A DNA stretch of 64,000 nt from Anaerolineae bacterium (GTDB taxonomy: Bacteria; Chloroflexota; Anaerolineae; Anaerolineales; Anaerolineaceae): contig JABLWW010000001.1 in assembly GCA_013178295.1 (NCBI GenBank), positions 1 through 64,000 on the forward strand. The letters are read 5' to 3'. The position numbers and the translations under genes are program-made. Shown here piece after piece: positions 1-64,000 of the stretch (position 1 is its first letter; every line of letters begins with the position of its first letter). Under the pieces are notes generated by a model, which worked only from the letters and a program-made list of their open reading frames with translations, did not search any database and was not told the origin of the DNA.

Positions 1-28
1 AGCCAAGAAGAGGAATATACTTGTACAT
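1..28 (-). CDS. Start of an unidentified leftward gene (partial)
   Basis: Only the first nine codons lie in the window (M Y K Y I P L L G, then the edge). The start is supported by a strong ribosome binding site on the minus strand: AAGGAGG at 40-34, five bases before the ATG at 28. Nothing can be said about function. The gene is downstream of nrdJ on the same strand but about 275 bases away, so it probably has its own promoter. Confidence 0.6.
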
Positions 29-202
29 GGGAGCCTCCTTGCCGATTTGTTATTCACAAAACGAAGTTTATCGGTTTTGAGGCTCCTTTCAATATCTCTT
101 GTCCGATCTCATGTCCGAAGTTCAGCTCCATGTATCGTCATAATCACATCTTTGTATTGGATGTACACCGGTGGCAATACTGGGGACGATGTCGCTGTCA
201 GC

Positions 203-218
203 AATCACCCTGGTGATT
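203..218. repeat. Inverted repeat in the nrdJ downstream spacer
   Basis: AATCACC and GGTGATT (7-bp arms, 2-bp gap) form a near-perfect palindrome in the 274-base spacer between the partial gene at 1-28 and the end of nrdJ. There is no T-run, so it is not a typical terminator. It could be an operator for the gene at the window edge. The rest of the spacer shows no convincing gene. Confidence 0.3.
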
Positions 219-302
219 AGCTCTATCGGAAATTATAACATAGCCGAAGAGGGTACGCCATGTTTTGTGGCACAGATATATTGCCAGTGGCATCAGAATG
301 TG

Positions 303-2876
303 TCAGCATTCGCTGTGCCCGCAGGCATAGCACTTGCGGCAGCCCTCTTCATTCACCAGCGCCGCCTGCCCGCATTCAGGGCATAGGTCGCCGATGCGTA
401 TCATTTGCGCCTGCTCGGCAGGAGATTCGCCAAACAGACTGCCCTGAAGGGCATCCTTGCCGCCTCCGGCGATAAAAGCAGTGGGACGTTCTTGCTGCTT
501 CTGCTGGAGGTAATCGTCTAACACCTGGGCGACGCCATCAGGTAGAGAGCGGACGCGGTTTGGTCCAAAGCCCAGCGGTCTGCCGCCGCCAATGCCCGAA
601 AGCTGACGAACGACTTCGCGCAGGCGCTGATGTGGGTCAATGGGGGTGGTGATGCGCAGAATGTAGGAAATGAGCCGTCCAATTGCCTCAGAAACGGCGG
701 CGGTGTCGGAGCCAGCTTTAGCAGTATTGATGAACACTTCAAAGGGGTGCTCTTTACCGTTTTCGTTGATGGTGATGAAGGCTTTACCAAGCGGGGTATC
801 TATGGAGTATGTGTATCCGGGCAAATAGCGCGGACGGGGTTTCTTGGAAGAAGTCCACAGCACTGGTTGCTCTGGCTGCTCGATGGTTACCTCCGCAACT
901 GCCTTTGTCTGCTTGGTTTGGGCGGTGACGTTTGTTTCGAGGACGACTTTTTCGCGCGAGCCGGTCACATACACAGTAATACCCTTGCAGCCCAGCTCCC
1001 AGGCAAGAAGATAGGCGGTGGCAACGTCCTCTTCGGTAGCGGACTGAGGGAAGTTGATGGTTTTGGAGAGAGAATTATCCACAAATGCCTGAAGCGCAGC
1101 CTGCATGCGTACGTGCTCTTCGGCGCTGATATCCTGCGAGACGACAAAAACATCACGTATCGAGGCGGGGACGTCTGCCAGCCCCTGAATGCTGCCAGTG
1201 CGGCTGACCTCCTCCAGGATTTTTTTGCGTACGTTGGCTTCGATGTCAGCAGCGTTGAGCGCCCGCTCGAAGCTCGGGCTGGTGTAAACCAGTTCCAGGT
1301 CTTTGCCGTTGTCGTTGACATGCCGCAGATAAGCAAGAGCAAAAACTGGCTCACAGCCGTACCCTTCGCAGCCAGCAACGGTTGCGATGGTTCCCGTGGG
1401 CGCAATCGTGGTCTGGGCAGCGTTGCGGATGCCGAATCGCTGGATGTCTTCGTAGATGGCTTGCCAATCCAGCGGGGGGCGCTCCCAGTCGTGTTCGTAG
1501 GGCTGTAAGGGAATGGGAGGACGCCAGGTTAACTTTTTAGGGTCATAGATGCTTCCCTGAATGGCGGGGAAAGCACCGCGTTTTTGCGCCAGGTCAATAC
1601 TGGCGCGCATGGCGTGATAACGGACAAACTCCATCACCTGAGCTGCAAGCTCCTGCCCCTCGGGAGAACCATAGCGAACGCCGACATGATACAGCAGATC
1701 TGCCAGTCCCATGATGCCCAGCCCGATCCGGCGGGCGCGGCGGGCGGCTTCTTCCAGTTGCGGGACGGCGGGCACGTATTTGTTTGCTTCTACAACGTCG
1801 TCAAGAAAGATGGTTGCCAGGATGGTGCTCTGACGCAGTTTTTCCCAATCTACGCGGTGACCTGACGTCAAATGTTGGGCAAGATTGATCGAACCCAGAC
1901 AGCAGTTTTCATAGTTGCCCAGGAATTGTTCCCCACAGGGGTTTGTGGCTTCCAGCGAATACAGATGCGGAACAGGGTTGGCGCGGTTGGCAGTATCCAA
2001 AAACAGCACGCCTGGCTCGCCGTTATGATGCGCCTGTTTGACAATTTTTTCAAACAACTCGCGGGCGCGCAGGCGCTTGTATACCCTGATACGGATGCCC
2101 GCTTTTTCGGCATCTTCCAACGTGCCATCAAAGTTTCGGTACTTGGGGTCGAGAATATCAGGAAACCGCAGTTCCCACCAGTCATCTTCTTTGACAGCGC
2201 GCATGAAGGCATCAGTAATTCCTACCGAGATGTTGAAATTGGTGATGGCGTTTTCGCTGGTTTTGCAGGTAATAAATTCCTCAATATCAGGATGATCCAC
2301 ACGCAGGACAGCCATATTTGCCCCGCGGCGCGAGCCACCCTGTGCCACTTCGCCAAAGGCATGGTCATAGACACGTAAAAAACCCACTGGTCCGGTTGCC
2401 TGCCCAGCCGAGGACTTGACAATGGCGCCTTTGGGGCGCAGGCGCGAAAAAGAAAAGCCATTACCGCCGCCTGTCTGTTGGATGAGCGCTGCATCGCGCA
2501 GGGTCTGAAAAATGCCGGTGGATTTGCGCCCCATATCATCGCTGATGGGCAGGACAAAACAGGCAGCCAGCTGCCCGAGCGGGGTGCCAGCACCGGTGAA
2601 AGTGGGTGAGTTAGGAAAGAATGCCTTGGAAGTCAGCAGGCGGTAAAACTCTTTTGCGCGCGAAAGGCTATCCTCGCCCCATTTTTCTTCTACCAGGGCA
2701 ACATGGTACGCCACGCGCCAGAACATCTCTTCAACGCTTTCGCTTGGTTTGCCGTCATCGCCGCGGCGCACATATCGGCGCACAAGCACCTGACGGGCGT
2801 TTTCGGTAAGATCAACTTTGGGGAGGTCTGCGGGCACGGGCGGGGTTTGGATGGTGTGCTGGGCTTTTGTAACCAT
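303..2876 (-). CDS. nrdJ: Adenosylcobalamin-dependent (class II) ribonucleoside-diphosphate reductase
   Basis: Reduces ribonucleotides to deoxyribonucleotides using a cobalamin-generated thiyl radical; cytoplasmic, O2-independent. The 857-residue protein has the large-subunit barrel: redox Cys near residue 106 (LAACFVLP), the [13 protein letters not shown] segment near 137, the active-site NPCGEQ loop at 312-317 with radical Cys314 and Glu316, and [10 protein letters not shown] just after. The C-terminus (about 833-857) carries CPECG and [12 protein letters not shown], a cysteine-rich tail typical of class II enzymes and probably used for re-reduction or zinc binding. It lies 61 bases downstream of nrdR on the same strand. 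No cobalamin riboswitch is seen upstream. The start ATG follows AGAGGAA. Confidence 0.95.
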
Positions 2877-2898
2877 AAAATGTGTTCCTCTTTTACCT

Positions 2899-2908
2899 CT
2901 AAATATGG
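2899..2908 (-). promoter_or_regulatory. Possible NrdR box before nrdJ
   Basis: The minus strand reads CCATATTTAG, 8 of 10 matches to the published NrdR core CwAtATaTwG. It lies 23 bases upstream of the nrdJ start. The usual partner box about 31 bp away was not found, so the call rests on similarity and context. Confidence 0.35.
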
Positions 2909-2937
2909 GACCAGAGCTTTATTGACACTGGCAGATG

Positions 2938-3393
2938 TTATGATGACCCTTCTAACAGGCGGTCAATCTCATTGCGGATGCTGCGCAGATCATCCATGCG
3001 CAGATAAACCGAGGCGTAACGAATATAGGCGATGTGATCCAGCTCTTTAAGCCCGGCGATGACCATATCGCCAACCACACGAGCGGATACTTCTTCTTTG
3101 CCCATGCGCTGTAATGTGGATTCGATTTCTCCAACCAGACGCTCGATTGCGTCAGCCGAGACGGGGCGTTTGGCACAAGCAATGCGAATGCCTTTTGCCA
3201 GCTTTTCGCGGTCAAACTCCTCGCGACTGCCATCCTGTTTGATGATGAGCGGAGTAGCCAGGATGGGGCGCTCGTAGGTGCTGAAGCGCTGACCGCAGCT
3301 TTCACATTCACGACGCCGACGAACACCGCCGCGGTTATCGTGTGTGGTATCCAGCACTTTTGATTGGTCACTCTGGCAGAAGGGGCAACGCAT
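2938..3393 (-). CDS. nrdR: Transcriptional repressor NrdR
   Basis: Zinc-ribbon and ATP-cone repressor of ribonucleotide reductase genes. The 151-residue protein begins MRCPFC; the zinc ribbon has two Cys pairs (CPFC, and CESCGQRF after RRRREC) and is followed by the ATP cone (about residues 48-138) that senses ATP/dATP. Length matches the family (about 150). A longer reading frame exists upstream, but the ATG at 3393 is chosen because the family starts with MRCPFC and GGAG lies six bases before it. It is followed by nrdJ, the expected target. Confidence 0.95.
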   Translation of the reverse strand: MRCPFCQSDQSKVLDTTHDNRGGVRRRRECESCGQRFSTYERPILATPLIIKQDGSREEFDREKLAKGIRIACAKRPVSADAIERLVGEIESTLQRMGKEEVSARVVGDMVIAGLKELDHIAYIRYASVYLRMDDLRSIRNEIDRLLEGSS

Positions 3394-3448
3394 GGTAAAC
3401 TCCATTCTGTGGGCATAAAAAGACTTTTTAGGGTTCTGAAACAAACAT

Positions 3449-3473
3449 TTACCCCCCAGATATGGAGGTAAAT
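3449..3473 (-). promoter_or_regulatory. Palindrome before nrdR, candidate NrdR box
   Basis: A 25-bp imperfect palindrome (TTTACC and GGTAAA at the ends) is centred on CCAGATATGG at 3456-3465, which matches 7 of 10 core positions of the NrdR box. It is about 55 bp upstream of the nrdR start. TTAACA and TATTTT with 18-bp spacing on the minus strand (about 3476-3505) could be the promoter. Autoregulation of nrdR is inferred. Confidence 0.4.
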
Positions 3474-3550
3474 CTGAAAATACCCCTGTATTTGCTATTA
3501 TGTTAACACAAGTTTAACCGCGTTGCAAGGGGCAGATTCGGATAAATTTT

Positions 3551-3578
3551 TTGCGAATGCTGTTGAAACGGGTATAAT
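3551..3578 (+). promoter_or_regulatory. Promoter placing the start at the ATG (leaderless)
   Basis: TTGCGA at 3551-3556 and a perfect TATAAT at 3573-3578 are 16 bp apart. Transcription should begin around 3585, essentially at the ATG of the following gene (3586 or 3589). No Shine-Dalgarno sequence is present, so a leaderless mRNA is likely. Confidence 0.6.
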
Positions 3579-3585
3579 CAAGCCG

Positions 3586-4488
3586 ATGATGTTGCGTAAT
3601 GCGAAAATTCTAGTCTGTTATCTGGCGTTATTTCTGTTTTTGCAAAGCTGTGTTGCCAAGCAGACAACTGTTACAGTTACCGCTTCGATACCGCCGAGCA
3701 CTGCGACGCCTGCTCCTACGGCGACGATGACCCCGTTGCCGATGGCAGTCTGGGTGAATGGTGAGGGGATTTTGCTTTCTGAATACCAGGCGGAATTGCA
3801 GCGTCTGGAGGCGGCGCAAACTGAGATGAATATTACGCAGACGCCCGAAGAGCGGCAAAAGAGAGTTCTGGATGATCTCGTTGCACAGACATTGCTGGCG
3901 CAGGCGGCATCAGCGGGGGGCTATCAGGTGACGGAAGACGATATCCAACAGCGGGTGGAGCGTCTGGCAGAACGAATGGGCGGTGCGCAGCAGCTGACAG
4001 AGTGGATGGCGCAAAATGGATATACTGAGGAAAGTTTTCGCCTTGCACTGCGGCGCGCGATGGCGGCTGCATGGCAGAAGGAGCAGATCATGGCTTCTAT
4101 TCCAAGCGCGCTGGAGCAAATCCATGCTCAACAAATCCTGGTCTTTGACGCGGATCTGGCACAGCAAATTTATAACCAGTTGCAGGGGGGGGCAGATTTT
4201 GCTGCCTTGCGCTGGTTGTATGACCCTCAGACAGGCGGTGAGTTGGGCTGGTTTCCGCGGGGTTATTTGACCAGATCCGAAATTGAGTCCGCCGTGTTTA
4301 ACCTACAGCCGGGGCAGTATACTCCTGTCGTTCAGACAGACTTTGGTTATCACATTGTGTTTGTGGTGCAGCGCGAGGCGCAGCATCCATTGACCGCCGA
4401 TGCCCGCCGGGTGCTGCAGCAAAAGGCGTTGGAGGAATGGATTGCAAAACGTCGTACAGAGAGTGAGATTAATATTCTGGTGGAGTAA
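3586..4488 (+). CDS. Parvulin-type peptidyl-prolyl isomerase lipoprotein
   Basis: Extracytoplasmic foldase of the PrsA/SurA type. The 300-residue product starts with a lipoprotein signal peptide: hydrophobic run then LQSC with lipidated Cys at about 22. A Thr/Pro-rich linker (about 25-50) follows, then a SurA_N-like helical region (about 52-170) and a C-terminal rotamase domain (about 175-275) with GGELGWFPRG and FGYHIVFV. An upstream start would add 21 residues ahead of the signal peptide and is rejected; the start at 3586 also fits the TATAAT seven bases upstream. The substrate is unknown. The next gene follows closely. Confidence 0.88.
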   Translation: MMLRNAKILVCYLALFLFLQSCVAKQTTVTVTASIPPSTATPAPTATMTPLPMAVWVNGEGILLSEYQAELQRLEAAQTEMNITQTPEERQKRVLDDLVAQTLLAQAASAGGYQVTEDDIQQRVERLAERMGGAQQLTEWMAQNGYTEESFRLALRRAMAAAWQKEQIMASIPSALEQIHAQQILVFDADLAQQIYNQLQGGADFAALRWLYDPQTGGELGWFPRGYLTRSEIESAVFNLQPGQYTPVVQTDFGYHIVFVVQREAQHPLTADARRVLQQKALEEWIAKRRTESEINILVE

Positions 4489-4533
4489 AATTGGCATGAA
4501 TCCTGCAACACAGAGCAGGATATGGAGACTTGG

Positions 4534-5349
4534 ATGGATGCAAATCATGCTGAGCTGATACGGGCGAGGCGCGAAGCGCGTCGTCTGAAGCGGAGGAAAC
4601 AGGCGGTCTGGGATGTTCTGACCCTGCTGGTGGGGGTGATGATTCTGGTGGTTATCGGCGTAGGGGTGTATATTTTCTTGCAGCCCGAATCGGCGCTTAA
4701 TCCTTTCCCGCCCCCGACGATGCCGGCTAGCATCATGCTTCCTTCTCAGACCCCAGTGCCTGTTCAGCAGGATGTGTCTGACGGGCTGGGCAAGCCAGCG
4801 CAGGTGCATGCAGCTGATACGCAGCTACCAACGACAACAGCAGTGGAGCCGACTGCAACCCAAACACCTACTTTAACGGTGGTATATCCCACCTTGCCGC
4901 AGCCTTCAAGCACGCCCTCGATCAATGTGCATGATATTTTTGCCACACTTACAGCAACGGCGTATTCGGCGTATCCCTATACATTGAAAGCGCCTCCTGC
5001 CGCCATTCAGGCTTTTCATTTGCCCGCGGAAAAGCTGTGTCATTGGTCTGGCGTTGGCGGGCAGGTGATTGATATACAAAACCGCCCGGCGACGGGGATT
5101 CTGGTTCAATTGGGTGGCTATCTCAATCGGGCGTATTACAACCAGACCAGCCTGACCGGTACGGCTTTGCAGTATGGGCCTGCGGGGTATGAGTTTACAC
5201 TTGGAGAAGAACTGAAGGCATCCAGAAAGGGGTTATGGGTGCAGCTGGTGGACCAATCGCTTTACCCGCTTTCGGAGAAGGTGTATTTTGATACCTTCAA
5301 CGATTGCAGCAAGAACCTGATTTTGATCAATTTCAAACAGGTGAAATAA
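4534..5349 (+). CDS. Membrane-anchored protein with conserved C-terminal beta-rich domain (paralogue of 57313-58050)
   Basis: I do not recognise a named family. Numbering from the alternative ATG at 4522, there is a basic N-terminus, one membrane segment (about 32-53), a long Pro/Thr/Ser-rich linker (about 60-155), and a compact C-terminal domain (about 155-275). That domain has C-W-GV-GQ at 173-181, YGPAGYE at 218-224, FDT at 256-258, DC at 261-262 and LILINF near the end. The same landmarks occur in the lipoprotein at 57313-58050, so these are paralogous secreted domains. The start at 4534 is preferred because GGAG lies six bases upstream. Topology suggests N-in with the domain outside. It may be cotranscribed with the isomerase lipoprotein. 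Function unknown; an Ig-like or CarboxypepD_reg-like fold is a guess. Confidence 0.8.
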   Translation: MDANHAELIRARREARRLKRRKQAVWDVLTLLVGVMILVVIGVGVYIFLQPESALNPFPPPTMPASIMLPSQTPVPVQQDVSDGLGKPAQVHAADTQLPTTTAVEPTATQTPTLTVVYPTLPQPSSTPSINVHDIFATLTATAYSAYPYTLKAPPAAIQAFHLPAEKLCHWSGVGGQVIDIQNRPATGILVQLGGYLNRAYYNQTSLTGTALQYGPAGYEFTLGEELKASRKGLWVQLVDQSLYPLSEKVYFDTFNDCSKNLILINFKQVK

Positions 5350-5377
5350 CGCCTTTCCATTTAGATGTAAAGATCTG

Positions 5378-6169
5378 TCAGTACCCGGATGTTCTTTGCC
5401 TGACGACCTCAAAGATGAGGAGCGCGGCGGCGATGGCTGCATTGAGTGATTCGCTTTCACCGGGCATGGGGATGTGAATCTTGTGTTGGGCAACCTTGCG
5501 CGCCTGAGCGCTAGCGCCTTCAGCCTCACTGCCGATAATCAGCGCCAGCGGCTGTTTGAGGTCTGATGACCAGCAGGGGATACCGTCTTTGGCTTCGGCA
5601 AGAAACATGCTCAACGGCGGATGGGTATTTTGCCTGCATAGAGCGACAATTTCATCCCAGGACATGGTGAGAATAGGGAGGTGAAAGTGCGCACCCATGC
5701 CAGCCCGCAGCACTTTAGGGGCAAAAGGGTCGCATGTCTTGGGCGTCAGGATGACAAGCTGCGTACCAGCCGCCGCTGCGGTGCGCAAAATGGTGCCCAA
5801 ATTGCCTGGGTCGCGCAGTTCATCCAGGATAAGAACAAAATCAAGATGTTTGGGAATAGGCAAGTGACGGGCTTCAAATACAGCCAGAATGCCTTGAGGG
5901 GTTTCTGTATCACTGAGGGATTGCATCAGATGCTCTGAGATTTCTTCCACATCTACCCCCTGCTGAGAAAACTCCTCCAACGCTTGCATTCCGCGCGTGC
6001 TGAGGTTCGCAGAATAGAACACTCTCAACGGCTTCCAGCCCGATATCAGGGCTTCCTCGATCATGCGGACGCCCTCCACGACGAACATCTCAGATTCGCG
6101 CCGTTGGCGCGGTTGGCTGAGCAGTGCCCGCACCTGCTGGATTTTTGGGTTGTGTGCTGATGTGATCAT
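5378..6169 (-). CDS. TrmH (SpoU) family RNA 2'-O-methyltransferase
   Basis: SAM-dependent RNA ribose methyltransferase with a trefoil knot. The 263-residue product has an N-terminal RNA-binding domain (about 5-90, with EGVRMIEEAL) and the SPOUT domain: motif 1 LRDPGNLGTILRTA, motif 2 IIGSEAEGAS and motif 3 IPMPGESESLNAAIAAAL. This pattern fits rRNA-type enzymes such as RlmB/TsnR relatives; the modified nucleotide cannot be told. The start at 6169 is chosen because its ATG overlaps the stop of the macro-domain gene in ATGA, implying translational coupling; an upstream in-frame start would only add 11 residues. Confidence 0.9.
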   Translation of the reverse strand: MITSAHNPKIQQVRALLSQPRQRRESEMFVVEGVRMIEEALISGWKPLRVFYSANLSTRGMQALEEFSQQGVDVEEISEHLMQSLSDTETPQGILAVFEARHLPIPKHLDFVLILDELRDPGNLGTILRTAAAAGTQLVILTPKTCDPFAPKVLRAGMGAHFHLPILTMSWDEIVALCRQNTHPPLSMFLAEAKDGIPCWSSDLKQPLALIIGSEAEGASAQARKVAQHKIHIPMPGESESLNAAIAAALLIFEVVRQRTSGY

Positions 6170-6753
6170 CCGCACTTGACTTGTGTGTTTTTCTGCTGCC
6201 ATTGTGCGGCGGCTTGGGCAAAAATCTCGATAGTTGGGGTATCAATGATGGTGATGCGCACCAGCTTAAGCCCAGAGGCGGGCTGATTTTGGAAGTACTG
6301 ATAGATGGTTTCAAAAAATATCTTGGCTGCGCGTTCTTTTGGAAAACCAAAGATGCCGGTGGAAATGGCGGGCATGGCAATTGAGGAGAGCTTCAGCTCG
6401 TCTGCAACCCGCAGACTGCCGCTTACCGCGCTGGCGAGTTTTTGATCTTCGTTGCCTTCTCCCCAGACGGGACCCACGGCATGAATGATATAGCGACAGG
6501 GGAGAGCACCTGCGCCAGTATAAGCTGGTTTGTCATGGCTGACAGGACCGTGTTTGCGTACCCAGTCGTTGCTCTCTTGTTGGATTTGATAACCGCCGCG
6601 GCGGACAATGGCTGCGGCAACGCCTCCTCCGTGTGCCAGCTGGGCGTTGGCGGCATTGACAATGGCATCTACTGTTTCTTCAGTTAGATCGCCCTGGACG
6701 ATTTCGAGAACCTGGCTTGTGGGGAGTGTATAGCGAGATTTGGCAACAGACAT
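6166..6753 (-). CDS. Macro domain protein (ADP-ribose binding / deacylase)
   Basis: Single macro domain of 195 residues, of the type that hydrolyses O-acetyl-ADP-ribose or removes ADP-ribose from proteins. Visible landmarks: GDLTEETVDAIVNAANAQL with the ligand Asn pair, the glycine loop HGGGVAAAIVRRGG, HAVGPVWG, and PAISTGIFGFPKERAA, which contains the phosphate-binding STGIFGFP loop. AGGAGGAAGG precedes the ATG. The stop overlaps the start of the TrmH-family gene by 4 nt. This pairing may mean a link to RNA repair or modification, but that is inference. Confidence 0.9.
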   Translation of the reverse strand: MSVAKSRYTLPTSQVLEIVQGDLTEETVDAIVNAANAQLAHGGGVAAAIVRRGGYQIQQESNDWVRKHGPVSHDKPAYTGAGALPCRYIIHAVGPVWGEGNEDQKLASAVSGSLRVADELKLSSIAMPAISTGIFGFPKERAAKIFFETIYQYFQNQPASGLKLVRITIIDTPTIEIFAQAAAQWQQKNTQVKCG

Positions 6754-6910
6754 ACCTTCCTCCTGAAATAGGTGTTTGATGCCAGAAAGAACTATAGACG
6801 GGAGCAGTTTTTCGGCTTTTGTTCACAGTCGTTGAACAATATCTTGATGATATTGTACCGCAGGAGAAATATTTTTGTATTGCGTTCGATTTGGGCAGGC
6901 GCGTGGGAAT

Positions 6911-6945
6911 AAAAAATGGGATGGTGATTTGCCATCCCATTTTTT
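6911..6945 (-). terminator. Rho-independent terminator after infC-rpmI-rplT
   Basis: A perfect 14-bp stem (AAAAAATGGGATGG with CCATCCCATTTTTT) and a 7-base loop sit 19 bases after the rplT stop, ending in a T-run on the minus strand. The A-run on the other side would allow bidirectional function. Confidence 0.9.
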
Positions 6946-6963
6946 ATCTGTCTGTATACAAGA

Positions 6964-7314
6964 TCAAGCACTGGTGGCTTTGGCAACAATGGCGCCAAAT
7001 GCCTGCGGATCGCGCACTGCCAGGTCAGCCAGCATTTTGCGGTTGAGGTTGATGTTGGCTTTTTTCATCAGGAATATCAGACGGCTATAGTTCAAGCCGT
7101 TTTGACGGGCTGCCGCATTGATTCGGGCGATCCATAGTTTGCGCAAATCGCGCTTGCGAACGCGCCGGTCGCGATAGGCATACCACAAACTTTTGAGTAT
7201 CGCTTCGTTAGCGCGGCGAAAAAGGAGACGCCGAGAGCCGGTATAGCCCTTGGTCATCTTAAGAATTTTCTTGTGGCGAAGATGCCCCTTTGGGCCGCCT
7301 TTTACACGAGACAT
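6964..7314 (-). CDS. rplT: 50S ribosomal protein L20
   Basis: Primary 23S rRNA-binding protein of the large subunit, 116 residues, the usual length. Typical segments are [60 protein letters not shown] and [22 protein letters not shown]. Last gene of infC-rpmI-rplT, followed by a strong terminator. AAAGGAG lies before the ATG. L20 often represses its own operon; the 82-base spacer upstream has short palindromes (for example GGTGCC-A-GGCACC) but no clear L20 mimic could be identified by eye. Confidence 0.97.
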
Positions 7315-7396
7315 ACTTTACTCCTTTGCGGACCCCTGGGCGTCGGTGCCTGGCACCTGTTGTGAACACCCAACAGCCGCACAAAAAACTTGTTGG

Positions 7397-7633
7397 TTAC
7401 TCTTTGCTATCCAGAAAAGGAACCAGACGTTTGACGCGTTGGATGATACCCTTGCCTTCTACCGGGATCATCTCTGTAAACAGGGCTTTGGTGCGATCGG
7501 AGGTACGGCGACGCAAATGGCTTTTGCCGCCCTTGGTTCGCAGTAAAACCCCTGACCCACTCAGGCGAAAACGCTTAGAAGTTGCCTTATGGGTTTTTAA
7601 CTTAAATTTTCCTGCTTTTTGCTTCCTTGGCAC
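7397..7633 (-). CDS. rpmI: 50S ribosomal protein L35
   Basis: Small basic large-subunit protein. The 78 residues exceed the usual 64-66 because of an N-terminal MPRKQKAGKFK extension and a C-terminal FLDSKE tail. The core LKTHKATSKRFRLSGSG and the RVKRLVPFL end are typical. The start is GTG, supported by AGAGGAG seven bases upstream; no ATG fits. It lies between infC and rplT in the canonical order. Confidence 0.95.
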   Translation of the reverse strand: MPRKQKAGKFKLKTHKATSKRFRLSGSGVLLRTKGGKSHLRRRTSDRTKALFTEMIPVEGKGIIQRVKRLVPFLDSKE

Positions 7634-7719
7634 AGCAATACTCCTCTAACAAGTTAACTCAGACGGTTGATAAAACCGCTCTATTATACCAGAATATTTT
7701 GTTTAGAAAGAAAAGCCGT

Positions 7720-8313
7720 CTATGCTTCACTGTCTGGAGCAGGTACGTCTTCGATTTCAGCCTTTTCTTTGACAGTTTGTTCGCCAGCTTTTTTCTTGCC
7801 GTACTTGGAAGGGCTGAGAACCATGGTCATAACTTTGCCATCCATGTTGGGCATTTGCTCGACGAAGCTGATATCTGAGAGCTCTTCGGCAATTTCTTTC
7901 AGGTCTTCCAACGCCAGTTCAGGATAGGTAATCTCGCGTCCTCGAAAGCGGATCGTTACCCTGACCTTCATTCCATCCTGTAACCATCTGCGGGCATCTC
8001 GAGTTTTAAATGAGCGGTGATGTTCATTGGTCTTTGGGCGCAGGCGGATTTCCTTTACCTCAATTTTTGTCTGCGCTTTTTTGGCTTCGCGCTCCTTTTT
8101 GATGCGTTCGTAGATGAATTTGCCGACATCCATGACACGGCATACGGGAGGGGCGGCATTGGGAGCGACTTCTACTAGGTCGAGGTTGGCGTCATTGGCA
8201 ATACGCAGGGCTTGTTGAATTGGAACGACACCCATATTTTCGCCCTTAGGACCAATCAGGCGCACCTCTGGCACTTTGATGGCTTCATTTACCCGCAGAT
8301 TTAACTGGTCGAT
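7720..8313 (-). CDS. infC: Translation initiation factor IF-3, apparent AUC start codon
   Basis: Binds the 30S subunit and discriminates start codons. The N-domain begins IDQLNLRVNEAIKVPEVRLI, followed by the KFIYERIKKEREAKKAQ linker and C-domain KEIRLRPKTNEHH to the acidic tail. Standard start codons give only GTG at 8274, which would delete the conserved RVNE-I segment. Reading upstream in frame, an ATC at 8313-8311 is preceded by AAAGGAG with six-base spacing and yields a full-length 197-residue protein. infC in other bacteria uses rare AUU/AUC/AUA starts so that IF-3 represses its own translation; the same is inferred here. Confidence 0.93.
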   Translation of the reverse strand: MDQLNLRVNEAIKVPEVRLIGPKGENMGVVPIQQALRIANDANLDLVEVAPNAAPPVCRVMDVGKFIYERIKKEREAKKAQTKIEVKEIRLRPKTNEHHRSFKTRDARRWLQDGMKVRVTIRFRGREITYPELALEDLKEIAEELSDISFVEQMPNMDGKVMTMVLSPSKYGKKKAGEQTVKEKAEIEDVPAPDSEA

Positions 8314-8351
8314 GGTTTTCTCCTTTTTCGATAAATAAAGAATTAACTACC

Positions 8352-8368
8352 CCGCTTTTGCAAAGCGG
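8352..8368 (-). promoter_or_regulatory. Stem-loop in the infC leader
   Basis: CCGCTTT and AAAGCGG enclose a 3-base loop within the roughly 60-base leader between the predicted infC transcription start (about 8374) and the infC ribosome binding site. No T-run follows directly. It may be a leader structure; no known RNA family was recognised. Confidence 0.35.
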
Positions 8369-8380
8369 ATACAACGAGAG

Positions 8381-8410
8381 AATATACCATAGATTTGCAA
8401 AAAACGTCAA
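8381..8410 (-). promoter_or_regulatory. Promoter of infC-rpmI-rplT
   Basis: On the minus strand TTGACG (8410-8405) and TATATT (8386-8381) are separated by 18 bp, a near-consensus sigma-70-type promoter in the spacer between thrS and infC. It would let the infC operon be transcribed independently of the T-box-controlled thrS. Confidence 0.7.
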
Positions 8411-8415
8411 CCGTT

Positions 8416-10197
8416 TTATTTTTTATCGGCAATATCCTGTTGCGCACGTGCAATGAAGGCGTCTAATTCAATTGGGCCTGGATTTTCACCGCTGCGCAAC
8501 CGCAGAGCAACCTGTCTGTTTTCGACTTCTTTGTCGCCAATGACCAGCATATACGGAATTTTCTGGTTCTGTGCATCTCGGATTTTGGCGTTCATACGTT
8601 CATTGCGGTCATCTACAGAAGCGCGTATCCCGTAAGCTTTGAGTTTCTTCATTACTTCAAAGGCATAGTCTAGATGCCGGTCGGCGATGGGGATGATGCT
8701 TGCCTGAACGGGCGCCAGCCAGACGGGGAAAGCGCCCCCATAATGTTCGATGAGTACGCCGAAGAAGCGTTCCAAGCTGCCGAGTAAGGCGCGGTGAATC
8801 ATATATGGGCGATGTTGTTGCCCATCCTCTGCGATGTAGGTCAAATCGAACCGTTCGGGCAGGTTGAAGTCAAACTGGATGGTGGAGAGCTGCCACTCGC
8901 GTTGGATGGCATCTTTGACCTTGAGGTCAATCTTGGGCCCGTAGAAAGCGCCGCCGCCCTCGTCCACTTCGTAGGGCAGATGGATGCGCTCCAGCGATTC
9001 TTTTAACGCATTTTGGGCGGCCTGCCATTGATCTGCTTCCCCAATGGCGTCCTTTGGCATGGTAGCTAGATAGGCTTTAATATCCTGGAAGCCAAAAGAA
9101 CGCAGAATGTGAAGCGAGAAATTGACCACAAAATCGATTTCCTGTGGCATTTGCTCGGGTGTACAGAAGTGATGGGCGTCATCCTGGGTGAACCCGCGCA
9201 CGCGCATCAAACCGTGTAGCACACCGCTGCGCTCAAAGCGGTATACAGTCCCTTTTTCTGCTAATCGCATGGGCAATTCCCTGTAAGAACGCCCGCGGCT
9301 CTTGTATATATGGATGTGGAAAGGGCAGTTCATTGGTTTGAGATAAAACTGCTGCCCTTCGATTTCAATCGGGGAGTACATGTTTTCGCGGTAGCTGACC
9401 AGATGTCCGCTGGTTTCCCAAAGAGCAGCACGCCCAATGTGTGGGGTATAGATGAATTCATAGCCATTTTGCTCGTGTTCATCTCCCCAGAAATCCTCAA
9501 TAATTTTTCGTATCTTGCCGCCTTTGGGATGCCACAGGATCAACCCTGGACCTATCTCGTCGTTGACGCTGAAAAGGTCAAGTTCGCGCCCCAGACGGCG
9601 GTGGTCGCGTTTCTTGGCTTCTTCCAAACGTCTGAGATATTCTTGCAGGTCTTCTTTGTTCTCCCAGACGGTGCCGTAAATGCGCTGTAACATGGGGCGG
9701 TGTTCGTCGCCGCGCCAATAGGCGCCAGCAACGCTCATGAGCTTGAATGCTTCAGGGTTGATTTGACCGGTGTGCTCAACATGCGGGCCGCGGCATAGGT
9801 CGGTGAAGGTATCGTGGGTGTATGTGGTGATTTCAACATTGCCTTCCAATGGATTGCCGTCCTCATCAAAGCCGCCGCTTTCCAAACCCTGAATGAGTTC
9901 CAATTTGAAGTCCTGGTTTTTGAAGATCTGTCGTGCCTCGCTGGCGGAAACTGAGCGGCGGATAAAAGGGTGTTTGCCATTGATAATCTGGCGCATACGC
10001 GCTTCGATCTCTTCAAGGTCTTCGGGCGTCAAAGGGCGGGGCAGGTCAAAGTCGTAATAGAATCCGTCCTCAATAGCTGGGCCAATGGCAATCTTGGCAC
10101 CTGGAAATTTATCCAGAACAGCCTGTGCCATGACGTGTGCGGTCGAATGGCGCAAACGATACAGGAAAGAATCGGTATATTGTTCTTTTGTGGACAT
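8416..10197 (-). CDS. thrS: Threonyl-tRNA synthetase lacking the N-terminal TGS domain
   Basis: Charges tRNA-Thr. The 593-residue protein begins MSTKEQYTDSFLYRLRHSTA and enters the editing domain almost at once (HSTAH metal-like motif near residue 17, later TDLCRGPHVEHTG), so the TGS domain that opens most bacterial ThrRS (about 640 residues) is absent. The class II catalytic core is intact: LWHPKGGKIRKIIEDFW, LKPMNCPFHIHIYKS, RVRGFTQDDAHHFC and HRALLGSLERFFGVLIEHY, then the anticodon-binding domain. The start at 10197 follows GGAGG; the longer frame would translate the terminator. Expression is governed by the T-box leader upstream. Confidence 0.97.
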   Translation of the reverse strand: MSTKEQYTDSFLYRLRHSTAHVMAQAVLDKFPGAKIAIGPAIEDGFYYDFDLPRPLTPEDLEEIEARMRQIINGKHPFIRRSVSASEARQIFKNQDFKLELIQGLESGGFDEDGNPLEGNVEITTYTHDTFTDLCRGPHVEHTGQINPEAFKLMSVAGAYWRGDEHRPMLQRIYGTVWENKEDLQEYLRRLEEAKKRDHRRLGRELDLFSVNDEIGPGLILWHPKGGKIRKIIEDFWGDEHEQNGYEFIYTPHIGRAALWETSGHLVSYRENMYSPIEIEGQQFYLKPMNCPFHIHIYKSRGRSYRELPMRLAEKGTVYRFERSGVLHGLMRVRGFTQDDAHHFCTPEQMPQEIDFVVNFSLHILRSFGFQDIKAYLATMPKDAIGEADQWQAAQNALKESLERIHLPYEVDEGGGAFYGPKIDLKVKDAIQREWQLSTIQFDFNLPERFDLTYIAEDGQQHRPYMIHRALLGSLERFFGVLIEHYGGAFPVWLAPVQASIIPIADRHLDYAFEVMKKLKAYGIRASVDDRNERMNAKIRDAQNQKIPYMLVIGDKEVENRQVALRLRSGENPGPIELDAFIARAQQDIADKK

Positions 10198-10210
10198 ATT
10201 AACCTCCAAT

Positions 10211-10456
10211 AAACAAAATCTCTCGCCCGATATGGGGCGAGAGGCGGCTCGCGGTTCCACCCAACTTAACCTGAACGTCAGGTTATCTCTAATGACCGAT
10301 AACGGGGTCTGCCGTTTCCCATACTATGGGCATGATTGCCCTCTTCCGGGTTATGCTCACAGGGGGTTTTTGCTGTCCGGGTTACGGAAGGGATTCTCAG
10401 CCACGCTCCCGTTCTCTCTGAACGTCTGACGGACAGCTACTCGTCCTGGTCACTGC
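10211..10456 (-). promoter_or_regulatory. T-box riboswitch controlling thrS, specifier ACC (Thr)
   Basis: The minus-strand leader has all major T-box parts. The T-box sequence GGGTGGAACCGCG is at 10262-10250. Stem I begins CCAGGACGAGTAGCTGTCCG, with CTGTCCG pairing CGGACAG and the base helix CAGG pairing CCTG. The specifier-loop 3' side AAAAACCC presents ACC (10367-10365), a Thr codon, matching thrS. Uncharged tRNA-Thr(GGU) would stabilise the antiterminator against the adjacent terminator. The loop assignment was made by hand and is less sure than the T-box motif. Confidence 0.92.
10215..10243 (-). terminator. Conditional terminator of the thrS T-box
   Basis: CTCTCGCCC and GGGCGAGAG form a perfect 9-bp stem (10243-10220) with a 6-base loop, followed on the minus strand by ATTTTGTTT. 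It lies right after the T-box sequence, as expected for the alternative to the antiterminator. Confidence 0.9.
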
Positions 10457-10477
10457 ATGTTTTTTTATTAAAGAGAG

Positions 10478-10551
10478 TGGGCGGTATAGGACTCGAACCT
10501 ACGGCCTTTGCGATGTCAACGCAATGCTCTAACCAACTGAGCTAACCGCCC
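10478..10551 (-). tRNA. tRNA-Val(GAC)
   Basis: A full cloverleaf reads on the minus strand: acceptor stem GGGCGGT/ACCGCCC, D-arm GCTC-AGTTGGTTA-GAGC, anticodon stem TTGCG/CGCAA with loop TTGACAT giving anticodon GAC (10517-10515), variable AGGCC, T-arm GTAGG-TTCGAGT-CCTAT, discriminator A. CCA is not encoded. It lies just upstream of the thrS T-box leader on the same strand, with only about 22 bases between. Confidence 0.96.
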
Positions 10552-10561
10552 GCCGATTGCT

Positions 10562-10590
10562 ATTATAACCGCAAAGGGAAGAACGCGCAA
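10562..10590 (-). promoter_or_regulatory. Promoter of tRNA-Val (and possibly thrS)
   Basis: On the minus strand TTGCGC (10590-10585) and a perfect TATAAT (10567-10562) are 17 bp apart, about 10 bases before the tRNA 5' end. No equally good promoter is visible between the tRNA and the T-box leader, so this one may drive both. Confidence 0.75.
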
Positions 10591-10608
10591 GAAAAAATTT
10601 TTAAAAGT

Positions 10609-13299
10609 TTAGTTTGCATGGATTCTATAGACGCAGAATTGTCCGGGTTGGTTGCCAAAAACCCTTTCCAGCCCCTGCGCTTTGATTGCAGAAGCGGGAA
10701 GGGGCATGTTGCTGAGAATGTAATCTGCTTTTAAATTCCGCGCAATGGAAACACCCATCTCAAGCTGTTTGGCAGGGTCGGCAATCTCATCCATTGCTCG
10801 TAAAGCTTGATACGTGTCGTACCATACCAAAAGCTTTGCATGGTTATTATAGGTGAGAACCCCCCTGTCTTTGAACGTATAGACCAGAGAGCGCAGCGCC
10901 AGGTAACGCACCTCTTGACAGGAGACGTCGCTAAATGAGCCATTCGCGTTACGCAGGCAAAACACTGCTGAGTCCGGCGGTGTGTGTTGGCGGAGATAAG
11001 CGATGGCTTCGCCATAATCTCCAGAAGCCTGGCAGACCAGCTTTCCGGTTTTTATGCAATCAATGGCTGTTGAGGTGGAAGGGGAAACGGGATGTAAAAT
11101 GATCCACGCGCCGACGATAACCGACGCAAGCGGCTGCCAGTAGAAGCCTATTGGGCGCGGTTTCAAGATGACGCTTAACACCCGAAGCGACCAGAGAATA
11201 AACAGTTGCATAAAGGGTAGCCCGTAGCGCAAGCCGCGCAATAATTCAATCTGTACTGGCAAAATTCCTAACGCCTGCTCAATGCGTCTCTCGACCCAAG
11301 TGACCGCGATGCAGGTTGCCATGACTCCGATAATCCAGGTCAGGGTCAGGTAAAGCGTGTGACGTTGTCCTTTCTCCAACCAGATCACCAGCACTGAAAG
11401 CAGAGACAAAGGATATATTCCATAGCTAAGGAAGAAATAGAAAAATTCTTTGATGGGGGCGCGGACTGTAAAAACATCACCGAACATGAAATTTTCCAGA
11501 ACGTAACGTGCCAGTTGCTGATTTTCCATTCTGGCTGCCGAATGAGAACCAAGATAGTTGAATGCAAATGGGATGGCTGGCAAAAGGAAGGCGAAACCTG
11601 CCCCAAACATGAATATCAGACGCTTGCGTATAGACCAGCCTTTAGGCTGTAAAAACCACAGGCTGATCCAGATGGCTACTGCCCAGGAGGGTGTGCTTAC
11701 CGGATGAACGTACATCATTAACCCTGTCAATCCCATGACCCATAACCAGCGCACCGGCTTTTTCTGCCATTTCAGGAGCAGGGTGAGGAGGTAAGGTAGT
11801 ATTGCCTGGAACATAAAGCGCGGCAACGCGTCCTGATATATCCCCCAGAACTCGCCAAAGCCGAGCAAGACGGGCATTGCTGTTATCAATGAAAGCAGCA
11901 ATCCCCAGTAACGGCTTTTGAGCAATACACGTCCCAAAATATAATACCCTAGAAGGTGGATAAAAGTGGTAGGTATCAATAATATGCCAAAAGCTAAGCC
12001 ATAGTTGCCCATGAGACTTTCCAACCACTGCAACAGAGGAATCTGCACTGTGGCATAGAACTCAAAAGACCTGCTCTGGCTGATAAGCAGGTCTTTTTCG
12101 AAATTTTGTGGATATTTCATCGCGGCGGCGAAAGAACTCAGGTTAGCAGCATCACCGCTTATGGTGTAATACGGATAGTTGCTTTGCAAACGGGCAATGA
12201 AGTAAAGGATCGCAAAACAGAGAAAGGCAAGCAGCAAGGTTGCATCAAATAAGTTGATTCCAGGCAACCCATCGCGAGTTTTTGAAATCTCAGAGGTCAA
12301 ATGTTGTCGAAATAAGATAAACCCCAGCGCAAATAGACACAAACCTAATAAGAGAGCGTCTGCACCCAGGAACGGTATTGTGATAAAAAGATAGTTCAAC
12401 CTATCAGTGGCAAGCTTGATGTCCATTTCTCCTGGCAAAAGCTGGTACAGGTCGAAGTAATGGCGCTGTCTGTCTAAAAACACCCAGACCTCTCCTGCCT
12501 CCGGACCAGTTGCAAACTGCAGCTCAAGTAACTGTCTTCCGCTATCGGGAAAACGATAAATCAGAGCGGAGGGTTTCTCTGAATTGATTGACCACCTATT
12601 TTCTTTGTTGTTCCAGTTGCCTTGCGACCTCAGATAATTTGGTGATAGGGGCTTTTTCTCCAACAACATCTGGTTGATTTCCACCTGATACCCTGTGGAC
12701 AGGTCATCACGTGTTCCAGCGGCGACAACCTTTAGTGTATGCCAGCGGGGTGGGGGTGGTGGGGAAAGATCGAGCACTGCCAGCGCCAGGGCAGCCAGCG
12801 ACATGGATATGCTCAGCCACTGCAAGAGAGACTTGACGGAATATCGTTGCAACGTTCGGAAAAGCAATCTGAAGATCAAAAAATGAATTGCCAGAGCGGC
12901 CAGCACTGTGGTTACTACAAGCAGAGAAATCCTTAGTGTTGTTGGCATTTCCCACCAGACCTGCAGGCGGCGGCTGACCGAAAGAGAAAGTGCCAAACTG
13001 AGTAAGAGACACAATGAATTGCGATGTTCAACGGCTTTAAGCAATTGGTCTTTGCACAAGCCAGCGGCGGCTTTGACACGCGGGTCAAGCCGCCAGCTTG
13101 CCCAGAACAATGCCGCACCAGTAATGACGGAGAGATACCCGAGCTTCTCCATCTCCGGGGGGGCATACACCGTTCTGCCCAGCAGCAGTGTTGCAACCCA
13201 GTAAGCGGGTTGCTTGAACCAATCGGTCAGAGCGAGCAAAAGACCACCAACGACAGCCAGCAGGGCGAGAATCCAAAGATAGCGTTGATAAAATCTCAT
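10609..13299 (-). CDS. Large polytopic membrane protein, unknown function
   Basis: I do not recognise the family with certainty. The 896-residue protein has numerous hydrophobic segments from the N-terminus (about 8-30) to about residue 750. A soluble stretch (about 180-290) includes a segment with the character of an Ig-like or jelly-roll domain (LIYRFPDSGRQLLELQFATG), and a soluble C-terminal domain follows (about 750-896). FIARLQSNYPYYTISGDAAN precedes a run of helices with MYVHPVST. The layout resembles large integral membrane glycosyltransferases of the GT-C type, but no catalytic Asp motif could be fixed. It stands alone between tRNA-Val and a divergent peptidase gene. Confidence 0.8.
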   Translation of the reverse strand: MRFYQRYLWILALLAVVGGLLLALTDWFKQPAYWVATLLLGRTVYAPPEMEKLGYLSVITGAALFWASWRLDPRVKAAAGLCKDQLLKAVEHRNSLCLLLSLALSLSVSRRLQVWWEMPTTLRISLLVVTTVLAALAIHFLIFRLLFRTLQRYSVKSLLQWLSISMSLAALALAVLDLSPPPPPRWHTLKVVAAGTRDDLSTGYQVEINQMLLEKKPLSPNYLRSQGNWNNKENRWSINSEKPSALIYRFPDSGRQLLELQFATGPEAGEVWVFLDRQRHYFDLYQLLPGEMDIKLATDRLNYLFITIPFLGADALLLGLCLFALGFILFRQHLTSEISKTRDGLPGINLFDATLLLAFLCFAILYFIARLQSNYPYYTISGDAANLSSFAAAMKYPQNFEKDLLISQSRSFEFYATVQIPLLQWLESLMGNYGLAFGILLIPTTFIHLLGYYILGRVLLKSRYWGLLLSLITAMPVLLGFGEFWGIYQDALPRFMFQAILPYLLTLLLKWQKKPVRWLWVMGLTGLMMYVHPVSTPSWAVAIWISLWFLQPKGWSIRKRLIFMFGAGFAFLLPAIPFAFNYLGSHSAARMENQQLARYVLENFMFGDVFTVRAPIKEFFYFFLSYGIYPLSLLSVLVIWLEKGQRHTLYLTLTWIIGVMATCIAVTWVERRIEQALGILPVQIELLRGLRYGLPFMQLFILWSLRVLSVILKPRPIGFYWQPLASVIVGAWIILHPVSPSTSTAIDCIKTGKLVCQASGDYGEAIAYLRQHTPPDSAVFCLRNANGSFSDVSCQEVRYLALRSLVYTFKDRGVLTYNNHAKLLVWYDTYQALRAMDEIADPAKQLEMGVSIARNLKADYILSNMPLPASAIKAQGLERVFGNQPGQFCVYRIHAN

Positions 13300-13389
13300 A
13301 TTTAGAAACTGTCTTGAGGGATGAAGAGGGTTGTTTAATGATCAATCAACCAAGTATGATTATAGCGTACGACGCCAGAAATTTTCCTC

Positions 13390-13417
13390 TTGACTCACCC
13401 TTTTCTGCTGATACAAT
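13390..13417 (+). promoter_or_regulatory. Promoter of the M24 peptidase gene
   Basis: TTGACT (13390-13395) and TACAAT (13412-13417) with 16-bp spacing lie 33 bases upstream of the start codon, in the divergent spacer shared with the large membrane protein gene. Confidence 0.7.
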
Positions 13418-13450
13418 TTGCTTTAGTCTGGATTGAAAAGGAGTTAATGT

Positions 13451-14545
13451 TTGAATCAAGCTCGCCTGTCTTTGCTTTGTCAATTAATGGCTGAACAGCA
13501 TATTGATGTGCTGGCACTTGTCCCTAGCGCCACCTTAAGTTATCTCACCGGTTTGCAATTTCACCTCATGGAGCGCCCGGTAGTTCTGCTTGTTACTGTG
13601 CCGGGGGAAACTGCAATGATATTGCCCGAGTTGGAAATGCCCAAACTCCAAAATTTGGCGGGCATTGCCTGTTACGCATACGGCGATGATCCTCAAACGT
13701 GGGGCGCTGCTTTTAGAGCAGCCTGCCAAAGTCTTGATATTGATGGCAGGAAGATAGGTGTTGAGCCTGTTTCATTTCGTTTTCTGGAATGGGATTTTTT
13801 GCAGCAAGCGGCGCCACATGCCAGTTTTGTACCGGCTGATTTGGACACACTGCGCATCCAAAAAGATAGCCTTGAACTTGCTGCAATGCGCCGGGCAGTA
13901 AAAATTGCCCAACAAGCTTTGCTGGCTACCCTGCCTTTGGTTAAGGTGGGCATTACAGAACGTGAACTGGCTTCGGAACTCACGATACAGTTGTTGCGGG
14001 CAGGGTCGGGAGTCTTTCCTTTTGACCCCATTGTTTCTGCCGGGCCGAACAGTGCCAATCCCCACGCGTCGCCCTCTGATCGTTCTCTTGAATTGGGTGA
14101 TTTGCTGCTCTTTGACTGGGGAGCAAGTTTTAACGGCTATTGTTCTGACCTGACCCGCACGTTTGTGATTGGCAAGCCGGAGCCGGAATGTGAGCGGATT
14201 GCTGCTGTTGTCAGGGAAGCCAACCTCGCGGCGCAAAAAGCTGTGAGACCGGGTGTCTCAGCCGGTGATGTGGATCGGGCGGCACGCCATGTGATTGAGC
14301 ATGCTGGATATGGCGCATATTTCACCCATCGGGTGGGGCATGGGCTTGGGATGGAAGCTCACGAGCCGCCGTATCTATTTTCTGAGAATAAACAGGTATT
14401 ACAGAAAGGGATGACATTCACCATTGAACCTGGTATTTATCTGATGGGACACTATGGCGTGCGTATTGAGGATAATCTTGTGGTTACCGAAGATGCGGCA
14501 GAGTGTTTGAGTGATTTGCCGCGCGAGCTAATTGTGTTAGGATGA
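13451..14545 (+). CDS. M24 family Xaa-Pro aminopeptidase / prolidase-like peptidase
   Basis: Metallopeptidase removing residues next to proline; cytoplasmic. The 364-residue protein has a creatinase-like N-domain (about 1-130) and a pita-bread catalytic domain with the dimetal ligands: Asp in LLFDWGASFNGYCSDLTRTF (two Asp), His in HRVGHGLGMEAHEPPYL, Glu in TFTIEPGIYL and Glu in GVRIEDNLV. All ligands are present, so it should be active. The start is TTG with GGAG seven bases upstream; a nearby ATG at 13447 is out of frame. It is followed by the MBL hydrolase after a 6-nt gap, likely one operon. Confidence 0.93.
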   Translation: MNQARLSLLCQLMAEQHIDVLALVPSATLSYLTGLQFHLMERPVVLLVTVPGETAMILPELEMPKLQNLAGIACYAYGDDPQTWGAAFRAACQSLDIDGRKIGVEPVSFRFLEWDFLQQAAPHASFVPADLDTLRIQKDSLELAAMRRAVKIAQQALLATLPLVKVGITERELASELTIQLLRAGSGVFPFDPIVSAGPNSANPHASPSDRSLELGDLLLFDWGASFNGYCSDLTRTFVIGKPEPECERIAAVVREANLAAQKAVRPGVSAGDVDRAARHVIEHAGYGAYFTHRVGHGLGMEAHEPPYLFSENKQVLQKGMTFTIEPGIYLMGHYGVRIEDNLVVTEDAAECLSDLPRELIVLG

Positions 14546-14551
14546 TACCCC

Positions 14552-15184
14552 ATGACCATACAGATTGAAACAGAAGTCTTAGGACCGCTGCTTAACAACA
14601 CATATCTTTTGGGGAATTTGGAAACCCGTCAGGCAGTGATTGTTGATCCTTCTTTTGACGTTGAACGACTTGTCAGACGTGCATCTGAGGCAAACTTTTC
14701 TATTGTTGCGGTTTGGTTGACGCATGCTCATTTTGATCATCTGGCAGGCGCAGATGCACTGGTCAACATGATACGCCCTGCGCCCGTGTTAGGATTGCAC
14801 CCTGCCGATCTTGCCTTGCTAAGGGATGGAGGCGGTGCAAAGAATTTTGGACTGGATGTTCAGGTGAATGTTACCCCTACCATTCTGTTTGAACATGGTC
14901 AGTTGCTGAGTCTGGGCGAGGATAAGATAGAGGTTCGTCATGCCCCGGGGCATACCGCTGGGCATGTTATCTTTTACTTGCCTGGTAGCGGGGTAGCGCT
15001 ATGCGGGGATGTTATTTTCCGCGGCAGTATTGGGCGCACCGACCTGCCTGGCGGCAGCTACAATCAGTTGATTAACAGCATTCGCTCTCAGGTGCTTACT
15101 TTGCCTGGTGAGACGCGTCTGTTATGCGGGCATGGGGCTGAGACCACCGTTGCTTTGGAGCGGGATCACAACCCCTTCTTATAA
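14552..15184 (+). CDS. MBL-fold metallo-hydrolase (glyoxalase II-like)
   Basis: Metallo-beta-lactamase-fold hydrolase of 210 residues. Zinc ligands are visible: the HAHFDH motif (residues about 64-69), His in HAPGHTAGHVIFYL, Asp in ALCGDVIFRGSIGRTDLPGG, and a late His in LLCGHGAETTVALERDHNPF. The GRTDLPGG segment and short length place it with YcbL-type glyoxalase II-like enzymes rather than beta-lactamases; the natural thioester is unknown. Its stop is one base from the convergent stop of rny, with no terminator between. Confidence 0.9.
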   Translation: MTIQIETEVLGPLLNNTYLLGNLETRQAVIVDPSFDVERLVRRASEANFSIVAVWLTHAHFDHLAGADALVNMIRPAPVLGLHPADLALLRDGGGAKNFGLDVQVNVTPTILFEHGQLLSLGEDKIEVRHAPGHTAGHVIFYLPGSGVALCGDVIFRGSIGRTDLPGGSYNQLINSIRSQVLTLPGETRLLCGHGAETTVALERDHNPFL

Positions 15185-15185
15185 G

Positions 15186-16727
15186 CTATTTGGCATAATC
15201 TACAGCGCGCGTTTCGCGTATCACGGTTACTTTGATCTGACCGGGATACTGCATACTTTCCTCGATCGTGCGGGCGACATCGCGTGCCAGCCGAATGGCT
15301 GCAAGGTCGTCAATATCTTCGGGGCGGACAATGATACGAATCTCCCGCCCGGCTTGAATGGCATAGCTCTGACTGACGCCTTTGTGTGTGTTGGCGATCT
15401 CTTCCAGTGCGCGCAGGCGTTTGATATATTGCTCAAAATCTTCGCGGCGTGCGCCGGGGCGCGCGCCAGAGATAGCGTCTGCCGCTTCAACAATTACCGC
15501 TTCCAGGGTATCCTGCTCTACCTCATGGTGATGTGAAGCAATAATGTTGACCACTTTGGGGTTGACGCCATAGCGTTTAGCGAACTCTGCTCCCAGTGCT
15601 GCGTGCGTGCCTTCAATGTTGTGATCCAGCGCTTTGCCCAGATCATGCAGCAGGGCACCAGCTTTGGCAACCTCGATGTTGGCGCCCAACTCGGCTGCCA
15701 TGGCAGCTGCCAGCTTGGCGGTTTCAACGGCGTGTGCCAGTTGGTTTTGCCCGTAGGAAGTGCGGTATTTTAGACGCCCCAGCAGCTTGAGCACCTCAGG
15801 ATGCAGACCTGCCACACCGGCATCAAATGCAGCCTGCTCCCCTGACTCGGCAATGATTCTTTCAACGGCGCGTTCCTCTTCAGATAATACCTTTTCGATG
15901 TATGCGGGGTGTATTCTGCCATCCAGAATCAGGCGTTCGAGCGAACGGCGGGCGATCTCGCGCCGCACCGGGTCAAAGCACGAGATAGTAACCGATTCGG
16001 GTGTGTCATCCACAATGACATCCACACCGGCGGCCTGTTCAAAAGCGCGGATGTTGCGCCCATTGCGCCCCACAATGCGCCCTTTCATCTCCTCATTCGG
16101 TAAGGTAACAACCGATGTGCTGATTTCTGCTACGTGATCTGAAGCCACCCGTTGGATGGCGCCAGCGATGATTTCTCTGGCGCGCTTCTCGCCTTCCTGT
16201 CTGGCTTCGCTTTCGATCTGACGGATAATCCGTGCCATGTCATTACGGGCTTCTTTTTCGGCTTCCGATAGCAATTCGGCGCGGGCTTCCTCTATGGTCA
16301 TCTGTGCCACGCGTTGCAGTTCTGCAAGTTGTTCAGCGTATTTCTTTTCGATCTCGTTAGCGCGTTTATCAAGTGCACTCTGGCGTTTATTCTGTGCCTG
16401 TTCGCGTTGCTCAAGACGCTCAATGCGATGGTCAATTTCTTCACGTCTGCGCTGCAGACGTTCTTCCTCGCGTGCCAGGTCGTTGCGCCTTCTGACGATC
16501 TCTGCCTCAGCCTCTTGCAATATCTTAAGGGCTTTATCGCGCGCTTCCAGCTCAATGGCTTTGAGCGTTTCCATCTTGCTTTGTAATAAGGTTTCTGCTT
16601 TACTCTGTTCTTCCTTGCGATAGCGTTCCGAAAGGATTCGCGTAACAATGTAGGCAATAATTGCCACAACAACAATGTCCACGACTAAAAAGAGTAATAG
16701 CATTTGAGCTAAGTTGTTAAAAACCAT
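15186..16727 (-). CDS. rny: Ribonuclease Y
   Basis: Membrane-anchored endoribonuclease that starts mRNA decay. The 513-residue protein has an N-terminal membrane helix (about 5-30), a long charged coiled coil (about 35-200), a KH RNA-binding domain with GRIVGRNGRNIRAFEQAAG (about 212-275), and an HD catalytic domain with HAVETAKLAAAMAAELG and the GALLHDLGKALDH metal motif plus ASHHHEVE. Length and order are canonical. The start overlaps the end of recX by 11 nt and is preceded by GAGAGGACAGGG. Confidence 0.97.
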   Translation of the reverse strand: MVFNNLAQMLLLFLVVDIVVVAIIAYIVTRILSERYRKEEQSKAETLLQSKMETLKAIELEARDKALKILQEAEAEIVRRRNDLAREEERLQRRREEIDHRIERLEQREQAQNKRQSALDKRANEIEKKYAEQLAELQRVAQMTIEEARAELLSEAEKEARNDMARIIRQIESEARQEGEKRAREIIAGAIQRVASDHVAEISTSVVTLPNEEMKGRIVGRNGRNIRAFEQAAGVDVIVDDTPESVTISCFDPVRREIARRSLERLILDGRIHPAYIEKVLSEEERAVERIIAESGEQAAFDAGVAGLHPEVLKLLGRLKYRTSYGQNQLAHAVETAKLAAAMAAELGANIEVAKAGALLHDLGKALDHNIEGTHAALGAEFAKRYGVNPKVVNIIASHHHEVEQDTLEAVIVEAADAISGARPGARREDFEQYIKRLRALEEIANTHKGVSQSYAIQAGREIRIIVRPEDIDDLAAIRLARDVARTIEESMQYPGQIKVTVIRETRAVDYAK

Positions 16728-17385
16728 TGTCCCTGTCCTCTCTTATTCGAAGGTTGTTTTGGTAGTAATCGCGGTAAATTTGTTCCGTAATGGGCATGCT
16801 TACTGTGCAGGGAAACCCCCGTCGCATAAGATATGCGCCGAGCCGCGTCTTAAATTTGTGTGGGTCAATCCCCTTTAATCTTGGGGCGTAGCGTTTTGCC
16901 AGGTCGAGGGCAAGTTCATCCTCATTGATCTGGGTATCCTCAAGCGTGCTGGCAATGACCTCTTCGGGGACGCCTTTGCGCTTGAGCTCCATTTTCAGCA
17001 ATTTGTAACTGCGGGGGTGGAAGGCTAAGCGGTTTTCGATCCATGTGCGGGCAAAAGCGACATCGTCAATATACCCTTTGCTTTTTAACGCAGAGATAAC
17101 CGACTGGATGATGTCGTCGCTGAAACCCAGCCCAACAAGTTTCTGCCGCACCTCTTTTTCGGTGCGGGGGCGTGTTGCTATAAAATGCAGACTGCGCTGG
17201 TAGGCTGTTTCGTGGCTCTCCTGTTTCAACAGTTCTTCGATTTTACCGTTATTCAACATCTGACCGACCTGTAGCCATGCCGCCACTACCCTTGCCACAC
17301 CAAAAGCAAATTTACCATCCAGGTATACGTTGACCCGATGGGGGTTTCTTTTTTGTACTCTTAATGCGGTTATTTTTCTTTCCAT
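16717..17385 (-). CDS. recX: Regulatory protein RecX
   Basis: Modulator of RecA filaments, 222 residues. RecX-type three-helix repeats are visible, with SLHFIATRPRTEKEVRQKLV and DDVAFARTWIENRLAFHPRS as the core, and an N-terminal segment (KITALRVQKRNPHRVNVYLD) common in Gram-positive-type RecX. The start at 17385 (MERKITAL) is preferred over a frame opening 57 bases upstream, which would run through a hairpin. It overlaps rny by 11 nt. recA is not in the window. A strong stem-loop lies 23 bases upstream. Confidence 0.9.
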   Translation of the reverse strand: MERKITALRVQKRNPHRVNVYLDGKFAFGVARVVAAWLQVGQMLNNGKIEELLKQESHETAYQRSLHFIATRPRTEKEVRQKLVGLGFSDDIIQSVISALKSKGYIDDVAFARTWIENRLAFHPRSYKLLKMELKRKGVPEEVIASTLEDTQINEDELALDLAKRYAPRLKGIDPHKFKTRLGAYLMRRGFPCTVSMPITEQIYRDYYQNNLRIREDRDNGF

Positions 17386-17407
17386 AAAAGCGTTTGTTAA
17401 ATGCACA

Positions 17408-17438
17408 AAGCCACATCCTGCTGGGCAGCCTGTGGCTT
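17408..17438 (-). promoter_or_regulatory. Hairpin upstream of recX
   Basis: AAGCCACA pairs with TGTGGCTT (8 bp) and inside it CTGC pairs with GCAG around a 3-base loop, separated by a 2x2 internal loop. It sits in the presumed 5' leader of recX-rny. No T-run follows, so it is not a standard terminator. Confidence 0.45.
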
Positions 17439-17442
17439 CCAA

Positions 17443-17874
17443 TAATCGATCTACAACAACGATTTGCTGGTATTAGAGTTTAGCGCTTTTCAGTTAACAC
17501 AAAAGAACCAATTGCTTTTTCAGCCTGGTTTTTTTAAATGCTCTCTCAGGATGAGAATTCTTCTCAGCAATAAACAACTCCTGGTTTTTTTTGGCTCAAA
17601 AAAGGATTGCACGTACCAACAAAAACTGCCTTTGTGTTCGCTAACTGATGGTATAAAAGCGTTATTTTTGCCCTTGGCGCCCTCATTGGAGCGCGTAGAA
17701 TGTACCAGCTTGCTATTTATCAATTATCAAAAGTCTCAGTCTGCCCTTCTTTCCTTTTTTGGAAAGAAGCTCATGCTTGTCTTTTCAAATTTTATTATAC
17801 TATAAAATTTTACATGGGATGCCATCTTTTTTTGTGCTTTCTCAGCAGGGGATACTCGAAACAGAAAAACATGC
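17443..17874. other. AT-rich intergenic stretch without a recognisable gene
   Basis: This divergent spacer between recX and the gene at 17888 is clearly richer in A+T than its surroundings and has many T-runs. Open frames in it are low-complexity and have no credible ribosome binding site. Two inverted repeats were seen: TGAGAA/TTCTCA at 17552-17566, and CTTCTTTCC/GGAAAGAAG with a T6 loop at 17746-17769. No tRNA, 6S, tmRNA or riboswitch pattern was recognised. Confidence 0.6.
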
Positions 17875-17880
17875 TACAAT
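17853..17880 (+). promoter_or_regulatory. Promoter for a leaderless transcript
   Basis: TACTCG (17853-17858) and TACAAT (17875-17880), 16 bp apart. The ATG at 17888 is seven bases beyond the -10 box and lacks a Shine-Dalgarno sequence, so the mRNA should start at or next to the start codon. Confidence 0.5.
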
Positions 17881-17887
17881 ATGACCT

Positions 17888-18337
17888 ATGAACGATATGC
17901 AGCCCCCAGTTTCTTCGACATTGCTTTTGTCTTCTCAGGTAGAGGTTGAGCACCGCAGACAGGTTCTCAGACAAATACTGCTGCCAATAGTTTTGTTGCT
18001 TGTCGCGATCCTGGCTCTAGCTGTATTTGCTGTCATCTCATCCGTTCGAGGTAATGTAAGTAGCAGTTTACTGTCCAGCACAGCGCTGATTTTGATGATT
18101 CTGCCTGTGATGTTTGGAGGTGTCATCTTTCTTGTGTTAGTTGGGGGAGCCATCTACCTGATAAGTAAGATTGCGTGCCTTCTCCCCATTTATAGTGACC
18201 TGGTGTACATGTATTTGGAGACGGGGAGGTATTATGTGCGTGTTTGGTCTGACAAAGTTGCCAATCCGGTTATTGCGATAAGAGTGGGTTTTGATAGCCT
18301 TAGAAGACTGTTTGCACGTATAAAATCACGCGGGTAG
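17888..18337 (+). CDS. Small membrane protein with two transmembrane helices
   Basis: Unrecognised 149-residue protein. A polar N-terminus (about 1-30, ending EVEHRRQVLRQ) is followed by two hydrophobic helices (about 33-57 and 65-98) and a cationic C-terminus ending RLFARIKSRG. It begins a short rightward cluster with the 69-residue membrane protein and the PfkB kinase; spacing of 17-27 nt suggests one operon. Expression is probably from the leaderless promoter directly upstream. No catalytic motif is visible; function unknown. Confidence 0.75.
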   Translation: MNDMQPPVSSTLLLSSQVEVEHRRQVLRQILLPIVLLLVAILALAVFAVISSVRGNVSSSLLSSTALILMILPVMFGGVIFLVLVGGAIYLISKIACLLPIYSDLVYMYLETGRYYVRVWSDKVANPVIAIRVGFDSLRRLFARIKSRG

Positions 18338-18354
18338 CATACGAGGGTATTATT

Positions 18355-18564
18355 ATGGAAAGAATCAACTGGAAAACAAAGACGCTGGTCATTGGTGCTT
18401 TGGTGGGGGCGGTTACAGGTTTAATCGCCTCTTATATGATTATCCAGAGGGCGGAGAAGCGTCAGGATGCTGTGCAGGTGTCGGTTGGAGATGGCGTAAA
18501 GGTGGGTTTGGGGGTTCTTGGTTTGCTGCGTTTGATTTCGGATACGGTTGCCAGCGATAAATAG
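18355..18564 (+). CDS. Small YtxH-like membrane protein
   Basis: A 69-residue protein with one N-terminal membrane helix (about 10-30, glycine-rich: GALVGAVTGLIASYMI) followed by a short charged linker and a second weakly hydrophobic segment (about 48-62). Size and helix resemble the YtxH/gas-vesicle-GvpP-like small membrane proteins, but the usual coiled coil is missing. GAGGG lies upstream of the ATG. It sits between the 149-residue membrane protein and the PfkB kinase. Function unknown. Confidence 0.7.
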   Translation: MERINWKTKTLVIGALVGAVTGLIASYMIIQRAEKRQDAVQVSVGDGVKVGLGVLGLLRLISDTVASDK

Positions 18565-18591
18565 CACATTGGACAGCGCATTGTTGGTTGC

Positions 18592-19608
18592 ATGTTAAGC
18601 TCGCCGCATTTACGTTTCGTTATCGCTGGTCAGCTACGCAGAGATTACATCATACTGCAAGATGGCAGGGCAATTCTAGATAAGCCTGGGGGAAATCTGC
18701 TGTATGCTGCAGGGGGGCTGGGCATTTGGGAAAAGCCTGTCGGGCTGATTGGCAAGGTTGGAAAAGATTATCCGCAGGAATGGTTACAGCAGATTGCTGA
18801 TCGAGATTTTGATATCCGTGGTATCAGCATTTTCCCTCAGCCGCTGGATTTGCGCTATTTTGTTGCCTATCTCGATGAAAACACCAAGCAGACCGATAAT
18901 CCCATTGCGCATTTTAAACGCGTTGGGCTTGAATTCCCTCACTCACTGTTGGGGTATGTGCCTTCTACCGAACACCATGCTGTGCGCATCCAGCCGACAC
19001 CTGCTAGTATCCAGCTGTCTGAAATTCCTGAGAGCTACCTTGATGCTATTGCGGTTCACATCTGTCCACTGGATTATTACAGCTTAACACTTTTGCTGAC
19101 AGTATTTCGACAAACGCATATACATCATATTACGCTTGATCTTGCTGTTGAGTATATGAACTATGCGCTTTTGGACGAGCTGCCCAAGCTTTTAGATGGG
19201 ATTGCTGCGCTGGTGGTCTCGGAGGAGAAGATGCGCAATCTGTTCAAGGGGCGTTCTACTGACCTGTGGGAGATGGCTGAAGACCTTGCCTCGCATCGTT
19301 GTGAGATGATTGTTATTGACCGAAAAAAGCAGGGGCAGTATATCTATGATTGTCGGGGGAACGTACGCTGGTCATTGCCGATGTACCCTGTCAAGATCAT
19401 TGACCCAACAGGCTTGGGAGACGCATTTTGTGGCGGTTTTCTTGCCGGTTACTGTGGCAGTTATGATCCTTTGGAAGCGGCGTTGCGGGGTGGGATTTCT
19501 GCTTCTTTTGCCGTGGAAGGCAGTGGTCCATTTTATGGCATGGATGCTCTGCCGAGTCTTGCGCAAGCCCGTCTGGATGTCCTGCGGCAGATGGCTCGCC
19601 GGGTGTAG
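18592..19608 (+). CDS. PfkB family (ribokinase-like) carbohydrate or nucleoside kinase
   Basis: ATP-dependent kinase fold of 338 residues. N-terminal GG signature region: DKPGGNLLYAAGGLGIWEKP with GKVGKDYPQEW; C-terminal signature DPTGLGDAFCGGFLAGY holds the GxGD anion hole with the catalytic Asp (the common GAGD is GLGD here). IVIDRKKQGQYIYD corresponds to the ATP-side strand. The substrate cannot be told from sequence. It is the third gene of a small cluster with two membrane proteins. The ATG has no strong ribosome binding site, so the start is tentative. Confidence 0.85.
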   Translation: MLSSPHLRFVIAGQLRRDYIILQDGRAILDKPGGNLLYAAGGLGIWEKPVGLIGKVGKDYPQEWLQQIADRDFDIRGISIFPQPLDLRYFVAYLDENTKQTDNPIAHFKRVGLEFPHSLLGYVPSTEHHAVRIQPTPASIQLSEIPESYLDAIAVHICPLDYYSLTLLLTVFRQTHIHHITLDLAVEYMNYALLDELPKLLDGIAALVVSEEKMRNLFKGRSTDLWEMAEDLASHRCEMIVIDRKKQGQYIYDCRGNVRWSLPMYPVKIIDPTGLGDAFCGGFLAGYCGSYDPLEAALRGGISASFAVEGSGPFYGMDALPSLAQARLDVLRQMARRV

Positions 19609-19652
19609 CTGTAGCTTTGGGCGCCCTATCCTCAGACTGGTCTCCCTGATCT

Positions 19653-21389
19653 TCAGGATTCGTTTATTCCCAGGACTTCATAGACAACAATCGGGTCGCG
19701 TTTGCCTTTTGCTGTGATAGGTTCAACGGCGCGCACCTTGATTTGTCCTTTGACATTTTGGTAAGCCTCGTGGCTTATCAGAATCTGGCCGGCTAAGGCG
19801 TTCTCCTGGATTCTTTTTGCGGTATTTACACTATCTCCAATGGCGGTGTAATCCAGCCGTTTTTCTGTGCCGACTAACCCCAAAACGGCTTCACCACAAT
19901 GGATACCGACGCCGAAAGAAAGCCCTGCAGGGGCTTCGACACTCTGGTGTAGAAGAGCCTGGGCTTTGGAAATAGCCAGCGCTGCCCGCACTGCCCGCAG
20001 GGTGTGATCGGGCTGTGGTATGGGTGCGTTGAACCATGCCATGACAGCATCACCTAGAAATTTATCAACCGTACCGCCCTCGTTGAGCACCGCTTCGGCG
20101 GCGATCGCAAGGTAACGGTTGAGGACGGTTACAAGGGCTTCAGGATCAACGCCTTCGCTGAAGCTGGTGAAACCGCGGATATCTGCAAAAAGGGTGGTGA
20201 TCAGCGCCCGCCGTCCGCCCAATGCCAAACTGTTTGGGTCAAGCTGCTCAATCACGGCTGGCGAGACCATGCGCTCAAAGAGTCTTTTTTGTGCCATCAG
20301 GCGTTTCTGTTCGGTGAGGTCTTCAAGGACAATGGCTACTCCTTGTGTGGTCTCCTGGGCGTCTTTTAGGGGAGCAAGGCTGAAGCGCAGTTCAGACATT
20401 TGCTCTTGGCGCAATGCCAGGCTGGTTTCCAGCCCAAGCACTTTTTCGTCACTGTGCATCACTTTACCAATATATGGCTCGAGAATTGGCATACAGGGGT
20501 CAAAAATTTCCTTGAGGTCTTTGCCAATCATTTCCTGTGTTTCGTGACCCAGAATATCTGCTGCAGCCCGGTTGCACAATACGATCTGTTTCTCTACATT
20601 GGTTGTCAGCACCCCACTTGCAATAGAGGCAAATACGTTGTCCATCAAATTTTTTAGTTCGGTAACTTCAGAAAGGGTGCGGCTCACAGAATCAAACAGG
20701 CTGGCGTTTTCGATTGCTACCGCAGCCTGGTGGGCAAACGCCCGCAGCAAATCCAGCTGTTTTTGCGTGAATAGCCCGCTGCGGATGCGGTTATCGGCAT
20801 AAATTACTCCCGTCAGCTCGTCTTTGACCATGAGAGGTACACACAGGATTGAACGGAGATTGTAAGCAACCACACTTTCCTGACCAGTAAAGCGCGGGTC
20901 TTCCTGGGCATTGGTGGTCAATACAGGCTGGGCGGTTTCGACGACACGGTTGATGACTGTGCTGCTGATGGACGCTTCGGCTTCATCCAGGGTTTCCTGT
21001 TCCCAATTTCGCGCCACGCGAAGTTTTAGTGTTCCGTTCTCGTCTTTCAACATCAGGAAGCCCCGCTCAGCGCCTGTTAGACGGATAATGGTATCCATCA
21101 CAATTTTGAGCACGACATCGAGTTTGAGTGAGGAGTTGATGATTTGCCCAATTTGTGCCAGAGCCTGCAGATCGCTCCGCTCCTCTTCAAGTGCATGGAC
21201 ACGTTTTGTGAGCGATGCGAGTGCCATCGAGAGTTGTTTTACGCCTTCATAGATGAGCGGTGGAATGGCTGCTGAACGTGTCTCTACGAGAAAGGTATTC
21301 ATCTTCTCCAGAATACCTGACATCAGTTGCAGCTTCTGCTCAATTGACACAAAGGTTACAGAACTGCCCTCATTATCTGCCGTCATCAT
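19653..21389 (-). CDS. Class III adenylate/guanylate cyclase with GAF and PAS sensor domains
   Basis: Soluble 578-residue signalling enzyme that probably makes cAMP. A short helical N-terminus (about 1-75) leads to a GAF domain (about 80-225; RGFLMLKDENGTLKLRVARN, LRSILCVPLMV), a PAS domain (about 245-360; MDNVFASIASGVLTTN), and a catalytic domain (about 395-575). Catalytic residues are present: Asp in TTLFADIRGFTSFSEG, Lys and Asp in DKFLGDAVMAWF, and Asn/Arg in YTAIGDSVNTAKRIQ. The Lys/Thr substrate pair favours ATP over GTP. AAAGG lies six bases before ATGATG. The ligand sensed by GAF/PAS is unknown. It converges on the PfkB gene. Confidence 0.92.
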   Translation of the reverse strand: MMTADNEGSSVTFVSIEQKLQLMSGILEKMNTFLVETRSAAIPPLIYEGVKQLSMALASLTKRVHALEEERSDLQALAQIGQIINSSLKLDVVLKIVMDTIIRLTGAERGFLMLKDENGTLKLRVARNWEQETLDEAEASISSTVINRVVETAQPVLTTNAQEDPRFTGQESVVAYNLRSILCVPLMVKDELTGVIYADNRIRSGLFTQKQLDLLRAFAHQAAVAIENASLFDSVSRTLSEVTELKNLMDNVFASIASGVLTTNVEKQIVLCNRAAADILGHETQEMIGKDLKEIFDPCMPILEPYIGKVMHSDEKVLGLETSLALRQEQMSELRFSLAPLKDAQETTQGVAIVLEDLTEQKRLMAQKRLFERMVSPAVIEQLDPNSLALGGRRALITTLFADIRGFTSFSEGVDPEALVTVLNRYLAIAAEAVLNEGGTVDKFLGDAVMAWFNAPIPQPDHTLRAVRAALAISKAQALLHQSVEAPAGLSFGVGIHCGEAVLGLVGTEKRLDYTAIGDSVNTAKRIQENALAGQILISHEAYQNVKGQIKVRAVEPITAKGKRDPIVVYEVLGINES

Positions 21390-21560
21390 TTTATACCTTT
21401 GTCAAATACGCATTCCGTATCTAATTATAACGCCACTGTTTTATTTGTGAGTCCAATTTTTATCATAAATACAAAATGGGGGAGAGAGACTTTTGGCGAA
21501 TGATTTTTCCTGTGAAATTGCCAACGTGCAGGGCTTTTTATGTGAATTATCTGATAGCGC

Positions 21561-21590
21561 TTCCCTGTTTTCAGGCTTTGCGTGTACAAT
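21561..21590 (+). promoter_or_regulatory. Candidate promoter of the PAP2 gene
   Basis: TTCCCT (21561-21566) and TACAAT (21585-21590) with 18-bp spacing, about 68 bases before the GTG start. The -35 match is partial. Confidence 0.4.
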
Positions 21591-21657
21591 ACGGAGAAAC
21601 AACCGCCAATTTGTTTCACAATTGTATCCAGCAAAAAAGGAAGAGAGTGGTTTAGCT

Positions 21658-22653
21658 GTGCTGGCATTTGAAACCTCATTTCTCGTCTTGATTCAGTCAT
21701 TAGGAGTCTGGCTGCTGCCTTTCATGCGCTTTTTTAGCTTTCTAGGGCAAGAGGAATGTTATATGCTTGTTATTCCTCTAGTGTATTGGACGGTAGATGC
21801 CGCGCTTGGTTTGCGGTTGTTTGTGGTGTTGATTTTGAGCAATGCGGTCAATGTTTTCTTGAAGTGGGCGTTCCATTTGCCGCGGCCCTATTGGGTTGAG
21901 AGGCGTGTTGTTGCATGGGGACACGAGACCTCTTTTGGCTTGCCTTCAGGACATGCGCAGAACGCTGCGAGTGTGTATGGGCTATTCGCTTTTGTTGCCC
22001 AAAGGCGGTTATTGCGTTTCCTTGTTGTGTTTGGTATTTTCTTGATAGGCTTTTCGCGGCTATATCTGGGGGTGCACTATCTGCGGGATGTTCTGGCGGG
22101 ATGGGGTATTGGTCTTGTGTTGCTATTGTGTGTTCTGAGGGTAGAAGAGCGGGTTGTCGTCTGGGCTAAAAAGCAGACACCGGGACGTATATTCCTCTAT
22201 TTGTTTATCTCCTCGCTGTTTCTGCTGTTCTTTCTACTTGGATTTCTTCAACTGTTTCAGGGCATCCCTTTGCCGCAGATGTGGGTGGATAATGCGCTTG
22301 TTCAGTGGCCCAATGAGCCGATTGCCCCGTATGCTTCTGAAAGTGCAGCCACTCTTGCGGGTACATGGCTGGGGGCGCTTGGCGGCGCAGTATGGTTCTA
22401 TCATCGTTATGGGAGCTTCCGTACCGATGGCGCAATGAAACAAAAAATCTTGCGCTATCTGGTTGGGATGATTGGGCTGTTTGTCTTGTGGGCTGGGTTG
22501 CGGGCTGCGTTCCCTTCCTCAGCCGACTCCGTTGGGATGGTATTACGCTTTTTGCGCTATGCGGTTGTTGGGCTGTGGACAACCGCACTGGCGCCTCTTG
22601 TGTTTGAAAAACTTGGTTTGGTGCATCATGCGAGACATACAGAAAGCGAGTAA
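21658..22653 (+). CDS. PAP2-superfamily membrane phosphatase
   Basis: Integral membrane lipid-phosphate phosphatase of 331 residues, of the type acting on undecaprenyl or phosphatidate pyrophosphates at the outer face. The three PAP2 motifs are visible: KWAFHLPRPYW, GLPSGHAQNAASV with the catalytic His, and SRLYLGVHYLRDVLAGW with the second His and Asp. About eight hydrophobic segments are present, more than the minimal six, and the C-terminal half is an extra membrane domain. The GTG at 21658 is chosen because residues upstream look non-coding and GGAAGAGAG lies about 11 bases before; the start is uncertain. The small YtxH gene follows 12 nt later. Confidence 0.88.
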   Translation: MLAFETSFLVLIQSLGVWLLPFMRFFSFLGQEECYMLVIPLVYWTVDAALGLRLFVVLILSNAVNVFLKWAFHLPRPYWVERRVVAWGHETSFGLPSGHAQNAASVYGLFAFVAQRRLLRFLVVFGIFLIGFSRLYLGVHYLRDVLAGWGIGLVLLLCVLRVEERVVVWAKKQTPGRIFLYLFISSLFLLFFLLGFLQLFQGIPLPQMWVDNALVQWPNEPIAPYASESAATLAGTWLGALGGAVWFYHRYGSFRTDGAMKQKILRYLVGMIGLFVLWAGLRAAFPSSADSVGMVLRFLRYAVVGLWTTALAPLVFEKLGLVHHARHTESE

Positions 22654-22665
22654 GGAGAGATTACT

Positions 22666-22884
22666 ATGAACCGTGTAACAAGGTTTATTGCTGGTGCAAT
22701 GCTTGGCGGGGTTGTCGCTGCCCTGATTGTTTTGTTGCTTGCTCCCTCCTCTGGAAGGGAATTGCGCGGGCAGATTGCCGAAAGATTTGTCAGTTTAAAA
22801 GAAGAAATTCGGCAAGCCGCTTTGCAGCGACGTGCCGAATTAGAGGAAGAACTAGCGAGGTTGCGGGCTTCGCTGCCTTCCTGA
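22666..22884 (+). CDS. YtxH-domain small membrane protein
   Basis: A 72-residue protein with the YtxH pattern: an N-terminal glycine-rich membrane helix (about 6-27, AGAMLGGVVAALIVLLLAP) with the SSGRELR turn, then an amphipathic charged coil (about 38-70) rich in Glu/Arg/Ala. AAGGAGAG lies before the ATG. It is probably cotranscribed with the PAP2 phosphatase. YtxH-type proteins are linked to envelope stress in some bacteria, but the role here is unknown. Confidence 0.85.
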   Translation: MNRVTRFIAGAMLGGVVAALIVLLLAPSSGRELRGQIAERFVSLKEEIRQAALQRRAELEEELARLRASLPS

Positions 22885-22888
22885 AAAC

Positions 22889-24943
22889 CTACTCCAGCTT
22901 GAAGCGGTATGCAGCTGGTTGACGAGTGAAGCGCGTGGAGCCGCTGACGACTAACACAACTTCTGTATCTTCATCAATTGCTAGGTTGAACGTGTTGTAT
23001 TCGTCCAATTGAACGGGTTCCACGGTTGTTTTATCGCCTAACTTGATCAAAGAGACAATATAGGTTTGCGGCAGGCGGTTTTCAATGCGCACAAAACCGT
23101 CTGCCTTCCAGCCGCCCGTGTCTTTTTCGAAGTCTGTGCTGTAGCCAATAGCCGGTATCGCTACATCATCCAGCAGGAAGCCTTCACCGTTGACCGCGGC
23201 ATCGGTGATGTACTCAAAGCGAAGCAACACCTTCTTACCAGCGTACTGGCTGATATCCACGTTCTCCTGTATCCAGCCATCGGTTACGCCGTTCCAGCCA
23301 CAGCCATAACTGTTGCCGGAGGGGTCTTCTTCTGTGCAAGAGGGTGTCTTGAGAATTGTCCATGTTTTGCCATCTTCCGAAGCCTCAAGATACAGATAGT
23401 CATAGTCTTCTTCCAGGTCATACCAGGTGCGGAACTGGAGTTCAATGGGAGCGCTGACATTCGAAAAGTCAAATTCTTGGGTAAGCATCATATCTGATTC
23501 ATCGCCCTTGTTCGACCAGAAGGCAAAATTGCCCGAATATGCATCCATTGGCAGAACACCAACTTCGCTTGTCCCCTCAAATGAAAGTGTCCATTTTCCT
23601 GGACAGTCGATACGGATATAATCCACGCCAAACTGCTTCACCTCGCGGTTTTGCCACATTGTGGGGCAGTTGTAAACCGTTTCGGTTTCTGATGCCTGCG
23701 GCGCCTGGCGGTAGTTGTTATAGTAATAACGTCCATCCCCGATGCGGTCATCCATCAAGTAATTGGCAATAACCCAGTCGCGAAAGACATCTTCCGAAGA
23801 GATGGGTTTACCGCTTGAGGGGTCTGTGTTGACAAGAGATGAAAGAACACTGTCCACACTTTCCCAACCGTTCTCCTCGTCTTTTACCAGTGCCTGGGTG
23901 GCCTGCTCGCCAAACCGATCAAGAAAATAGGTAACGAACAGAAAGCCTGCGCCATAGTGAGGCGAGGTGGCGTTGGGGTCGTTTGGCCAATCGTTCAATT
24001 GTAGATCGGGGTTGCTGGTATAAAGCCAGTCAAAGCCGCCAACGTCGTATTGGTTGAGCAGTTCTGCCAGAACGGAAAAGCCTTCGTTGAGCCACGAGGT
24101 TTCATTTTTGTCATGGTACCAGTGAATCATGTGCTGAAACTCGTGTGCCAGAGTGCCATACGTAAATTCCTCATCCAGTCCCACATTGTCGGCGCTGATA
24201 TAGAACATTTCATGTGCGTTGGAATATTCGTGTGCCAGCGGGTGAATAGAATCCACTGAAGAGAAGTACCCGGCGATGTTGTTGCCCAGATCGGTTGCAT
24301 ACAGGATATACAGGTGCGGGTCATTGTCAATACCTGGTGAAAACTCGTTGCCGAAGAACTTGCGGTTGGTAGGATAGATTTTCTGATCAAAGGTGCTTGC
24401 CAGATCTTTTAGATCACTTTCTTTGTAGTTTACGCCGTCTTCGACGAAAAAGTAGATATTTTCACCAACGTAACGCACGACTGCTTCTGTCTTGACGTGT
24501 TCGTGGGTGTCCACATTGCTTTTCCAGAAGGTCAGGCGATCCCCTATTTTCAATGGTGTGGGCTGTGTGTCCAGATAGATAGGGACTTCTCCTTTGCCCT
24601 CCAGACGCATTGCCAGCTCGCGCAGGTCGTTGCTGGGTACTACGCTTTGCTGCAATGTGCGCAGCGTTTCAAAGGCTCCCTGATCTGGCAGTTCTTTGCT
24701 GAGCGGTGTTTCCTCTGATGGAAAAGTAGGTGTGGGCTCAGGTGATGACCATGGCTCGAGGGTGGGGATGTTGAACTCGAAGGGGAGGGGAGTAGCAAGC
24801 CAGTTTTGATTAAGTTGTTGAAAAAGCGTATAGCCGCCTATTCCGGTTGCCCCAAGCACCGCCGCAACACAAAGAACAATGCAGCAGCATAGCAGCAGGA
24901 GAATAAGCAAAACAACAATCACAGGTTTGTTTGATTGATTCAT
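22889..24943 (-). CDS. Surface-anchored zinc metalloprotease, immune inhibitor A/M6-like
   Basis: Predicted extracellular protease of 684 residues. An N-terminal membrane helix (about 8-31) and a Pro/Thr-rich linker (about 50-85) precede a gluzincin-type catalytic domain with HEFQH at 267-271 and a downstream Glu in WLNEGFS (287), a complete zinc site. The C-terminal part (about 450-600) has MAM/jelly-roll-like segments (FDFSNVSAPIELQFRTWYD, GEGFLLDDVAIP) like those of immune inhibitor A proteases. Substrates are unknown; degradation of external protein or surface processing are both possible. It is three bases upstream of the Wzy-like gene on the same strand. Confidence 0.88.
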   Translation of the reverse strand: MNQSNKPVIVVLLILLLLCCCIVLCVAAVLGATGIGGYTLFQQLNQNWLATPLPFEFNIPTLEPWSSPEPTPTFPSEETPLSKELPDQGAFETLRTLQQSVVPSNDLRELAMRLEGKGEVPIYLDTQPTPLKIGDRLTFWKSNVDTHEHVKTEAVVRYVGENIYFFVEDGVNYKESDLKDLASTFDQKIYPTNRKFFGNEFSPGIDNDPHLYILYATDLGNNIAGYFSSVDSIHPLAHEYSNAHEMFYISADNVGLDEEFTYGTLAHEFQHMIHWYHDKNETSWLNEGFSVLAELLNQYDVGGFDWLYTSNPDLQLNDWPNDPNATSPHYGAGFLFVTYFLDRFGEQATQALVKDEENGWESVDSVLSSLVNTDPSSGKPISSEDVFRDWVIANYLMDDRIGDGRYYYNNYRQAPQASETETVYNCPTMWQNREVKQFGVDYIRIDCPGKWTLSFEGTSEVGVLPMDAYSGNFAFWSNKGDESDMMLTQEFDFSNVSAPIELQFRTWYDLEEDYDYLYLEASEDGKTWTILKTPSCTEEDPSGNSYGCGWNGVTDGWIQENVDISQYAGKKVLLRFEYITDAAVNGEGFLLDDVAIPAIGYSTDFEKDTGGWKADGFVRIENRLPQTYIVSLIKLGDKTTVEPVQLDEYNTFNLAIDEDTEVVLVVSGSTRFTRQPAAYRFKLE

Positions 24944-24945
24944 GT

Positions 24946-26415
24946 TTACACCTCTAATCTTCCGAATGACCAGCCGCGCTCATGAGCAGCTGTTAACAAT
25001 CCCAGTGAAAACCAGGCATAAGGCATGGCAAAAGAATCCACGCTGAAACCTTCAATGAGTAACCCAAGCAGAACGAATATTCCAAAGAGCCCCATTCCTC
25101 TATATAAGGGATACGTATGTTGATTGAGATTGGTCGCGCACCTCCATAGAACATATAGCCAGCTAACAAAGAGTATAAATCCAATCATACCAGTTTCTGC
25201 CAGCAGCCGCACCCATAGACTCTTAATATTCAAGAGACTGGGGGTGCGATATACCAGCTCGCGGATCTCCATTAAGCTCCATCCGTAACCGGAAATTTTT
25301 TGTGTCATAAAAAATCCAGCGTTTCCAAGCCCAACGCCTGTCCAGGGGTGCTCGCTGAATATTTGCCAGCCTGCCTGCCAGTAAACCAGGCGCGAGGCAA
25401 ATGTCAGCTGGTTGGCATAATACAGCAGTGCATTATCACGGGCGAGGTCTATTTGAAAGAGTTTTGCCATGCGGGGGTCAAACCGGCTTAACCCATAAGC
25501 CATTCCCAGGGTCGCCGCAATCAGGATCAGAATCAATAGCGCATAGATAAGCGCTGTAATGGGTAGAGAACTTCTCTTTGCCAGAAGAGACCATTTGTCT
25601 GAAGCCCTTTTGGTGAACCAATTCTTCAGATGTATCCCTGCCCGGAATAGCAAGTATGTAAGCATGAGCAGAAACGCCAGAAGCCCAACCCGCGAAAGGG
25701 TGAGAAAAAGCGCCAATGCGCCGCCGATGAGCAATACGTTTTCAAAAGAAAGCCCCAATAGGCGAAACTTGTGGACAGAGTAGCGGCGGGCTGAAAACGA
25801 CAGCCATAGCGGCAGGTACAGCATGTTGAGCTGGTGCGCCAGCCAGGAGGGCTCCAAAGCAAAGCCGCTGACGCGTTGGCGGAAAAGAGGTCCCACAGAA
25901 TACCATTCGTGGATGGTGCGCAGCCACAGCGGATAGCGATTGAGGCTATACCATGCCGCAGCCTGAACGAGACACCAGAGAAGCATGACTAGCCCGCTCC
26001 AGTTGAGCAGTCGCAGAGTGAACACGGTGCGTTCTTCCTGCTGTGCCCAACTGGCTGTTAAGAGAAAAAAGCTTATCCCAATGCCTAGTGTGAGAAGCGC
26101 TTCCATCTGATTGCGCAGGGTGGAATTTTCTTTATAGGGCGGAATGTGAAGAAAAAAAGAGAGAGCGGTCATTGCCAGCGCGGCAACAGCGAAAACGATC
26201 AGGGGCAGGCTTTGTTGCGGAAGGCTGCCGCCGTTGATAAGATAGGGTAGCAGCCAGCCTATAACCAGTATCAGCAGTACCAGCGCGGAGGGTGCTGCTA
26301 CTGTTGTGCCGGAGCCGATCATTTTCGCCACCGGGGGAAAGCTGGTAATAGGGAGGATGAGAACCAGCAATGCCCAGCAGTATCGTTGCGCCTGCAGATA
26401 TATTTTATTTTCCAC
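24946..26415 (-). CDS. O-antigen ligase/polymerase (Wzy/WaaL) family membrane protein
   Basis: Polytopic membrane protein of 489 residues with about 12 hydrophobic segments and the Wzy_C-type periplasmic loop containing EHPWTGVGLGNAGFF (about residue 355), typical of O-antigen polymerase/ligase proteins. In a monoderm context a polysaccharide polymerase or a glycan ligase is more likely than an LPS ligase. The start is GTG inside the end of the upstream Wzz-like gene (11-nt overlap), so the two are translationally coupled. Confidence 0.88.
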   Translation of the reverse strand: MENKIYLQAQRYCWALLVLILPITSFPPVAKMIGSGTTVAAPSALVLLILVIGWLLPYLINGGSLPQQSLPLIVFAVAALAMTALSFFLHIPPYKENSTLRNQMEALLTLGIGISFFLLTASWAQQEERTVFTLRLLNWSGLVMLLWCLVQAAAWYSLNRYPLWLRTIHEWYSVGPLFRQRVSGFALEPSWLAHQLNMLYLPLWLSFSARRYSVHKFRLLGLSFENVLLIGGALALFLTLSRVGLLAFLLMLTYLLFRAGIHLKNWFTKRASDKWSLLAKRSSLPITALIYALLILILIAATLGMAYGLSRFDPRMAKLFQIDLARDNALLYYANQLTFASRLVYWQAGWQIFSEHPWTGVGLGNAGFFMTQKISGYGWSLMEIRELVYRTPSLLNIKSLWVRLLAETGMIGFILFVSWLYVLWRCATNLNQHTYPLYRGMGLFGIFVLLGLLIEGFSVDSFAMPYAWFSLGLLTAAHERGWSFGRLEV

Positions 26416-27217
26416 GATACGCCCTTTGTGGCAGCCAGGCTTTAAGATCCAGATGTATCACGCCCAGCGCCAGACATAACCCCAATATTGCTCCGGCGAA
26501 GGTAAATTCTCCCTGTTTATTTCGTACTGGAGATTGTGAGGATTCGGGTAGGCGTGTCAACGAAAACGTCAGCGCTGAAGAAAGCCCCATGGCGGATTGT
26601 TTTTCTGCCTCTGCCTGGAGGCTGACTTGCTGTAGCTCCGTTTGCAGGTCTTGCAGGCGGGTGTAATCGCAGCGCGCTGCTGCTGGATCAACCCAGACAG
26701 CCTGCTCCATGCAGCTTACGAGCGAATCGCTGTAACGCAACAGCCTATCTGCTTTCAAGGCATGACTGTAGGCTTCGGTCAGGGTCTCGAAAGCAGCCTG
26801 AGCCCAGAGTTCCGCCAGGCGTCTCGCTTCAAGAGGCTCATGGCTTTGTATCCGCAGAAGCCATTTTTGATTTTGGCGTTCAAGATAACTATTCTTGCGA
26901 AAAGTTTCTGGGGAGATGTCTATCCTCTCGGCGGCTGCCTGGGCAAGCAGTTTGTTGACCGTTACAGAGGAGTTGATAACATCGCCTGCTGTAACCATGA
27001 TCTGATCTTCTTCGATATCTGTCAGTAAGCCGGTGCGGGTAAAATCAATACTAACCGTGATCTCAGCGCTGCTTTCATAAATCGGTGGCAGGAATAGATG
27101 TGTCAACCATCCCAGCAGGGCGCCTGCCAACATAAACAAAGCGACCTGCTGCCAGTGGCGGGTGATGTTTCTAAGTGTGTTGACAAGCGTGAACGTATCC
27201 GGGGTGCCGGGTATCAT
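26405..27217 (-). CDS. Wzz-like polysaccharide chain-length determinant
   Basis: A 270-residue protein with the Wzz/PCP layout: N-terminal membrane helix (about 25-45) followed by the proline-containing LPPIYESSAEITVS segment, a largely helical extracytoplasmic region (about 50-230), and a second C-terminal membrane helix (about 238-256). No tyrosine-kinase domain is fused. Such proteins set the length of glycans made by Wzy; here a Wzy-family gene follows with an 11-nt overlap, so the pair probably works together, perhaps also for the main polysaccharide locus 20 kb away. Confidence 0.8.
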   Translation of the reverse strand: MIPGTPDTFTLVNTLRNITRHWQQVALFMLAGALLGWLTHLFLPPIYESSAEITVSIDFTRTGLLTDIEEDQIMVTAGDVINSSVTVNKLLAQAAAERIDISPETFRKNSYLERQNQKWLLRIQSHEPLEARRLAELWAQAAFETLTEAYSHALKADRLLRYSDSLVSCMEQAVWVDPAAARCDYTRLQDLQTELQQVSLQAEAEKQSAMGLSSALTFSLTRLPESSQSPVRNKQGEFTFAGAILGLCLALGVIHLDLKAWLPQRAYRGK

Positions 27218-27277
27218 GATTCTGATTATACCCTCTGGGTTTCAAACTGCGCAATCTAAAGACATGCGCTAAGATAT

Positions 27278-27310
27278 GTTACGTAACGGGCTCTCTTGTG
27301 ATGGTATAAT
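27278..27310 (+). promoter_or_regulatory. mntP promoter with palindrome over the -35
   Basis: A perfect TATAAT (27305-27310) has no good -35 box. Instead a perfect 10-bp palindrome, GTTACGTAAC (27278-27287), covers the -35 position, as for a repressor operator or an activator site. Transcription would start about 20 bases before the ATG, leaving no room for a yybP-ykoY riboswitch. Confidence 0.45.
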
Positions 27311-27336
27311 CCGCCCATTACACATAAGGGCATTTT

Positions 27337-27900
27337 ATGGATTATGTTACGCTGATGGTCATTGCAGTTGGTCTGGCAATGGATTGTTTTGCTGTTTCTT
27401 TGGGTGTGGGGACGACAAATTTTGTTGACTCATTGCGTTCCCGTCTGCGTCTGGCTTTTCACTTTGGCGTTTTTCAGGGTGGAATGACGCTTTTGGGCTG
27501 GCTGGCGGGGAATACGGTTGTGCAATTTATTGCTGTGTTTGATCATTGGGTGGCATTTGCGCTTCTCCTCTGGGTGGGGGGGCGGATGATTCGCGAGGGG
27601 CTTGACCCTGAGTGTAAACCCTGCCGCGAAGACCCATCGCGCGGCAGAACGCTGGTCATGTTAAGTGTGGCAACCAGCCTGGATGCACTGGCTGTTGGTC
27701 TCAGCTTGGCAATGATCCGGGCGCAAATCTTGTTCTCAAGCTTGATGATTGGCTTGATGTCTTTGTTGCTGTCGCAGGTGGGTATTTATGCCGGGAGACG
27801 GTTGAGTGTGCGCTTTGGCAAGCGGATGGAAATCGTGGGAGGCTGTGTGTTGATTCTTATTGGGCTGCGTATTGTGCTGACCCATATTTTCAACACATGA
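27337..27900 (+). CDS. mntP: Putative manganese efflux pump MntP
   Basis: Membrane exporter of Mn(II), 187 residues with six hydrophobic helices, the family length. The paired motifs are intact: GLAMDCFAVSLGVGT in helix 1 and SLDALAVGLSLAMI in helix 4, each with the conserved Asp thought to contact metal. The loop between helices 3 and 4 has CKPC, a possible metal-binding pair. AAGGG lies before the ATG. Control may be through the palindrome at its promoter. Confidence 0.93.
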   Translation: MDYVTLMVIAVGLAMDCFAVSLGVGTTNFVDSLRSRLRLAFHFGVFQGGMTLLGWLAGNTVVQFIAVFDHWVAFALLLWVGGRMIREGLDPECKPCREDPSRGRTLVMLSVATSLDALAVGLSLAMIRAQILFSSLMIGLMSLLLSQVGIYAGRRLSVRFGKRMEIVGGCVLILIGLRIVLTHIFNT

Positions 27901-27924
27901 TTTTTTATAAAAACTTGAGTTTTT

Positions 27925-28443
27925 GTGCCAGGATACCTGCGCGCGGGTAGTATCCCAGAAGATTTGGCTGTGCATCTGAACCATTCGGTGACGCCTCTCG
28001 CAGTGAAGAAGAGAGAGAAACCCAGACAGTTGCCTGAAGGGCAGCCTTATGGTAATATGATTCTGGGTCAGGTGATACGTATGCTCCCGCCAGATTCTAT
28101 GGATATCAAGGATACGCCGCGCAAAGTGGCGGTAAAGTCTTACCGCAATCAAGATGCAGCTGTCAGTGAATCGGGTTCGCCGGTTGCACGTGCTAGAATG
28201 CGAAGGGGCGTAAAGGTGGAGGAACAGGCAAGGCGGGACGCTTCTGAGGTGGTTGGGAAGACGGGGCTTTTGTCAAAACCCCCAAAAGGTTCTTCGATAG
28301 ACTGCTGGTTTGACTATTATTATCAGGCGCGTCAGAAGGGTTTTAACTATACGTTGAAGAATTTGGCGAAGGACACTGGTTATCAACTGGAATATTTGAA
28401 ACTGTTATTTCGTCAGTATCGGCAGCAACATCATCTAGAGTGA
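27925..28443 (+). CDS. Hypothetical protein with helical, possibly DNA-binding C-terminus
   Basis: Unrecognised 172-residue protein. The N-terminal two thirds is polar, Pro/Arg/Lys-rich and probably disordered. The C-terminal 50 residues are compact: WFDYYYQARQKGFNYTLKNL and then AKDTGYQLEYLKLLFRQYRQQ, which reads like a helix-turn-helix or small helical binding domain. The start is GTG with no good ribosome binding site and could be further in. It lies between mntP and uridine kinase. Coding status is supported by the C-terminal composition and the frame ending just before the udk ribosome binding site. Confidence 0.6.
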   Translation: MPGYLRAGSIPEDLAVHLNHSVTPLAVKKREKPRQLPEGQPYGNMILGQVIRMLPPDSMDIKDTPRKVAVKSYRNQDAAVSESGSPVARARMRRGVKVEEQARRDASEVVGKTGLLSKPPKGSSIDCWFDYYYQARQKGFNYTLKNLAKDTGYQLEYLKLLFRQYRQQHHLE

Positions 28444-28456
28444 GGAACATCATCAC

Positions 28457-29080
28457 ATGCCAAGAAGAAAGCAACCGATTGTGATTGGGATTGCAGGCGG
28501 GTCGGGTTCAGGAAAGACGACTGTGGCAAATGCAGTGCTCAAGCGCGTGGGGGCGCAGCGCATAGCATTTCTTCAGCATGATGCATATTATCGTGATCTA
28601 AGTGATTTGCCACCAGCTCAGCGGGCGCAGGTTAACTTTGATCACCCGGATTCTCTCGAAACAGAGTTGCTCATAGAGCATATTCATAAACTTAAATCTT
28701 GGCAAGCAGTCAATCTGCCAGTGTATGATTTTACGACGCACAGTCGCACGCAACGCATGATTCACATTGAGCCACAAAGGGTGATTTTGGTAGAGGGCAT
28801 CCTGATCTTTGCCGAAAGGGCTTTGCGTGAGTTGTTCAATGTCAAGATTTTTGTGGACACTGACTCTGACTTGCGTTTTATTCGCCGTTTGCAAAGAGAT
28901 CTTGCCGAGCGGGGACGTACCACCGAGACGGTGATCCATCAGTATTTGAGTACAGTACGTCCAATGCACCTTGAGTTTGTAGAGCCCTCCAAGCGTTATG
29001 CCGATGTGATCATTCCCGAGGGGGGGATGAATGAAGTGGCATTGGACATGGTTATTGCACGAATCGAGGCGTTATTGTAG
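28457..29080 (+). CDS. udk: Uridine kinase
   Basis: Phosphorylates uridine and cytidine in pyrimidine salvage; cytoplasmic. The 207-residue protein has a perfect P-loop (IAGGSGSGKTTVA, about 11-23), the QHDAYYRDLSDLP acceptor-binding motif, NFDHPDSLETELL, PVYDFTTHSR, and VILVEGILIF. Length is typical. GAGGAA lies before the ATG. It follows the 172-residue hypothetical gene by 13 nt. Confidence 0.96.
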   Translation: MPRRKQPIVIGIAGGSGSGKTTVANAVLKRVGAQRIAFLQHDAYYRDLSDLPPAQRAQVNFDHPDSLETELLIEHIHKLKSWQAVNLPVYDFTTHSRTQRMIHIEPQRVILVEGILIFAERALRELFNVKIFVDTDSDLRFIRRLQRDLAERGRTTETVIHQYLSTVRPMHLEFVEPSKRYADVIIPEGGMNEVALDMVIARIEALL

Positions 29081-29082
29081 TT

Positions 29083-29109
29083 CACCATAAGAAGCCCCCG
29101 CCTATGGTG
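29083..29109 (+). repeat. Intercistronic hairpin between udk and the M20 peptidase
   Basis: CACCATA and TATGGTG form a 7-bp stem with a 13-base loop rich in C. It begins three bases after the udk stop. There is no T-run, so read-through into the peptidase gene is likely. Confidence 0.4.
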
Positions 29110-29132
29110 GGGTGAGATGAGAGGAGAGAAAT

Positions 29133-30491
29133 ATGCTGCCGATCGATGCATTCGATCAATATTTTGTTTCGCGCCTGTCTGAAAATATTGCCGAGTTGAT
29201 TGATTTGGTAAAACAGCCCAGCGTGTCTGCCCAAAATTTTGGTTTAGAAGCGTGTGCCATGCTTGTTTATCAGATGTTTGTGCGGCGCGGTTTTACGGTG
29301 GAGCTGATCAAAACACCTGGCGCGCCGGTGGTGATTGCGGAGAAAAAGGGGCGCAGCGATAAAACGCTGCTTTTCTATAATCACTATGATGTGCAACCGG
29401 CTGAACCGCTGGAATTGTGGCAGACGCCGCCGTTTGATCCAGTATTACGCGATGATGTGCTTTATGGGCGTGGAGTTTCGGACGATAAAGGACATTTTGT
29501 CAATCGTCTTTTTGCTTTGGATGCTTTTATGGATTTGGAGGGGGAGCTTCCCTGCAATGTGAAATTTGTCCTGGAGGGTGAGGAAGAGGTGGGAAGCCCC
29601 AATCTGCCCGCCTTCATGGAGAAATATCACCACAGAATTAAAGCAGATGCCTGTATCTGGGAGTTCGGAGATGTGGATCATCGCGGGGCGCCGCTTCAGG
29701 AACTGGGTGTGCGCGGATTGCTGTATGTTGAACTGGCAGTAACCACTGCCAATCAGGATGTTCATTCTGGGATGGGCGGCTCAATTTTCCCCAACGCAGC
29801 CTGGCGGCTGGTTTGGGCATTAAATAGTCTAAAGACTCCAGATGAACGCGTGCGTATCCCCGGCTTTTATGACGCAGTACGCTCGCCAAGTCAGAAGGAT
29901 GCGGCTTTGATGGAGACTTTGCCCGACATCGCTGATGAATACCAGACACGTTATGGCATCAAGGGTTTTATCAAGGGGTTGCGCGGCGGGAAGGAACTGA
30001 GGATCGCTGAGGTACTTGAGCCAAGCGCTACAATTTGCGGTTTGACAGCTGGCTATCAGGGACCTGGTTCCAAGACAATCGTACCAGCCAGGGCGTGCGC
30101 CAAGATGGATTTTCGCCTGGTTCCTGACCAGAACCCGCAAGAGATATTGCTGAAGCTGCGCAAACACCTGGATGCCGAGGGTTTTGATGATGTCGAGATC
30201 GTTTCGCATGGCATGATCCCCCCTGCGCGCACAGACTCTGACCATCCGTTTGTGCGTATGGTAGTTGATGCTGCCAGGGATGTGTATCCCTTGCCAATGG
30301 TTATCACCCCCAGCACGGGTGGCTCAGGGCCCAATTATCTATTTGTCCGCTATCTTGACCTTCCCATTGTTTGCATGGGATTTGGTCATCCTGGGGCGCA
30401 GATTCACTCCCCGAATGAGAACCTGCGGTTGGATTTGTATCGCAAAAGTGCTATGCATCTTGTGCGGCTGATGAAGATTTTTGCGGGTTAG
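29133..30491 (+). CDS. M20 family metallopeptidase (dipeptidase-like)
   Basis: Dizinc exopeptidase of 452 residues. Metal and catalytic motifs are intact: YNHYDVQPAEP (His ligand and Asp), GRGVSDDKGHF (bridging Asp), EGEEEVGSP (catalytic Glu pair), and a late His in GFGHPGAQIHSPNE. The dimerisation domain lies between (about 190-320). The pattern matches the PepV/CNDP dipeptidase group that uses M20/M25/M40 numbering. AGGAG lies before the ATG. Its stop overlaps the convergent stop of the HD gene by 4 nt. Confidence 0.93.
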   Translation: MLPIDAFDQYFVSRLSENIAELIDLVKQPSVSAQNFGLEACAMLVYQMFVRRGFTVELIKTPGAPVVIAEKKGRSDKTLLFYNHYDVQPAEPLELWQTPPFDPVLRDDVLYGRGVSDDKGHFVNRLFALDAFMDLEGELPCNVKFVLEGEEEVGSPNLPAFMEKYHHRIKADACIWEFGDVDHRGAPLQELGVRGLLYVELAVTTANQDVHSGMGGSIFPNAAWRLVWALNSLKTPDERVRIPGFYDAVRSPSQKDAALMETLPDIADEYQTRYGIKGFIKGLRGGKELRIAEVLEPSATICGLTAGYQGPGSKTIVPARACAKMDFRLVPDQNPQEILLKLRKHLDAEGFDDVEIVSHGMIPPARTDSDHPFVRMVVDAARDVYPLPMVITPSTGGSGPNYLFVRYLDLPIVCMGFGHPGAQIHSPNENLRLDLYRKSAMHLVRLMKIFAG

Positions 30492-31102
30492 TTTGCTTTT
30501 TCCCAGTGGAGGATAATTTTGCGGTTGAACACCACCTGCATCAGATCTGACTTCTCGACCGCGATGTGGTCATCGCGCGGGATTGTTTTGACGGTTAAGA
30601 CGATTGTGATTTTCTTCAGCTTTGGCTTGCAACTCAAATCCACAATTTGCCCCTGAGAAGACTGGTCAAGACCATCTGCCAGACGCAGACAGGCTGCCAG
30701 CACACAGACCTTTTCGCGGTCTTGCGGGTCAAGGGCAGCATAGTGGTCGTGGCTTTCGCTTGGCAATGCCTTGCGATGATAGCGGGCTATTGAGGCAATG
30801 ATCAGGCGTTCTTTGTTATCGAATGGCAATAGGCTGTTAGTGATGATAATCTTGAGAGACGCTTTGTGATGTTGTTTGTGCCCCTCAATTTGCCCAATAT
30901 CGTGTAGCGTTGCAGCGCATTGAAGCCAGAATCTTTCATCTTCGCCAAGGCGATGAAGGATTTTTAACTCATCAAATAGTTTGAGTGAGAATTTGACCAC
31001 CCGCTGGATGTGTTCAGGGTTGTAATTGCAGGTAGTAGCCAGCTCAAGAACTGCCTGGTAGGCGCTCTCCTGTTTTTGGCTCAAAGCAGGATTTTGTTCC
31101 AT
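30488..31102 (-). CDS. Stand-alone HD domain like domain III of Ppx/GppA exopolyphosphatase
   Basis: The 204-residue protein matches the C-terminal HD-like domain of Ppx/GppA from end to end: H31 in NPEHIQRVVKFSLKLFDELK, AATLHDIG with H67-D68, HHKAS, the IASIARYHRKALP motif near 101-113, and ACLRLADGLDQSS near 137-149. The ASKHA phosphatase half is absent. In Ppx this domain helps hold the polyphosphate chain and in relatives may be catalytic. Start 31102 (MEQNPAL) is chosen because the frame upstream runs into the CHAD gene. It ends the long pst operon, directly after the polyphosphate-linked CHAD gene, pointing to polyphosphate or (p)ppGpp metabolism (inference). Confidence 0.85.
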   Translation of the reverse strand: MEQNPALSQKQESAYQAVLELATTCNYNPEHIQRVVKFSLKLFDELKILHRLGEDERFWLQCAATLHDIGQIEGHKQHHKASLKIIITNSLLPFDNKERLIIASIARYHRKALPSESHDHYAALDPQDREKVCVLAACLRLADGLDQSSQGQIVDLSCKPKLKKITIVLTVKTIPRDDHIAVEKSDLMQVVFNRKIILHWEKAN

Positions 31103-31124
31103 GGAGGTCAATCCCCTGTGCGCG

Positions 31125-32114
31125 TTATGGCGAGTGGCTAATGGAAGGGTAGATGGGCTGCCCGAGGAAGGAAACCGGTTTCTGTACTGTAAAGAGCAGA
31201 TTTTCCCATACGTTCTGCTTTTTCCAGCTCTTCCAATCCTGGAGAAAACTTTCATAGGCCAGCTTGCGTTCTTCGAGGCGCGCGGTGCGGAAATATTCAA
31301 GCCCCGGCAAGAGCAGATTGAACGGCGCGCTTTTGCCATAGAAAGCAATCACGCGTTTGCGCTCATCTTCAATGAATTCCGTTAAGAACATCTCCCAGAC
31401 ATCACAATCATGGATAAGACCTAGTGCCTCTTGCGTCTTGCGGATGATCTGGAGAGGGATTTTCAATTCGTCGGGATAAGATGGAGCGAAAATTTCCATG
31501 GTGTAGCGCAAGTGTTTTGCGGCAATGCGCATGGCGTGCAGTTCTTCTACGCGCAGAGGATCGAGGAGATGGGTTTCATAACTGAGAAACGCATTCAGAC
31601 AACGCGAAACCGCTTCGTAGGAGCGGCGGTAAAACAGAGCGCTGATGGGGGGTTCTTCAGTAGCTGAGGATAAGATGGTCTCGAAAGCCGAGAGCATTTC
31701 ATCTACAGTGCCACTCTCAGTGAGACGTTCCAGCGCGCGGTTGACCTTTGTTTGTAATTTGGCTCTTCTTTGGCTAAGCCGTAGAATGAGGCGGCGGATA
31801 CCCGGTGCATATCGCTTTTCGGGAAGACTGGAAAGCGTCTGTTTTAGTTTGTCAATTTGCACATCTGTATCACGGGCTGCACCCAGCGAGCGGGTGATCT
31901 GTCGGATTTGTGCGCTGAATGCTGACCATTTCTTTTCAGGGAAGCAATCTCTAAATAGGGGGAGGGCTGCGCGCAAACGCCGTGAAGCAACGCGCATGCG
32001 GTGGATGCATTCGATATCTTCTGCCAGACGGACGCCTTCAACCTCCTGGAGTAGCGCCAGGGTATGTTTTCTTAGTAACTTGCTTCCATAGCTACATGTG
32101 TACTCGTCTGACAT
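31125..32114 (-). CDS. CHAD domain protein (polyphosphate-binding)
   Basis: The 329-residue protein is mostly one CHAD domain, a helical bundle with basic surface known to bind inorganic polyphosphate. Both internal repeats show the conserved His/Arg signature: IHRMRVASRRLRAALPLFRD (about 37-56) and ELHAMRIAAKHLRYTMEIF (about 195-213). Further landmarks are SLGAARDTDV and LGLIHDCDVWEMFL. No CYTH triphosphatase domain is fused. It sits between the thymidylate-kinase-like pair and the Ppx-type HD gene in the pst operon, so phosphate-responsive expression is likely. Confidence 0.92.
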   Translation of the reverse strand: MSDEYTCSYGSKLLRKHTLALLQEVEGVRLAEDIECIHRMRVASRRLRAALPLFRDCFPEKKWSAFSAQIRQITRSLGAARDTDVQIDKLKQTLSSLPEKRYAPGIRRLILRLSQRRAKLQTKVNRALERLTESGTVDEMLSAFETILSSATEEPPISALFYRRSYEAVSRCLNAFLSYETHLLDPLRVEELHAMRIAAKHLRYTMEIFAPSYPDELKIPLQIIRKTQEALGLIHDCDVWEMFLTEFIEDERKRVIAFYGKSAPFNLLLPGLEYFRTARLEERKLAYESFLQDWKSWKKQNVWENLLFTVQKPVSFLGQPIYPSISHSP

Positions 32115-32182
32115 TGCTTTTGTCTATTTTTCTGGCAGTATGGTCGCCAGTCTTGTTGGGAATGTCTGATTTTTAAAGAACG

Positions 32183-32881
32183 TCAGCTGGATGATTTTGG
32201 CACAAACAGGTTCTTTATGTGTGTGCGCAAATCTGCGAAGACGCTTTGAACATTTTGGTTGGCGTCAATGGTGATAAAGCCGAATTCTTTTACCATTCGG
32301 TCAAACTCCTGGATGAGGAGCGTTTGATAAGCGCAGAAACTGTCGTATAAATTGTCCGCACAGCGTATATCCATCCCGGCTTCCCAGAAGTCAAAACCGC
32401 GCCCGTGCACAATACGCGAGACAAGGGTGGTGATATCTGCTTTGAGATATAGGATGATATCGGGTTTAAGCGCAAAACCGTACACTTTGCGCAAACGGTG
32501 AGGGTTCAAGCCGCGTATGCTGTCGCGGGCGATGATGGAGTAAAAATATCGGTCAGAAAGAACGATGAAACCGGCTTTGAGCGCAGGGATGATTTGGCGT
32601 TCCAAACGGTCGGCGAAGTCGGTGGCGTAAAAGAGGCTCATGGTGAGTGGGCTGAGCGTATGCCCCAGTTTTGCTGCGTCCAACCCAGGCTGTGTGAGGG
32701 GAGAACGTCTCAAGCCGGTGTTAGAGACGGCAAAACCCTCAGCCTCAAGCCACTGGCGTAGAAGTTGTATCTGGGTCGAGCGTCCAACACCATCTGTCCC
32801 TTCCAGAACGATCAACTTTCCGGGTAGGTCTTTGAACTGAAGATAAGGAAAACCAGCGCCGTAAAAGTCAAGTTTCGTCAT
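32183..32881 (-). CDS. Thymidylate-kinase-like protein with Arg in place of the Walker A Lys
   Basis: Second of two tandem TMPK-fold proteins, 232 residues. The P-loop reads LEGTDGVGRSTQ: the invariant Lys is Arg34, encoded CGC (32782-32780), which needs at least two base changes from a Lys codon, so one sequencing error does not explain it. The DRY motif (IVLSDRYFYSIIARD, D110-Y112) is kept. It has about 20 extra N-terminal residues before the first strand. Loss of the Lys usually impairs ATP use, so this may be a regulatory or structural partner of the upstream paralogue. Its start overlaps that gene in ATGA. True substrate unknown. Confidence 0.85.
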   Translation of the reverse strand: MTKLDFYGAGFPYLQFKDLPGKLIVLEGTDGVGRSTQIQLLRQWLEAEGFAVSNTGLRRSPLTQPGLDAAKLGHTLSPLTMSLFYATDFADRLERQIIPALKAGFIVLSDRYFYSIIARDSIRGLNPHRLRKVYGFALKPDIILYLKADITTLVSRIVHGRGFDFWEAGMDIRCADNLYDSFCAYQTLLIQEFDRMVKEFGFITIDANQNVQSVFADLRTHIKNLFVPKSSS

Positions 32882-33627
32882 GGCTCGCCCTTGTTAATGG
32901 TGGGTGTTGTCAGCGACCAGACAGCGCGCCTGCGGCGGGGTGGACGGATAGGGCTGGGCAACCCTTTCCAGCGATACAAAATTTTTCTGACAATCTGGCG
33001 CATCTGCTGTTGCTGCGCTTCGACTGGCAGTGTGCCGTCAATGACCGTGAAGCCGAATTCGTCAATCATTTTTTCGTATTCGGCGATGATGCGCTGCTGA
33101 AACAGACGGAAGCTGGTAATTTTGTTGTCCGAAAGCCCAAGGTCCATTCCGGCTTCGTAGTATTTTAGATTGGCGCGTGCGCCAGTGATACGCTCGATCG
33201 CCACGTCCAGTGGCACACGGAAGTAAAATGCCAGATCAGGTTGAATGGCAAAGGAGTAAAGATATCGCACCCATTCGCGGTCAACGCCGCGAGCAACGTC
33301 GCGGGCAAAAGCGGTAAAGGCATACCGATCAGCAAGCACAATGGTGCCAGCTTTTAAGAGGGGGCGTATGTAATTTTCCCATCGGTCGGCAAAATCGGTA
33401 GCCTGTAAGAGGCTAAACGTCGTGGGGGTGAACATTTTTTGTTTTTTCCCCAGCCGGGTTGTGCTTTTTACCAGCGAGGAGGAGTTCCATTCGGTGAAGT
33501 AAACAGATTTGCCGGTTGTTTGCAGCCATTTATACAACAGGTCAATTTGGGTGGACTTGCCGCTGCCGTCAATTCCCTCAACAATAATTAATTTGCCGGG
33601 ATATTTTTCTTTGGCTAACACAACCAC
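32878..33627 (-). CDS. Thymidylate kinase-like protein with intact P-loop
   Basis: First of the tandem pair, 249 residues. The Walker A motif EGIDGSGKST is complete (K24) and the DRY motif is at 100-102 (IVLADRYAFTAFARD). The NMP-binding region TPTTFSLLQATDFADRW differs from the FAADR pattern of housekeeping Tmk, but the same ATDFADR is shared by the second paralogue, so the two form their own subgroup. A basic C-terminal tail (PSPIRPPRRRRAVW) is extra. It starts 14 bases after phoU. Housekeeping dTMP kinase is possible, but the operon context suggests a phosphate-related nucleotide kinase. Confidence 0.87.
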   Translation of the reverse strand: MVVLAKEKYPGKLIIVEGIDGSGKSTQIDLLYKWLQTTGKSVYFTEWNSSSLVKSTTRLGKKQKMFTPTTFSLLQATDFADRWENYIRPLLKAGTIVLADRYAFTAFARDVARGVDREWVRYLYSFAIQPDLAFYFRVPLDVAIERITGARANLKYYEAGMDLGLSDNKITSFRLFQQRIIAEYEKMIDEFGFTVIDGTLPVEAQQQQMRQIVRKILYRWKGLPSPIRPPRRRRAVWSLTTPTINKGEP

Positions 33628-33641
33628 TGCCTTTCAAGGGT

Positions 33642-34325
33642 TCATGAACTTACTTCTTCTTCATCATCAGAAGGCTCGATTTCAAGTAATTCCCCGGTGG
33701 CGATAAACACGGTGCGTTCACAAATGTTGGTAACCCGATCAGCCGCCCGTTCGAGATTGTGTGCTACCCACATGACCTGGTTGGCATGGTCAATGATCTC
33801 CGGGTTGGCGATCATTTCTTTGACCATCATGTGGTGAACAGTGTTATAGAGCGTATCTACTTCGTCATCTTCTGTAGGGATGGTACTTGCCTGGTTAACA
33901 TCTTCGGCGATGAAGGCGCTGAGGGCGCGGTGTAACATGCTAACTGCCTTTTCACCCATACGTCCAAGCTCGTTATATGGGATGGGGATGGGCTGGTCGC
34001 CTAACTTAATAATCACTTTGGCAATGCCTTTAGCGTAGTCTCCCATGCGTTCAAGTTCGGTGATGATTTCAAGGTTGGCAGTCAGTTTGCGAAGGTCATG
34101 GGCGATGGGTTGCTGTGTGGCAATGGTGATGAGGATGGCATTTTCGATTGCAAAACGTTTTTCGTTGATCTCGGTATCATGCTGATAAATTTGCCGTGCG
34201 CGGACGACATCGCGCCGCTTGAGGGCATCCACCGCGCTTAAGATTGACTGCTCAACCATGCTGCCGAGTAGCAAAATTTCATCGTTTATCTGGACAAGTT
34301 GACGCTCAAAGGCTATTCGTAGCAT
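33642..34325 (-). CDS. phoU: Phosphate signalling protein PhoU
   Basis: Cytoplasmic negative regulator linking the Pst transporter to the sensor kinase; 227 residues. Two PhoU helical repeats are visible, each with an E/DxxxD metal-type motif: LERMGDYAKGIAKVIIKLG in the first and LERAADRVTNICERTVFIAT in the second. GAGG lies before the ATG. It follows pstB by 42 bases and precedes the thymidylate-kinase-like gene by 14. In other bacteria loss of PhoU causes polyphosphate accumulation, which fits the downstream CHAD and HD genes. Confidence 0.96.
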   Translation of the reverse strand: MLRIAFERQLVQINDEILLLGSMVEQSILSAVDALKRRDVVRARQIYQHDTEINEKRFAIENAILITIATQQPIAHDLRKLTANLEIITELERMGDYAKGIAKVIIKLGDQPIPIPYNELGRMGEKAVSMLHRALSAFIAEDVNQASTIPTEDDEVDTLYNTVHHMMVKEMIANPEIIDHANQVMWVAHNLERAADRVTNICERTVFIATGELLEIEPSDDEEEVSS

Positions 34326-34346
34326 AATATCCTCAATATTTTATAT

Positions 34347-34375
34347 ATTATACAACATAATCCAATATTACCCAA
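34347..34375 (-). promoter_or_regulatory. Possible internal promoter before phoU
   Basis: The very AT-rich 42-base spacer between pstB and phoU has a perfect TATAAT on the minus strand (34352-34347), but the -35 position (TTTGGG) is weak. It could give basal phoU transcription. Confidence 0.3.
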
Positions 34376-35174
34376 ACCGCCCTGAAATGTAATCTTCTGT
34401 ACGCTTATCATGCGGATTGGTGAAGATATTGGTGGTTGTGTCAAACTCCACCATGACACCGGCGCGGTCTGGGTCCATGGTGAAGAAAGCGGTGTAATCT
34501 GAAGCGCGTGCGGCTTGCTGCATATTGTGGGTTACGATAATGATGGTGTAGTTAACAGAAAGCTCGCGCATCAGATCTTCAATTTTGAGCGTTGCAATGG
34601 GATCGAGCGCAGAACAAGGTTCATCCATGAGAATAATTTCTGGTTTGACAGCCAGAGCGCGGGCAATACATAAACGTTGCTGTTGCCCGCCTGAAAGCGC
34701 CAGGGCGCTTTTACGCAGATCATCTTTTACCTCGTCCCACAATGCTGCCTGGCGCAATGTTTGTTCGACAATGTCATCCATATTTCCTGGAATACCATTG
34801 ATGCGCGCTCCCCAGGCAACATTTTCGTAGATGCTTTTTGGGAAAGGGTTTGGCTTCTGGAAGACCATCCCAATCATTTTACGTACCTGTACGGGATCCA
34901 CTTCAGGGGCATAAAGGTTTTGATTGTGAAAACAGATTTCTCCCTCCAGGTGGTAACCGCGCACAAAATCGTTCATGCGGTTAAAAGCGCGCAGAACGGT
35001 ACTTTTGCCGCAACCCGATGGACCGATGATGGCAGTGATTTTATTGGGTTGGATTTTTAGATTCAGATCCTTAACGGCGCGAAAGCTGCCATAATACATG
35101 GAAACGTTTTTCACTTCCAGGATGTTGTGGTTGGCATCTGAAAGATTGGGGGTGTTCGGTTCGTAGTTGATCAT
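34368..35174 (-). CDS. pstB: Phosphate ABC transporter ATP-binding protein PstB
   Basis: ATPase of the high-affinity phosphate importer, 268 residues. Walker [21 protein letters not shown]-loop [20 protein letters not shown], signature [17 protein letters not shown], Walker [15 protein letters not shown] and the H-loop ITHNMQQA-type [20 protein letters not shown] are all present. NRMND and KPNPFP are PstB-specific. It overlaps pstA by 4 nt (ATGA). Confidence 0.98.
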
Positions 35175-36409
35175 AATCTCTGCCTGCTAAAGCGGTTTCT
35201 CATAAGGATAGCCACTGCGTTTAATGACAGCAAGGATATTAGAAGAACAATGATGGCGGCAGCGGCGATGTTTCGGAATGTGTCTTGTGGGCGTGTTGTC
35301 CAGTTGTAAATTTGGATGGGCAAAGCGGTAAATTTGGAAAAAGGACTGGATGGATTTGTCGTTATATAGGTCGAGGCGCCCACCAGAATAAGCGGAGCAG
35401 TTTCGCCAATGGCTCGGGAGATAGCCAGGATGGTACCGGTTAGTATTCCTGGCAGAGCGTTGGGCAGTACATGATACCAGACGGTTTGCCACTTGGTGGC
35501 GCCTAGTCCGAAGGCAGCCTGGCGCAGTGAATCCGGCACCGCTCGTATGGCTTCCTGAGCATTGATAATGAGGATAGGGAGGATGAGCAATGCCATAGTA
35601 AGCCCGGCGGATAGAATGGAGCGCCCATTATTGCCTTCAATGCCAAAAGCGGCGCCGCTGGTGATTGTCTCGAGTGTGCGCACGAAAATTGCCAGTCCCA
35701 GTATACCATAGACAATAGAGGGCACACCGGCAAGGTTGTCAATGTTCGTCTGGATGATTTTGTTAATGCGGTTATCTTTGTTAGCGTATTCTTCAAGATA
35801 GATTGCCGCACCAACCCCGATGGGGAAAGCCACCGCGATGGTAATTGCTATCAGGTATAGTGACCCCATCAGCGCTGTGGATACCCCGGCGAGTTCGGGT
35901 TTGCTGGACATGGTCTTTTTTAGAAAAGTGAAGTTAATCCACGAACGAAACTCAATTTTCGCATTGGGATATTTCTCTACCGCTTCACGCTCGATTTGGC
36001 TGCGGCTTAACAGCGATTGCGTTAATGTGTAGCTTTTGACAACGGTGGGTTGCACCACGCGTTCCATCACCAGGCCGTAGATGTCAATCTGGCTTCTTGC
36101 ATCAAGGGGTTTTTCTTTTTCAATGGTCTTGATGCGGTTTTTGGAGAGGTTTGCCTGCAAGATTGAAATGAGTTCCTCTTTGGGTAACTCTTCCAGTGGC
36201 CGCTCGGCGAGGGTCATGGGGTCTATTTTGTTTTCTATAATGACCAGCCCCATTGCCTGGTTAATGATGCTGAGTAGCAATACCGTCAACGCAACGATAC
36301 CGATGGTGGTGGAGGCGAAGAAAATCGTGCTCCATATTTTCCCAATCTGATGTCTTTTGGGGAGATTGCCGGGATTGGCAAAGATGTTGTTGTCAATAGC
36401 ATTGTTCAT
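35171..36409 (-). CDS. pstA: Phosphate ABC transporter permease PstA, with large insert
   Basis: Membrane subunit of the phosphate importer. At 412 residues it is about 120 longer than typical PstA. The extra length is a mostly polar stretch (about 58-170) between membrane helix 1 (about 30-55) and helix 2 (about 180), presumably outside the cell. The permease core is normal, with [20 protein letters not shown] and [12 protein letters not shown], and the EAA-type loop [20 protein letters not shown]. It overlaps both pstC and pstB by 4 nt. Confidence 0.95.
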
Positions 36410-37380
36410 TCATACACCTCCCGGAAGCGGCTAACCAGGCGGCGGCTGAGGATGTTGAGTGAAAGGGTGATAACAAACAGCATTAAGCCGATGGCAAAAA
36501 TACTGTTGTAGTCTGGCGTATCATAAGCCAGGTCGCCGCCACTGATGCGGGCAATATATCCTGTCATTGTTTCGGCAGCTTTGAGCGGGTTGAATGTGAA
36601 ATTTGGCCCTGATCCTGCGGCAACAGCGACGATCATGGTTTCGCCGACTGCGCGCGAGATGCCAATGATGAAAGCTGCAATGATGCCGGAAAAGGCAGCA
36701 GGCACAACGACACGCACGGCTGTCTCCAGACGGGTAGCGCCTAGCCCGTAGGCGGCTTCGCGCAGCGAGCGGGGTACTGCGCTGAGCGCATCTTCGCTCA
36801 TCGAACACACCAGGGGCAGTATCATGATGCCCATCACCAGTCCTGCGGAGAGTGTGTTGTAAATTTGTACGTTTTCCTTCCCCAATATCAGGCGCAGCAA
36901 GGGCGTCATAAAGGTCAACGCAAAGTATCCGTATACCACTGTGGGGATACCGGCGAGGATTTCTAGAACTGGCTTCAGGATACCGCGTGCCTTTTGGGAA
37001 GCGTACTCGCTGAGGTAGATCGCAGCGCTCAGCCCGAGAGGCAGTGAAATCAGCATGGCAAAGAAAGTTGTCATGGCTGTGGCGGTAACCAGCGGCAGGA
37101 CACCAAAATTACCGATGGATGGCTGCCAGGTGGTTTTGGTGAGGAAGTCAATTAATTTGACTTCGGGTTTTCCAAAAAACAAAAGCGATTCCTTGGTCAA
37201 TTCAAATACAATACCAAGAGTAGTCGCAATCGAAATAGCGCCGCACACAAACAGAAAACCCATAATCAAAGTTTCACCAGGTCGGAAGCGCATGCGCAAT
37301 TTGGAGGCAAGAGCTTCCTGGGAGCTGGTAACAACGGGTGCAGTTTGTCTGACAAGATGTTTGCTTATTTCATGTTCCAT
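36406..37380 (-). CDS. pstC: Phosphate ABC transporter permease PstC
   Basis: Membrane subunit of the phosphate importer, 324 residues with six helices. Typical segments: LSEYASQKARGILKPVLEIL, AGIPTVVYGYFALTFMTPLL, and the EAA loop LSAVPRSLREAAYGLGATRLE. The first extracytoplasmic loop contains FFGKPEVKLIDFLTKTTWQP. The start at 37380 (MEHEISKHL) is preferred; the frame extends 39 codons upstream into the spacer with pstS. AAGGGG lies about ten bases upstream. Confidence 0.96.
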   Translation of the reverse strand: MEHEISKHLVRQTAPVVTSSQEALASKLRMRFRPGETLIMGFLFVCGAISIATTLGIVFELTKESLLFFGKPEVKLIDFLTKTTWQPSIGNFGVLPLVTATAMTTFFAMLISLPLGLSAAIYLSEYASQKARGILKPVLEILAGIPTVVYGYFALTFMTPLLRLILGKENVQIYNTLSAGLVMGIMILPLVCSMSEDALSAVPRSLREAAYGLGATRLETAVRVVVPAAFSGIIAAFIIGISRAVGETMIVAVAAGSGPNFTFNPLKAAETMTGYIARISGGDLAYDTPDYNSIFAIGLMLFVITLSLNILSRRLVSRFREVYE

Positions 37381-37517
37381 TACAGATACCCCTTTTAAAA
37401 ACAGTAAAAACTGTGCAGGTGCACAGACAAACGCAGATAACAACGCCGGAAAATTTGGGTAATCTGAATTTGTCTGTGTATGTTTTTCTCTCTTCACATT
37501 TTGATTATTCTTCTTGG

Positions 37518-37553
37518 TTTTTGGGAGGCCGATCGTTCCCGGCCTCCCAAAAA
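37518..37553 (-). other. Strong intercistronic stem-loop between pstS and pstC
   Basis: A perfect 13-bp stem (TTTTTGGGAGGCC with GGCCTCCCAAAAA) and 10-base loop begins 19 bases after the pstS stop. On the minus strand the 3' side is followed by A and C, not T, so it is not a classical intrinsic terminator. It may protect the pstS message from 3' decay and raise PstS over PstCAB. Another inverted repeat, CTGTGC/GCACAG, lies at 37411-37426. Confidence 0.7.
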
Positions 37554-37572
37554 TATTCTGCTTATGACAGGG

Positions 37573-38712
37573 TTATTTCATTGCATCGAGCCACTTCTGC
37601 ATTGCTTCCTTGAGGGCTGCTTCGCTGGCGGGGAAGTAGCCGACGTCTTCGATGACGGTGTTGACGTTGGTGAGGAAGTAGCTGATGAAACCAGCCACCT
37701 GGGGTTTAGCTTTCATGATGCCGGCGTCGGAGTAGATGAACAACGGGCGGGAGAGTTTGTACTCACCGGATTCAGCGCTCTCGAAGGTGGGGGCGATGCC
37801 ATTGATGGAGAGGGCTTTGAGATTGGCTTCCTCGTTCTTGTAGTAAGCAAAACCGAAGTAACCGACGGCGTAGGGGCTGCCGAGGACACCCTGAACGAGG
37901 ACGTTATCATCTTCGGAAGCCTGCTGGTTTTTGGCAGCCAGGACGATTTCCTTGGCAGCATCCAGTTTTTCGATTTTCTGGGGTTTCTGGATGACCTCTT
38001 CGACGAAGAAGTCGAAGGTGCCGCTATCGGTGCCGGGGACGAAGCGCTGGATAGGTTCGGCGGGCCATTCAGGACGGACATCGGACCACTTTTCGGCGGT
38101 AGAGAAGATGGCAGCCAGTTCTTCGAGGGTGACATCAGTTACGAAGTCGTTGTCCTTGCTGACGACAACAGCGATGGCATCGGTGCCGACGCGGAACTCA
38201 ATAGGGGTGCGAGCGGGGGAGAGCTTGCCACAGTTTTCGACTTCGCTGTCCTTGATCTTGCGGGAAGCGTTGGAGATGTCGGACTCGCCGGTCTTGCAGA
38301 AGCGTTCGAAGCCGCCGCCGGAGCCGATGGAGTCGATTTTGATCTCGCCGGTGAAGCCGTCGGCTTTGAACTCTTCGGCGATGGCTTCAGCCAGAGGATA
38401 GACGGTGGAGGAACCCGCAGCGTAGATGCTTCCGCTCAGGCTGGCGGGGTCAACTTCGGGCAGCATTCCCTGCTGAGCAGGTTCAGCAGGTGCCTCTGTC
38501 GGTGAGGCAGGCTGTTCTGCTGCTTTAGTTGGTTCAGCGGGCTGTTCTGCTGCTTTGGTTGGTTCAGCGGGCTGTTCCGCTGCTTTGGTTGGTTCGGCGG
38601 GCTGTTCAGCCTTTGTGGGTTCTGCCATCGGCGTGGCTTGGGGAGCGCAAGCTGCAAGCGCCATGCTCACTACCATTAAGACGGCAAGAAGGGAAAAGAT
38701 AGTACGTTTCAT
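37573..38712 (-). CDS. pstS: Phosphate-binding lipoprotein PstS
   Basis: Extracytoplasmic phosphate receptor, 379 residues. A lipoprotein signal ends in MALAACAPQ (Cys about 22). Next comes a repetitive linker of AEQPAEPTKA-type units (about 32-75), encoded by 30-bp DNA repeats, then the binding domain (about 85-379): AAGSSTVYPLAEAIAEEF, DSIGSGGGFERFC, SDISNASRKIKDSE and FVPGTDSGTFDFFVEE contact phosphate in the family. GGAG lies upstream of the ATG. Its promoter carries the Pho box at 38776-38825. Confidence 0.97.
   Translation of the reverse strand: MKRTIFSLLAVLMVVSMALAACAPQATPMAEPTKAEQPAEPTKAAEQPAEPTKAAEQPAEPTKAAEQPASPTEAPAEPAQQGMLPEVDPASLSGSIYAAGSSTVYPLAEAIAEEFKADGFTGEIKIDSIGSGGGFERFCKTGESDISNASRKIKDSEVENCGKLSPARTPIEFRVGTDAIAVVVSKDNDFVTDVTLEELAAIFSTAEKWSDVRPEWPAEPIQRFVPGTDSGTFDFFVEEVIQKPQKIEKLDAAKEIVLAAKNQQASEDDNVLVQGVLGSPYAVGYFGFAYYKNEEANLKALSINGIAPTFESAESGEYKLSRPLFIYSDAGIMKAKPQVAGFISYFLTNVNTVIEDVGYFPASEAALKEAMQKWLDAMK
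38518..38607. repeat. Three tandem 30-bp repeats inside pstS
   Basis: Three nearly identical 30-bp units (38518-38547, 38548-38577, 38578-38607) encode the AEQPAEPTKA linker of PstS; single-base differences separate them. Degenerate copies flank both ends. The repeat is in frame, so copy-number change would only alter linker length. Confidence 0.9.
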
Positions 38713-38737
38713 TTCTGGTTCTCCTTTTCTGATAAGT

Positions 38738-38753
38738 TATACCTTTGGGTATA
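38738..38753. repeat. Inverted repeat in the pstS leader
   Basis: TATACC and GGTATA (6-bp arms, 4-bp gap) lie 26 bases upstream of the pstS start and contain the likely -10 element (TATACC or TATAAC on the minus strand). It may be an operator or a leader hairpin. Confidence 0.4.
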
Positions 38754-38775
38754 CACCCCCATCTTAACAGAGGTA

Positions 38776-38825
38776 GCTTAAGGGAGAACCAAAGTTATGT
38801 TAACGGAAGGTAAATGATTGCTTAA
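38776..38825 (-). promoter_or_regulatory. Pho box: five direct repeats at 11-bp period upstream of pstS
   Basis: Reading the minus strand from 38825: TTAAGC, TTTACC, TTAACA, TTGGTT, TTAAGC, each separated by exactly 5 bp. This matches the PhoP/PhoB-type box of TTAACA-like hexamers on an 11-bp period. It lies about 64-113 bp before the pstS start and replaces a -35 box, as at PhoB/PhoP-activated promoters. The regulator is probably the PhoB homologue encoded at 40637-41353. Confidence 0.8.
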
Positions 38826-38876
38826 ATTTTTACAATGGAAGAGATGAGCCTTTTGTTTCCTGTAGAAAAAGCGGCC

Positions 38877-40637
38877 TTATTTGGGAATTGAAAAATAGAA
38901 GGTGCTGCCTTTGCCTGGCTGGCTTTGTGCCCAGATTTTTCCGCCGTGCGCTTCGACCAGATGGCGGGCAATGGATAGCCCCAGTCCGGTGCCCCCGCCA
39001 GACCGGGAGCGGTCCGCCTTGTAAAAGCGCTCGAAGATACGCTCCAGCGCTTCTGGGGCAATCCCTACACCACTATCTTTGACATAGAAGACGATGTTGT
39101 TTGCTTCCTGGTAAGCCGAGAGCTTAATTTCTCCGCCTGGGGGAGTAAACTTGATGGCGTTGTGTAGCAGGTTAATCATCACCTGTTCCAGCCGTTGCGG
39201 ATCAACATAGATGGCAGGCAATTCTGTGTCGCAGTCGGTATGCAGTTTTATAGCCGCGCGTTCTGCCTGGAGCTGCATGCGCTCAATGGCGGAATGGATA
39301 AGCTGGCTGGGAAAGGTCAGAGTTCGTTCCAATGGCACACGCCCCGATTCGATGCGGGATAACTCTAAGAGTTCCTGCACCATTTGCGTCAGGTTGTCAA
39401 TTTCGCTGTCCATGCGTTTGAGAAAGCGGCGGGCAGCAGGCGGATCTTCAAGCGCTCCCTCGTTGAGCGTTTCTGCCAGAGCTTTAAGCGAAGCCAGCGG
39501 TGTGCGCAGTTCGTGTGAGACGTTCGAAACAAAATCGCGTCGCACCATCTCCAGGCGGCGCAGCCGGGTGAGATCGCGAAAAAGAAGCAGAATGCTACCG
39601 GGTAAGGTTTCTCCCAAGGTTGTGGCGATCCCTTCCAGCGAAAGACGGTCGGGGGTGGTTTCGAGGGTTGTGCTTTGCTGGGTACCCGTGCGGATGCAAT
39701 CCTGCCATAATTCCACAAGCTGATGATGGCGGACAACTTCGACCAACCTTTTATTGATAGCTTCTTGTTCACTGATGTTAAAGATAGATTGTGCTGCCGG
39801 GTTGATCATTTTGACAGTGCCGTCTCGATCAACAATGATGATGCCATCTGTCATGTGGCTGAGCACGGCACTGAAGGTGGTTTGTTCTGCGCTGAGGGTT
39901 TCGATCTGGGCGTGGTAACGGGTGATTATCTGGTTCACCGCGCGGGTTAGCTGCCCAATTTCGTCCAATCTGTCTGTTTGTGTGGGTACCTTGAGCCGTT
40001 CGTCGTCTGTGGTGAGAAGGCTTCTAGTGATTAAACGCAGCGGGTGGGTTATCTGGTGGATGAGCAGAGAGGCTAGAACTCCTGCCAGAAAAACCCACGC
40101 GATGGTCAAAAGCAAGGCATTTCTCACCAGAAGGGCTGAATCCTGTTGGAGACGCGCCAGCGGGATGGATAGCCTTAGCGCCCCTGCTACTTTGTCTTGA
40201 GTGTAGAGCGGAACGGCGACCAGCAGCGCATCTTCGAGGGATAGTTCCCTGCGGCGTATGCGACTGTTGGTGTTTCCTGCCAAAGCCTGCTGCATTTCGG
40301 GCTCGAGCGCCAGACGCTGCACGTCGAGGGCTTCGGGTTGTGAGTCGATGGCGATACGTTGCTCTTTGAGATAGATGGAGATGCGCAGTTCAAGTTCGTG
40401 CGCATTTTGTTCTACAAAGGGTGTGATGATTTGCCCGGATGGGTCGGCTTTGAGCATTGACGTAGCCTGCTGGGCTAGCAACAATGCCTGATTTTGCAGA
40501 CTATGGGTTGATGTCTGAATGAGCATGTTTTGCGCAACTGCGGTAAGGGCTATTTGCGTTGTTGCCGCGCTGATCAGCAATAGCAGGACAAACAGGAGCA
40601 AAATACGCCACAGGATGGAAGAGCGCAAGGAAAACAT
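38877..40637 (-). CDS. phoR: Phosphate-sensing histidine kinase (PhoR-like)
   Basis: Membrane sensor kinase, 586 residues. Two helices (about 10-38 and 172-196) flank an extracytoplasmic domain; HAMP (about 195-250), PAS (about 253-355, with MTDGIIIVDRDG), HisKA with phospho-acceptor H375 in VSHELRTPLASLKALAETL, and HATPase_c with LLHNAIKFTPPGG, VKDSGVGI and GGTGLGLSIARHLVE. Its start shares one base with the phoB stop (TGATG). Position between phoB and the Pho-boxed pst operon supports the PhoR assignment. The extracytoplasmic domain is larger than in E. coli PhoR and recalls Bacillus PhoR. Confidence 0.93.
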   Translation of the reverse strand: MFSLRSSILWRILLLFVLLLLISAATTQIALTAVAQNMLIQTSTHSLQNQALLLAQQATSMLKADPSGQIITPFVEQNAHELELRISIYLKEQRIAIDSQPEALDVQRLALEPEMQQALAGNTNSRIRRRELSLEDALLVAVPLYTQDKVAGALRLSIPLARLQQDSALLVRNALLLTIAWVFLAGVLASLLIHQITHPLRLITRSLLTTDDERLKVPTQTDRLDEIGQLTRAVNQIITRYHAQIETLSAEQTTFSAVLSHMTDGIIIVDRDGTVKMINPAAQSIFNISEQEAINKRLVEVVRHHQLVELWQDCIRTGTQQSTTLETTPDRLSLEGIATTLGETLPGSILLLFRDLTRLRRLEMVRRDFVSNVSHELRTPLASLKALAETLNEGALEDPPAARRFLKRMDSEIDNLTQMVQELLELSRIESGRVPLERTLTFPSQLIHSAIERMQLQAERAAIKLHTDCDTELPAIYVDPQRLEQVMINLLHNAIKFTPPGGEIKLSAYQEANNIVFYVKDSGVGIAPEALERIFERFYKADRSRSGGGTGLGLSIARHLVEAHGGKIWAQSQPGKGSTFYFSIPK

Positions 40638-41353
40638 CAGCCTTCAAAGCGGTAACCCGCCCCGCGCACGGTGATGATGCGGGAGGGTTTATCCGGGCAG
40701 GGTTCAATCTTTTCTCGCAGCCAGCGCATGTGCACATCTACGGTGCGGCTGTCACCAAAGTAATCCCATCCCCAGACGCGCTCAAGAATAAACTCGCGCG
40801 AGAGCACCTGACCGCGATGTTCTGCTAAGAAGACCAGAAGCTCATACTCTTTGGGCTTGAGCGCAACCAGCTGCCCGTCCACAAGCAGTTCGTGCCTTGT
40901 GAGATCAATCGAAAGGTTGCCAAAGGTCAACACCTGTGGCTTTGTTTCTGTGGAGGGAGTGCTGACGGTATTAACTTCCTGACGGATAAGACGTACGCGG
41001 CGTAAAAGCGCCTTGACGCGCGCCAGAAGTTCTCGCATACTGAATGGTTTGGTCAGATAGTCATCTGCACCTACTTCCAGACCAACCACACGGTCAATCT
41101 CATCGTCGCGGGCGGTTAGCATAAGAATTGGGGTATTCATCTCGCGCCGCAGCACACGGCAGACTTCAAAGCCATCCATGCCTGGCAGCATGATATCGAG
41201 AATAAGCAAATCGGGGTGGAGGCGCCGCGCAGCCTCGATGGCGGCATTTCCATCGCCGACACTTTCCACCTCGTAGCCCTGTTTCTTGAGGTTATATACC
41301 AGCGTTTCTTGCAAGCTGATCTCGTCTTCAACAACCAGGATGATTTCACTCAT
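40637..41353 (-). CDS. phoB: OmpR-family response regulator (PhoB/PhoP-like)
   Basis: DNA-binding response regulator, 238 residues. Receiver domain (1-120) with acidic pair D10/E11, phospho-acceptor D53 in [13 protein letters not shown], and ADDYLTKPF; winged-helix domain (about 135-236) with [19 protein letters not shown] and [16 protein letters not shown]. It probably binds the 11-bp repeats upstream of pstS. Its ATG lies inside the end of the glycosyltransferase gene (8-nt overlap), so phoB-phoR seem to be translated as the tail of a polysaccharide operon. Confidence 0.94.
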
Positions 41354-42569
41354 GATAGCCCCTTATCCTTTCGATTAGCTCGACAAACTTTTTAGAGATA
41401 TCCACACGATTAAAATGCATTTGCACATACTTTCTCCCGCAAATGCCCATTTGCTGCGCTTCTTGAGGGTGCTCTGCCAGGTATTGTACGGCTTGCGCCA
41501 GGATTTGCGCGTTGCCCGGCGGGACGAATATACCTGCGCCTGCTTCCTCAACAACCTGACGGATGACCCCGTCAATTACCAGCACAACCGGTTTTGCGGC
41601 TGCCATATAATCAAACACCTTGTTGGGGTAAGTGGTGCGGTATAAAGCAAGGGGCTTGAGAATTGCAATGCAGGCGTTTGCTGCTGCCAGGATTTGCGCC
41701 ATGTTTGCTTTTGCCACGGGAGGGTGAAAAAGCACATTGGTCAGGTGCATTTCCTGCGCCTGTGCGATGAGTTTTGGCTTATCTTTGCCGTCACCCACCA
41801 GCACAAAGTGGATATGGGGCTGGCTTTGCAGAATTGCAGCGGCTTGCAGAATGATTTCCAGGTCGTTGGATAGCCCATGTGCTCCGGCGTAGACAACGAC
41901 AAATTTCTGCTCAAGGTGATTCTCCCTGCGGAAGGTGCTGCCATCCAGAGTGGGATCAAATTGCTGCGGGTCAACGCCGTTGGGAATTAATTCTACCTGC
42001 TGCGCTCCATGTTGTTTGACATGCTCGATAAAACCAGGCGAGTTGACAATCACCTGATCGGCATGGCGGTAAAGAAAGCGCTCAAGCCACAGCGAGGCGC
42101 GTATCAGCACTGGGTTGTGCAGCACGCCGACAGCAATGGCAAAGGCTGGCCATAGATCGCGTACCTCGAAAAGGAAAGGGACGTTTTTGATGCGCGAGAG
42201 AAACCAGGCGGTGATGCCTTGAAAGATGGGGGGGGAAGTTCCCCAGAGTAAATCTACATTGCGCACGCTGAGACCGACCAAAAAGGAAGACACCATGAAA
42301 CTGATGAAGCTGAAAACGCGGTGAATGAAACTGCGGTGGAGCGCCGGATAAGTGTACGTGCGCAGCAGAGTGATCTTTGGCGATAGTTCTTCGCGTTCCA
42401 CCCAGTGTGGCTTTTGCCAGCGGCTTTTGCCGCTCAGATAACTCACAGGACTGGCAATGATGGTGACGGCGTGTCCACAATTTGCAAGGTGCATAGCCAT
42501 TTCCAGATGCCGGGTGCCCCCGGCTTCGTCCAGACTGGCGAATGCCTGATGGATCAGCAGAACATGCAT
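41346..42569 (-). CDS. Glycosyltransferase family 4 (WbuB-like)
   Basis: Retaining GT-B glycosyltransferase of 407 residues, cytoplasmic face of the membrane. N-domain starts [10 protein letters not shown] with the [20 protein letters not shown] donor-side loop; C-domain has [34 protein letters not shown] and the [15 protein letters not shown] acceptor/donor segment with the E-x7-E region altered. The N-terminal half resembles WbuB-type sugar transferases. Order with the heparinase-like and bi-domain oxidoreductase genes upstream suggests shared work on one polysaccharide. Confidence 0.9.
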
Positions 42570-42573
42570 ACGT

Positions 42574-44526
42574 CTATTTTACCGCATGCAGAAACCAGTT
42601 ACTGGTGATTTGCAATGGAGCAACATCGTTGACGCGGTAAACAACAGACAGGGCAGGTAGTTTGTGTGTATAAGTTGGCGAATACCAGCCTAAAATGGGC
42701 AGTTCGTCATCTTTTCCGTAAAGGACGGTGCCAGCGCGTATGATCTGAATGGTGTTATGCGGGGAGGATGAAACCATTTCCAGCGTGATTTCTCCGCATG
42801 GAGCTAAAAGTTTGAGGGTGTTTTCGTTTATTTTCCAGCTCCAATCGGGCAACAACCAGTGGAGGGTGAATTCGTGGGTGTCTTTCTTTCCCGCTGCTGG
42901 CAGAAGTTCGTCCTGGATGCACCAGTCTGCCACATTGGGGCGGCTCAATGTGCGGCGGTGGATAATGCCTAAATGCCGATAGCCATTGTGTTCAGCTGTA
43001 ACAGAGTCGCGCTCAGCGTGGATGATCTTTGCCTGTGCCCAGTCAAGCCAGAGGAATCGCCCGGCGCGGGTCATTTGGTCGCAGCGATCCACAGTCAGGG
43101 TGTTATGCACTGTGGAGCCCGCCAGACTGTTATTCCACGGGGGGGCAGCTGTGTAGCGGTAGGTGCCGGCATCACGGGCAATATTATGTCCGTTCCACCA
43201 CAGGTCAACGTGAAGTTGGTCGGCATGTGCCGGACGGCTGTGGAAGCGAACTGCGCGCAGCGATGCCCAGCAGGTTTCATTCCCCAGCCGCCAAGCAGGC
43301 TCTGTTTTGGGGAAAAGTGAATCTGTCTGTTGAGAAGGCGTGGCAACCCCCAGCCATTGTGAAAGTTCATCCCATTTGCCTTTCGCAAGGCTATCAATGC
43401 CCAGAAAAGCGCGGCTGGCAGCTTGCACCACCGGGCGGTAGTCACTAATTCCACCCGCTGCCAGGGGAAGGATATATGCGCCGTCGTTGTGTCCTAGATT
43501 GGTTACGCGACCGCTGATTGTGTCGAAATGGTTAAGAATCCAGCTTGTAGCTGCTGCCAGCCGCTCTTGCACCAGCTTAGGGTACGTCAGGTTCTGGTTT
43601 TTGGCGAGCGCCAAGACCCACAAAGCCAGTTGCAGCATCATGCGGTGGTAGTTTGTGCTGTGCTGGATGTATGTGCCGTCTAAGGCAATCTGTTGCTGCA
43701 GTGACCGGCAAAAAATTTTCCAGCCCTGGCGATGCCACTTTTCGGCAAGGGGCATGGTTTGCAAAAAGATTCCGGCAGTGAAAAGCCCGGCGGCTTCACT
43801 GAGCAGGTGATTGTTATTCTGTGCTCTGGCGTAGGGTAGTGTGGGGAGGATGCGCATGGCGTGATCGAATATAGATTGAATCAGTCTTGCACGGCGTGCA
43901 GGTGTCGTATGTACTGAGCCTGAAAAGACCTCCCAGGCGAAAGCCAGCGCGATGATGCGCAGGGCAACCTCCTGCGCTGAGACCCAGTTTGCGCCCAAGT
44001 TAACAGGGTTACTCTGTTGGAAGACCTCAAAATGCTTCCAGAAAGCCTGGGGGTATTTCTCGTCTTTGGAGAGAAGATATGCTCTCCCCAGTGTAAAAAC
44101 CCATCCAAAGCGAGCCGGTTCCCAGATGTCCTTAATATCCTGAAACTGGGAGGTTTCGATGGGCGTAACAGACCAGTGCTTTAGCGGCAGAGGAGGCGTA
44201 AACTGGATGGGCGTCGGGTCTGCGTCGTATAAACGCATTTTGCCGCTGACAATTTCATTGGCTTGTTCAAGGAGTGTTGCAGCTTCATCGCCAAGAATTT
44301 GCTGCAGTGTCTCTTGTTGTGGTGTGCTCAGCAGGGGGTGATGGCTGCGGTATTGGATAATTCTTTCGATTTCTTCTTGCCGGATGTTATTCTCTGCAGT
44401 GGGTGTACAACGCCGGTAATGCCCGGTTTTCAAACCAAACCAGTAGATGATATAGTACATAATGGGAACGATGCCGATCTGACGAGCAGCTTTGAGCGCG
44501 ACAGGCAGGCGGTTGAACCATGTCAT
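42574..44526 (-). CDS. Heparinase II/III family protein
   Basis: 650 residues. N-terminal helical (alpha/alpha toroid) domain (about 60-390) with NNNHLLSEAAGLFTAGIFLQ and QHSTNYHRMMLQLALWVLAL, the His/Tyr region typical of heparinase II/III and alginate-lyase-like enzymes; C-terminal beta-sandwich domain (about 400-640) with HADQLHVDLWWNGHNIARD. There is no clear cleavable signal peptide, only a mildly hydrophobic N-terminus. Members inside polysaccharide synthesis loci may trim or modify uronic-acid glycans. Four bases separate it from the GT4 gene. Confidence 0.88.
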   Translation of the reverse strand: MTWFNRLPVALKAARQIGIVPIMYYIIYWFGLKTGHYRRCTPTAENNIRQEEIERIIQYRSHHPLLSTPQQETLQQILGDEAATLLEQANEIVSGKMRLYDADPTPIQFTPPLPLKHWSVTPIETSQFQDIKDIWEPARFGWVFTLGRAYLLSKDEKYPQAFWKHFEVFQQSNPVNLGANWVSAQEVALRIIALAFAWEVFSGSVHTTPARRARLIQSIFDHAMRILPTLPYARAQNNNHLLSEAAGLFTAGIFLQTMPLAEKWHRQGWKIFCRSLQQQIALDGTYIQHSTNYHRMMLQLALWVLALAKNQNLTYPKLVQERLAAATSWILNHFDTISGRVTNLGHNDGAYILPLAAGGISDYRPVVQAASRAFLGIDSLAKGKWDELSQWLGVATPSQQTDSLFPKTEPAWRLGNETCWASLRAVRFHSRPAHADQLHVDLWWNGHNIARDAGTYRYTAAPPWNNSLAGSTVHNTLTVDRCDQMTRAGRFLWLDWAQAKIIHAERDSVTAEHNGYRHLGIIHRRTLSRPNVADWCIQDELLPAAGKKDTHEFTLHWLLPDWSWKINENTLKLLAPCGEITLEMVSSSPHNTIQIIRAGTVLYGKDDELPILGWYSPTYTHKLPALSVVYRVNDVAPLQITSNWFLHAVK

Positions 44527-44548
44527 TGGTTACCCTGCATTGTGTGTA

Positions 44549-46717
44549 TCATTGTCGGGATACTGACACCGATTCGCCGCGCTGTATGGCGCGGATGGCG
44601 GCAAATGATGCGCGCGTTACCTCAATCAGATCTGAATAGGGTATGGGTGGGGCGCTGCCTGCGCGCAGACATGCGATAAAAGCCTCCCAGGCGCTCTGAT
44701 GCCCTTTGTCCTGGCGCAGGGGAGCAGAGACCACTTTGCGTTTGCTGCCACGAATCAGTTCAAGTGAACGATAATCATTGAGAATAGCCACTCTGCCCTC
44801 GCAAAAAACTTCGAGGAATTCTTTTGGCACACTTTTATCGCCATTGGCGAGGTAGCTGAGGGTGCCCAGCGAACCGTCGGGAAATATGAATGTGATCACA
44901 GCGTTGTCCTGCTGGTAGATTCCGCCATCGGGTAACGCATGAGCGCTCACTTTAACGGGAGGTGCACCAACGAGAAAGGTAAGCAGATCAATAAAATGAC
45001 AGCCTTCCCCAATGATGCGCCCCCCGCCTTGCAGGGGGTCGTGCAGCCAGTGATCGCGCGGCAATGCACCGGCATTGACGCGGTAATGGGCTACCAAGGG
45101 CTGACTACGGTGATGTAAAAATTCCTTGAGCGTTTTTATCATGGGGGCGAAGCGGCGGTTGAAACCGACCATCAACAGCGGGGTCGAAGGGCCGCCAAGC
45201 AGGGTTTCAATTTCTGCCAGTTCGCTTTCCTGGATTGCCAGAGGTTTTTCGCAGTATACTGCTTTTCCCTGCTGCAGGGCGCGGATCACCTGACGGGCGT
45301 GATCGTTGTGGCGTGTGAGAATAGCAACAGCGTTGATCGAGGCGTCCTGGAGGATTTCGTCTTCGGATGAAGTAGCATACTCAAAGCCGTACTTCTGCGC
45401 GGCATGTTGGGCATTGATGCCTGAGGCTGAGGCAATGCCTTTCAGGTGAACCCCGCTGGGTTTGCTGATGTTGGGAAGAAAGACGGCGTTGGCGTAATTG
45501 CCCGCCCCCAGTACCCCAATGGAGATTGTCGCGGGTGCTGGCGCGGTTTGTTTTGCCGCAATGTCTGTCTGCACCCGTCTTTCCACGGGAGTTGGTGTGT
45601 CTTGAGAATAGGTCAAAAGAACCCCAAGAAAGGGCTGAGCGGTTTTTCCAGTGATGAGGTCATACGCCTGCGGCGCATCCTCGAGGGAAAAGCGGTGCGA
45701 GATGAGCGGTTTTACATCCACTTTTCCGTCAGCCAGCAGTTCTACAAAAGCCGTCAGGTTGCGCCCTTCACTCCAGCGCACGTACCCAATGGGGTAGTCA
45801 TGCCCTTTCTGTTCATAGTTGCTGTCATAGCGCCCTGGCCCGTAGGAGCGGGAGATTTTAAAATCAAGCTCTTTGTCGTAATACAATTTGCGCGGCAGGT
45901 GTGTTCCGACTGCGCCTACGGCAACAACTGTGGCGCGATCGCGTGCCAGGATTCCTGCCAGATTGATAGGGTCATTGGAGCGTGTGTCAGCGGTGATAAG
46001 GATGGCGTCAAATCCCAGGCCGCGCGCAAAGGTTTTGCCGCTGTCCTCAACTTCGCTGCGCAGACATGCTTCAATTCCCATTTGTTTTGCCAGTTTCACC
46101 CGCTCCGCTTGGATGTCAATTCCAAAGACGCGGCAGCCAGCGGCGCGGGCAATTTGTACGCTGAGCAGACCAAGCAGCCCCAATCCGATCACGGCAACAC
46201 TCTCTCCCAGTTGCGGCGCGGCAAGACGAAACCCGTGCAGCGCAATGGCGCCCAGTGTAGTGAAAGCCGCTTGCTCAAAGTCCACCTTGTCAGGCAGGGC
46301 GGCGAGCAGATTTTGCGGTACAACAGCGTATTCGGCGTGAACGGCATACCCCCCCCCAGCGCAGGCGACTCTGTCCCCTGTGCAAAAGCCTTGTAGCCCC
46401 TCGCCTGTGGCGATCACTGTTCCTGCCGATGCATATCCCAATGGCATAGGCCTGTCCAGGCGGTTGAAGGCGGCCTGCAGGGTGGGCAGGATGCCTTCGC
46501 GCCGGGCTTTGTCCATCAGCTGACGTACCAGATCAGGGCGTGATTGTGCTTTGCCAAGCAGGCTCTTTTCGGCAAACTCAACCAGCATGCGCTCTGTCCC
46601 TGCGGAAACCAGGGAAACAGCGGTGCGCACCAGGGCAGTGCCGGGCTGAACGGCAGGTATGGGAACCTCGCTAATGGCTGTTTTGCCATCGCGCATATTC
46701 TGCAAAAGTTGTTTCAT
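44549..46717 (-). CDS. Bi-domain oxidoreductase: zinc-type alcohol dehydrogenase fused to Gfo/Idh/MocA
   Basis: 722 residues with two enzymes in one chain. Residues about 1-365 are an MDR/threonine-dehydrogenase-like domain (AVIGLGLLGLLSVQIARAAG Rossmann motif, GTHLPRKLYYDKELDFKIS). Residues about 395-715 are a Gfo/Idh/MocA NAD(P)-dependent sugar dehydrogenase (GVLGAGNYANAVFLPNIS, CEKPLAIQESELAEIE, HWLHDPLQGGGRIIGEGCHF). Such fusions are known in polysaccharide loci next to heparinase-like and GT4 genes and may oxidise or epimerise a nucleotide sugar. It opens the leftward arm of the locus. Confidence 0.92.
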   Translation of the reverse strand: MKQLLQNMRDGKTAISEVPIPAVQPGTALVRTAVSLVSAGTERMLVEFAEKSLLGKAQSRPDLVRQLMDKARREGILPTLQAAFNRLDRPMPLGYASAGTVIATGEGLQGFCTGDRVACAGGGYAVHAEYAVVPQNLLAALPDKVDFEQAAFTTLGAIALHGFRLAAPQLGESVAVIGLGLLGLLSVQIARAAGCRVFGIDIQAERVKLAKQMGIEACLRSEVEDSGKTFARGLGFDAILITADTRSNDPINLAGILARDRATVVAVGAVGTHLPRKLYYDKELDFKISRSYGPGRYDSNYEQKGHDYPIGYVRWSEGRNLTAFVELLADGKVDVKPLISHRFSLEDAPQAYDLITGKTAQPFLGVLLTYSQDTPTPVERRVQTDIAAKQTAPAPATISIGVLGAGNYANAVFLPNISKPSGVHLKGIASASGINAQHAAQKYGFEYATSSEDEILQDASINAVAILTRHNDHARQVIRALQQGKAVYCEKPLAIQESELAEIETLLGGPSTPLLMVGFNRRFAPMIKTLKEFLHHRSQPLVAHYRVNAGALPRDHWLHDPLQGGGRIIGEGCHFIDLLTFLVGAPPVKVSAHALPDGGIYQQDNAVITFIFPDGSLGTLSYLANGDKSVPKEFLEVFCEGRVAILNDYRSLELIRGSKRKVVSAPLRQDKGHQSAWEAFIACLRAGSAPPIPYSDLIEVTRASFAAIRAIQRGESVSVSRQ

Positions 46718-46812
46718 GATGGATAGCCTTAAGTTTTTTCAGGTACTATTTTTTATATTCTACTATAATTGGAAAAGGTCTGTGTCTGTGAGGAGGTATA
46801 CAAACCGCTCTG

Positions 46813-49140
46813 ATGTCGTCTTCTTCCACGCCCGCGCAAAGATTGTATCTGCTTCAGGAAGCGGTATTGATCTTGCTGTGTGCCTATTTCGTTTTCATGG
46901 GCAGCACACGCGCTGGTCTTGTTCAACCAATTTATCTGGCGATTAACCTGGCTCTGTTTGGTGTTTTTACGATGCTAGTTGTTTTCGGCCGGTGGCGTTT
47001 CTCCACAGCGGTGGATATGCCGCTAGTTGGCTTCATTGGCGTGGTGTTATTGAGTTCGATCACCTCGATTGATGTGCGGCGTTCTTTTGTCGAATTGTGG
47101 TTGATTTGTATTGCAGCTTTGCTTTTTCTGGTAAGCGTCAATCGCGTTGGTGGTGGTCTTCCCGCCGAGCTGGTGGTCAAGGTGCTTTTGATTATAGGCG
47201 GGATTCTGATGGCTTTAAGCTGGTATTCTGTGTGGCAGTGGTATCACCACTGGTTGTTGAACAACCCCGATGAATGGATACCTTCTCAGGCTTATCGTCT
47301 TCCGGTGCCCAATTTTCTTGCGGTGATATTGAATGTGTGGCTGATGATGGCGCTAGCGCGCTTGCTGATGACCCGTTCGCGGGTTGGGCGTGTGGCGCTG
47401 GGTGTGTGGGTGGTTTCTGCTGTGGGGCTGTTGTATTTTACCTCTTCGCGCGGGGGATGGCTGGGCACAGCGGCGGGTCTGTTTTGTCTGGCGGTGTTGG
47501 TTGCCCGGTTGCGCGGTGAGTGGCTGCGGGCGGTCTGGCATCGTGTACGGGGCAAGCGGATTGCTCTGATAGGACTTGTGGCGCTGGTTTTGATATTTGT
47601 GCTGCTGGCTGCCTTTTTGCTTTATCGCCAGACGACGCAGACAGCTCATGCCTCCTTCTTCCAGTCGCGCAGCGAGTTCTGGCCTGCGGCGCTGAGCGCT
47701 TTTCTTCGCTCGCCGCTGGTTGGCAGTGGCCCCTTCACGTTTGTCAGTTTTTATCTTCAGCACAATTCTGTCCCCCCGCGTTTCTATTTTGACTATGCCC
47801 ACAGCATCTATATGGACACACTTGGGGGCTGTGGTCTGCTGGGGTTGCTGGCGTTGATCTGGCTGTTGTATCGCACGGTGATTACGCTTTGGAGACAGGT
47901 AACCCGTCTGCAGGGGATAGATTGGGCTGTGGCTGCTGGGGCGCTGGCGGCGCTGGTAGCGTTTTGCGTGCATGGCTTTTTCGATAGTGTGCATCACACC
48001 TCGCCGACCAGTTTGTGGAATCTGGCGGTCTTGCTGGGGGCCGCGGTGGGGATACAGGCGACACAGAATGCAAGGGGCAGGTTGTTACCTGCTGGAGTGG
48101 GGGTAGTCGTTGTGGTATTAACAGCCCTCAGCCTTTGGTTTATTTTGCCAATGCGCGCTGGCGTGCTGGCAGGCGCACAAGGCGACTGGCAGACGGCGGT
48201 TGGAAGTTTTTCTCAGGCGGCGCAGCGCGATACCCGACTGGCAATTGCATATCAGCAAATGGGGCTGGCATACAGCAACCTGGCTGCACAGGGGGATGCG
48301 GAGGCGTTGAGCAAAGCGGTGGAAGCGTTTGAAAAGACAATCGCTCTGGACCCTTACTGGGCGCTTAATCATGCCAACCTTGGGGCGCTTTATCTCAGAC
48401 AGGGTAGGGTTGACGCTGCCCTGTCTGCTTTTGGTGAAGCTATTCGGATTGCGCCGGACGCTGCTGTGTATCACCTCAATAATGGTGTTGCTCTGGAGGT
48501 AGCTGGAAGTCACGATAAAGCGCTTGGGGCTTATTACCGTGCGATTGCGCTTAACCCAGATTGGGCGGAGGCGTATTTCTGGCGTAGCACTCCTGTGCGG
48601 CATGAAGCACAGCAGCGCTGGCGACTGGATCATCCTGATGTGAGACCCAGTATCAAAGCGCTGGAGGAAGAGCAGGCGCAGCAGACCAACCGGCTCAAAC
48701 CAGTGGTACTTCTGGCAGATGCGTATCTCCGCGAGGGACTGTTGGATAAGGCGGATGTTCTCCTGCGCAAGAATGAGGATGCGTTTACAGAGAGCAACGC
48801 AGACCGCCTGGAATGGAACTGGCTGATGGCAGAGGTCTTGGCTGCCAGAGGGGCGTATCAGCAAGCAGTGGAGTTGGGGGACAGGGCGGTAGGTGATATG
48901 TTGTATGATGGCGTATATGGTCCCGGCGCGCTGGCAAATGGCAATTATGCTGTCTTTGCGTTTCGCACTTCGGCGCTCAACCAGGATTTTGTGCCTCAGT
49001 TACAAGGAAGCCCATTTCCAGACCGTTGGGGAAAACGCATGCAGCGACTGGCTGAGTGGTACAGAAAATTGGGCAATGAGGCAAAGGCGACTGAGATTGA
49101 AAATAAACTGATACAGTTAATTCCTGATAACACCTTGTAG
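46813..49140 (+). CDS. O-antigen polymerase/ligase (Wzy-type) with C-terminal TPR domain
   Basis: 775 residues. About 12 membrane helices (1-430) hold the Wzy_C loop with SEFWPAALSAFLRSPLVGSG and the HGFFDSVHHTSPT segment. After the last helix there are TPR repeats (about 445-600; AIAYQQMGLAYSNLA, ALNHANLGALYLRQG, AVYHLNNGVALEVAG) and a further helical tail. Probably polymerises the locus polysaccharide at the outer face; the TPR part may dock partners. GAGGAGG is 16 bases before the ATG, rather far, so the start is uncertain. First gene of the right arm. Confidence 0.9.
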   Translation: MSSSSTPAQRLYLLQEAVLILLCAYFVFMGSTRAGLVQPIYLAINLALFGVFTMLVVFGRWRFSTAVDMPLVGFIGVVLLSSITSIDVRRSFVELWLICIAALLFLVSVNRVGGGLPAELVVKVLLIIGGILMALSWYSVWQWYHHWLLNNPDEWIPSQAYRLPVPNFLAVILNVWLMMALARLLMTRSRVGRVALGVWVVSAVGLLYFTSSRGGWLGTAAGLFCLAVLVARLRGEWLRAVWHRVRGKRIALIGLVALVLIFVLLAAFLLYRQTTQTAHASFFQSRSEFWPAALSAFLRSPLVGSGPFTFVSFYLQHNSVPPRFYFDYAHSIYMDTLGGCGLLGLLALIWLLYRTVITLWRQVTRLQGIDWAVAAGALAALVAFCVHGFFDSVHHTSPTSLWNLAVLLGAAVGIQATQNARGRLLPAGVGVVVVVLTALSLWFILPMRAGVLAGAQGDWQTAVGSFSQAAQRDTRLAIAYQQMGLAYSNLAAQGDAEALSKAVEAFEKTIALDPYWALNHANLGALYLRQGRVDAALSAFGEAIRIAPDAAVYHLNNGVALEVAGSHDKALGAYYRAIALNPDWAEAYFWRSTPVRHEAQQRWRLDHPDVRPSIKALEEEQAQQTNRLKPVVLLADAYLREGLLDKADVLLRKNEDAFTESNADRLEWNWLMAEVLAARGAYQQAVELGDRAVGDMLYDGVYGPGALANGNYAVFAFRTSALNQDFVPQLQGSPFPDRWGKRMQRLAEWYRKLGNEAKATEIENKLIQLIPDNTL

Positions 49141-49145
49141 GGGGA

Positions 49146-50639
49146 ATGGACAGACCATTATCTCAACATTCACAGGTAGAGATTGCTGAATTGCGCGACA
49201 AGGCAATTCGTTCAGCACGTTGGGTCTTTCTGACGGACCTGTTTCAAAAGATTTCTGGCCCTTTGTTGCCAGTGTTGCTGGCGCGCGTGCTCTTGCCGGA
49301 CGATGTCGGTGTGCTGGGGATTGTCATGCTGGTTTTGGCGCTGGTAACCATTTTTCAGCAGGCGGGGCTTGGGGAGGCTGTAATTCAGCGTTCCAGCCAC
49401 CAGGATGGGACGCCACATATTGCCTTCTGGTTGAGTCTGGTGGTAGCAATAGGGTTGTATGCCCTTCTATGGTTTATTGCCCCATGGATTGGTCTGGCTT
49501 TTAGCGAACCGCGAACTGTGGCAGCACTGCGGGTGATGGGGGTACAGCTGCTTTTTTCCTCTGTTGGGACACTGCCGCTGTCATTGCTCAAGCGCGAGTT
49601 TCAGTTTACGAAGATTTACCGCGCTCAATTGTGGGCATCCCTGGTGTCTTTTGGGGTGGCGATACCCCTTGCCCTGATGGGAAAGGGGTACTGGGCAGTG
49701 ATCATCGCCAGTCTGTGCGGCAATCTGGTGTGCGTGCTTTTTCTCTGGTATCAAAGCCGTTGGCTGCCCAAATGGCTGTTTGTGTCATCCACAGCGTGGC
49801 AATTGTTACGCTTTGGCGGCTTCATTACCATTGAGATGCTTCTTGGTTGGATGTTTGTTTACTTTGACAATGCGCTGGTGGGGGCGTATTTGGGGACAGC
49901 AGCTCTGGGTATCTACGCACTGGCGTTCAATATTGCCAACGCAGCCATTGGGTTGCCGGTTGGGGCGCTGACCGGTGTTGCGCTTTCGACGTTTAGCAGA
50001 CTCCAGGAAGATCGAGCCAGTCTGCGCAAGATGTACATAGAGGGCACCCAACTGGTCGCGGCGTATGCTATTCCTGCCGGTGTGGGGCTTGCCTGGTGCG
50101 CTGTGCCGCTTGCGCAGGCGTATTTTGGTACAAAGTGGGCGGGGATGGCACCGATTTTGTCCATTCTTGCGGTGTATGCGGGGATTGCGCATCTGTGGAT
50201 TTTGAACACCCATGTTTTTCGCTCGATTGGGCGCCCGGATATCATGGTCAAGATTTACCTGATTTCGATTGCGGTTATTCTTCCCGTTTATCTTTTCAGT
50301 GTTCGCTATGGTCTGTTGGAATTTACAATTGCCCGGGCTGTGGCTGTGATTGTCGTAGGGGGTATTGTGCACACTTTCTATGCGGTGCGCACACTTCAGT
50401 TGCCGCGCAGCTATTTGTGGGAGTGCTGCGCCGCGCCTCTCAAAGCGACGTTCTTGATGGTACTGGTTGAATTAGCGCTGTCGGTTTTTAAGATTCATAG
50501 TCCCTGGCTTGAGCTGGCTTTGCGTCTGGTGCTTGGTGCGGCGGGTTATTTTGTGGGTCTGTATTTGTTCAACAGAGCATTGAGCGTTGCTTTTTATCAG
50601 TCCCTGTGGCAAAGGTTTTCTGCCCAAAGGAGGCAATGA
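49146..50639 (+). CDS. Wzx-like polysaccharide flippase (MOP superfamily)
   Basis: 497 residues, about 14 membrane helices, of the lipopolysaccharide-biosynthesis/RfbX group that flips undecaprenyl-linked repeat units. Landmarks are SARWVFLTDLFQKISGPLLP at the N-terminus, LPDDVGVLGIVMLVLALVTI and GEAVIQRSSH. GGGGGA lies directly before the ATG. It follows the Wzy gene by five bases, giving the classical Wzx/Wzy pair. Confidence 0.92.
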   Translation: MDRPLSQHSQVEIAELRDKAIRSARWVFLTDLFQKISGPLLPVLLARVLLPDDVGVLGIVMLVLALVTIFQQAGLGEAVIQRSSHQDGTPHIAFWLSLVVAIGLYALLWFIAPWIGLAFSEPRTVAALRVMGVQLLFSSVGTLPLSLLKREFQFTKIYRAQLWASLVSFGVAIPLALMGKGYWAVIIASLCGNLVCVLFLWYQSRWLPKWLFVSSTAWQLLRFGGFITIEMLLGWMFVYFDNALVGAYLGTAALGIYALAFNIANAAIGLPVGALTGVALSTFSRLQEDRASLRKMYIEGTQLVAAYAIPAGVGLAWCAVPLAQAYFGTKWAGMAPILSILAVYAGIAHLWILNTHVFRSIGRPDIMVKIYLISIAVILPVYLFSVRYGLLEFTIARAVAVIVVGGIVHTFYAVRTLQLPRSYLWECCAAPLKATFLMVLVELALSVFKIHSPWLELALRLVLGAAGYFVGLYLFNRALSVAFYQSLWQRFSAQRRQ

Positions 50640-50646
50640 GATCATC

Positions 50647-51426
50647 ATGAGGTTTGCGAAGGCATATCGGTCGGTTGCGGTGCGGCTGCGCTATCATCTG
50701 GAAAGATTGGGCTTGCTGAGCGGTGGTTATCCGAGAATTGTTGTGCAGAGGGCAATCCTGCCGCACGGCATCAGTTTCGAGGTGGCAAACCTGACCGAGT
50801 ACAACCGCGTGTTTGATATGGATGAGGAGGAAAACTGTCTGCGCTTTCTTCTGGACAGGTTAAGCCCCGAAGATGTGTTCTTTGATGTGGGCGCCTGCAT
50901 TGGGGTGTTCACCTTGCATGCGGCGTGCAAATGCCGCCGGGTTTTGGCGTTTGAACCTGATGAGGGGTTTCGTCAACACTTGTATCGGAATATTGCGTTG
51001 AATAAAGTTACCAATGTTGAGGTGATCCCTTGGGCAGTGTCTGATCGGAGCGCGACTGTGCCACTTTTCACTGATGGAGTGGCGGGCAGATCACCTTCAC
51101 TGGCCAATTCAGGTTTTGGCGGACAGGTCTTAATCGAGACACACGCTTTGGATGACGAGGTTGCACGTGGCGGTCTTCCTCTGCCGGATGTGATTAAGAT
51201 GGATATCGAGGGGGCGGAAATTTTGGCATTGCGGGGGATGCGCAAACTTCTGACCAGCTTCCCGCCGAGATATATCTATGTCGAGATTCATCCGCAAGCT
51301 CTGCCGGGATTTTCATCCAGCAAGCAGGAGGTGATGGAGATCTTTGATGCTGCTGGTTATCGTGTTGTCCTGCATTTGCCGCGCGGGTTGGAAGAGCATT
51401 ATGTGTTTTCTGCTGCCCCACACTAA
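50647..51426 (+). CDS. FkbM family SAM-dependent methyltransferase
   Basis: 259 residues. SAM-binding motif VFFDVGACIGVFTLHAA (about 78-94), LAFEPDEGFRQHL, the IKMDIEGAEILALRGM motif (about 185-200) and a C-terminal IYVEIHPQALPGF are FkbM hallmarks. It likely O-methylates a sugar of the polysaccharide. The start at 50647 is chosen because a longer frame overlaps the flippase gene; AAAGGAGG lies somewhat far upstream (12 bases). Confidence 0.88.
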   Translation: MRFAKAYRSVAVRLRYHLERLGLLSGGYPRIVVQRAILPHGISFEVANLTEYNRVFDMDEEENCLRFLLDRLSPEDVFFDVGACIGVFTLHAACKCRRVLAFEPDEGFRQHLYRNIALNKVTNVEVIPWAVSDRSATVPLFTDGVAGRSPSLANSGFGGQVLIETHALDDEVARGGLPLPDVIKMDIEGAEILALRGMRKLLTSFPPRYIYVEIHPQALPGFSSSKQEVMEIFDAAGYRVVLHLPRGLEEHYVFSAAPH

Positions 51427-51441
51427 AGGTGTAATAACGTC

Positions 51442-52647
51442 ATGATACCAATGCGCCTGTTTGTGCAAACCGTCAAAGCTTATGGAGGGGTATTTCCTGT
51501 TCTTATCCGGCTAGCGCGGCGGGTTACATTGAGGTTGTTTGCTCATCTCCAGGGGGTTGTCAGCTTGTGGAGGCGCAAAACACGCATCTTGTTAATTGCG
51601 CCGGGTATTTCTGATGATGATCTGGCAGACCTGGCTGTGCGCAAAGCGTTTTATGTGCCGTCAATGGATTGGGAGATCCGCCACACTGAGGAGGTATCTC
51701 TGTTCGAGGTCGTCTCATCTGTGCCCATCTTGTATTTTGGTAATGTGCCAAAACTTGATAAGATGGCGGTTTACCGGTCGGCGACGTTTAACGTGGATTT
51801 TCGCCGCAATCCGATGGATGGCTGGGAATGGTGCAGTGTGTCGGAGTATTGTGCAGAGAGAGCGCCGGATTACAAAGCGGCGCAACAACGTTTTACGCGG
51901 CGGGTAGCGCTTTTGCGTGAAAAGGGGTTGAAACGTTGTTATGTGTTTGGCACAGGCCCTTCACTGGCAAAGGCATTAGATCGTGAGTGGGAGGACGGTT
52001 ATAAAGTGGTATGTAATACCATTGTTCGCGATAAGGAATTGTGGCAGCATCTCAAGCCGGATTTCATCGCCGCCGGTGATGCCATCTACCACTTTGGCTT
52101 CACAGAGCATGCCTGCGCTTTCCGCCGTGATTTGCGTGATCGCTTGGCGGAGACAGATACGCTGTTTGTTTATCCGGGACGCTTTCATGAACTGGTGAGT
52201 CGTGAATTTGACGCGTTTTCGGGACAACTGGTTCCGTTTCCGATTGGCTGGTATTGGGGGGTGAATGTTGACCTTACCCGCAATTTTTGTTTGCCGAATA
52301 TGAAGAATGTGCTTCCGTTGCTGTTATTGCCCCTGGCTTGCACGCTGGCGCGCCAGGTGTATTTGTGGGGGTTTGATGGCCGCGCTCCTAATGACGTGCT
52401 TTTCTGGTCAAATTCGCCGCGCCACAGCTACCCAGAGTACATGCCGCAGTTGCAGAGGGCACACCCGCGCTTTTTTGATCACCATGTGCCTGAGAAAGAC
52501 CCGGGCAGATATGTGCGCGATGTGCACGGCGACACGCTGGAGAATGCGTTGACGCTGGCAGAGCAGCAGGGGTGGCGTTTTGTTATGATGCACCCAAGCT
52601 GGACGCCAGTATTGCAGAAGCGGTATTGTGAAGGGAGGGATAGATGA
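51442..52647 (+). CDS. Uncharacterised DUF115-like protein of the polysaccharide locus
   Basis: 401 residues, not a standard glycosyltransferase. The centre (about 170-340) has VFGTGPSLAKALDREW, where GTGPSL recalls the GxGPSL motif of DUF115/MptE-like proteins, then DFIAAGDAIYHFGF and VYLWGFDGRAPND. Proteins of this group act on nucleotide- or pterin-diphosphate substrates or assist glycosylation. The N-terminal 150 residues are not recognised. Operon context (FkbM before, GT4 after, one-base gap) suggests a role in assembling or modifying a polysaccharide unit. Confidence 0.75.
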   Translation: MIPMRLFVQTVKAYGGVFPVLIRLARRVTLRLFAHLQGVVSLWRRKTRILLIAPGISDDDLADLAVRKAFYVPSMDWEIRHTEEVSLFEVVSSVPILYFGNVPKLDKMAVYRSATFNVDFRRNPMDGWEWCSVSEYCAERAPDYKAAQQRFTRRVALLREKGLKRCYVFGTGPSLAKALDREWEDGYKVVCNTIVRDKELWQHLKPDFIAAGDAIYHFGFTEHACAFRRDLRDRLAETDTLFVYPGRFHELVSREFDAFSGQLVPFPIGWYWGVNVDLTRNFCLPNMKNVLPLLLLPLACTLARQVYLWGFDGRAPNDVLFWSNSPRHSYPEYMPQLQRAHPRFFDHHVPEKDPGRYVRDVHGDTLENALTLAEQQGWRFVMMHPSWTPVLQKRYCEGRDR

Positions 52648-52648
52648 T

Positions 52649-53848
52649 ATGGTACGGGTAAGACCTCTGCGTGTGGGCATTTATTTTAATGCCCGGCGCG
52701 AGCAGGGCGGTTTATACCAGTATGCAGTGTCGCTGGTGGATTGTCTTAACCGCTACGGGACAAGACATTGCTATGTGCTGTTTTATGCTGGCTTGAATGC
52801 TTTGCCGGTGCATCCGCAGGGTGAGAATTGGCAGGTGGTTTCACTGCCGCCTGACGCGGTTCGTCTGCGCATGGGGATAGAGGTAGGTTTGATGACTCTG
52901 GCGCGGTTGGGGCTTTATTTTCCACTAAAGGTTTTACCCTCTTTCCCGCAGGTGGATGCTGCACGTTTAGATGTCATGCTTTATGTTAAGCCTACCCTGC
53001 ATGTCTTTCAGTGGGATTATCCCTGTGTTTTTCCTGTCCATGATTTGCAACACCGTCTGCAGCCGCAGTTCCCGGAAGTGTCTGCTGGCGGGGAGTGGCG
53101 GCGGCGTGAATATCTTTATCGCAATGCCATCCCCAAAGCGCGCGCCATCCTGGTTGATTCTGAGACGGGCAAAGAGGATGTTTTGAGTTTGTATTCGGCT
53201 GATGCGCGGCATGTCTTTCCTCTCCCCTATATTGCTCCAGAGCACCTGCGGTCTGCCGATTTGACTTCATCCAGCCTCGAAGTTGTTCGGCAGCGTTATT
53301 GTTTGCCGCAAGAGTATCTTTTTTATCCGGCTTCCTTCTGGACACATAAAAATCATCTTCGTCTGCTGGAGGCTGTGTGTATCTTGCGCGAGCAGCATGG
53401 GGTATCAGCCCGACTGGTGCTGGCGGGTGGCAAACGCCACGATTATCCTAAAGTGCTGGAGCAGGTGCATCGTTTGGGGCTTTCTGAGCAGGTTTTCTTT
53501 CTGGGGTATGTGCCTGATGAGGATATGGAGGCGCTGTACCGGATGGCTTTTGCGCTGGTCATGCCCACTTTTTTTGGCCCGACCAATATCCCCGTGCTGG
53601 AAGCATGGGCATACGACTGTCCGGTGATTACCTCTGACCTGCGCGGCATTCGCGAACAAGTAGGCGATGCGGCGCTGCTGGTTGATCCGCAGCGCGCCGA
53701 ACAAATTGCAGAGGCGATTTTGCGTTTATACCGCCAACCCGATGTGCGCCAGACGCTGATTGATTTGGGCAAAAAACGGCTGCAATTGTGGAAGCCACAG
53801 CACTTTGCCAGCCGGCTGGAGGAAATCCTGGCTGAGGTCGCTCTATGA
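52649..53848 (+). CDS. Glycosyltransferase family 4
   Basis: GT-B glycosyltransferase of 399 residues. N-domain: GIYFNARREQGGLYQYAVSL; C-domain: LFYPASFWTHKNHLRLLEAV, VFFLGYVPDEDMEALYRMAF, and FGPTNIPVLEAWAYDCPVIT, the E-x7-E region of GT4. DLRGIREQVGDAALLVDP follows. The ATG at 52649 has AAGGGAGGG nine bases upstream and begins one base after the previous stop. The sugar added is unknown. Confidence 0.92.
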   Translation: MVRVRPLRVGIYFNARREQGGLYQYAVSLVDCLNRYGTRHCYVLFYAGLNALPVHPQGENWQVVSLPPDAVRLRMGIEVGLMTLARLGLYFPLKVLPSFPQVDAARLDVMLYVKPTLHVFQWDYPCVFPVHDLQHRLQPQFPEVSAGGEWRRREYLYRNAIPKARAILVDSETGKEDVLSLYSADARHVFPLPYIAPEHLRSADLTSSSLEVVRQRYCLPQEYLFYPASFWTHKNHLRLLEAVCILREQHGVSARLVLAGGKRHDYPKVLEQVHRLGLSEQVFFLGYVPDEDMEALYRMAFALVMPTFFGPTNIPVLEAWAYDCPVITSDLRGIREQVGDAALLVDPQRAEQIAEAILRLYRQPDVRQTLIDLGKKRLQLWKPQHFASRLEEILAEVAL

Positions 53849-54996
53849 GGACATACTGGTCGCATATCCCCGATTCATGGCGCAGCAGTGTGTTGGCATG
53901 GCTGGCAGGACGTCTGACATTGACACTGTGGGGGGCATTGTTGTTCTGGGCGGGTATGACCGTCAATCCCCGTCAGATCAATTACTATGAAATCGCACCC
54001 CGTCCCGAAGGATGGCAGGCAGCCCTGCTGGGTATCTGGACGATGTGGGATGGTATTCATTACCTGCGGATTGCCGAATTGGGCTATTTTGATTATCAGT
54101 TAACCGCTTTCTTCCCGCTCTACCCGTTGTTGGGGCGCTGGCTGGCAAAGCTGATGGGGGTTTCTACGCTGGCCGCGTTGGTATTGTTGAGCAGCCTGGC
54201 GTATCTGTTTGCCCTGTTTTTCCTGTATAAGATTGTGGAAGAGATTTATTCTGCACAGGTGGCGCGGACAGCGGTTTTTGTTGCGGCATTCTTCCCTACC
54301 GTTGTCTTCAATTTTGCCACGTATCCGATCTCGACTTCTTTGTTGTTGATTCTGATTGCCTGCTGGGCAGCGCTTAAGAGAAAGTGGTTTCTAGCGACGC
54401 TGGCGGGTTTTGCGCTGGCGCTAACACATGGCTCAGGTATGCCGTTGGCTGCCTTGCTGGCGTTTGAGGTGTTTGACTTTTTGCGCCGCAGCAAGGGAAT
54501 TGCCAGGTGGATGGTTTTGGCAACGCCGCTGGCACCTTTTATGGGGGTAACCGTGTATCTGGGCTGGCGTTTGGCGAGGGGATATCCCCCTTACTGGCAG
54601 GTGGTTGCCGAATTCCCATGGGAATCTGCAACGCAGATGCCATGGCAAACCCTGATGGATTTTCCCAATCTGCTGCGCTCTCCCAATCCGCTTACGGCTG
54701 CGGTGGATTTTATGCTCTTTTTGCTTGCTCTGATTACCATTGTGTGGGGAGTGGTGGGTCTGCGTCGCAGCCATCTGGTGTACCTGGTGGTTTTTGTTGT
54801 ATATATGCTCTTTTTTGTCAACACGGGCGAGCCTCTGGTGGGGTATACGCGTTATATCCTTCTGATGTTTCCGGTGTATGTGATCATCGCTTTGTGGGTG
54901 CAGAACCCGCAAGCTCGAAAAATCTGTTTTGCGGTGATGCTGGGGGTGAATTTGTTTATGTCCTGGTTGTTTTTCATGGGGTTATTTATTGGATAG
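53845..54996 (+). CDS. Mannosyltransferase-like GT-C membrane protein (PIG-V type)
   Basis: 383 residues with about ten membrane helices. The extracytoplasmic loop 1 holds WTMWDGIHYLRIAELGYFDY, matching the WD-x-x-HY/F catalytic-Asp motif of PIG-V-like dolichyl/polyprenyl-phosphate-mannose transferases, and FFPLYPLLGRWLAKL follows. It would add a sugar from a polyprenyl-phosphate donor on the outer face. Its start overlaps the GT4 stop by 4 nt (ATGA). Confidence 0.86.
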   Translation: MRTYWSHIPDSWRSSVLAWLAGRLTLTLWGALLFWAGMTVNPRQINYYEIAPRPEGWQAALLGIWTMWDGIHYLRIAELGYFDYQLTAFFPLYPLLGRWLAKLMGVSTLAALVLLSSLAYLFALFFLYKIVEEIYSAQVARTAVFVAAFFPTVVFNFATYPISTSLLLILIACWAALKRKWFLATLAGFALALTHGSGMPLAALLAFEVFDFLRRSKGIARWMVLATPLAPFMGVTVYLGWRLARGYPPYWQVVAEFPWESATQMPWQTLMDFPNLLRSPNPLTAAVDFMLFLLALITIVWGVVGLRRSHLVYLVVFVVYMLFFVNTGEPLVGYTRYILLMFPVYVIIALWVQNPQARKICFAVMLGVNLFMSWLFFMGLFIG

Positions 54997-55000
54997 CGCC

Positions 55001-55774
55001 ATGGCAGACTTCTCGCGTGTTAACATTCTTGGGGTTGGGGTCAGTGCGGTCAATATGGACCAGGTGATGACTGCAATGGAGGAATGGATCGGCAGACGTG
55101 AAAGCGCTTATATTTGTCTGGCGCCTGCACATGCCATTATGGGGTGTGTGGATGATGCCAGTTTGCGTCGTGTCTATAACCACAGCGGGCTGACGGTCCC
55201 CGATGGTATGCCGATTGCATGGTTATTGCGCTGGTGTGGACATTCCCATGTGGAACGTGTCTATGGACCAGACTTGATGATGGCAGTCTGTAAGCGTTCG
55301 GTGAAGGATGGCTGGCGGCACTATTTTTATGGCGGCGCCGAAGGGGTCGCTGAGCGGCTGATACAGAAACTGTTGTTGGTTTGTCCCGGTTTACAAGTCG
55401 CTGGCTGGGAAACGCCGCCGTTCCGTGCGGTCTCTGAGGAGGAGCGGCAGCAGACGGTTGCGCGGGTGCGGGCGGCGGGTGCGGATATTCTCTGGGTAGG
55501 GATTGGTTCACCGCGTCAGGAGCGCTGGATGGCGGAACATGTTCACCTTCTGGATGTGCCTGTGTTGGTGGGGGTTGGCGCAGCGTTTGATTTTCTTTCT
55601 GGCTGCAAACCGCAGGCGCCGCGCTGGATGCAGCGCAGTGGGTTGGAGTGGTTGTTCCGCCTGTGCAGTGAGCCGCGCCGTCTGTGGCGCAGATATTTGC
55701 TGGGTTACCCGCGTTTTGTTGCCTTGCTTTTCTTGCAATGGATGCGCTTAAAGCGGTATCCTATAGAAGATTGA
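55001..55774 (+). CDS. WecG/TagA/CpsF family glycosyltransferase
   Basis: 257 residues, the family length. Family landmarks: GVSAVNMDQVMTAMEEWI, LAPAHAIMGC, SGLTVPDGMPIAWLLRWCG with the catalytic-type Asp, RVYGPDLMMAVC, YFYGGAEGVAERL, and VGIGSPRQERWMAEH. These enzymes add the second sugar (often N-acetylmannosaminuronate or ManNAc) to a lipid-linked carrier. An earlier TTG at 54989 overlaps the previous gene; the ATG at 55001 is preferred but its ribosome binding site is weak. Confidence 0.92.
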   Translation: MADFSRVNILGVGVSAVNMDQVMTAMEEWIGRRESAYICLAPAHAIMGCVDDASLRRVYNHSGLTVPDGMPIAWLLRWCGHSHVERVYGPDLMMAVCKRSVKDGWRHYFYGGAEGVAERLIQKLLLVCPGLQVAGWETPPFRAVSEEERQQTVARVRAAGADILWVGIGSPRQERWMAEHVHLLDVPVLVGVGAAFDFLSGCKPQAPRWMQRSGLEWLFRLCSEPRRLWRRYLLGYPRFVALLFLQWMRLKRYPIED

Positions 55775-55775
55775 T

Positions 55776-57188
55776 ATGTTTAGACGTTTCTCCGCAAATT
55801 TTGCTGTTATTTCTATATTTGCTGATGCCCTGATTATGGCGCTTTCTCTTTACCTTTCGGTAAAACTGCGCAACTTTTTCAGTTTTCTCCCATTTGTCAA
55901 GTTTATTCCCATTCAGGTAACCCTTCCGATTGGCTTTTTCTTTCTTTTCCCGCTCATCTGGGTCAGCATTTTTCTGCTCTTTGCATTGTATGACGGGCGG
56001 CGCAACCTGCGCATTGTGGACGAGCTGACCAGCCTGACGCTGGGGACGCTGCTGGCAAGCGTTTCCATGGCGGGCGTGCTGTATTTTTCGCTGCGCGAGG
56101 TCTCCCGTTTTCTGTTCCTGTTTTTTGTTGCGCTGGCATATTTTCTTATGCTGTTGTGGCGGCTGGTTTACCGCATGGTCTACCGCTACCGCTTGATTGA
56201 GGGGCTGCACAAACGGCGTGTCTTGATTGTGGGTGCGGGAGAGGTAGGGGTGAGGCTGGGAAAGCAGATAGAACAGCGCGGCGATTTTGGGCTGGAACTG
56301 GTGGGGTATCTGGATGACCGGCATAAGAGCCGCGAATATGACATCGAGATCATGGGGAGGATGGAAGAAGTCCGTTCTATTATTCAGGCGTATCAGGTGG
56401 ATGATGTAGTTCTGGCGCTGCCGCGCGCTGCCGAAGACCGTCTCAACCGTCTGGTCAGCAATCTGCACGATCAGCCGGTGCGTGTGTGGGTGCTGCTGGA
56501 TTACTTTGCGCTCAGTCTGCACCATGCCGAGGTGTGTGAATTTGCCGGTATTCCCATGCTCGATTTGCGTGCGCCGGCTTTGGATGAGTATCAGCGCATG
56601 ACCAAACGTGCCTTTGACCTGTTGATCACCCTGCTGCTGATGCCCCTGGCGCTGCCTCTCATGGCGTTGATCAGCCTGGTGATCTGTTTGGACAGCCCTG
56701 GCGGCGTCTTCTATAAACCCTGGCGGGTGGGGGAGAATGGGAAGCTGTTTCGCATGTATAAGTTTAGAACGATGGTTGCTAATGCGGATCAGATGCGCCA
56801 TCTTGTCGAGCGGCGGGATGCCGAGGGGCGGGTGATTCATAAGGTGCCCGATGACCCGCGCGTGACGCGGGTGGGGAGGTTTTTGCGCCGCTCCAGCCTG
56901 GATGAACTCCCGCAGTTATTTAATGTGCTTCGGGGAGAAATGAGTCTGGTCGGTCCGCGCCCCGAAATGCCCGATTTGGTGGAGAAATATGATCTGTGGC
57001 AGCGTAAGCGGTTTGCCGTTCCACAGGGGATGACGGGCTGGTGGCAGATCGGCGGGCGTAGCGATCACCCTATGCACCTTCATACTGAGGAGGATTTGTA
57101 TTATGTCCAGAATTACAGCATCTGGCTGGATATACAAATCCTGGTGAAAACGGTGTGGGTTGTCTTGCGCGGCAAAGGAGCCTATTAG
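55776..57188 (+). CDS. Polyprenyl-phosphate sugar-1-phosphate transferase (exopolysaccharide initiation)
   Basis: Membrane enzyme that loads the first sugar-phosphate on undecaprenyl phosphate; 470 residues. Four N-terminal helices (1-125), a CoA-binding-like Rossmann region ([18 protein letters not shown], about 146-260), another helix (about 285-310), and the catalytic bacterial transferase domain with [56 protein letters not shown] and [20 protein letters not shown]. All key residues are present. Last gene of the right arm. Confidence 0.96.
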
Positions 57189-57195
57189 GAACGAA

Positions 57196-57221
57196 TCTTG
57201 CAGTGCAAGATAGGATATAAT
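57196..57221 (+). promoter_or_regulatory. Promoter with palindromic operator before the lipoprotein gene
   Basis: TATAAT (57216-57221) is preceded by TCTTGCA-G-TGCAAGA, a perfect 7-bp-arm palindrome at 57196-57210 that overlaps the -35 region. This suggests separate, regulated transcription of the downstream lipoprotein gene after the polysaccharide operon. The leader to 57313 would be about 85 bases. Confidence 0.55.
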
Positions 57222-57312
57222 CGTTAAGCGACTGTTAATCATCTCCTGATCTTTCATGGATATTCGCAACACAGCGGTAAAAAGGCAGTTCATCATTGTT
57301 GGGAGGGTTGGG

Positions 57313-58050
57313 ATGTTTCAGAGGATACTTCTTGTCTTTGTCAGTTTTCTTCTTCTTGCGTGCACGCTGACTTCTTTGCTTTCGAGTGCGCCGCAAGGGG
57401 AACTGCCGACAGCCATCCCTTTTGAAAGTGGTGTTGGCGTTGAATTGCCATCTCAGGTGTGCCCAACCTGTCCGCCAAGCAATTGCCCGCCATGCAATGC
57501 GGCTTCCCCTTCCGTTGTTGCTACGCTGACTTCACCGCCAACGGAGACGCCGCTGCCCACCAACACGCCGCTGCCGACAGCTACCCCGCTGCCAAGCGAG
57601 ACGCCGGTCGTTGTTCTGCCTACGGCGGCTCCTCCGATAGCCCAGCCTACCAGTACTGCCACCGAAAGCGCCAAACCGTATCAGCTGCATCCGGGTGACC
57701 CATTTTACCTGCAGAATTTTGCCCGCTCAGAGCAGGGCTGCAACTGGATGGGGGTTGCGGGGCAGGCGTTTGATCTGAATGGCGCGCCGGTCAAAAACCT
57801 GGTGACGGTTATCGAGGGTACCCTGAACGGGATACCAGTTGACGCGGTGGGGCTGACGGGTAGCAACCCTGCTTACGGTCCTGGCGGGTATGAGATTGTT
57901 CTCAGCCGCAAACCGCTGGCTTCAACGCGCACCCTGCGCATCACACTGTATGGTCTGGATGGCAAACCTCTTTCTGACCCAATTGCTTTTGATACGCTTG
58001 CGGATTGCAGCCACAACCTGGTGATTATCAACTTCAATCGGGTGAGGTGA
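57313..58050 (+). CDS. Lipoprotein with Cys-rich and Thr/Pro-rich linker and conserved C-terminal domain (paralogue of 4534-5349)
   Basis: 245 residues. Signal peptide with lipobox FLLLAC (Cys at 17), then a cluster VCPTCPPSNCPPC with two CxxC-like pairs (about 50-61), a linker of TPLPT-type repeats (about 65-120), and a C-terminal domain (about 125-245). The domain shares C-W-GV-GQ, YGPGGYE, LSDPIAFDT, DC and LVIINF with the protein at 4534-5349, in the same order and spacing. GGGAGG lies six bases before this ATG; an upstream ATG at 57256 would bury the signal peptide. Function unknown; probably surface-exposed. Confidence 0.85.
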   Translation: MFQRILLVFVSFLLLACTLTSLLSSAPQGELPTAIPFESGVGVELPSQVCPTCPPSNCPPCNAASPSVVATLTSPPTETPLPTNTPLPTATPLPSETPVVVLPTAAPPIAQPTSTATESAKPYQLHPGDPFYLQNFARSEQGCNWMGVAGQAFDLNGAPVKNLVTVIEGTLNGIPVDAVGLTGSNPAYGPGGYEIVLSRKPLASTRTLRITLYGLDGKPLSDPIAFDTLADCSHNLVIINFNRVR

Positions 58051-58107
58051 GCGCCTCCAAGCGGTTTTTGCACCTATCAATTTTGTAGAGTCTGCCACTT
58101 TCTTTCT

Positions 58108-58127
58108 ACATTCGAATGTTCTATAAT
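58108..58127 (+). promoter_or_regulatory. Pilin promoter with perfect 12-bp palindrome
   Basis: ACATTCGAATGT (58108-58119), a perfect 12-bp palindrome, ends two bases before a perfect TATAAT (58122-58127). No good -35 box is seen; the palindrome fills the spacer, a position typical of a repressor site. Confidence 0.55.
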
Positions 58128-58154
58128 GGAATTTAGAAAGGAGGTGGTGCGTGC

Positions 58155-58301
58155 ATGGCTGATCGTGCGCTGGAAAGAGGGCAGGGGTTGGTTGAGTATG
58201 CATTGATTCTTGTTCTTATTGTAATTGTCGTGATTGTAGTTTTGGCTTTGATGGGCCCGGCGATAGGAAATGCCTATTCGAATATCATCAGCGCAATTTA
58301 G
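58155..58301 (+). CDS. Flp/Fap-type pilin (type IVb pilin subunit), 48 residues
   Basis: A short polar leader (MADRALERG) is followed by QGLVEYALILVLIVIVVI, the Flp pilin signature: processing after Gly, Glu five residues on, then one long hydrophobic helix; a short tail (about 33-48) ends the protein. Length fits Flp pilins. AAAGGAGGTG, a near perfect ribosome binding site, is nine bases before the ATG. No prepilin peptidase, ATPase or Tad assembly gene lies in the window, so assembly genes must be elsewhere. Such lone Flp pilins are common in Chloroflexota (general knowledge). Confidence 0.9.
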   Translation: MADRALERGQGLVEYALILVLIVIVVIVVLALMGPAIGNAYSNIISAI

Positions 58302-58311
58302 ACAAAAATAA

Positions 58312-58337
58312 CCCCCAGAGGGCAGTTGCTCTGGGGG
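58312..58337 (+). terminator. Hairpin after the pilin gene
   Basis: CCCCCAGAG and CTCTGGGGG form a perfect 9-bp stem with an 8-base loop, 10 bases after the pilin stop. The following bases CAAATTT give only a weak T-tract. Probable terminator. Confidence 0.65.
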
Positions 58338-58385
58338 CAAATTTGCGCCAGAGGTTTGTGCCTTTGACCTAACGTTTCAGCTGTG

Positions 58386-58406
58386 TTTGCGCTGACCCAG
58401 CGCAAA
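58386..58406 (-). terminator. Hairpin after the lipoprotein gene at 58411
   Basis: TTTGCGCT and AGCGCAAA form an 8-bp stem with a 5-base loop just past the stop of the leftward lipoprotein gene. No T-run follows on either strand, so termination efficiency is unclear. Confidence 0.4.
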
Positions 58407-58410
58407 TATC

Positions 58411-59004
58411 TTAGGGTGTGCTGATGGTTACCTGAACGACTGTTTTGTCGTTTGAGCGGCTGAGGGTAACGATTGCGGAGCGGTCAATTTTCTTATATTG
58501 CAGTACAGCTGCGTCGGCAGTCTCGACGCTCCCCACCTTCACCGCTTCCCAGCCGTTGGCTGGCATTTCGTTTTTGTAGAAGGCGATAATATCGCTAAAC
58601 GGATCAGGCGTCAGATAGGAGACAGCGCTGCTATCCGCGTAGAAATTTTCTTTAGTGCCACCCCATACGGGAATATCTTCTGGCTTACTCTGAGAGGCGT
58701 CCGGTTGGGGAAGCATGGCTTGCATAGTGGCTTGTAAATTCTCAGGGTTGTTCATCTCTGTGGGCATTAGCACCTCAAGCGTGCCTTGCAGCCCCTCAAG
58801 CGGCACTTCTGTTAACATTGCCTGAGCGGTGCTGGCAAGCCCCTCTGATCCTACTTCGGTTGCCAGCGCTTCGACGGTGGAAGCTGCCCCTTGTAGCTCC
58901 CTCAGGTTGTCTAGCTGTTTTCCCAGCCCTGAGGCGGGACATGCACAGGCGATCAACAGCAACATCAGCAATGCAATGACAAGGAGAATACCTTCGCGTT
59001 TCAT
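58411..59004 (-). CDS. Lipoprotein with coiled N-terminal part, unknown function
   Basis: 197 residues. Lipobox-type signal (LLLIACAC, Cys at about 20-22). Residues about 30-100 are a helical stretch of repeated A-L-E/T-E units (AASTVEALATEV, LASTAQAMLTEV, LQATMQAMLPQ). The C-terminal 85 residues look folded: IPVWGGTKENFYAD, YLTPDPFSDIIAFYKNEM and NGWEAVK resemble small extracytoplasmic domains with a fY...L...GW pattern. The start at 59004 has GGAGG seven bases upstream. It faces the pilin gene. Function unknown. Confidence 0.8.
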   Translation of the reverse strand: MKREGILLVIALLMLLLIACACPASGLGKQLDNLRELQGAASTVEALATEVGSEGLASTAQAMLTEVPLEGLQGTLEVLMPTEMNNPENLQATMQAMLPQPDASQSKPEDIPVWGGTKENFYADSSAVSYLTPDPFSDIIAFYKNEMPANGWEAVKVGSVETADAAVLQYKKIDRSAIVTLSRSNDKTVVQVTISTP

Positions 59005-59020
59005 GATAATACCTCCACGT

Positions 59021-60136
59021 TTACACACCTTGAAATTTGCTTAGCGCATGGATCACCCAGTCAATTTCGGTTTCGGTGAGGATGGGTGACATGTGCCCGA
59101 TACGAAAGATGGTATCCCTGAGCGGTCCCAGTCCGGTGGATATTTTGATATGGTGCTCCTCTGAGAGATACGCAACTAATTTGCCCGCTGGCACGCCCTG
59201 CGGAGCGCAGCCCGCGGTAATCACGGGGGTCATGAGATCATCAGGTGTAAAGGGCGGCAAGCCGATGCGCCTCAGCCCTTCACGCAGACGCAGCGCCAGT
59301 CGGCGGTAACGTTCCTGACGGTTTTCGATGCCCTCGGTTTGCAGGCTGATGAGGGCAGCGCGCAGCGCCATGACAGTGTGGGCGGTCATGGTGATGGGAA
59401 AGGGATGCCAGTCTGACCATTCGTTGGTGTAATAGCGCCAGGTTTGCAAATTAAGCAGAAACCCGTGTCCCTTGTTTGGATTGCGGTCAATGACTTCCCA
59501 CGCATAAGGGCTGACTGCAATCGGCGCCAAACCGGGCAGCGCCCCCAGACATTTTTGGGTGGCTGAGACGCACAGGTCAATGCCCCAGCCGTCCATATCA
59601 AAAGCCATGCTGCCCAGTGAAGATACGGCATCCACAATGTAGAGCAAGCCGTGTTGTTTGGCAAGTTGGCCGATTTCGACAATCGGGTTCAGAATGGTCG
59701 TTGAGGTTTCCAGGTGTACCACCGCGATGGCTTTTGCGTCCGGGTGGCTGCGGATGGCATCTGCAAAACTCTGCGGGTCAAGCGGTGTTCCCCATGCGCT
59801 TGCAACGGTGATCACCTGAAGGTTGTAGTTTTCGGCGATCAATTTTAACCGCTCGCCAAAAAAACCGTTGACGCCCACAATGATTTTTTCACCAGAGGAC
59901 AGGGCGCTGCCAATCGCGGCATCGTTGCCTGCGGTGCCGGGTCCAACAAGAAGAAAAACGTCTGCCTGTTGCGTGCCAAAGACAGGCTTGAGCATGGCGA
60001 TGGTTTCTTTGTATATCTGGGTAAATTCGGGCCCGTAGTGAACCCGTACAGGTTTTCCCATCTCGGCAAGGACTTGTTTTTCGGGCTGGATGGGTCCGGG
60101 GATCATCAAGAGCGAGTTATCATCTGATATTGTCAT
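59021..60136 (-). CDS. Class V PLP-dependent aminotransferase (alanine-glyoxylate aminotransferase-like)
   Basis: 371 residues. Fold type I aminotransferase of the serine-pyruvate/alanine-glyoxylate group: MIPGPIQPEKQVLAEMG opening, VGPGTAGNDAAIGSAL phosphate loop, VHLETSTTILNP, YIVDAVSSLGSMAFDMDGWG with the PLP Asp, and SATQKCLGALPGLAPIAVS with the Schiff-base Lys. In related bacteria this group takes part in glyoxylate, serine or purine catabolism; the exact substrate is not clear. An in-frame GTG at 60142 is an equally possible start. It is 16 bases upstream of the lipoprotein gene. Confidence 0.9.
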   Translation of the reverse strand: MTISDDNSLLMIPGPIQPEKQVLAEMGKPVRVHYGPEFTQIYKETIAMLKPVFGTQQADVFLLVGPGTAGNDAAIGSALSSGEKIIVGVNGFFGERLKLIAENYNLQVITVASAWGTPLDPQSFADAIRSHPDAKAIAVVHLETSTTILNPIVEIGQLAKQHGLLYIVDAVSSLGSMAFDMDGWGIDLCVSATQKCLGALPGLAPIAVSPYAWEVIDRNPNKGHGFLLNLQTWRYYTNEWSDWHPFPITMTAHTVMALRAALISLQTEGIENRQERYRRLALRLREGLRRIGLPPFTPDDLMTPVITAGCAPQGVPAGKLVAYLSEEHHIKISTGLGPLRDTIFRIGHMSPILTETEIDWVIHALSKFQGV

Positions 60137-60369
60137 GGGCACCGTTTTTTTATTTCTATCATATCACGTTTTTTCTTTGTCCTCTAACGGCTTCGCTCTG
60201 TTGTATTTTTGTGTACAGGGTGTAATAATCATATTGACTTCACAATCCTGCTGTGGGAACTGTGGGTAGGAGGAAAAGGTGCGCATCGATGTGAATAAAC
60301 GATGCCGCATGCGGCAAAGATTTGTTTTAGATGCGAAGCGTAAAGCAGAGTGGTGCAAGTATAGGCGCA

Positions 60370-61161
60370 ATGATGGCTGATAAAAGCACCTCTTTACCGC
60401 GGCGCAGCAGCCAACATTGGTTCATCACGCTTGCCGAGTGGGCGTTGGGCGTCAGTGCCGCCTGGTTTGTGGCGACAATGCTCTCCAGCCTGCTGCTGAT
60501 ATCTTTTGTTCTCTCGGAGGGGGAACGAAGCAGCTCCACAGGCCCCCGCACGTTGTTTGGGACTTTCCCTGGCGCTTTGCTGGGTGGGGCATTGATCGGG
60601 GTTGTGCCAGCTGTTTTTGTAGGCTTGTTGTGGCAGCGGGCTTTGCGGCAGCCGCGGCGCGCGGCTCTCCTCGCTGCTGTGACCGCCGTAGGGATCACCA
60701 GTGTGCTGTGTGCGCTCAGCTCTTATTCTGCGGCGCCGCCGCAAAGTTACATTGCGCGGGCTGTCATCGTTGGCGTTATGTGCGGATTGCTCGGTGGCAC
60801 GTTTGCCGGTGTATTCACCTGGCAGATTCTGCTGCGCTGTGGGCTGCAGGGGCGCGGCTGGTTCTGGGCTACGCTGTCGGGCTGGATGGCAGGGTGGATT
60901 ATTCTTGCCAGCACCTCAGCGTTGGCGCGCGAGTTCAGCCTGCGCTCCTTTGCTGTCAACCTGGTGGGCGGGGCGTTGGTTGGTCTGCTGCAATGGCCTA
61001 TCCTGCGCCATCAACTGAGGTTGGCTGTTTGGTGGATTGTTGCCAGCGCTTTGGGGTGGAGTATCTTTTTTGGAATGGGGTACGGTGTGATCACTGCTTT
61101 GGCGCTTGTGCTTCTCTTGCGGTATAATGCCCCTTCCTTATCGGAATCACAAGCACCATGA
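60370..61161 (+). CDS. Polytopic membrane protein, unknown function
   Basis: Unrecognised 263-residue protein with about eight hydrophobic helices, short loops and many glycines; a small-residue-rich helix (GALLGGALIGVVPAVFVGLLW) recalls DUF-type glycine-zipper membrane proteins. No catalytic motif is visible. An ATG at 60331 would add 13 residues but lacks a ribosome binding site; ATGATG at 60370 has AGG four bases upstream. The product ends 100 bases before nurA and may be unrelated to it. Confidence 0.7.
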   Translation: MMADKSTSLPRRSSQHWFITLAEWALGVSAAWFVATMLSSLLLISFVLSEGERSSSTGPRTLFGTFPGALLGGALIGVVPAVFVGLLWQRALRQPRRAALLAAVTAVGITSVLCALSSYSAAPPQSYIARAVIVGVMCGLLGGTFAGVFTWQILLRCGLQGRGWFWATLSGWMAGWIILASTSALAREFSLRSFAVNLVGGALVGLLQWPILRHQLRLAVWWIVASALGWSIFFGMGYGVITALALVLLLRYNAPSLSESQAP

Positions 61162-61263
61162 TTCTTGTGTGATGCCTGATATTTGCTGATATGCTCCAGA
61201 TGCTGTTTTCATTGACAGGATAGAAAACATATTCTACAATAAACGAAAATCCCAGAGGTGGGC

Positions 61264-62460
61264 ATGCCAGTAAACTATCAGGAAATTCGCCAGCAGATTA
61301 TCCAAAGGGGGCGGGAAGCGCCCCAGCAGCAAGCAAGAATCCGCCAACAGGTGGATCAGGCGCGCCAGTTGCTGCACGATCATGATGGGCAAATGGAAGC
61401 GCTACGTCAGCTGGTGGCGGAGGCGCAGAGAGAGAACGATGCCCTGCGCTGCGCTGTGCCGCTTGCGGAAAATCTTACCCAGACGTTTGCGCCGCCCCAG
61501 CAATCACCGGAATGTATTCTTCTGGCTGCTGATGGTTCTCAGGTTACACCCAGCCGCCATGATGCCGTAGAGTTTGGTGTGATTAATATCGGCGTGATCC
61601 GTCTGCAGCCCGGAACCAATCAGCCGCCTGTGGAAAAGGTTTTCAGCCGCTTTCTCTGCTTTGATGACCTGAATACTCCGGAAGGGCCCCTGACGGAAGA
61701 GATGGTTACCCTGCGGCGCGATTTGGATGAACGCAAAGTGCTTGCTGAACTCGCAGAGGAGGAAAAGCACAGTGCGCTGCCTGTCATTGCACTTACCGAT
61801 GGACCTCTGGAGCTGTACCGTGATCCCAAAGGCGGTCCGGCCTACCAGAATGCATTGGGAGCGTATCAGGAGGTGCTTCGCAGGCTGCGCGAAATGAAGA
61901 CTGCCACAGCCGGTTATGTTGACCGTTCGCGCTCCGATCTGGTTGTCCGTTTGCTGGAGCTGCTGACCTTGACGAAGGAAGAGCTTCGGCGGGGCGTTTA
62001 TAAACGCAAATTTGACAGATTGGTGGATGCACATTTGTATTCTTCACTCCTGCAGCCGTATAACCGCTCGGCGGTATTTGCCATTCAGTCTCCCTCGGCG
62101 CAGCGTTTTGAAGAAGACCTGGCGCTGCGTTTCTTTTATCTCAATCTTGCTGTGCCCACAATGGCACGTGCGCACCCCTACCTTGCGCGGGTGGAAATCC
62201 CTAAATGGGTTGCAGACGAGCCATTTTTGATTGATTTATTACATGGCGCTCTGGTTGCCCAATGCCGTTTGATGGGAAATCAACCCTATCCTTACGTTTT
62301 ACATCGGGCGCATGAGGTTGCTGTTATTAAGTTGGATGAAAAGAAGGTGATCTCCGAGATGTTTCTCACAGAACTGCGCAATAATGGCGTAGATGTGGGC
62401 GGGATGTCTTACAAACAGCTTGCTAAAGATCATAGTGGAAATCGAACGAGGTGTAAATGA
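61264..62460 (+). CDS. nurA: NurA-type 5'-3' nuclease
   Basis: 398 residues. The NurA nuclease domain (about 75-370) has ILLAADGSQVTPSRHD with the first catalytic Asp, IALTDGPLELYRDP with the second Asp, then SAVFAIQSPSAQRF and the late YPYVLHRAHEVAVI. The N-terminal 70 residues form a Gln/Arg-rich coil. NurA with the HerA translocase processes DNA ends. AGAGGTGG lies before the ATG. Its stop overlaps the next gene by 4 nt, and herA follows that, confirming the pair. Confidence 0.92.
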   Translation: MPVNYQEIRQQIIQRGREAPQQQARIRQQVDQARQLLHDHDGQMEALRQLVAEAQRENDALRCAVPLAENLTQTFAPPQQSPECILLAADGSQVTPSRHDAVEFGVINIGVIRLQPGTNQPPVEKVFSRFLCFDDLNTPEGPLTEEMVTLRRDLDERKVLAELAEEEKHSALPVIALTDGPLELYRDPKGGPAYQNALGAYQEVLRRLREMKTATAGYVDRSRSDLVVRLLELLTLTKEELRRGVYKRKFDRLVDAHLYSSLLQPYNRSAVFAIQSPSAQRFEEDLALRFFYLNLAVPTMARAHPYLARVEIPKWVADEPFLIDLLHGALVAQCRLMGNQPYPYVLHRAHEVAVIKLDEKKVISEMFLTELRNNGVDVGGMSYKQLAKDHSGNRTRCK

Positions 62461-63113
62461 GTGCAATCGAGATTGGAAAATTATTGCGTTCCAGCACCAA
62501 TGGCTGTGTGATTGGCTGCCGCGTCTCCGAGCTTAATGCTCCAAGTTTGGGCGCGCTTGTGCGTGCGCCGCTTGATGAAAAAGAAACTGTGCAGGCAGTA
62601 GGGCTGATTTATGATATTCACATTGATGATGATGGTTTGGTGCGCCAGCTGATCACTGCCCGCGAGGTTTCGCAGGAGGTTATTCTGGATAACCGCATGA
62701 ACCGCAATGTGCCGGTAGAGATCAGTGTGTTGTTTGTCGGGCATTTGCTGGGAGGGGATGTGTATCATTTGCTGCCACCGCGCCCTCCGCTGACGCTGGA
62801 TGCCATTTATCTGTGCACTGATGAGGAACTGCGTCAGTTTACTTCCAGCGGGCGTTTTGGCTACTTTCGCCATATTCTGCGTGCCAGTGATTTGCCCACC
62901 GGGGAGTTGCTGGCAGCGCATATCCGCCAGGTGGCTGCGGCACAGAGCGCGGCTGGAAATGCGGGCTGGCTCAGCGCCGCGGTGCAGGAGTTGATTGTTC
63001 TGCTACGCGATGATTATCCTGCTTTGATGAGTGTGCTTGGCGCGTTGGGAGATACGGGTTTGCAATTTGATATTATCCATCAGGCTGGTCTGGGAAGAGG
63101 AGGTCAATCATGA
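62457..63113 (+). CDS. Small protein between nurA and herA, possible HAS-barrel-like subunit
   Basis: 218 residues, family not recognised. It begins IGKLLRSSTNGCVIGCRVSE, continues LGALVRAPLDEKETVQAVGL and has VEISVLFVGHLLGGDVYHLL, a beta-rich pattern similar to HAS-barrel domains that open HerA-type ATPases; the C-terminal half (about 115-215) is helical. It overlaps nurA and herA by 4 nt each, so the three are translationally coupled. It may be an accessory of the HerA-NurA machine. The HAS-barrel reading is an inference. Confidence 0.75.
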   Translation: MSAIEIGKLLRSSTNGCVIGCRVSELNAPSLGALVRAPLDEKETVQAVGLIYDIHIDDDGLVRQLITAREVSQEVILDNRMNRNVPVEISVLFVGHLLGGDVYHLLPPRPPLTLDAIYLCTDEELRQFTSSGRFGYFRHILRASDLPTGELLAAHIRQVAAAQSAAGNAGWLSAAVQELIVLLRDDYPALMSVLGALGDTGLQFDIIHQAGLGRGGQS

Positions 63114-64000
63114 TGCTGACGGCTGACCAGGATAGTGCCTCGATGTATATTGGCTATGTTGTAGGCGGAGGGTTGAAAGAAAACCTGCGTGTGCGGCTTA
63201 CGGTGCCCTCTCAGGAGGTGCAAGAGGGTGGTTTTGTGGTGATTGAGAGCGGTGATTGGCTGTATTACGGGCTGATTACCGATCTGTTGTTGGGCGCCAC
63301 CGACCCGCGTTTTGCCGATGAGCAGAGCGAAGTGCGCCTGCCGCCGGGGCTGGCGGGTCTGTTACACGGACAGACACTTTACACCAACCTGGAGGTATTG
63401 CCAGTGCTCATGTTGGAGCGAGGTCCGGAACTACACGACGTGCGCTATGATGCGTGGCGACAGACGCATGCGGGGGATCAAGAACCGCGCCCAATGCCCA
63501 TCAAGACCATTCCGCCGCATCACGCGCCGGTGCGGCTGGCGAATGCCGCTGATGTGGCGCAGATCTTTGGCGACCCGGAGGACAAGGAGAATTTTATCAT
63601 TGGCAGCACGCGCGAGCAAAATCATCCGGTGTGTATTGACCTGGAAAAATTTGTCAAGCGCTCTTCGGGCATCTTTGGCGCAACTGGCTCGGGGAAGTCT
63701 TTTCTAACGCGCATGATTCTGGCGGGGTTAATTCACTATAACCGCTGCTCGGTGCTGGTTTTTGACATGCATAATGAGTACGGTTTTGACGATACGGCAT
63801 CTGATACCAATGCGCTCATTGCTGGGCTGCGCAGCAAGTTTCCTGCCCGTGTGCGTGTTGTCAGTCTGGGCGGAAGCAGCAACATTCGCGGCCATAACGC
63901 CGATTTCAACCTGGTGCTGTGCGAGAAAGATATTCAACCTGAGGATATCGAGTTGCTGACGCGCGAACTGGATTTGAAGGATACCACCCCCACTACGCTC
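63110..64000 (+). CDS. herA: HerA family DNA translocase/helicase (partial, runs off the window)
   Basis: The first 297 residues are present. A HAS-barrel-like N-domain (about 12-100; YIGYVVGGGLKENLRVRLTV, GDWLYYGLITDLLLG) leads to the RecA-like ATPase core with Walker A IFGATGSGKSFLTRMILAGL (about 190-210) and Walker B VLVFDMHNEYGF, where D-x-H-x-EY is the HerA/FtsK-like signature. GGAGG is six bases before the ATG, which overlaps the previous stop (ATGA). HerA forms a hexamer that feeds DNA to NurA. The family is usually 500-620 residues, so about half is missing. Confidence 0.92.
   Translation, partial: MMLTADQDSASMYIGYVVGGGLKENLRVRLTVPSQEVQEGGFVVIESGDWLYYGLITDLLLGATDPRFADEQSEVRLPPGLAGLLHGQTLYTNLEVLPVLMLERGPELHDVRYDAWRQTHAGDQEPRPMPIKTIPPHHAPVRLANAADVAQIFGDPEDKENFIIGSTREQNHPVCIDLEKFVKRSSGIFGATGSGKSFLTRMILAGLIHYNRCSVLVFDMHNEYGFDDTASDTNALIAGLRSKFPARVRVVSLGGSSNIRGHNADFNLVLCEKDIQPEDIELLTRELDLKDTTPTTL

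Follow-up and report, generated by a model that had tools for sequence, protein, structure and literature searches.

A conserved pair of thymidylate kinase-fold proteins in a bacterial phosphate operon, most probably the two subunits of a polyphosphate-metabolism kinase

The stretch of Anaerolineae DNA analysed here (64,000 nucleotides, hereafter the window) carries on its minus strand an operon in the order pstS-pstC-pstA-pstB-phoU-A-B-CHAD-Ppx domain III/HD, in which A and B are neighbouring genes for proteins of the thymidylate kinase (TMPK) fold (Table 1). The last gene of the operon encodes a stand-alone Ppx/GppA domain III (HD) protein; we placed its start within the open frame 31348-30488, and a Pfam scan did not detect the Ppx-GppA catalytic domain in it. 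From phoU to this gene, a consensus scan of the operon strand gave one weak terminator-like site, located inside tmkB. Between pstS and pstC lies a 15-pair hairpin (37517-37554) that the scan scored as terminator-like on the plus strand only, and the pstS-like gene holds, in its N-terminal portion, a 30-bp tandem repeat of 3.3 copies (38510-38607), encoding AEPTKAAEQP-type repeats. Uridine-kinase-like and M20 peptidase-like genes, named from sequence, adjoin the operon (28457-30491) and also occur near the pair in two other loci (L005 and L021).

Table 1. Features of the A-B pair and its operon in the window.
Feature	Position	Strand	Details
Ppx/GppA domain III (HD) protein, stand-alone	30488..31102	-	PF21447 E 1.7e-22, PF01966 E 2.8e-9
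CHAD-domain protein (polyphosphate-binding domain family)	31125..32114	-	PF05235 E 8.9e-51
tmkB (B, putative subunit), TMPK-fold paralogue of A	32183..32881	-	232 aa, Walker A GTDGVGRST
Arg34 codon CGC at the Walker A Lys site of tmkB	32780..32782	-	
ATGA, tmkA stop/tmkB start overlap	32878..32881	-	4 nt
tmkA (A, putative subunit), TMPK-fold kinase	32878..33627	-	249 aa, GTG start, Walker A GIDGSGKST
phoU	33642..34325	-	directly upstream of tmkA; TIGR02135 192.5 bits, above cut-off
pstB	34368-35174	-	named from sequence and gene order
pstA	35171-36409	-	named from sequence and gene order
pstC	36406-37497	-	named from sequence and gene order
pstS	37573-38712	-	named from sequence and gene order

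A and B of the window are 40% identical over 208 columns. A has the Walker A sequence GIDGSGKSTQ (Lys24), an EWNSS acceptor loop, DRY and Arg109; B reads GTDGVGRSTQ (Arg34), with the EWNSS loop replaced and DRY and Arg119 kept. An earlier note on this DNA had described tandem TMPK-fold paralogues with DRY and ATDFADR in common and a 4-nt overlap of their genes, the second having Arg for the Walker A Lys, and all of this held. It had also set the Arg codon at least two base changes away from a Lys codon; several changes do separate them, but the exact number has to be corrected, as CGC has no base in common, position by position, with either AAA or AAG.

The label of thymidylate kinase given in the earlier note is not supported. 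The same genome encodes a canonical Tmk elsewhere (G000 C16), with EPGGT and DRYADSTLAYQG, and we therefore rejected a duplicated housekeeping tmk as an explanation. In canonical Tmk, the EP and Tyr-Gln residues contact dTMP. We aligned 34 A, 33 B (the B of L276 left out) and 13 ordinary Tmk-type sequences from sampled genomes: EP and a Tyr-Gln after DR(Y) were present in 13/13 of the ordinary sequences and absent from A and B. At the acceptor sites A has Trp47-Asn48 and Arg109-Asp110, and B has Leu57 or another residue, a rebuilt loop with Arg59-Ser60, and Arg119-Ala/Asp120. The base-side Tyr site of Tmk (Tyr in 13/13) is occupied by Arg in 34/34 A and 33/33 B, a substitution that would fit a phosphate-rich acceptor. 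One LID Arg is kept in B; the second, Arg151 (34/34 A), is not. Bacterial Tmk is like A and B in its fold and Walker A/DRY framework and unlike them in its acceptor motifs.

PF02223 matched both proteins, and the dTMP kinase equivalog model TIGR00041 (cut-off 83.25 bits) accepted A (96.4 bits) and scored B below the cut-off (69.4 bits). A will therefore probably be named a second dTMP kinase in annotations. These matches, together with the dTMP kinase name of the nearest solved structure (ST1543, below), would suit a divergent NMP kinase acting on dTMP, UMP or another NMP, with B as an accessory and the place in a phosphate operon reflecting regulation only. We regard this as unlikely in view of the separate canonical tmk, the loss of EP and Tyr-Gln, the Arg in place of Tyr, the recurrent CHAD and Ppx neighbours of the pair, and the fusion of some partners to Ppx domain III.

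We scanned a genome collection with B and kept 80 loci of 519 relatives, plus the window. At the Walker A site, Arg was present in 81/81 B and Lys in 75/75 A, and for 75 of the 81 B the locus also contained an A. We divided a broader collection of 438 unique sequences, which included the structure 2plr, into classes by score. Arg occupied the site in all 175 sequences of the B class, in keeping with the earlier note's view that one sequencing error would not explain the Arg. The A class (n = 215) had Lys in 212, Arg in two and a gap in one; L277 and L279 contributed the two with Arg, each the second gene of its locus, and the gap came from a split match in L278. Sequences scoring within 20 bits of both classes (n = 39) had Lys in 35, Arg in two and Thr in two, and a low-scoring class (n = 8) had Lys in five, Val in one and Leu in two. 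B is under purifying selection: among the 25 closest pairs, finite dN/dS estimates were 0.011-0.221 for B v 0.021-0.263 for A. Sequencing error and local decay of B were both rejected on the strength of this low dN/dS and the uniform Arg of the B class. Conservation of B was a little below that of A (mean identity 0.50 v 0.56 over 164 pairs). Two Tmk-like sequences from Planctomycetota (L219:1486-2211 and L220:231-893) keep EP and AYQ, but their Walker A Lys is replaced by Thr (GAGTTTQ and GTGTTTQ).

Trees built with FastTree (432 sequences) and IQ-TREE (110 sequences) both separated an A clade from a B side. The check for a conserved Arg in orthologues, which the earlier note had called for, came out positive for the B class and negative for small-genome Melainabacteria, where the second gene has Lys in 27/27 sequences. 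These Lys-type sequences are sister to the Arg clade (support for the join 0.903 in FastTree, 90.9/97 in IQ-TREE). The Lys-type and Arg clades had FastTree supports of 0.998 and 1.0, and the main Arg clade 100/100 in IQ-TREE; the A clade as a whole was weakly supported (0.356; 84.6/67), and the Arg partners of L276, L277 and L279 fell outside the main Arg clade, with weak support. Second genes with Lys, which the earlier note had named as a refuting result, thus exist in the sister lineage, and we limit the claim about Arg to the Arg clade. An A-like EWKTS loop and the Arg-Asp motif are retained in the Lys-type partners, and in those pairs both subunits may therefore be active.

Other partners have gone further. 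In four acidobacterial loci (L281, L282, L283 and L285), the gene after A encodes a recognisable relative without a P-loop, and alignment of three of them (L281, L283 and L285) showed AP at the DR of DRY. In two loci of the window's own phylum (L274 and L275), the partner, whose P-loop is broken, forms a fusion protein with Ppx domain III/HD; in L275 its kinase portion lies just below the Pfam cut-off. A keeps its Lys beside all six of these degenerate partners. The partner states form a series from Lys, through Arg, to loss of both the P-loop and DR.

The earlier note had proposed a heteromer of an active and a degenerate subunit. That proposal gains from the conserved, ordered and close pairing, from the catalytic signatures of A and from a partner that is altered lineage by lineage, but second genes do not carry the Arg universally. 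In the window, as in the main clade, one member carries the catalytic signatures and the other lacks at least one of them (Lys24 v Arg34); exceptions to this pattern of enzyme and pseudo-enzyme are the 27 pairs of the Melainabacteria phylum and L218, with Lys in both genes. Where the Arg is present, A and B could still form such a heteromer. B might instead be active despite Arg34, with another substrate or direction than A and without an obligate heteromer. Strict retention of Arg34 and most of the P-loop, together with DRY, one LID Arg and the low dN/dS, fits that proposal, and B of the main clade is constrained rather than decaying; however, related partners have lost the P-loop and DR while the adjoining A keeps both, and A and B co-occur even when unlinked. 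We consider an independently active B rather improbable.

Both members were present in 185 of the 187 family-bearing genomes from six phylum-level searches. A genome was counted if it had one or more matches at E <= 1e-20, once weak single matches (75-91 bits) had been removed, and the six search-centre genomes were included as known pair carriers. The 187 comprised 71 genomes of the window's phylum, 33 Acidobacteria, 63 Melainabacteria, nine Planctomycetota, three Bacteroidetes and eight Deltaproteobacteria, with at least two matches in 69, 29, 63, 9, 3 and 8, respectively; the 185 also take in G147, added after inspection of L276, and G490, G535 and G595, which have degenerate partners. Some of the relatives' phylum labels look mis-binned (Armatimonadetes-labelled loci were at least 70% identical to the window). 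The removed genomes were G552 (canonical motifs on inspection), G845 and G860 (inspected), G647, G648 and G717 (uninspected) and, in Deltaproteobacteria, G1276, G1277, G1285, G1286, G1350, G1379 and G1380, with loci L240-L246 in the Tmk-like part of the trees. The two exceptions were G296, where A would fall past the contig end, and G550, with an A that has no partner beside it. A and B lay on different contigs in G021, G703, G722 and G732, and likewise in G031 and G032. Thus, linkage alone does not explain their co-occurrence. A plasmid search with B gave one weak Agrobacterium match, annotated tmk, at 32% identity.

Gene order was almost invariant. Among 199 unique adjacent pairs, 165 were A-B, 29 were A followed by a gene scoring alike to both classes (the 27 Lys-type genes, L274 and L275), four were A-A and one was B-A. 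The single B-A order (L169) was an artefact of a long open frame; the match coordinates in G537 put A before B. Measured to the start nearest to the A stop, a choice that biases towards small gaps, the second gene overlapped by 4 nt in 77/197 unique pairs and began within 30 nt in 175/197. A mean-field analysis of 190 pairs (effective number 86) brought out no A-B residue coupling beyond the chance level, with 99 of the top 200 couplings being inter-protein. TMPKs are usually homodimers, and this habit and the blank coupling result would both suit separate A and B homodimers in one pathway. Near-constant co-occurrence, fixed order and close spacing argue against that arrangement, which we hold to be very improbable.

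We counted neighbouring genes in pair loci of at least 8.5 kb, 48 of them near and 50 distant. CHAD was found in 44/48 near and 22/50 distant loci, Ppx or its HD domain in 27/48 and 26/50, and PhoU in 36/48 and 7/50; neither CHAD nor Ppx/HD was detected in 22/50 distant loci. The Ppx neighbour varies, being the stand-alone domain III/HD protein in the window and full-length Ppx in several other groups. A full-length Ppx near the pair was borne out by Pfam in 6/6 loci chosen from various groups (L312, L310, L073, L065, L072 and L269), as was a nearby CHAD in other groups. CHAD domains have been described as polyphosphate (polyP)-binding modules (PMC6537752), and archaeal CHAD-PPX clusters include a gene annotated as dTMP kinase, according to a figure legend (PMC10892726, Figure 2).

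In 46 hand-chosen genomes, PPK1 was found in six, PPK2 in 19 and neither in 27, a count that covers pair carriers only. All 15 of the two-Lys small genomes of Melainabacteria that were tested lacked both enzymes; the genome from which the window comes encodes PPK1 and two PPK2. Such absence is not rare in general, as PPK1 and PPK2 were both absent from 4/21 relatives chosen by kinship. Among ten loci of PPK-less genomes, CHAD and Ppx/HD were both near the pair in four and not both in six, one of which (L152) is short. CHAD, Ppx, A and B lie close together in two genomes without PPK1 or PPK2 (G189 and G149; L270 and L271), and in a row in L270.

PPK2 is, like A and B, a P-loop kinase with a thymidylate-kinase-like fold, and acts on polyP. 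Class II PPK2 is described as joining an inactive and an active domain (PMC8776046); there the two parts belong to one protein, whereas A and B are separate genes. PF03976 (PPK2) was not among the Pfam matches of A or B to E 0.1, and A scored 12.6 bits against TIGR03708, far below the cut-off of 547.65 and over the P-loop only.

Predicted single-chain models had mean pLDDT values of 86.9 (A) and 86.0 (B). The best solved match of both, by sequence and by fold, was Sulfolobus tokodaii ST1543 (PDB 2plr, 4nzy, 4rzx and 5h70), which shares with A the Lys P-loop, the EWNSS loop and the ARD motif. ST1543 was deposited and published as a dTMP kinase, and a PPK2 structure paper names it the nearest structure after the PPK2s (PMC4748334). 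PPK2 was absent among the 50 structural matches listed for A; that list is full of TMPKs, so the absence excludes nothing. On four viral contigs we found further A-type kinases. Three (L314:3920-5089, L316:3908-5122 and L319:3920-5110) have a Lys P-loop, a WNSS loop and a VR motif and continue at the C-terminus into an inorganic pyrophosphatase domain (PF18823), and the fourth has an N-terminal NUDIX domain (L320:3500-4666).

Work by Hofmann et al. is said to concern thymidylate-kinase-like proteins. The title of their 2024 preprint speaks of an 'archaeal family 3 polyphosphate kinase', and a paper followed in 2026 (JBC 302:111283). Citing papers describe the enzyme as one of polyP synthesis characterised in S. 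acidocaldarius (PMC11677633) and as a distinct PPK-type enzyme of Sulfolobus (PMC13318637). Identity of this crenarchaeal family with that of A is no more than a lead, and a bacterial pair whose second member has Arg may or may not fall within what that work describes. The titles and abstract openings of the literature matches listed did not mention the bacterial pair or its Arg subunit, and the 2026 paper may contain such a description.

On present evidence the pair is most likely a two-subunit kinase of polyP metabolism with a degenerate partner. Our explanation in full, to which we give about an even chance, is that A and B are the subunits of a TMPK-fold phosphotransferase in which A would be catalytic and B its degenerate partner. 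A would bind Mg-ATP through its P-loop (Asp20, Lys24 and Ser25) and DRY (Asp100-Arg101) and move phosphate between ATP/ADP and a polyP chain, which Arg109, Arg113 and the LID residues Arg146 and Arg151 would hold where Tmk would hold dTMP. With Arg for the P-loop Lys, a rebuilt acceptor loop and the second LID Arg lost, B would be non-catalytic or slow, and might serve in assembly, in holding the chain or in regulating A. Phosphate import and polyP storage would be linked to the pair through its operon neighbours PhoU/Pst, CHAD and a Ppx-type HD protein. This explanation draws on the co-occurrence and order of A and B, the CHAD/Ppx context, the Ppx-HD fusion, the PPK-less carriers, the Arg for Tyr, the match to ST1543, the low dN/dS of B and the precedent of class II PPK2; it is weakened by the PPKs of the window's genome, the absence of both PPKs from some relatives chosen by kinship, the loci free of such context, the TIGR00041 score of A, the dTMP kinase name of ST1543, the blank coupling analysis, the two-Lys pairs and G550.

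The pair is real, widely conserved and liable to be misnamed by automatic annotation. More tentatively, and at somewhat less than an even chance, it may be a PPK family outside PPK1 and PPK2 in several phyla, an obligate two-gene heteromer with intermediates still extant and the polyP synthase of carriers that lack both enzymes, such as small-genome Melainabacteria. If the polyP reading is right, genes that now pass automatically for dTMP kinase across many bacteria would move to polyP metabolism, and carriers without PPK1 and PPK2 would gain a candidate polyP kinase. The series of partners, with Lys, with Arg and with the P-loop lost, would then show a path from enzyme subunit to pseudo-enzyme, with the adjoining A as a built-in control.
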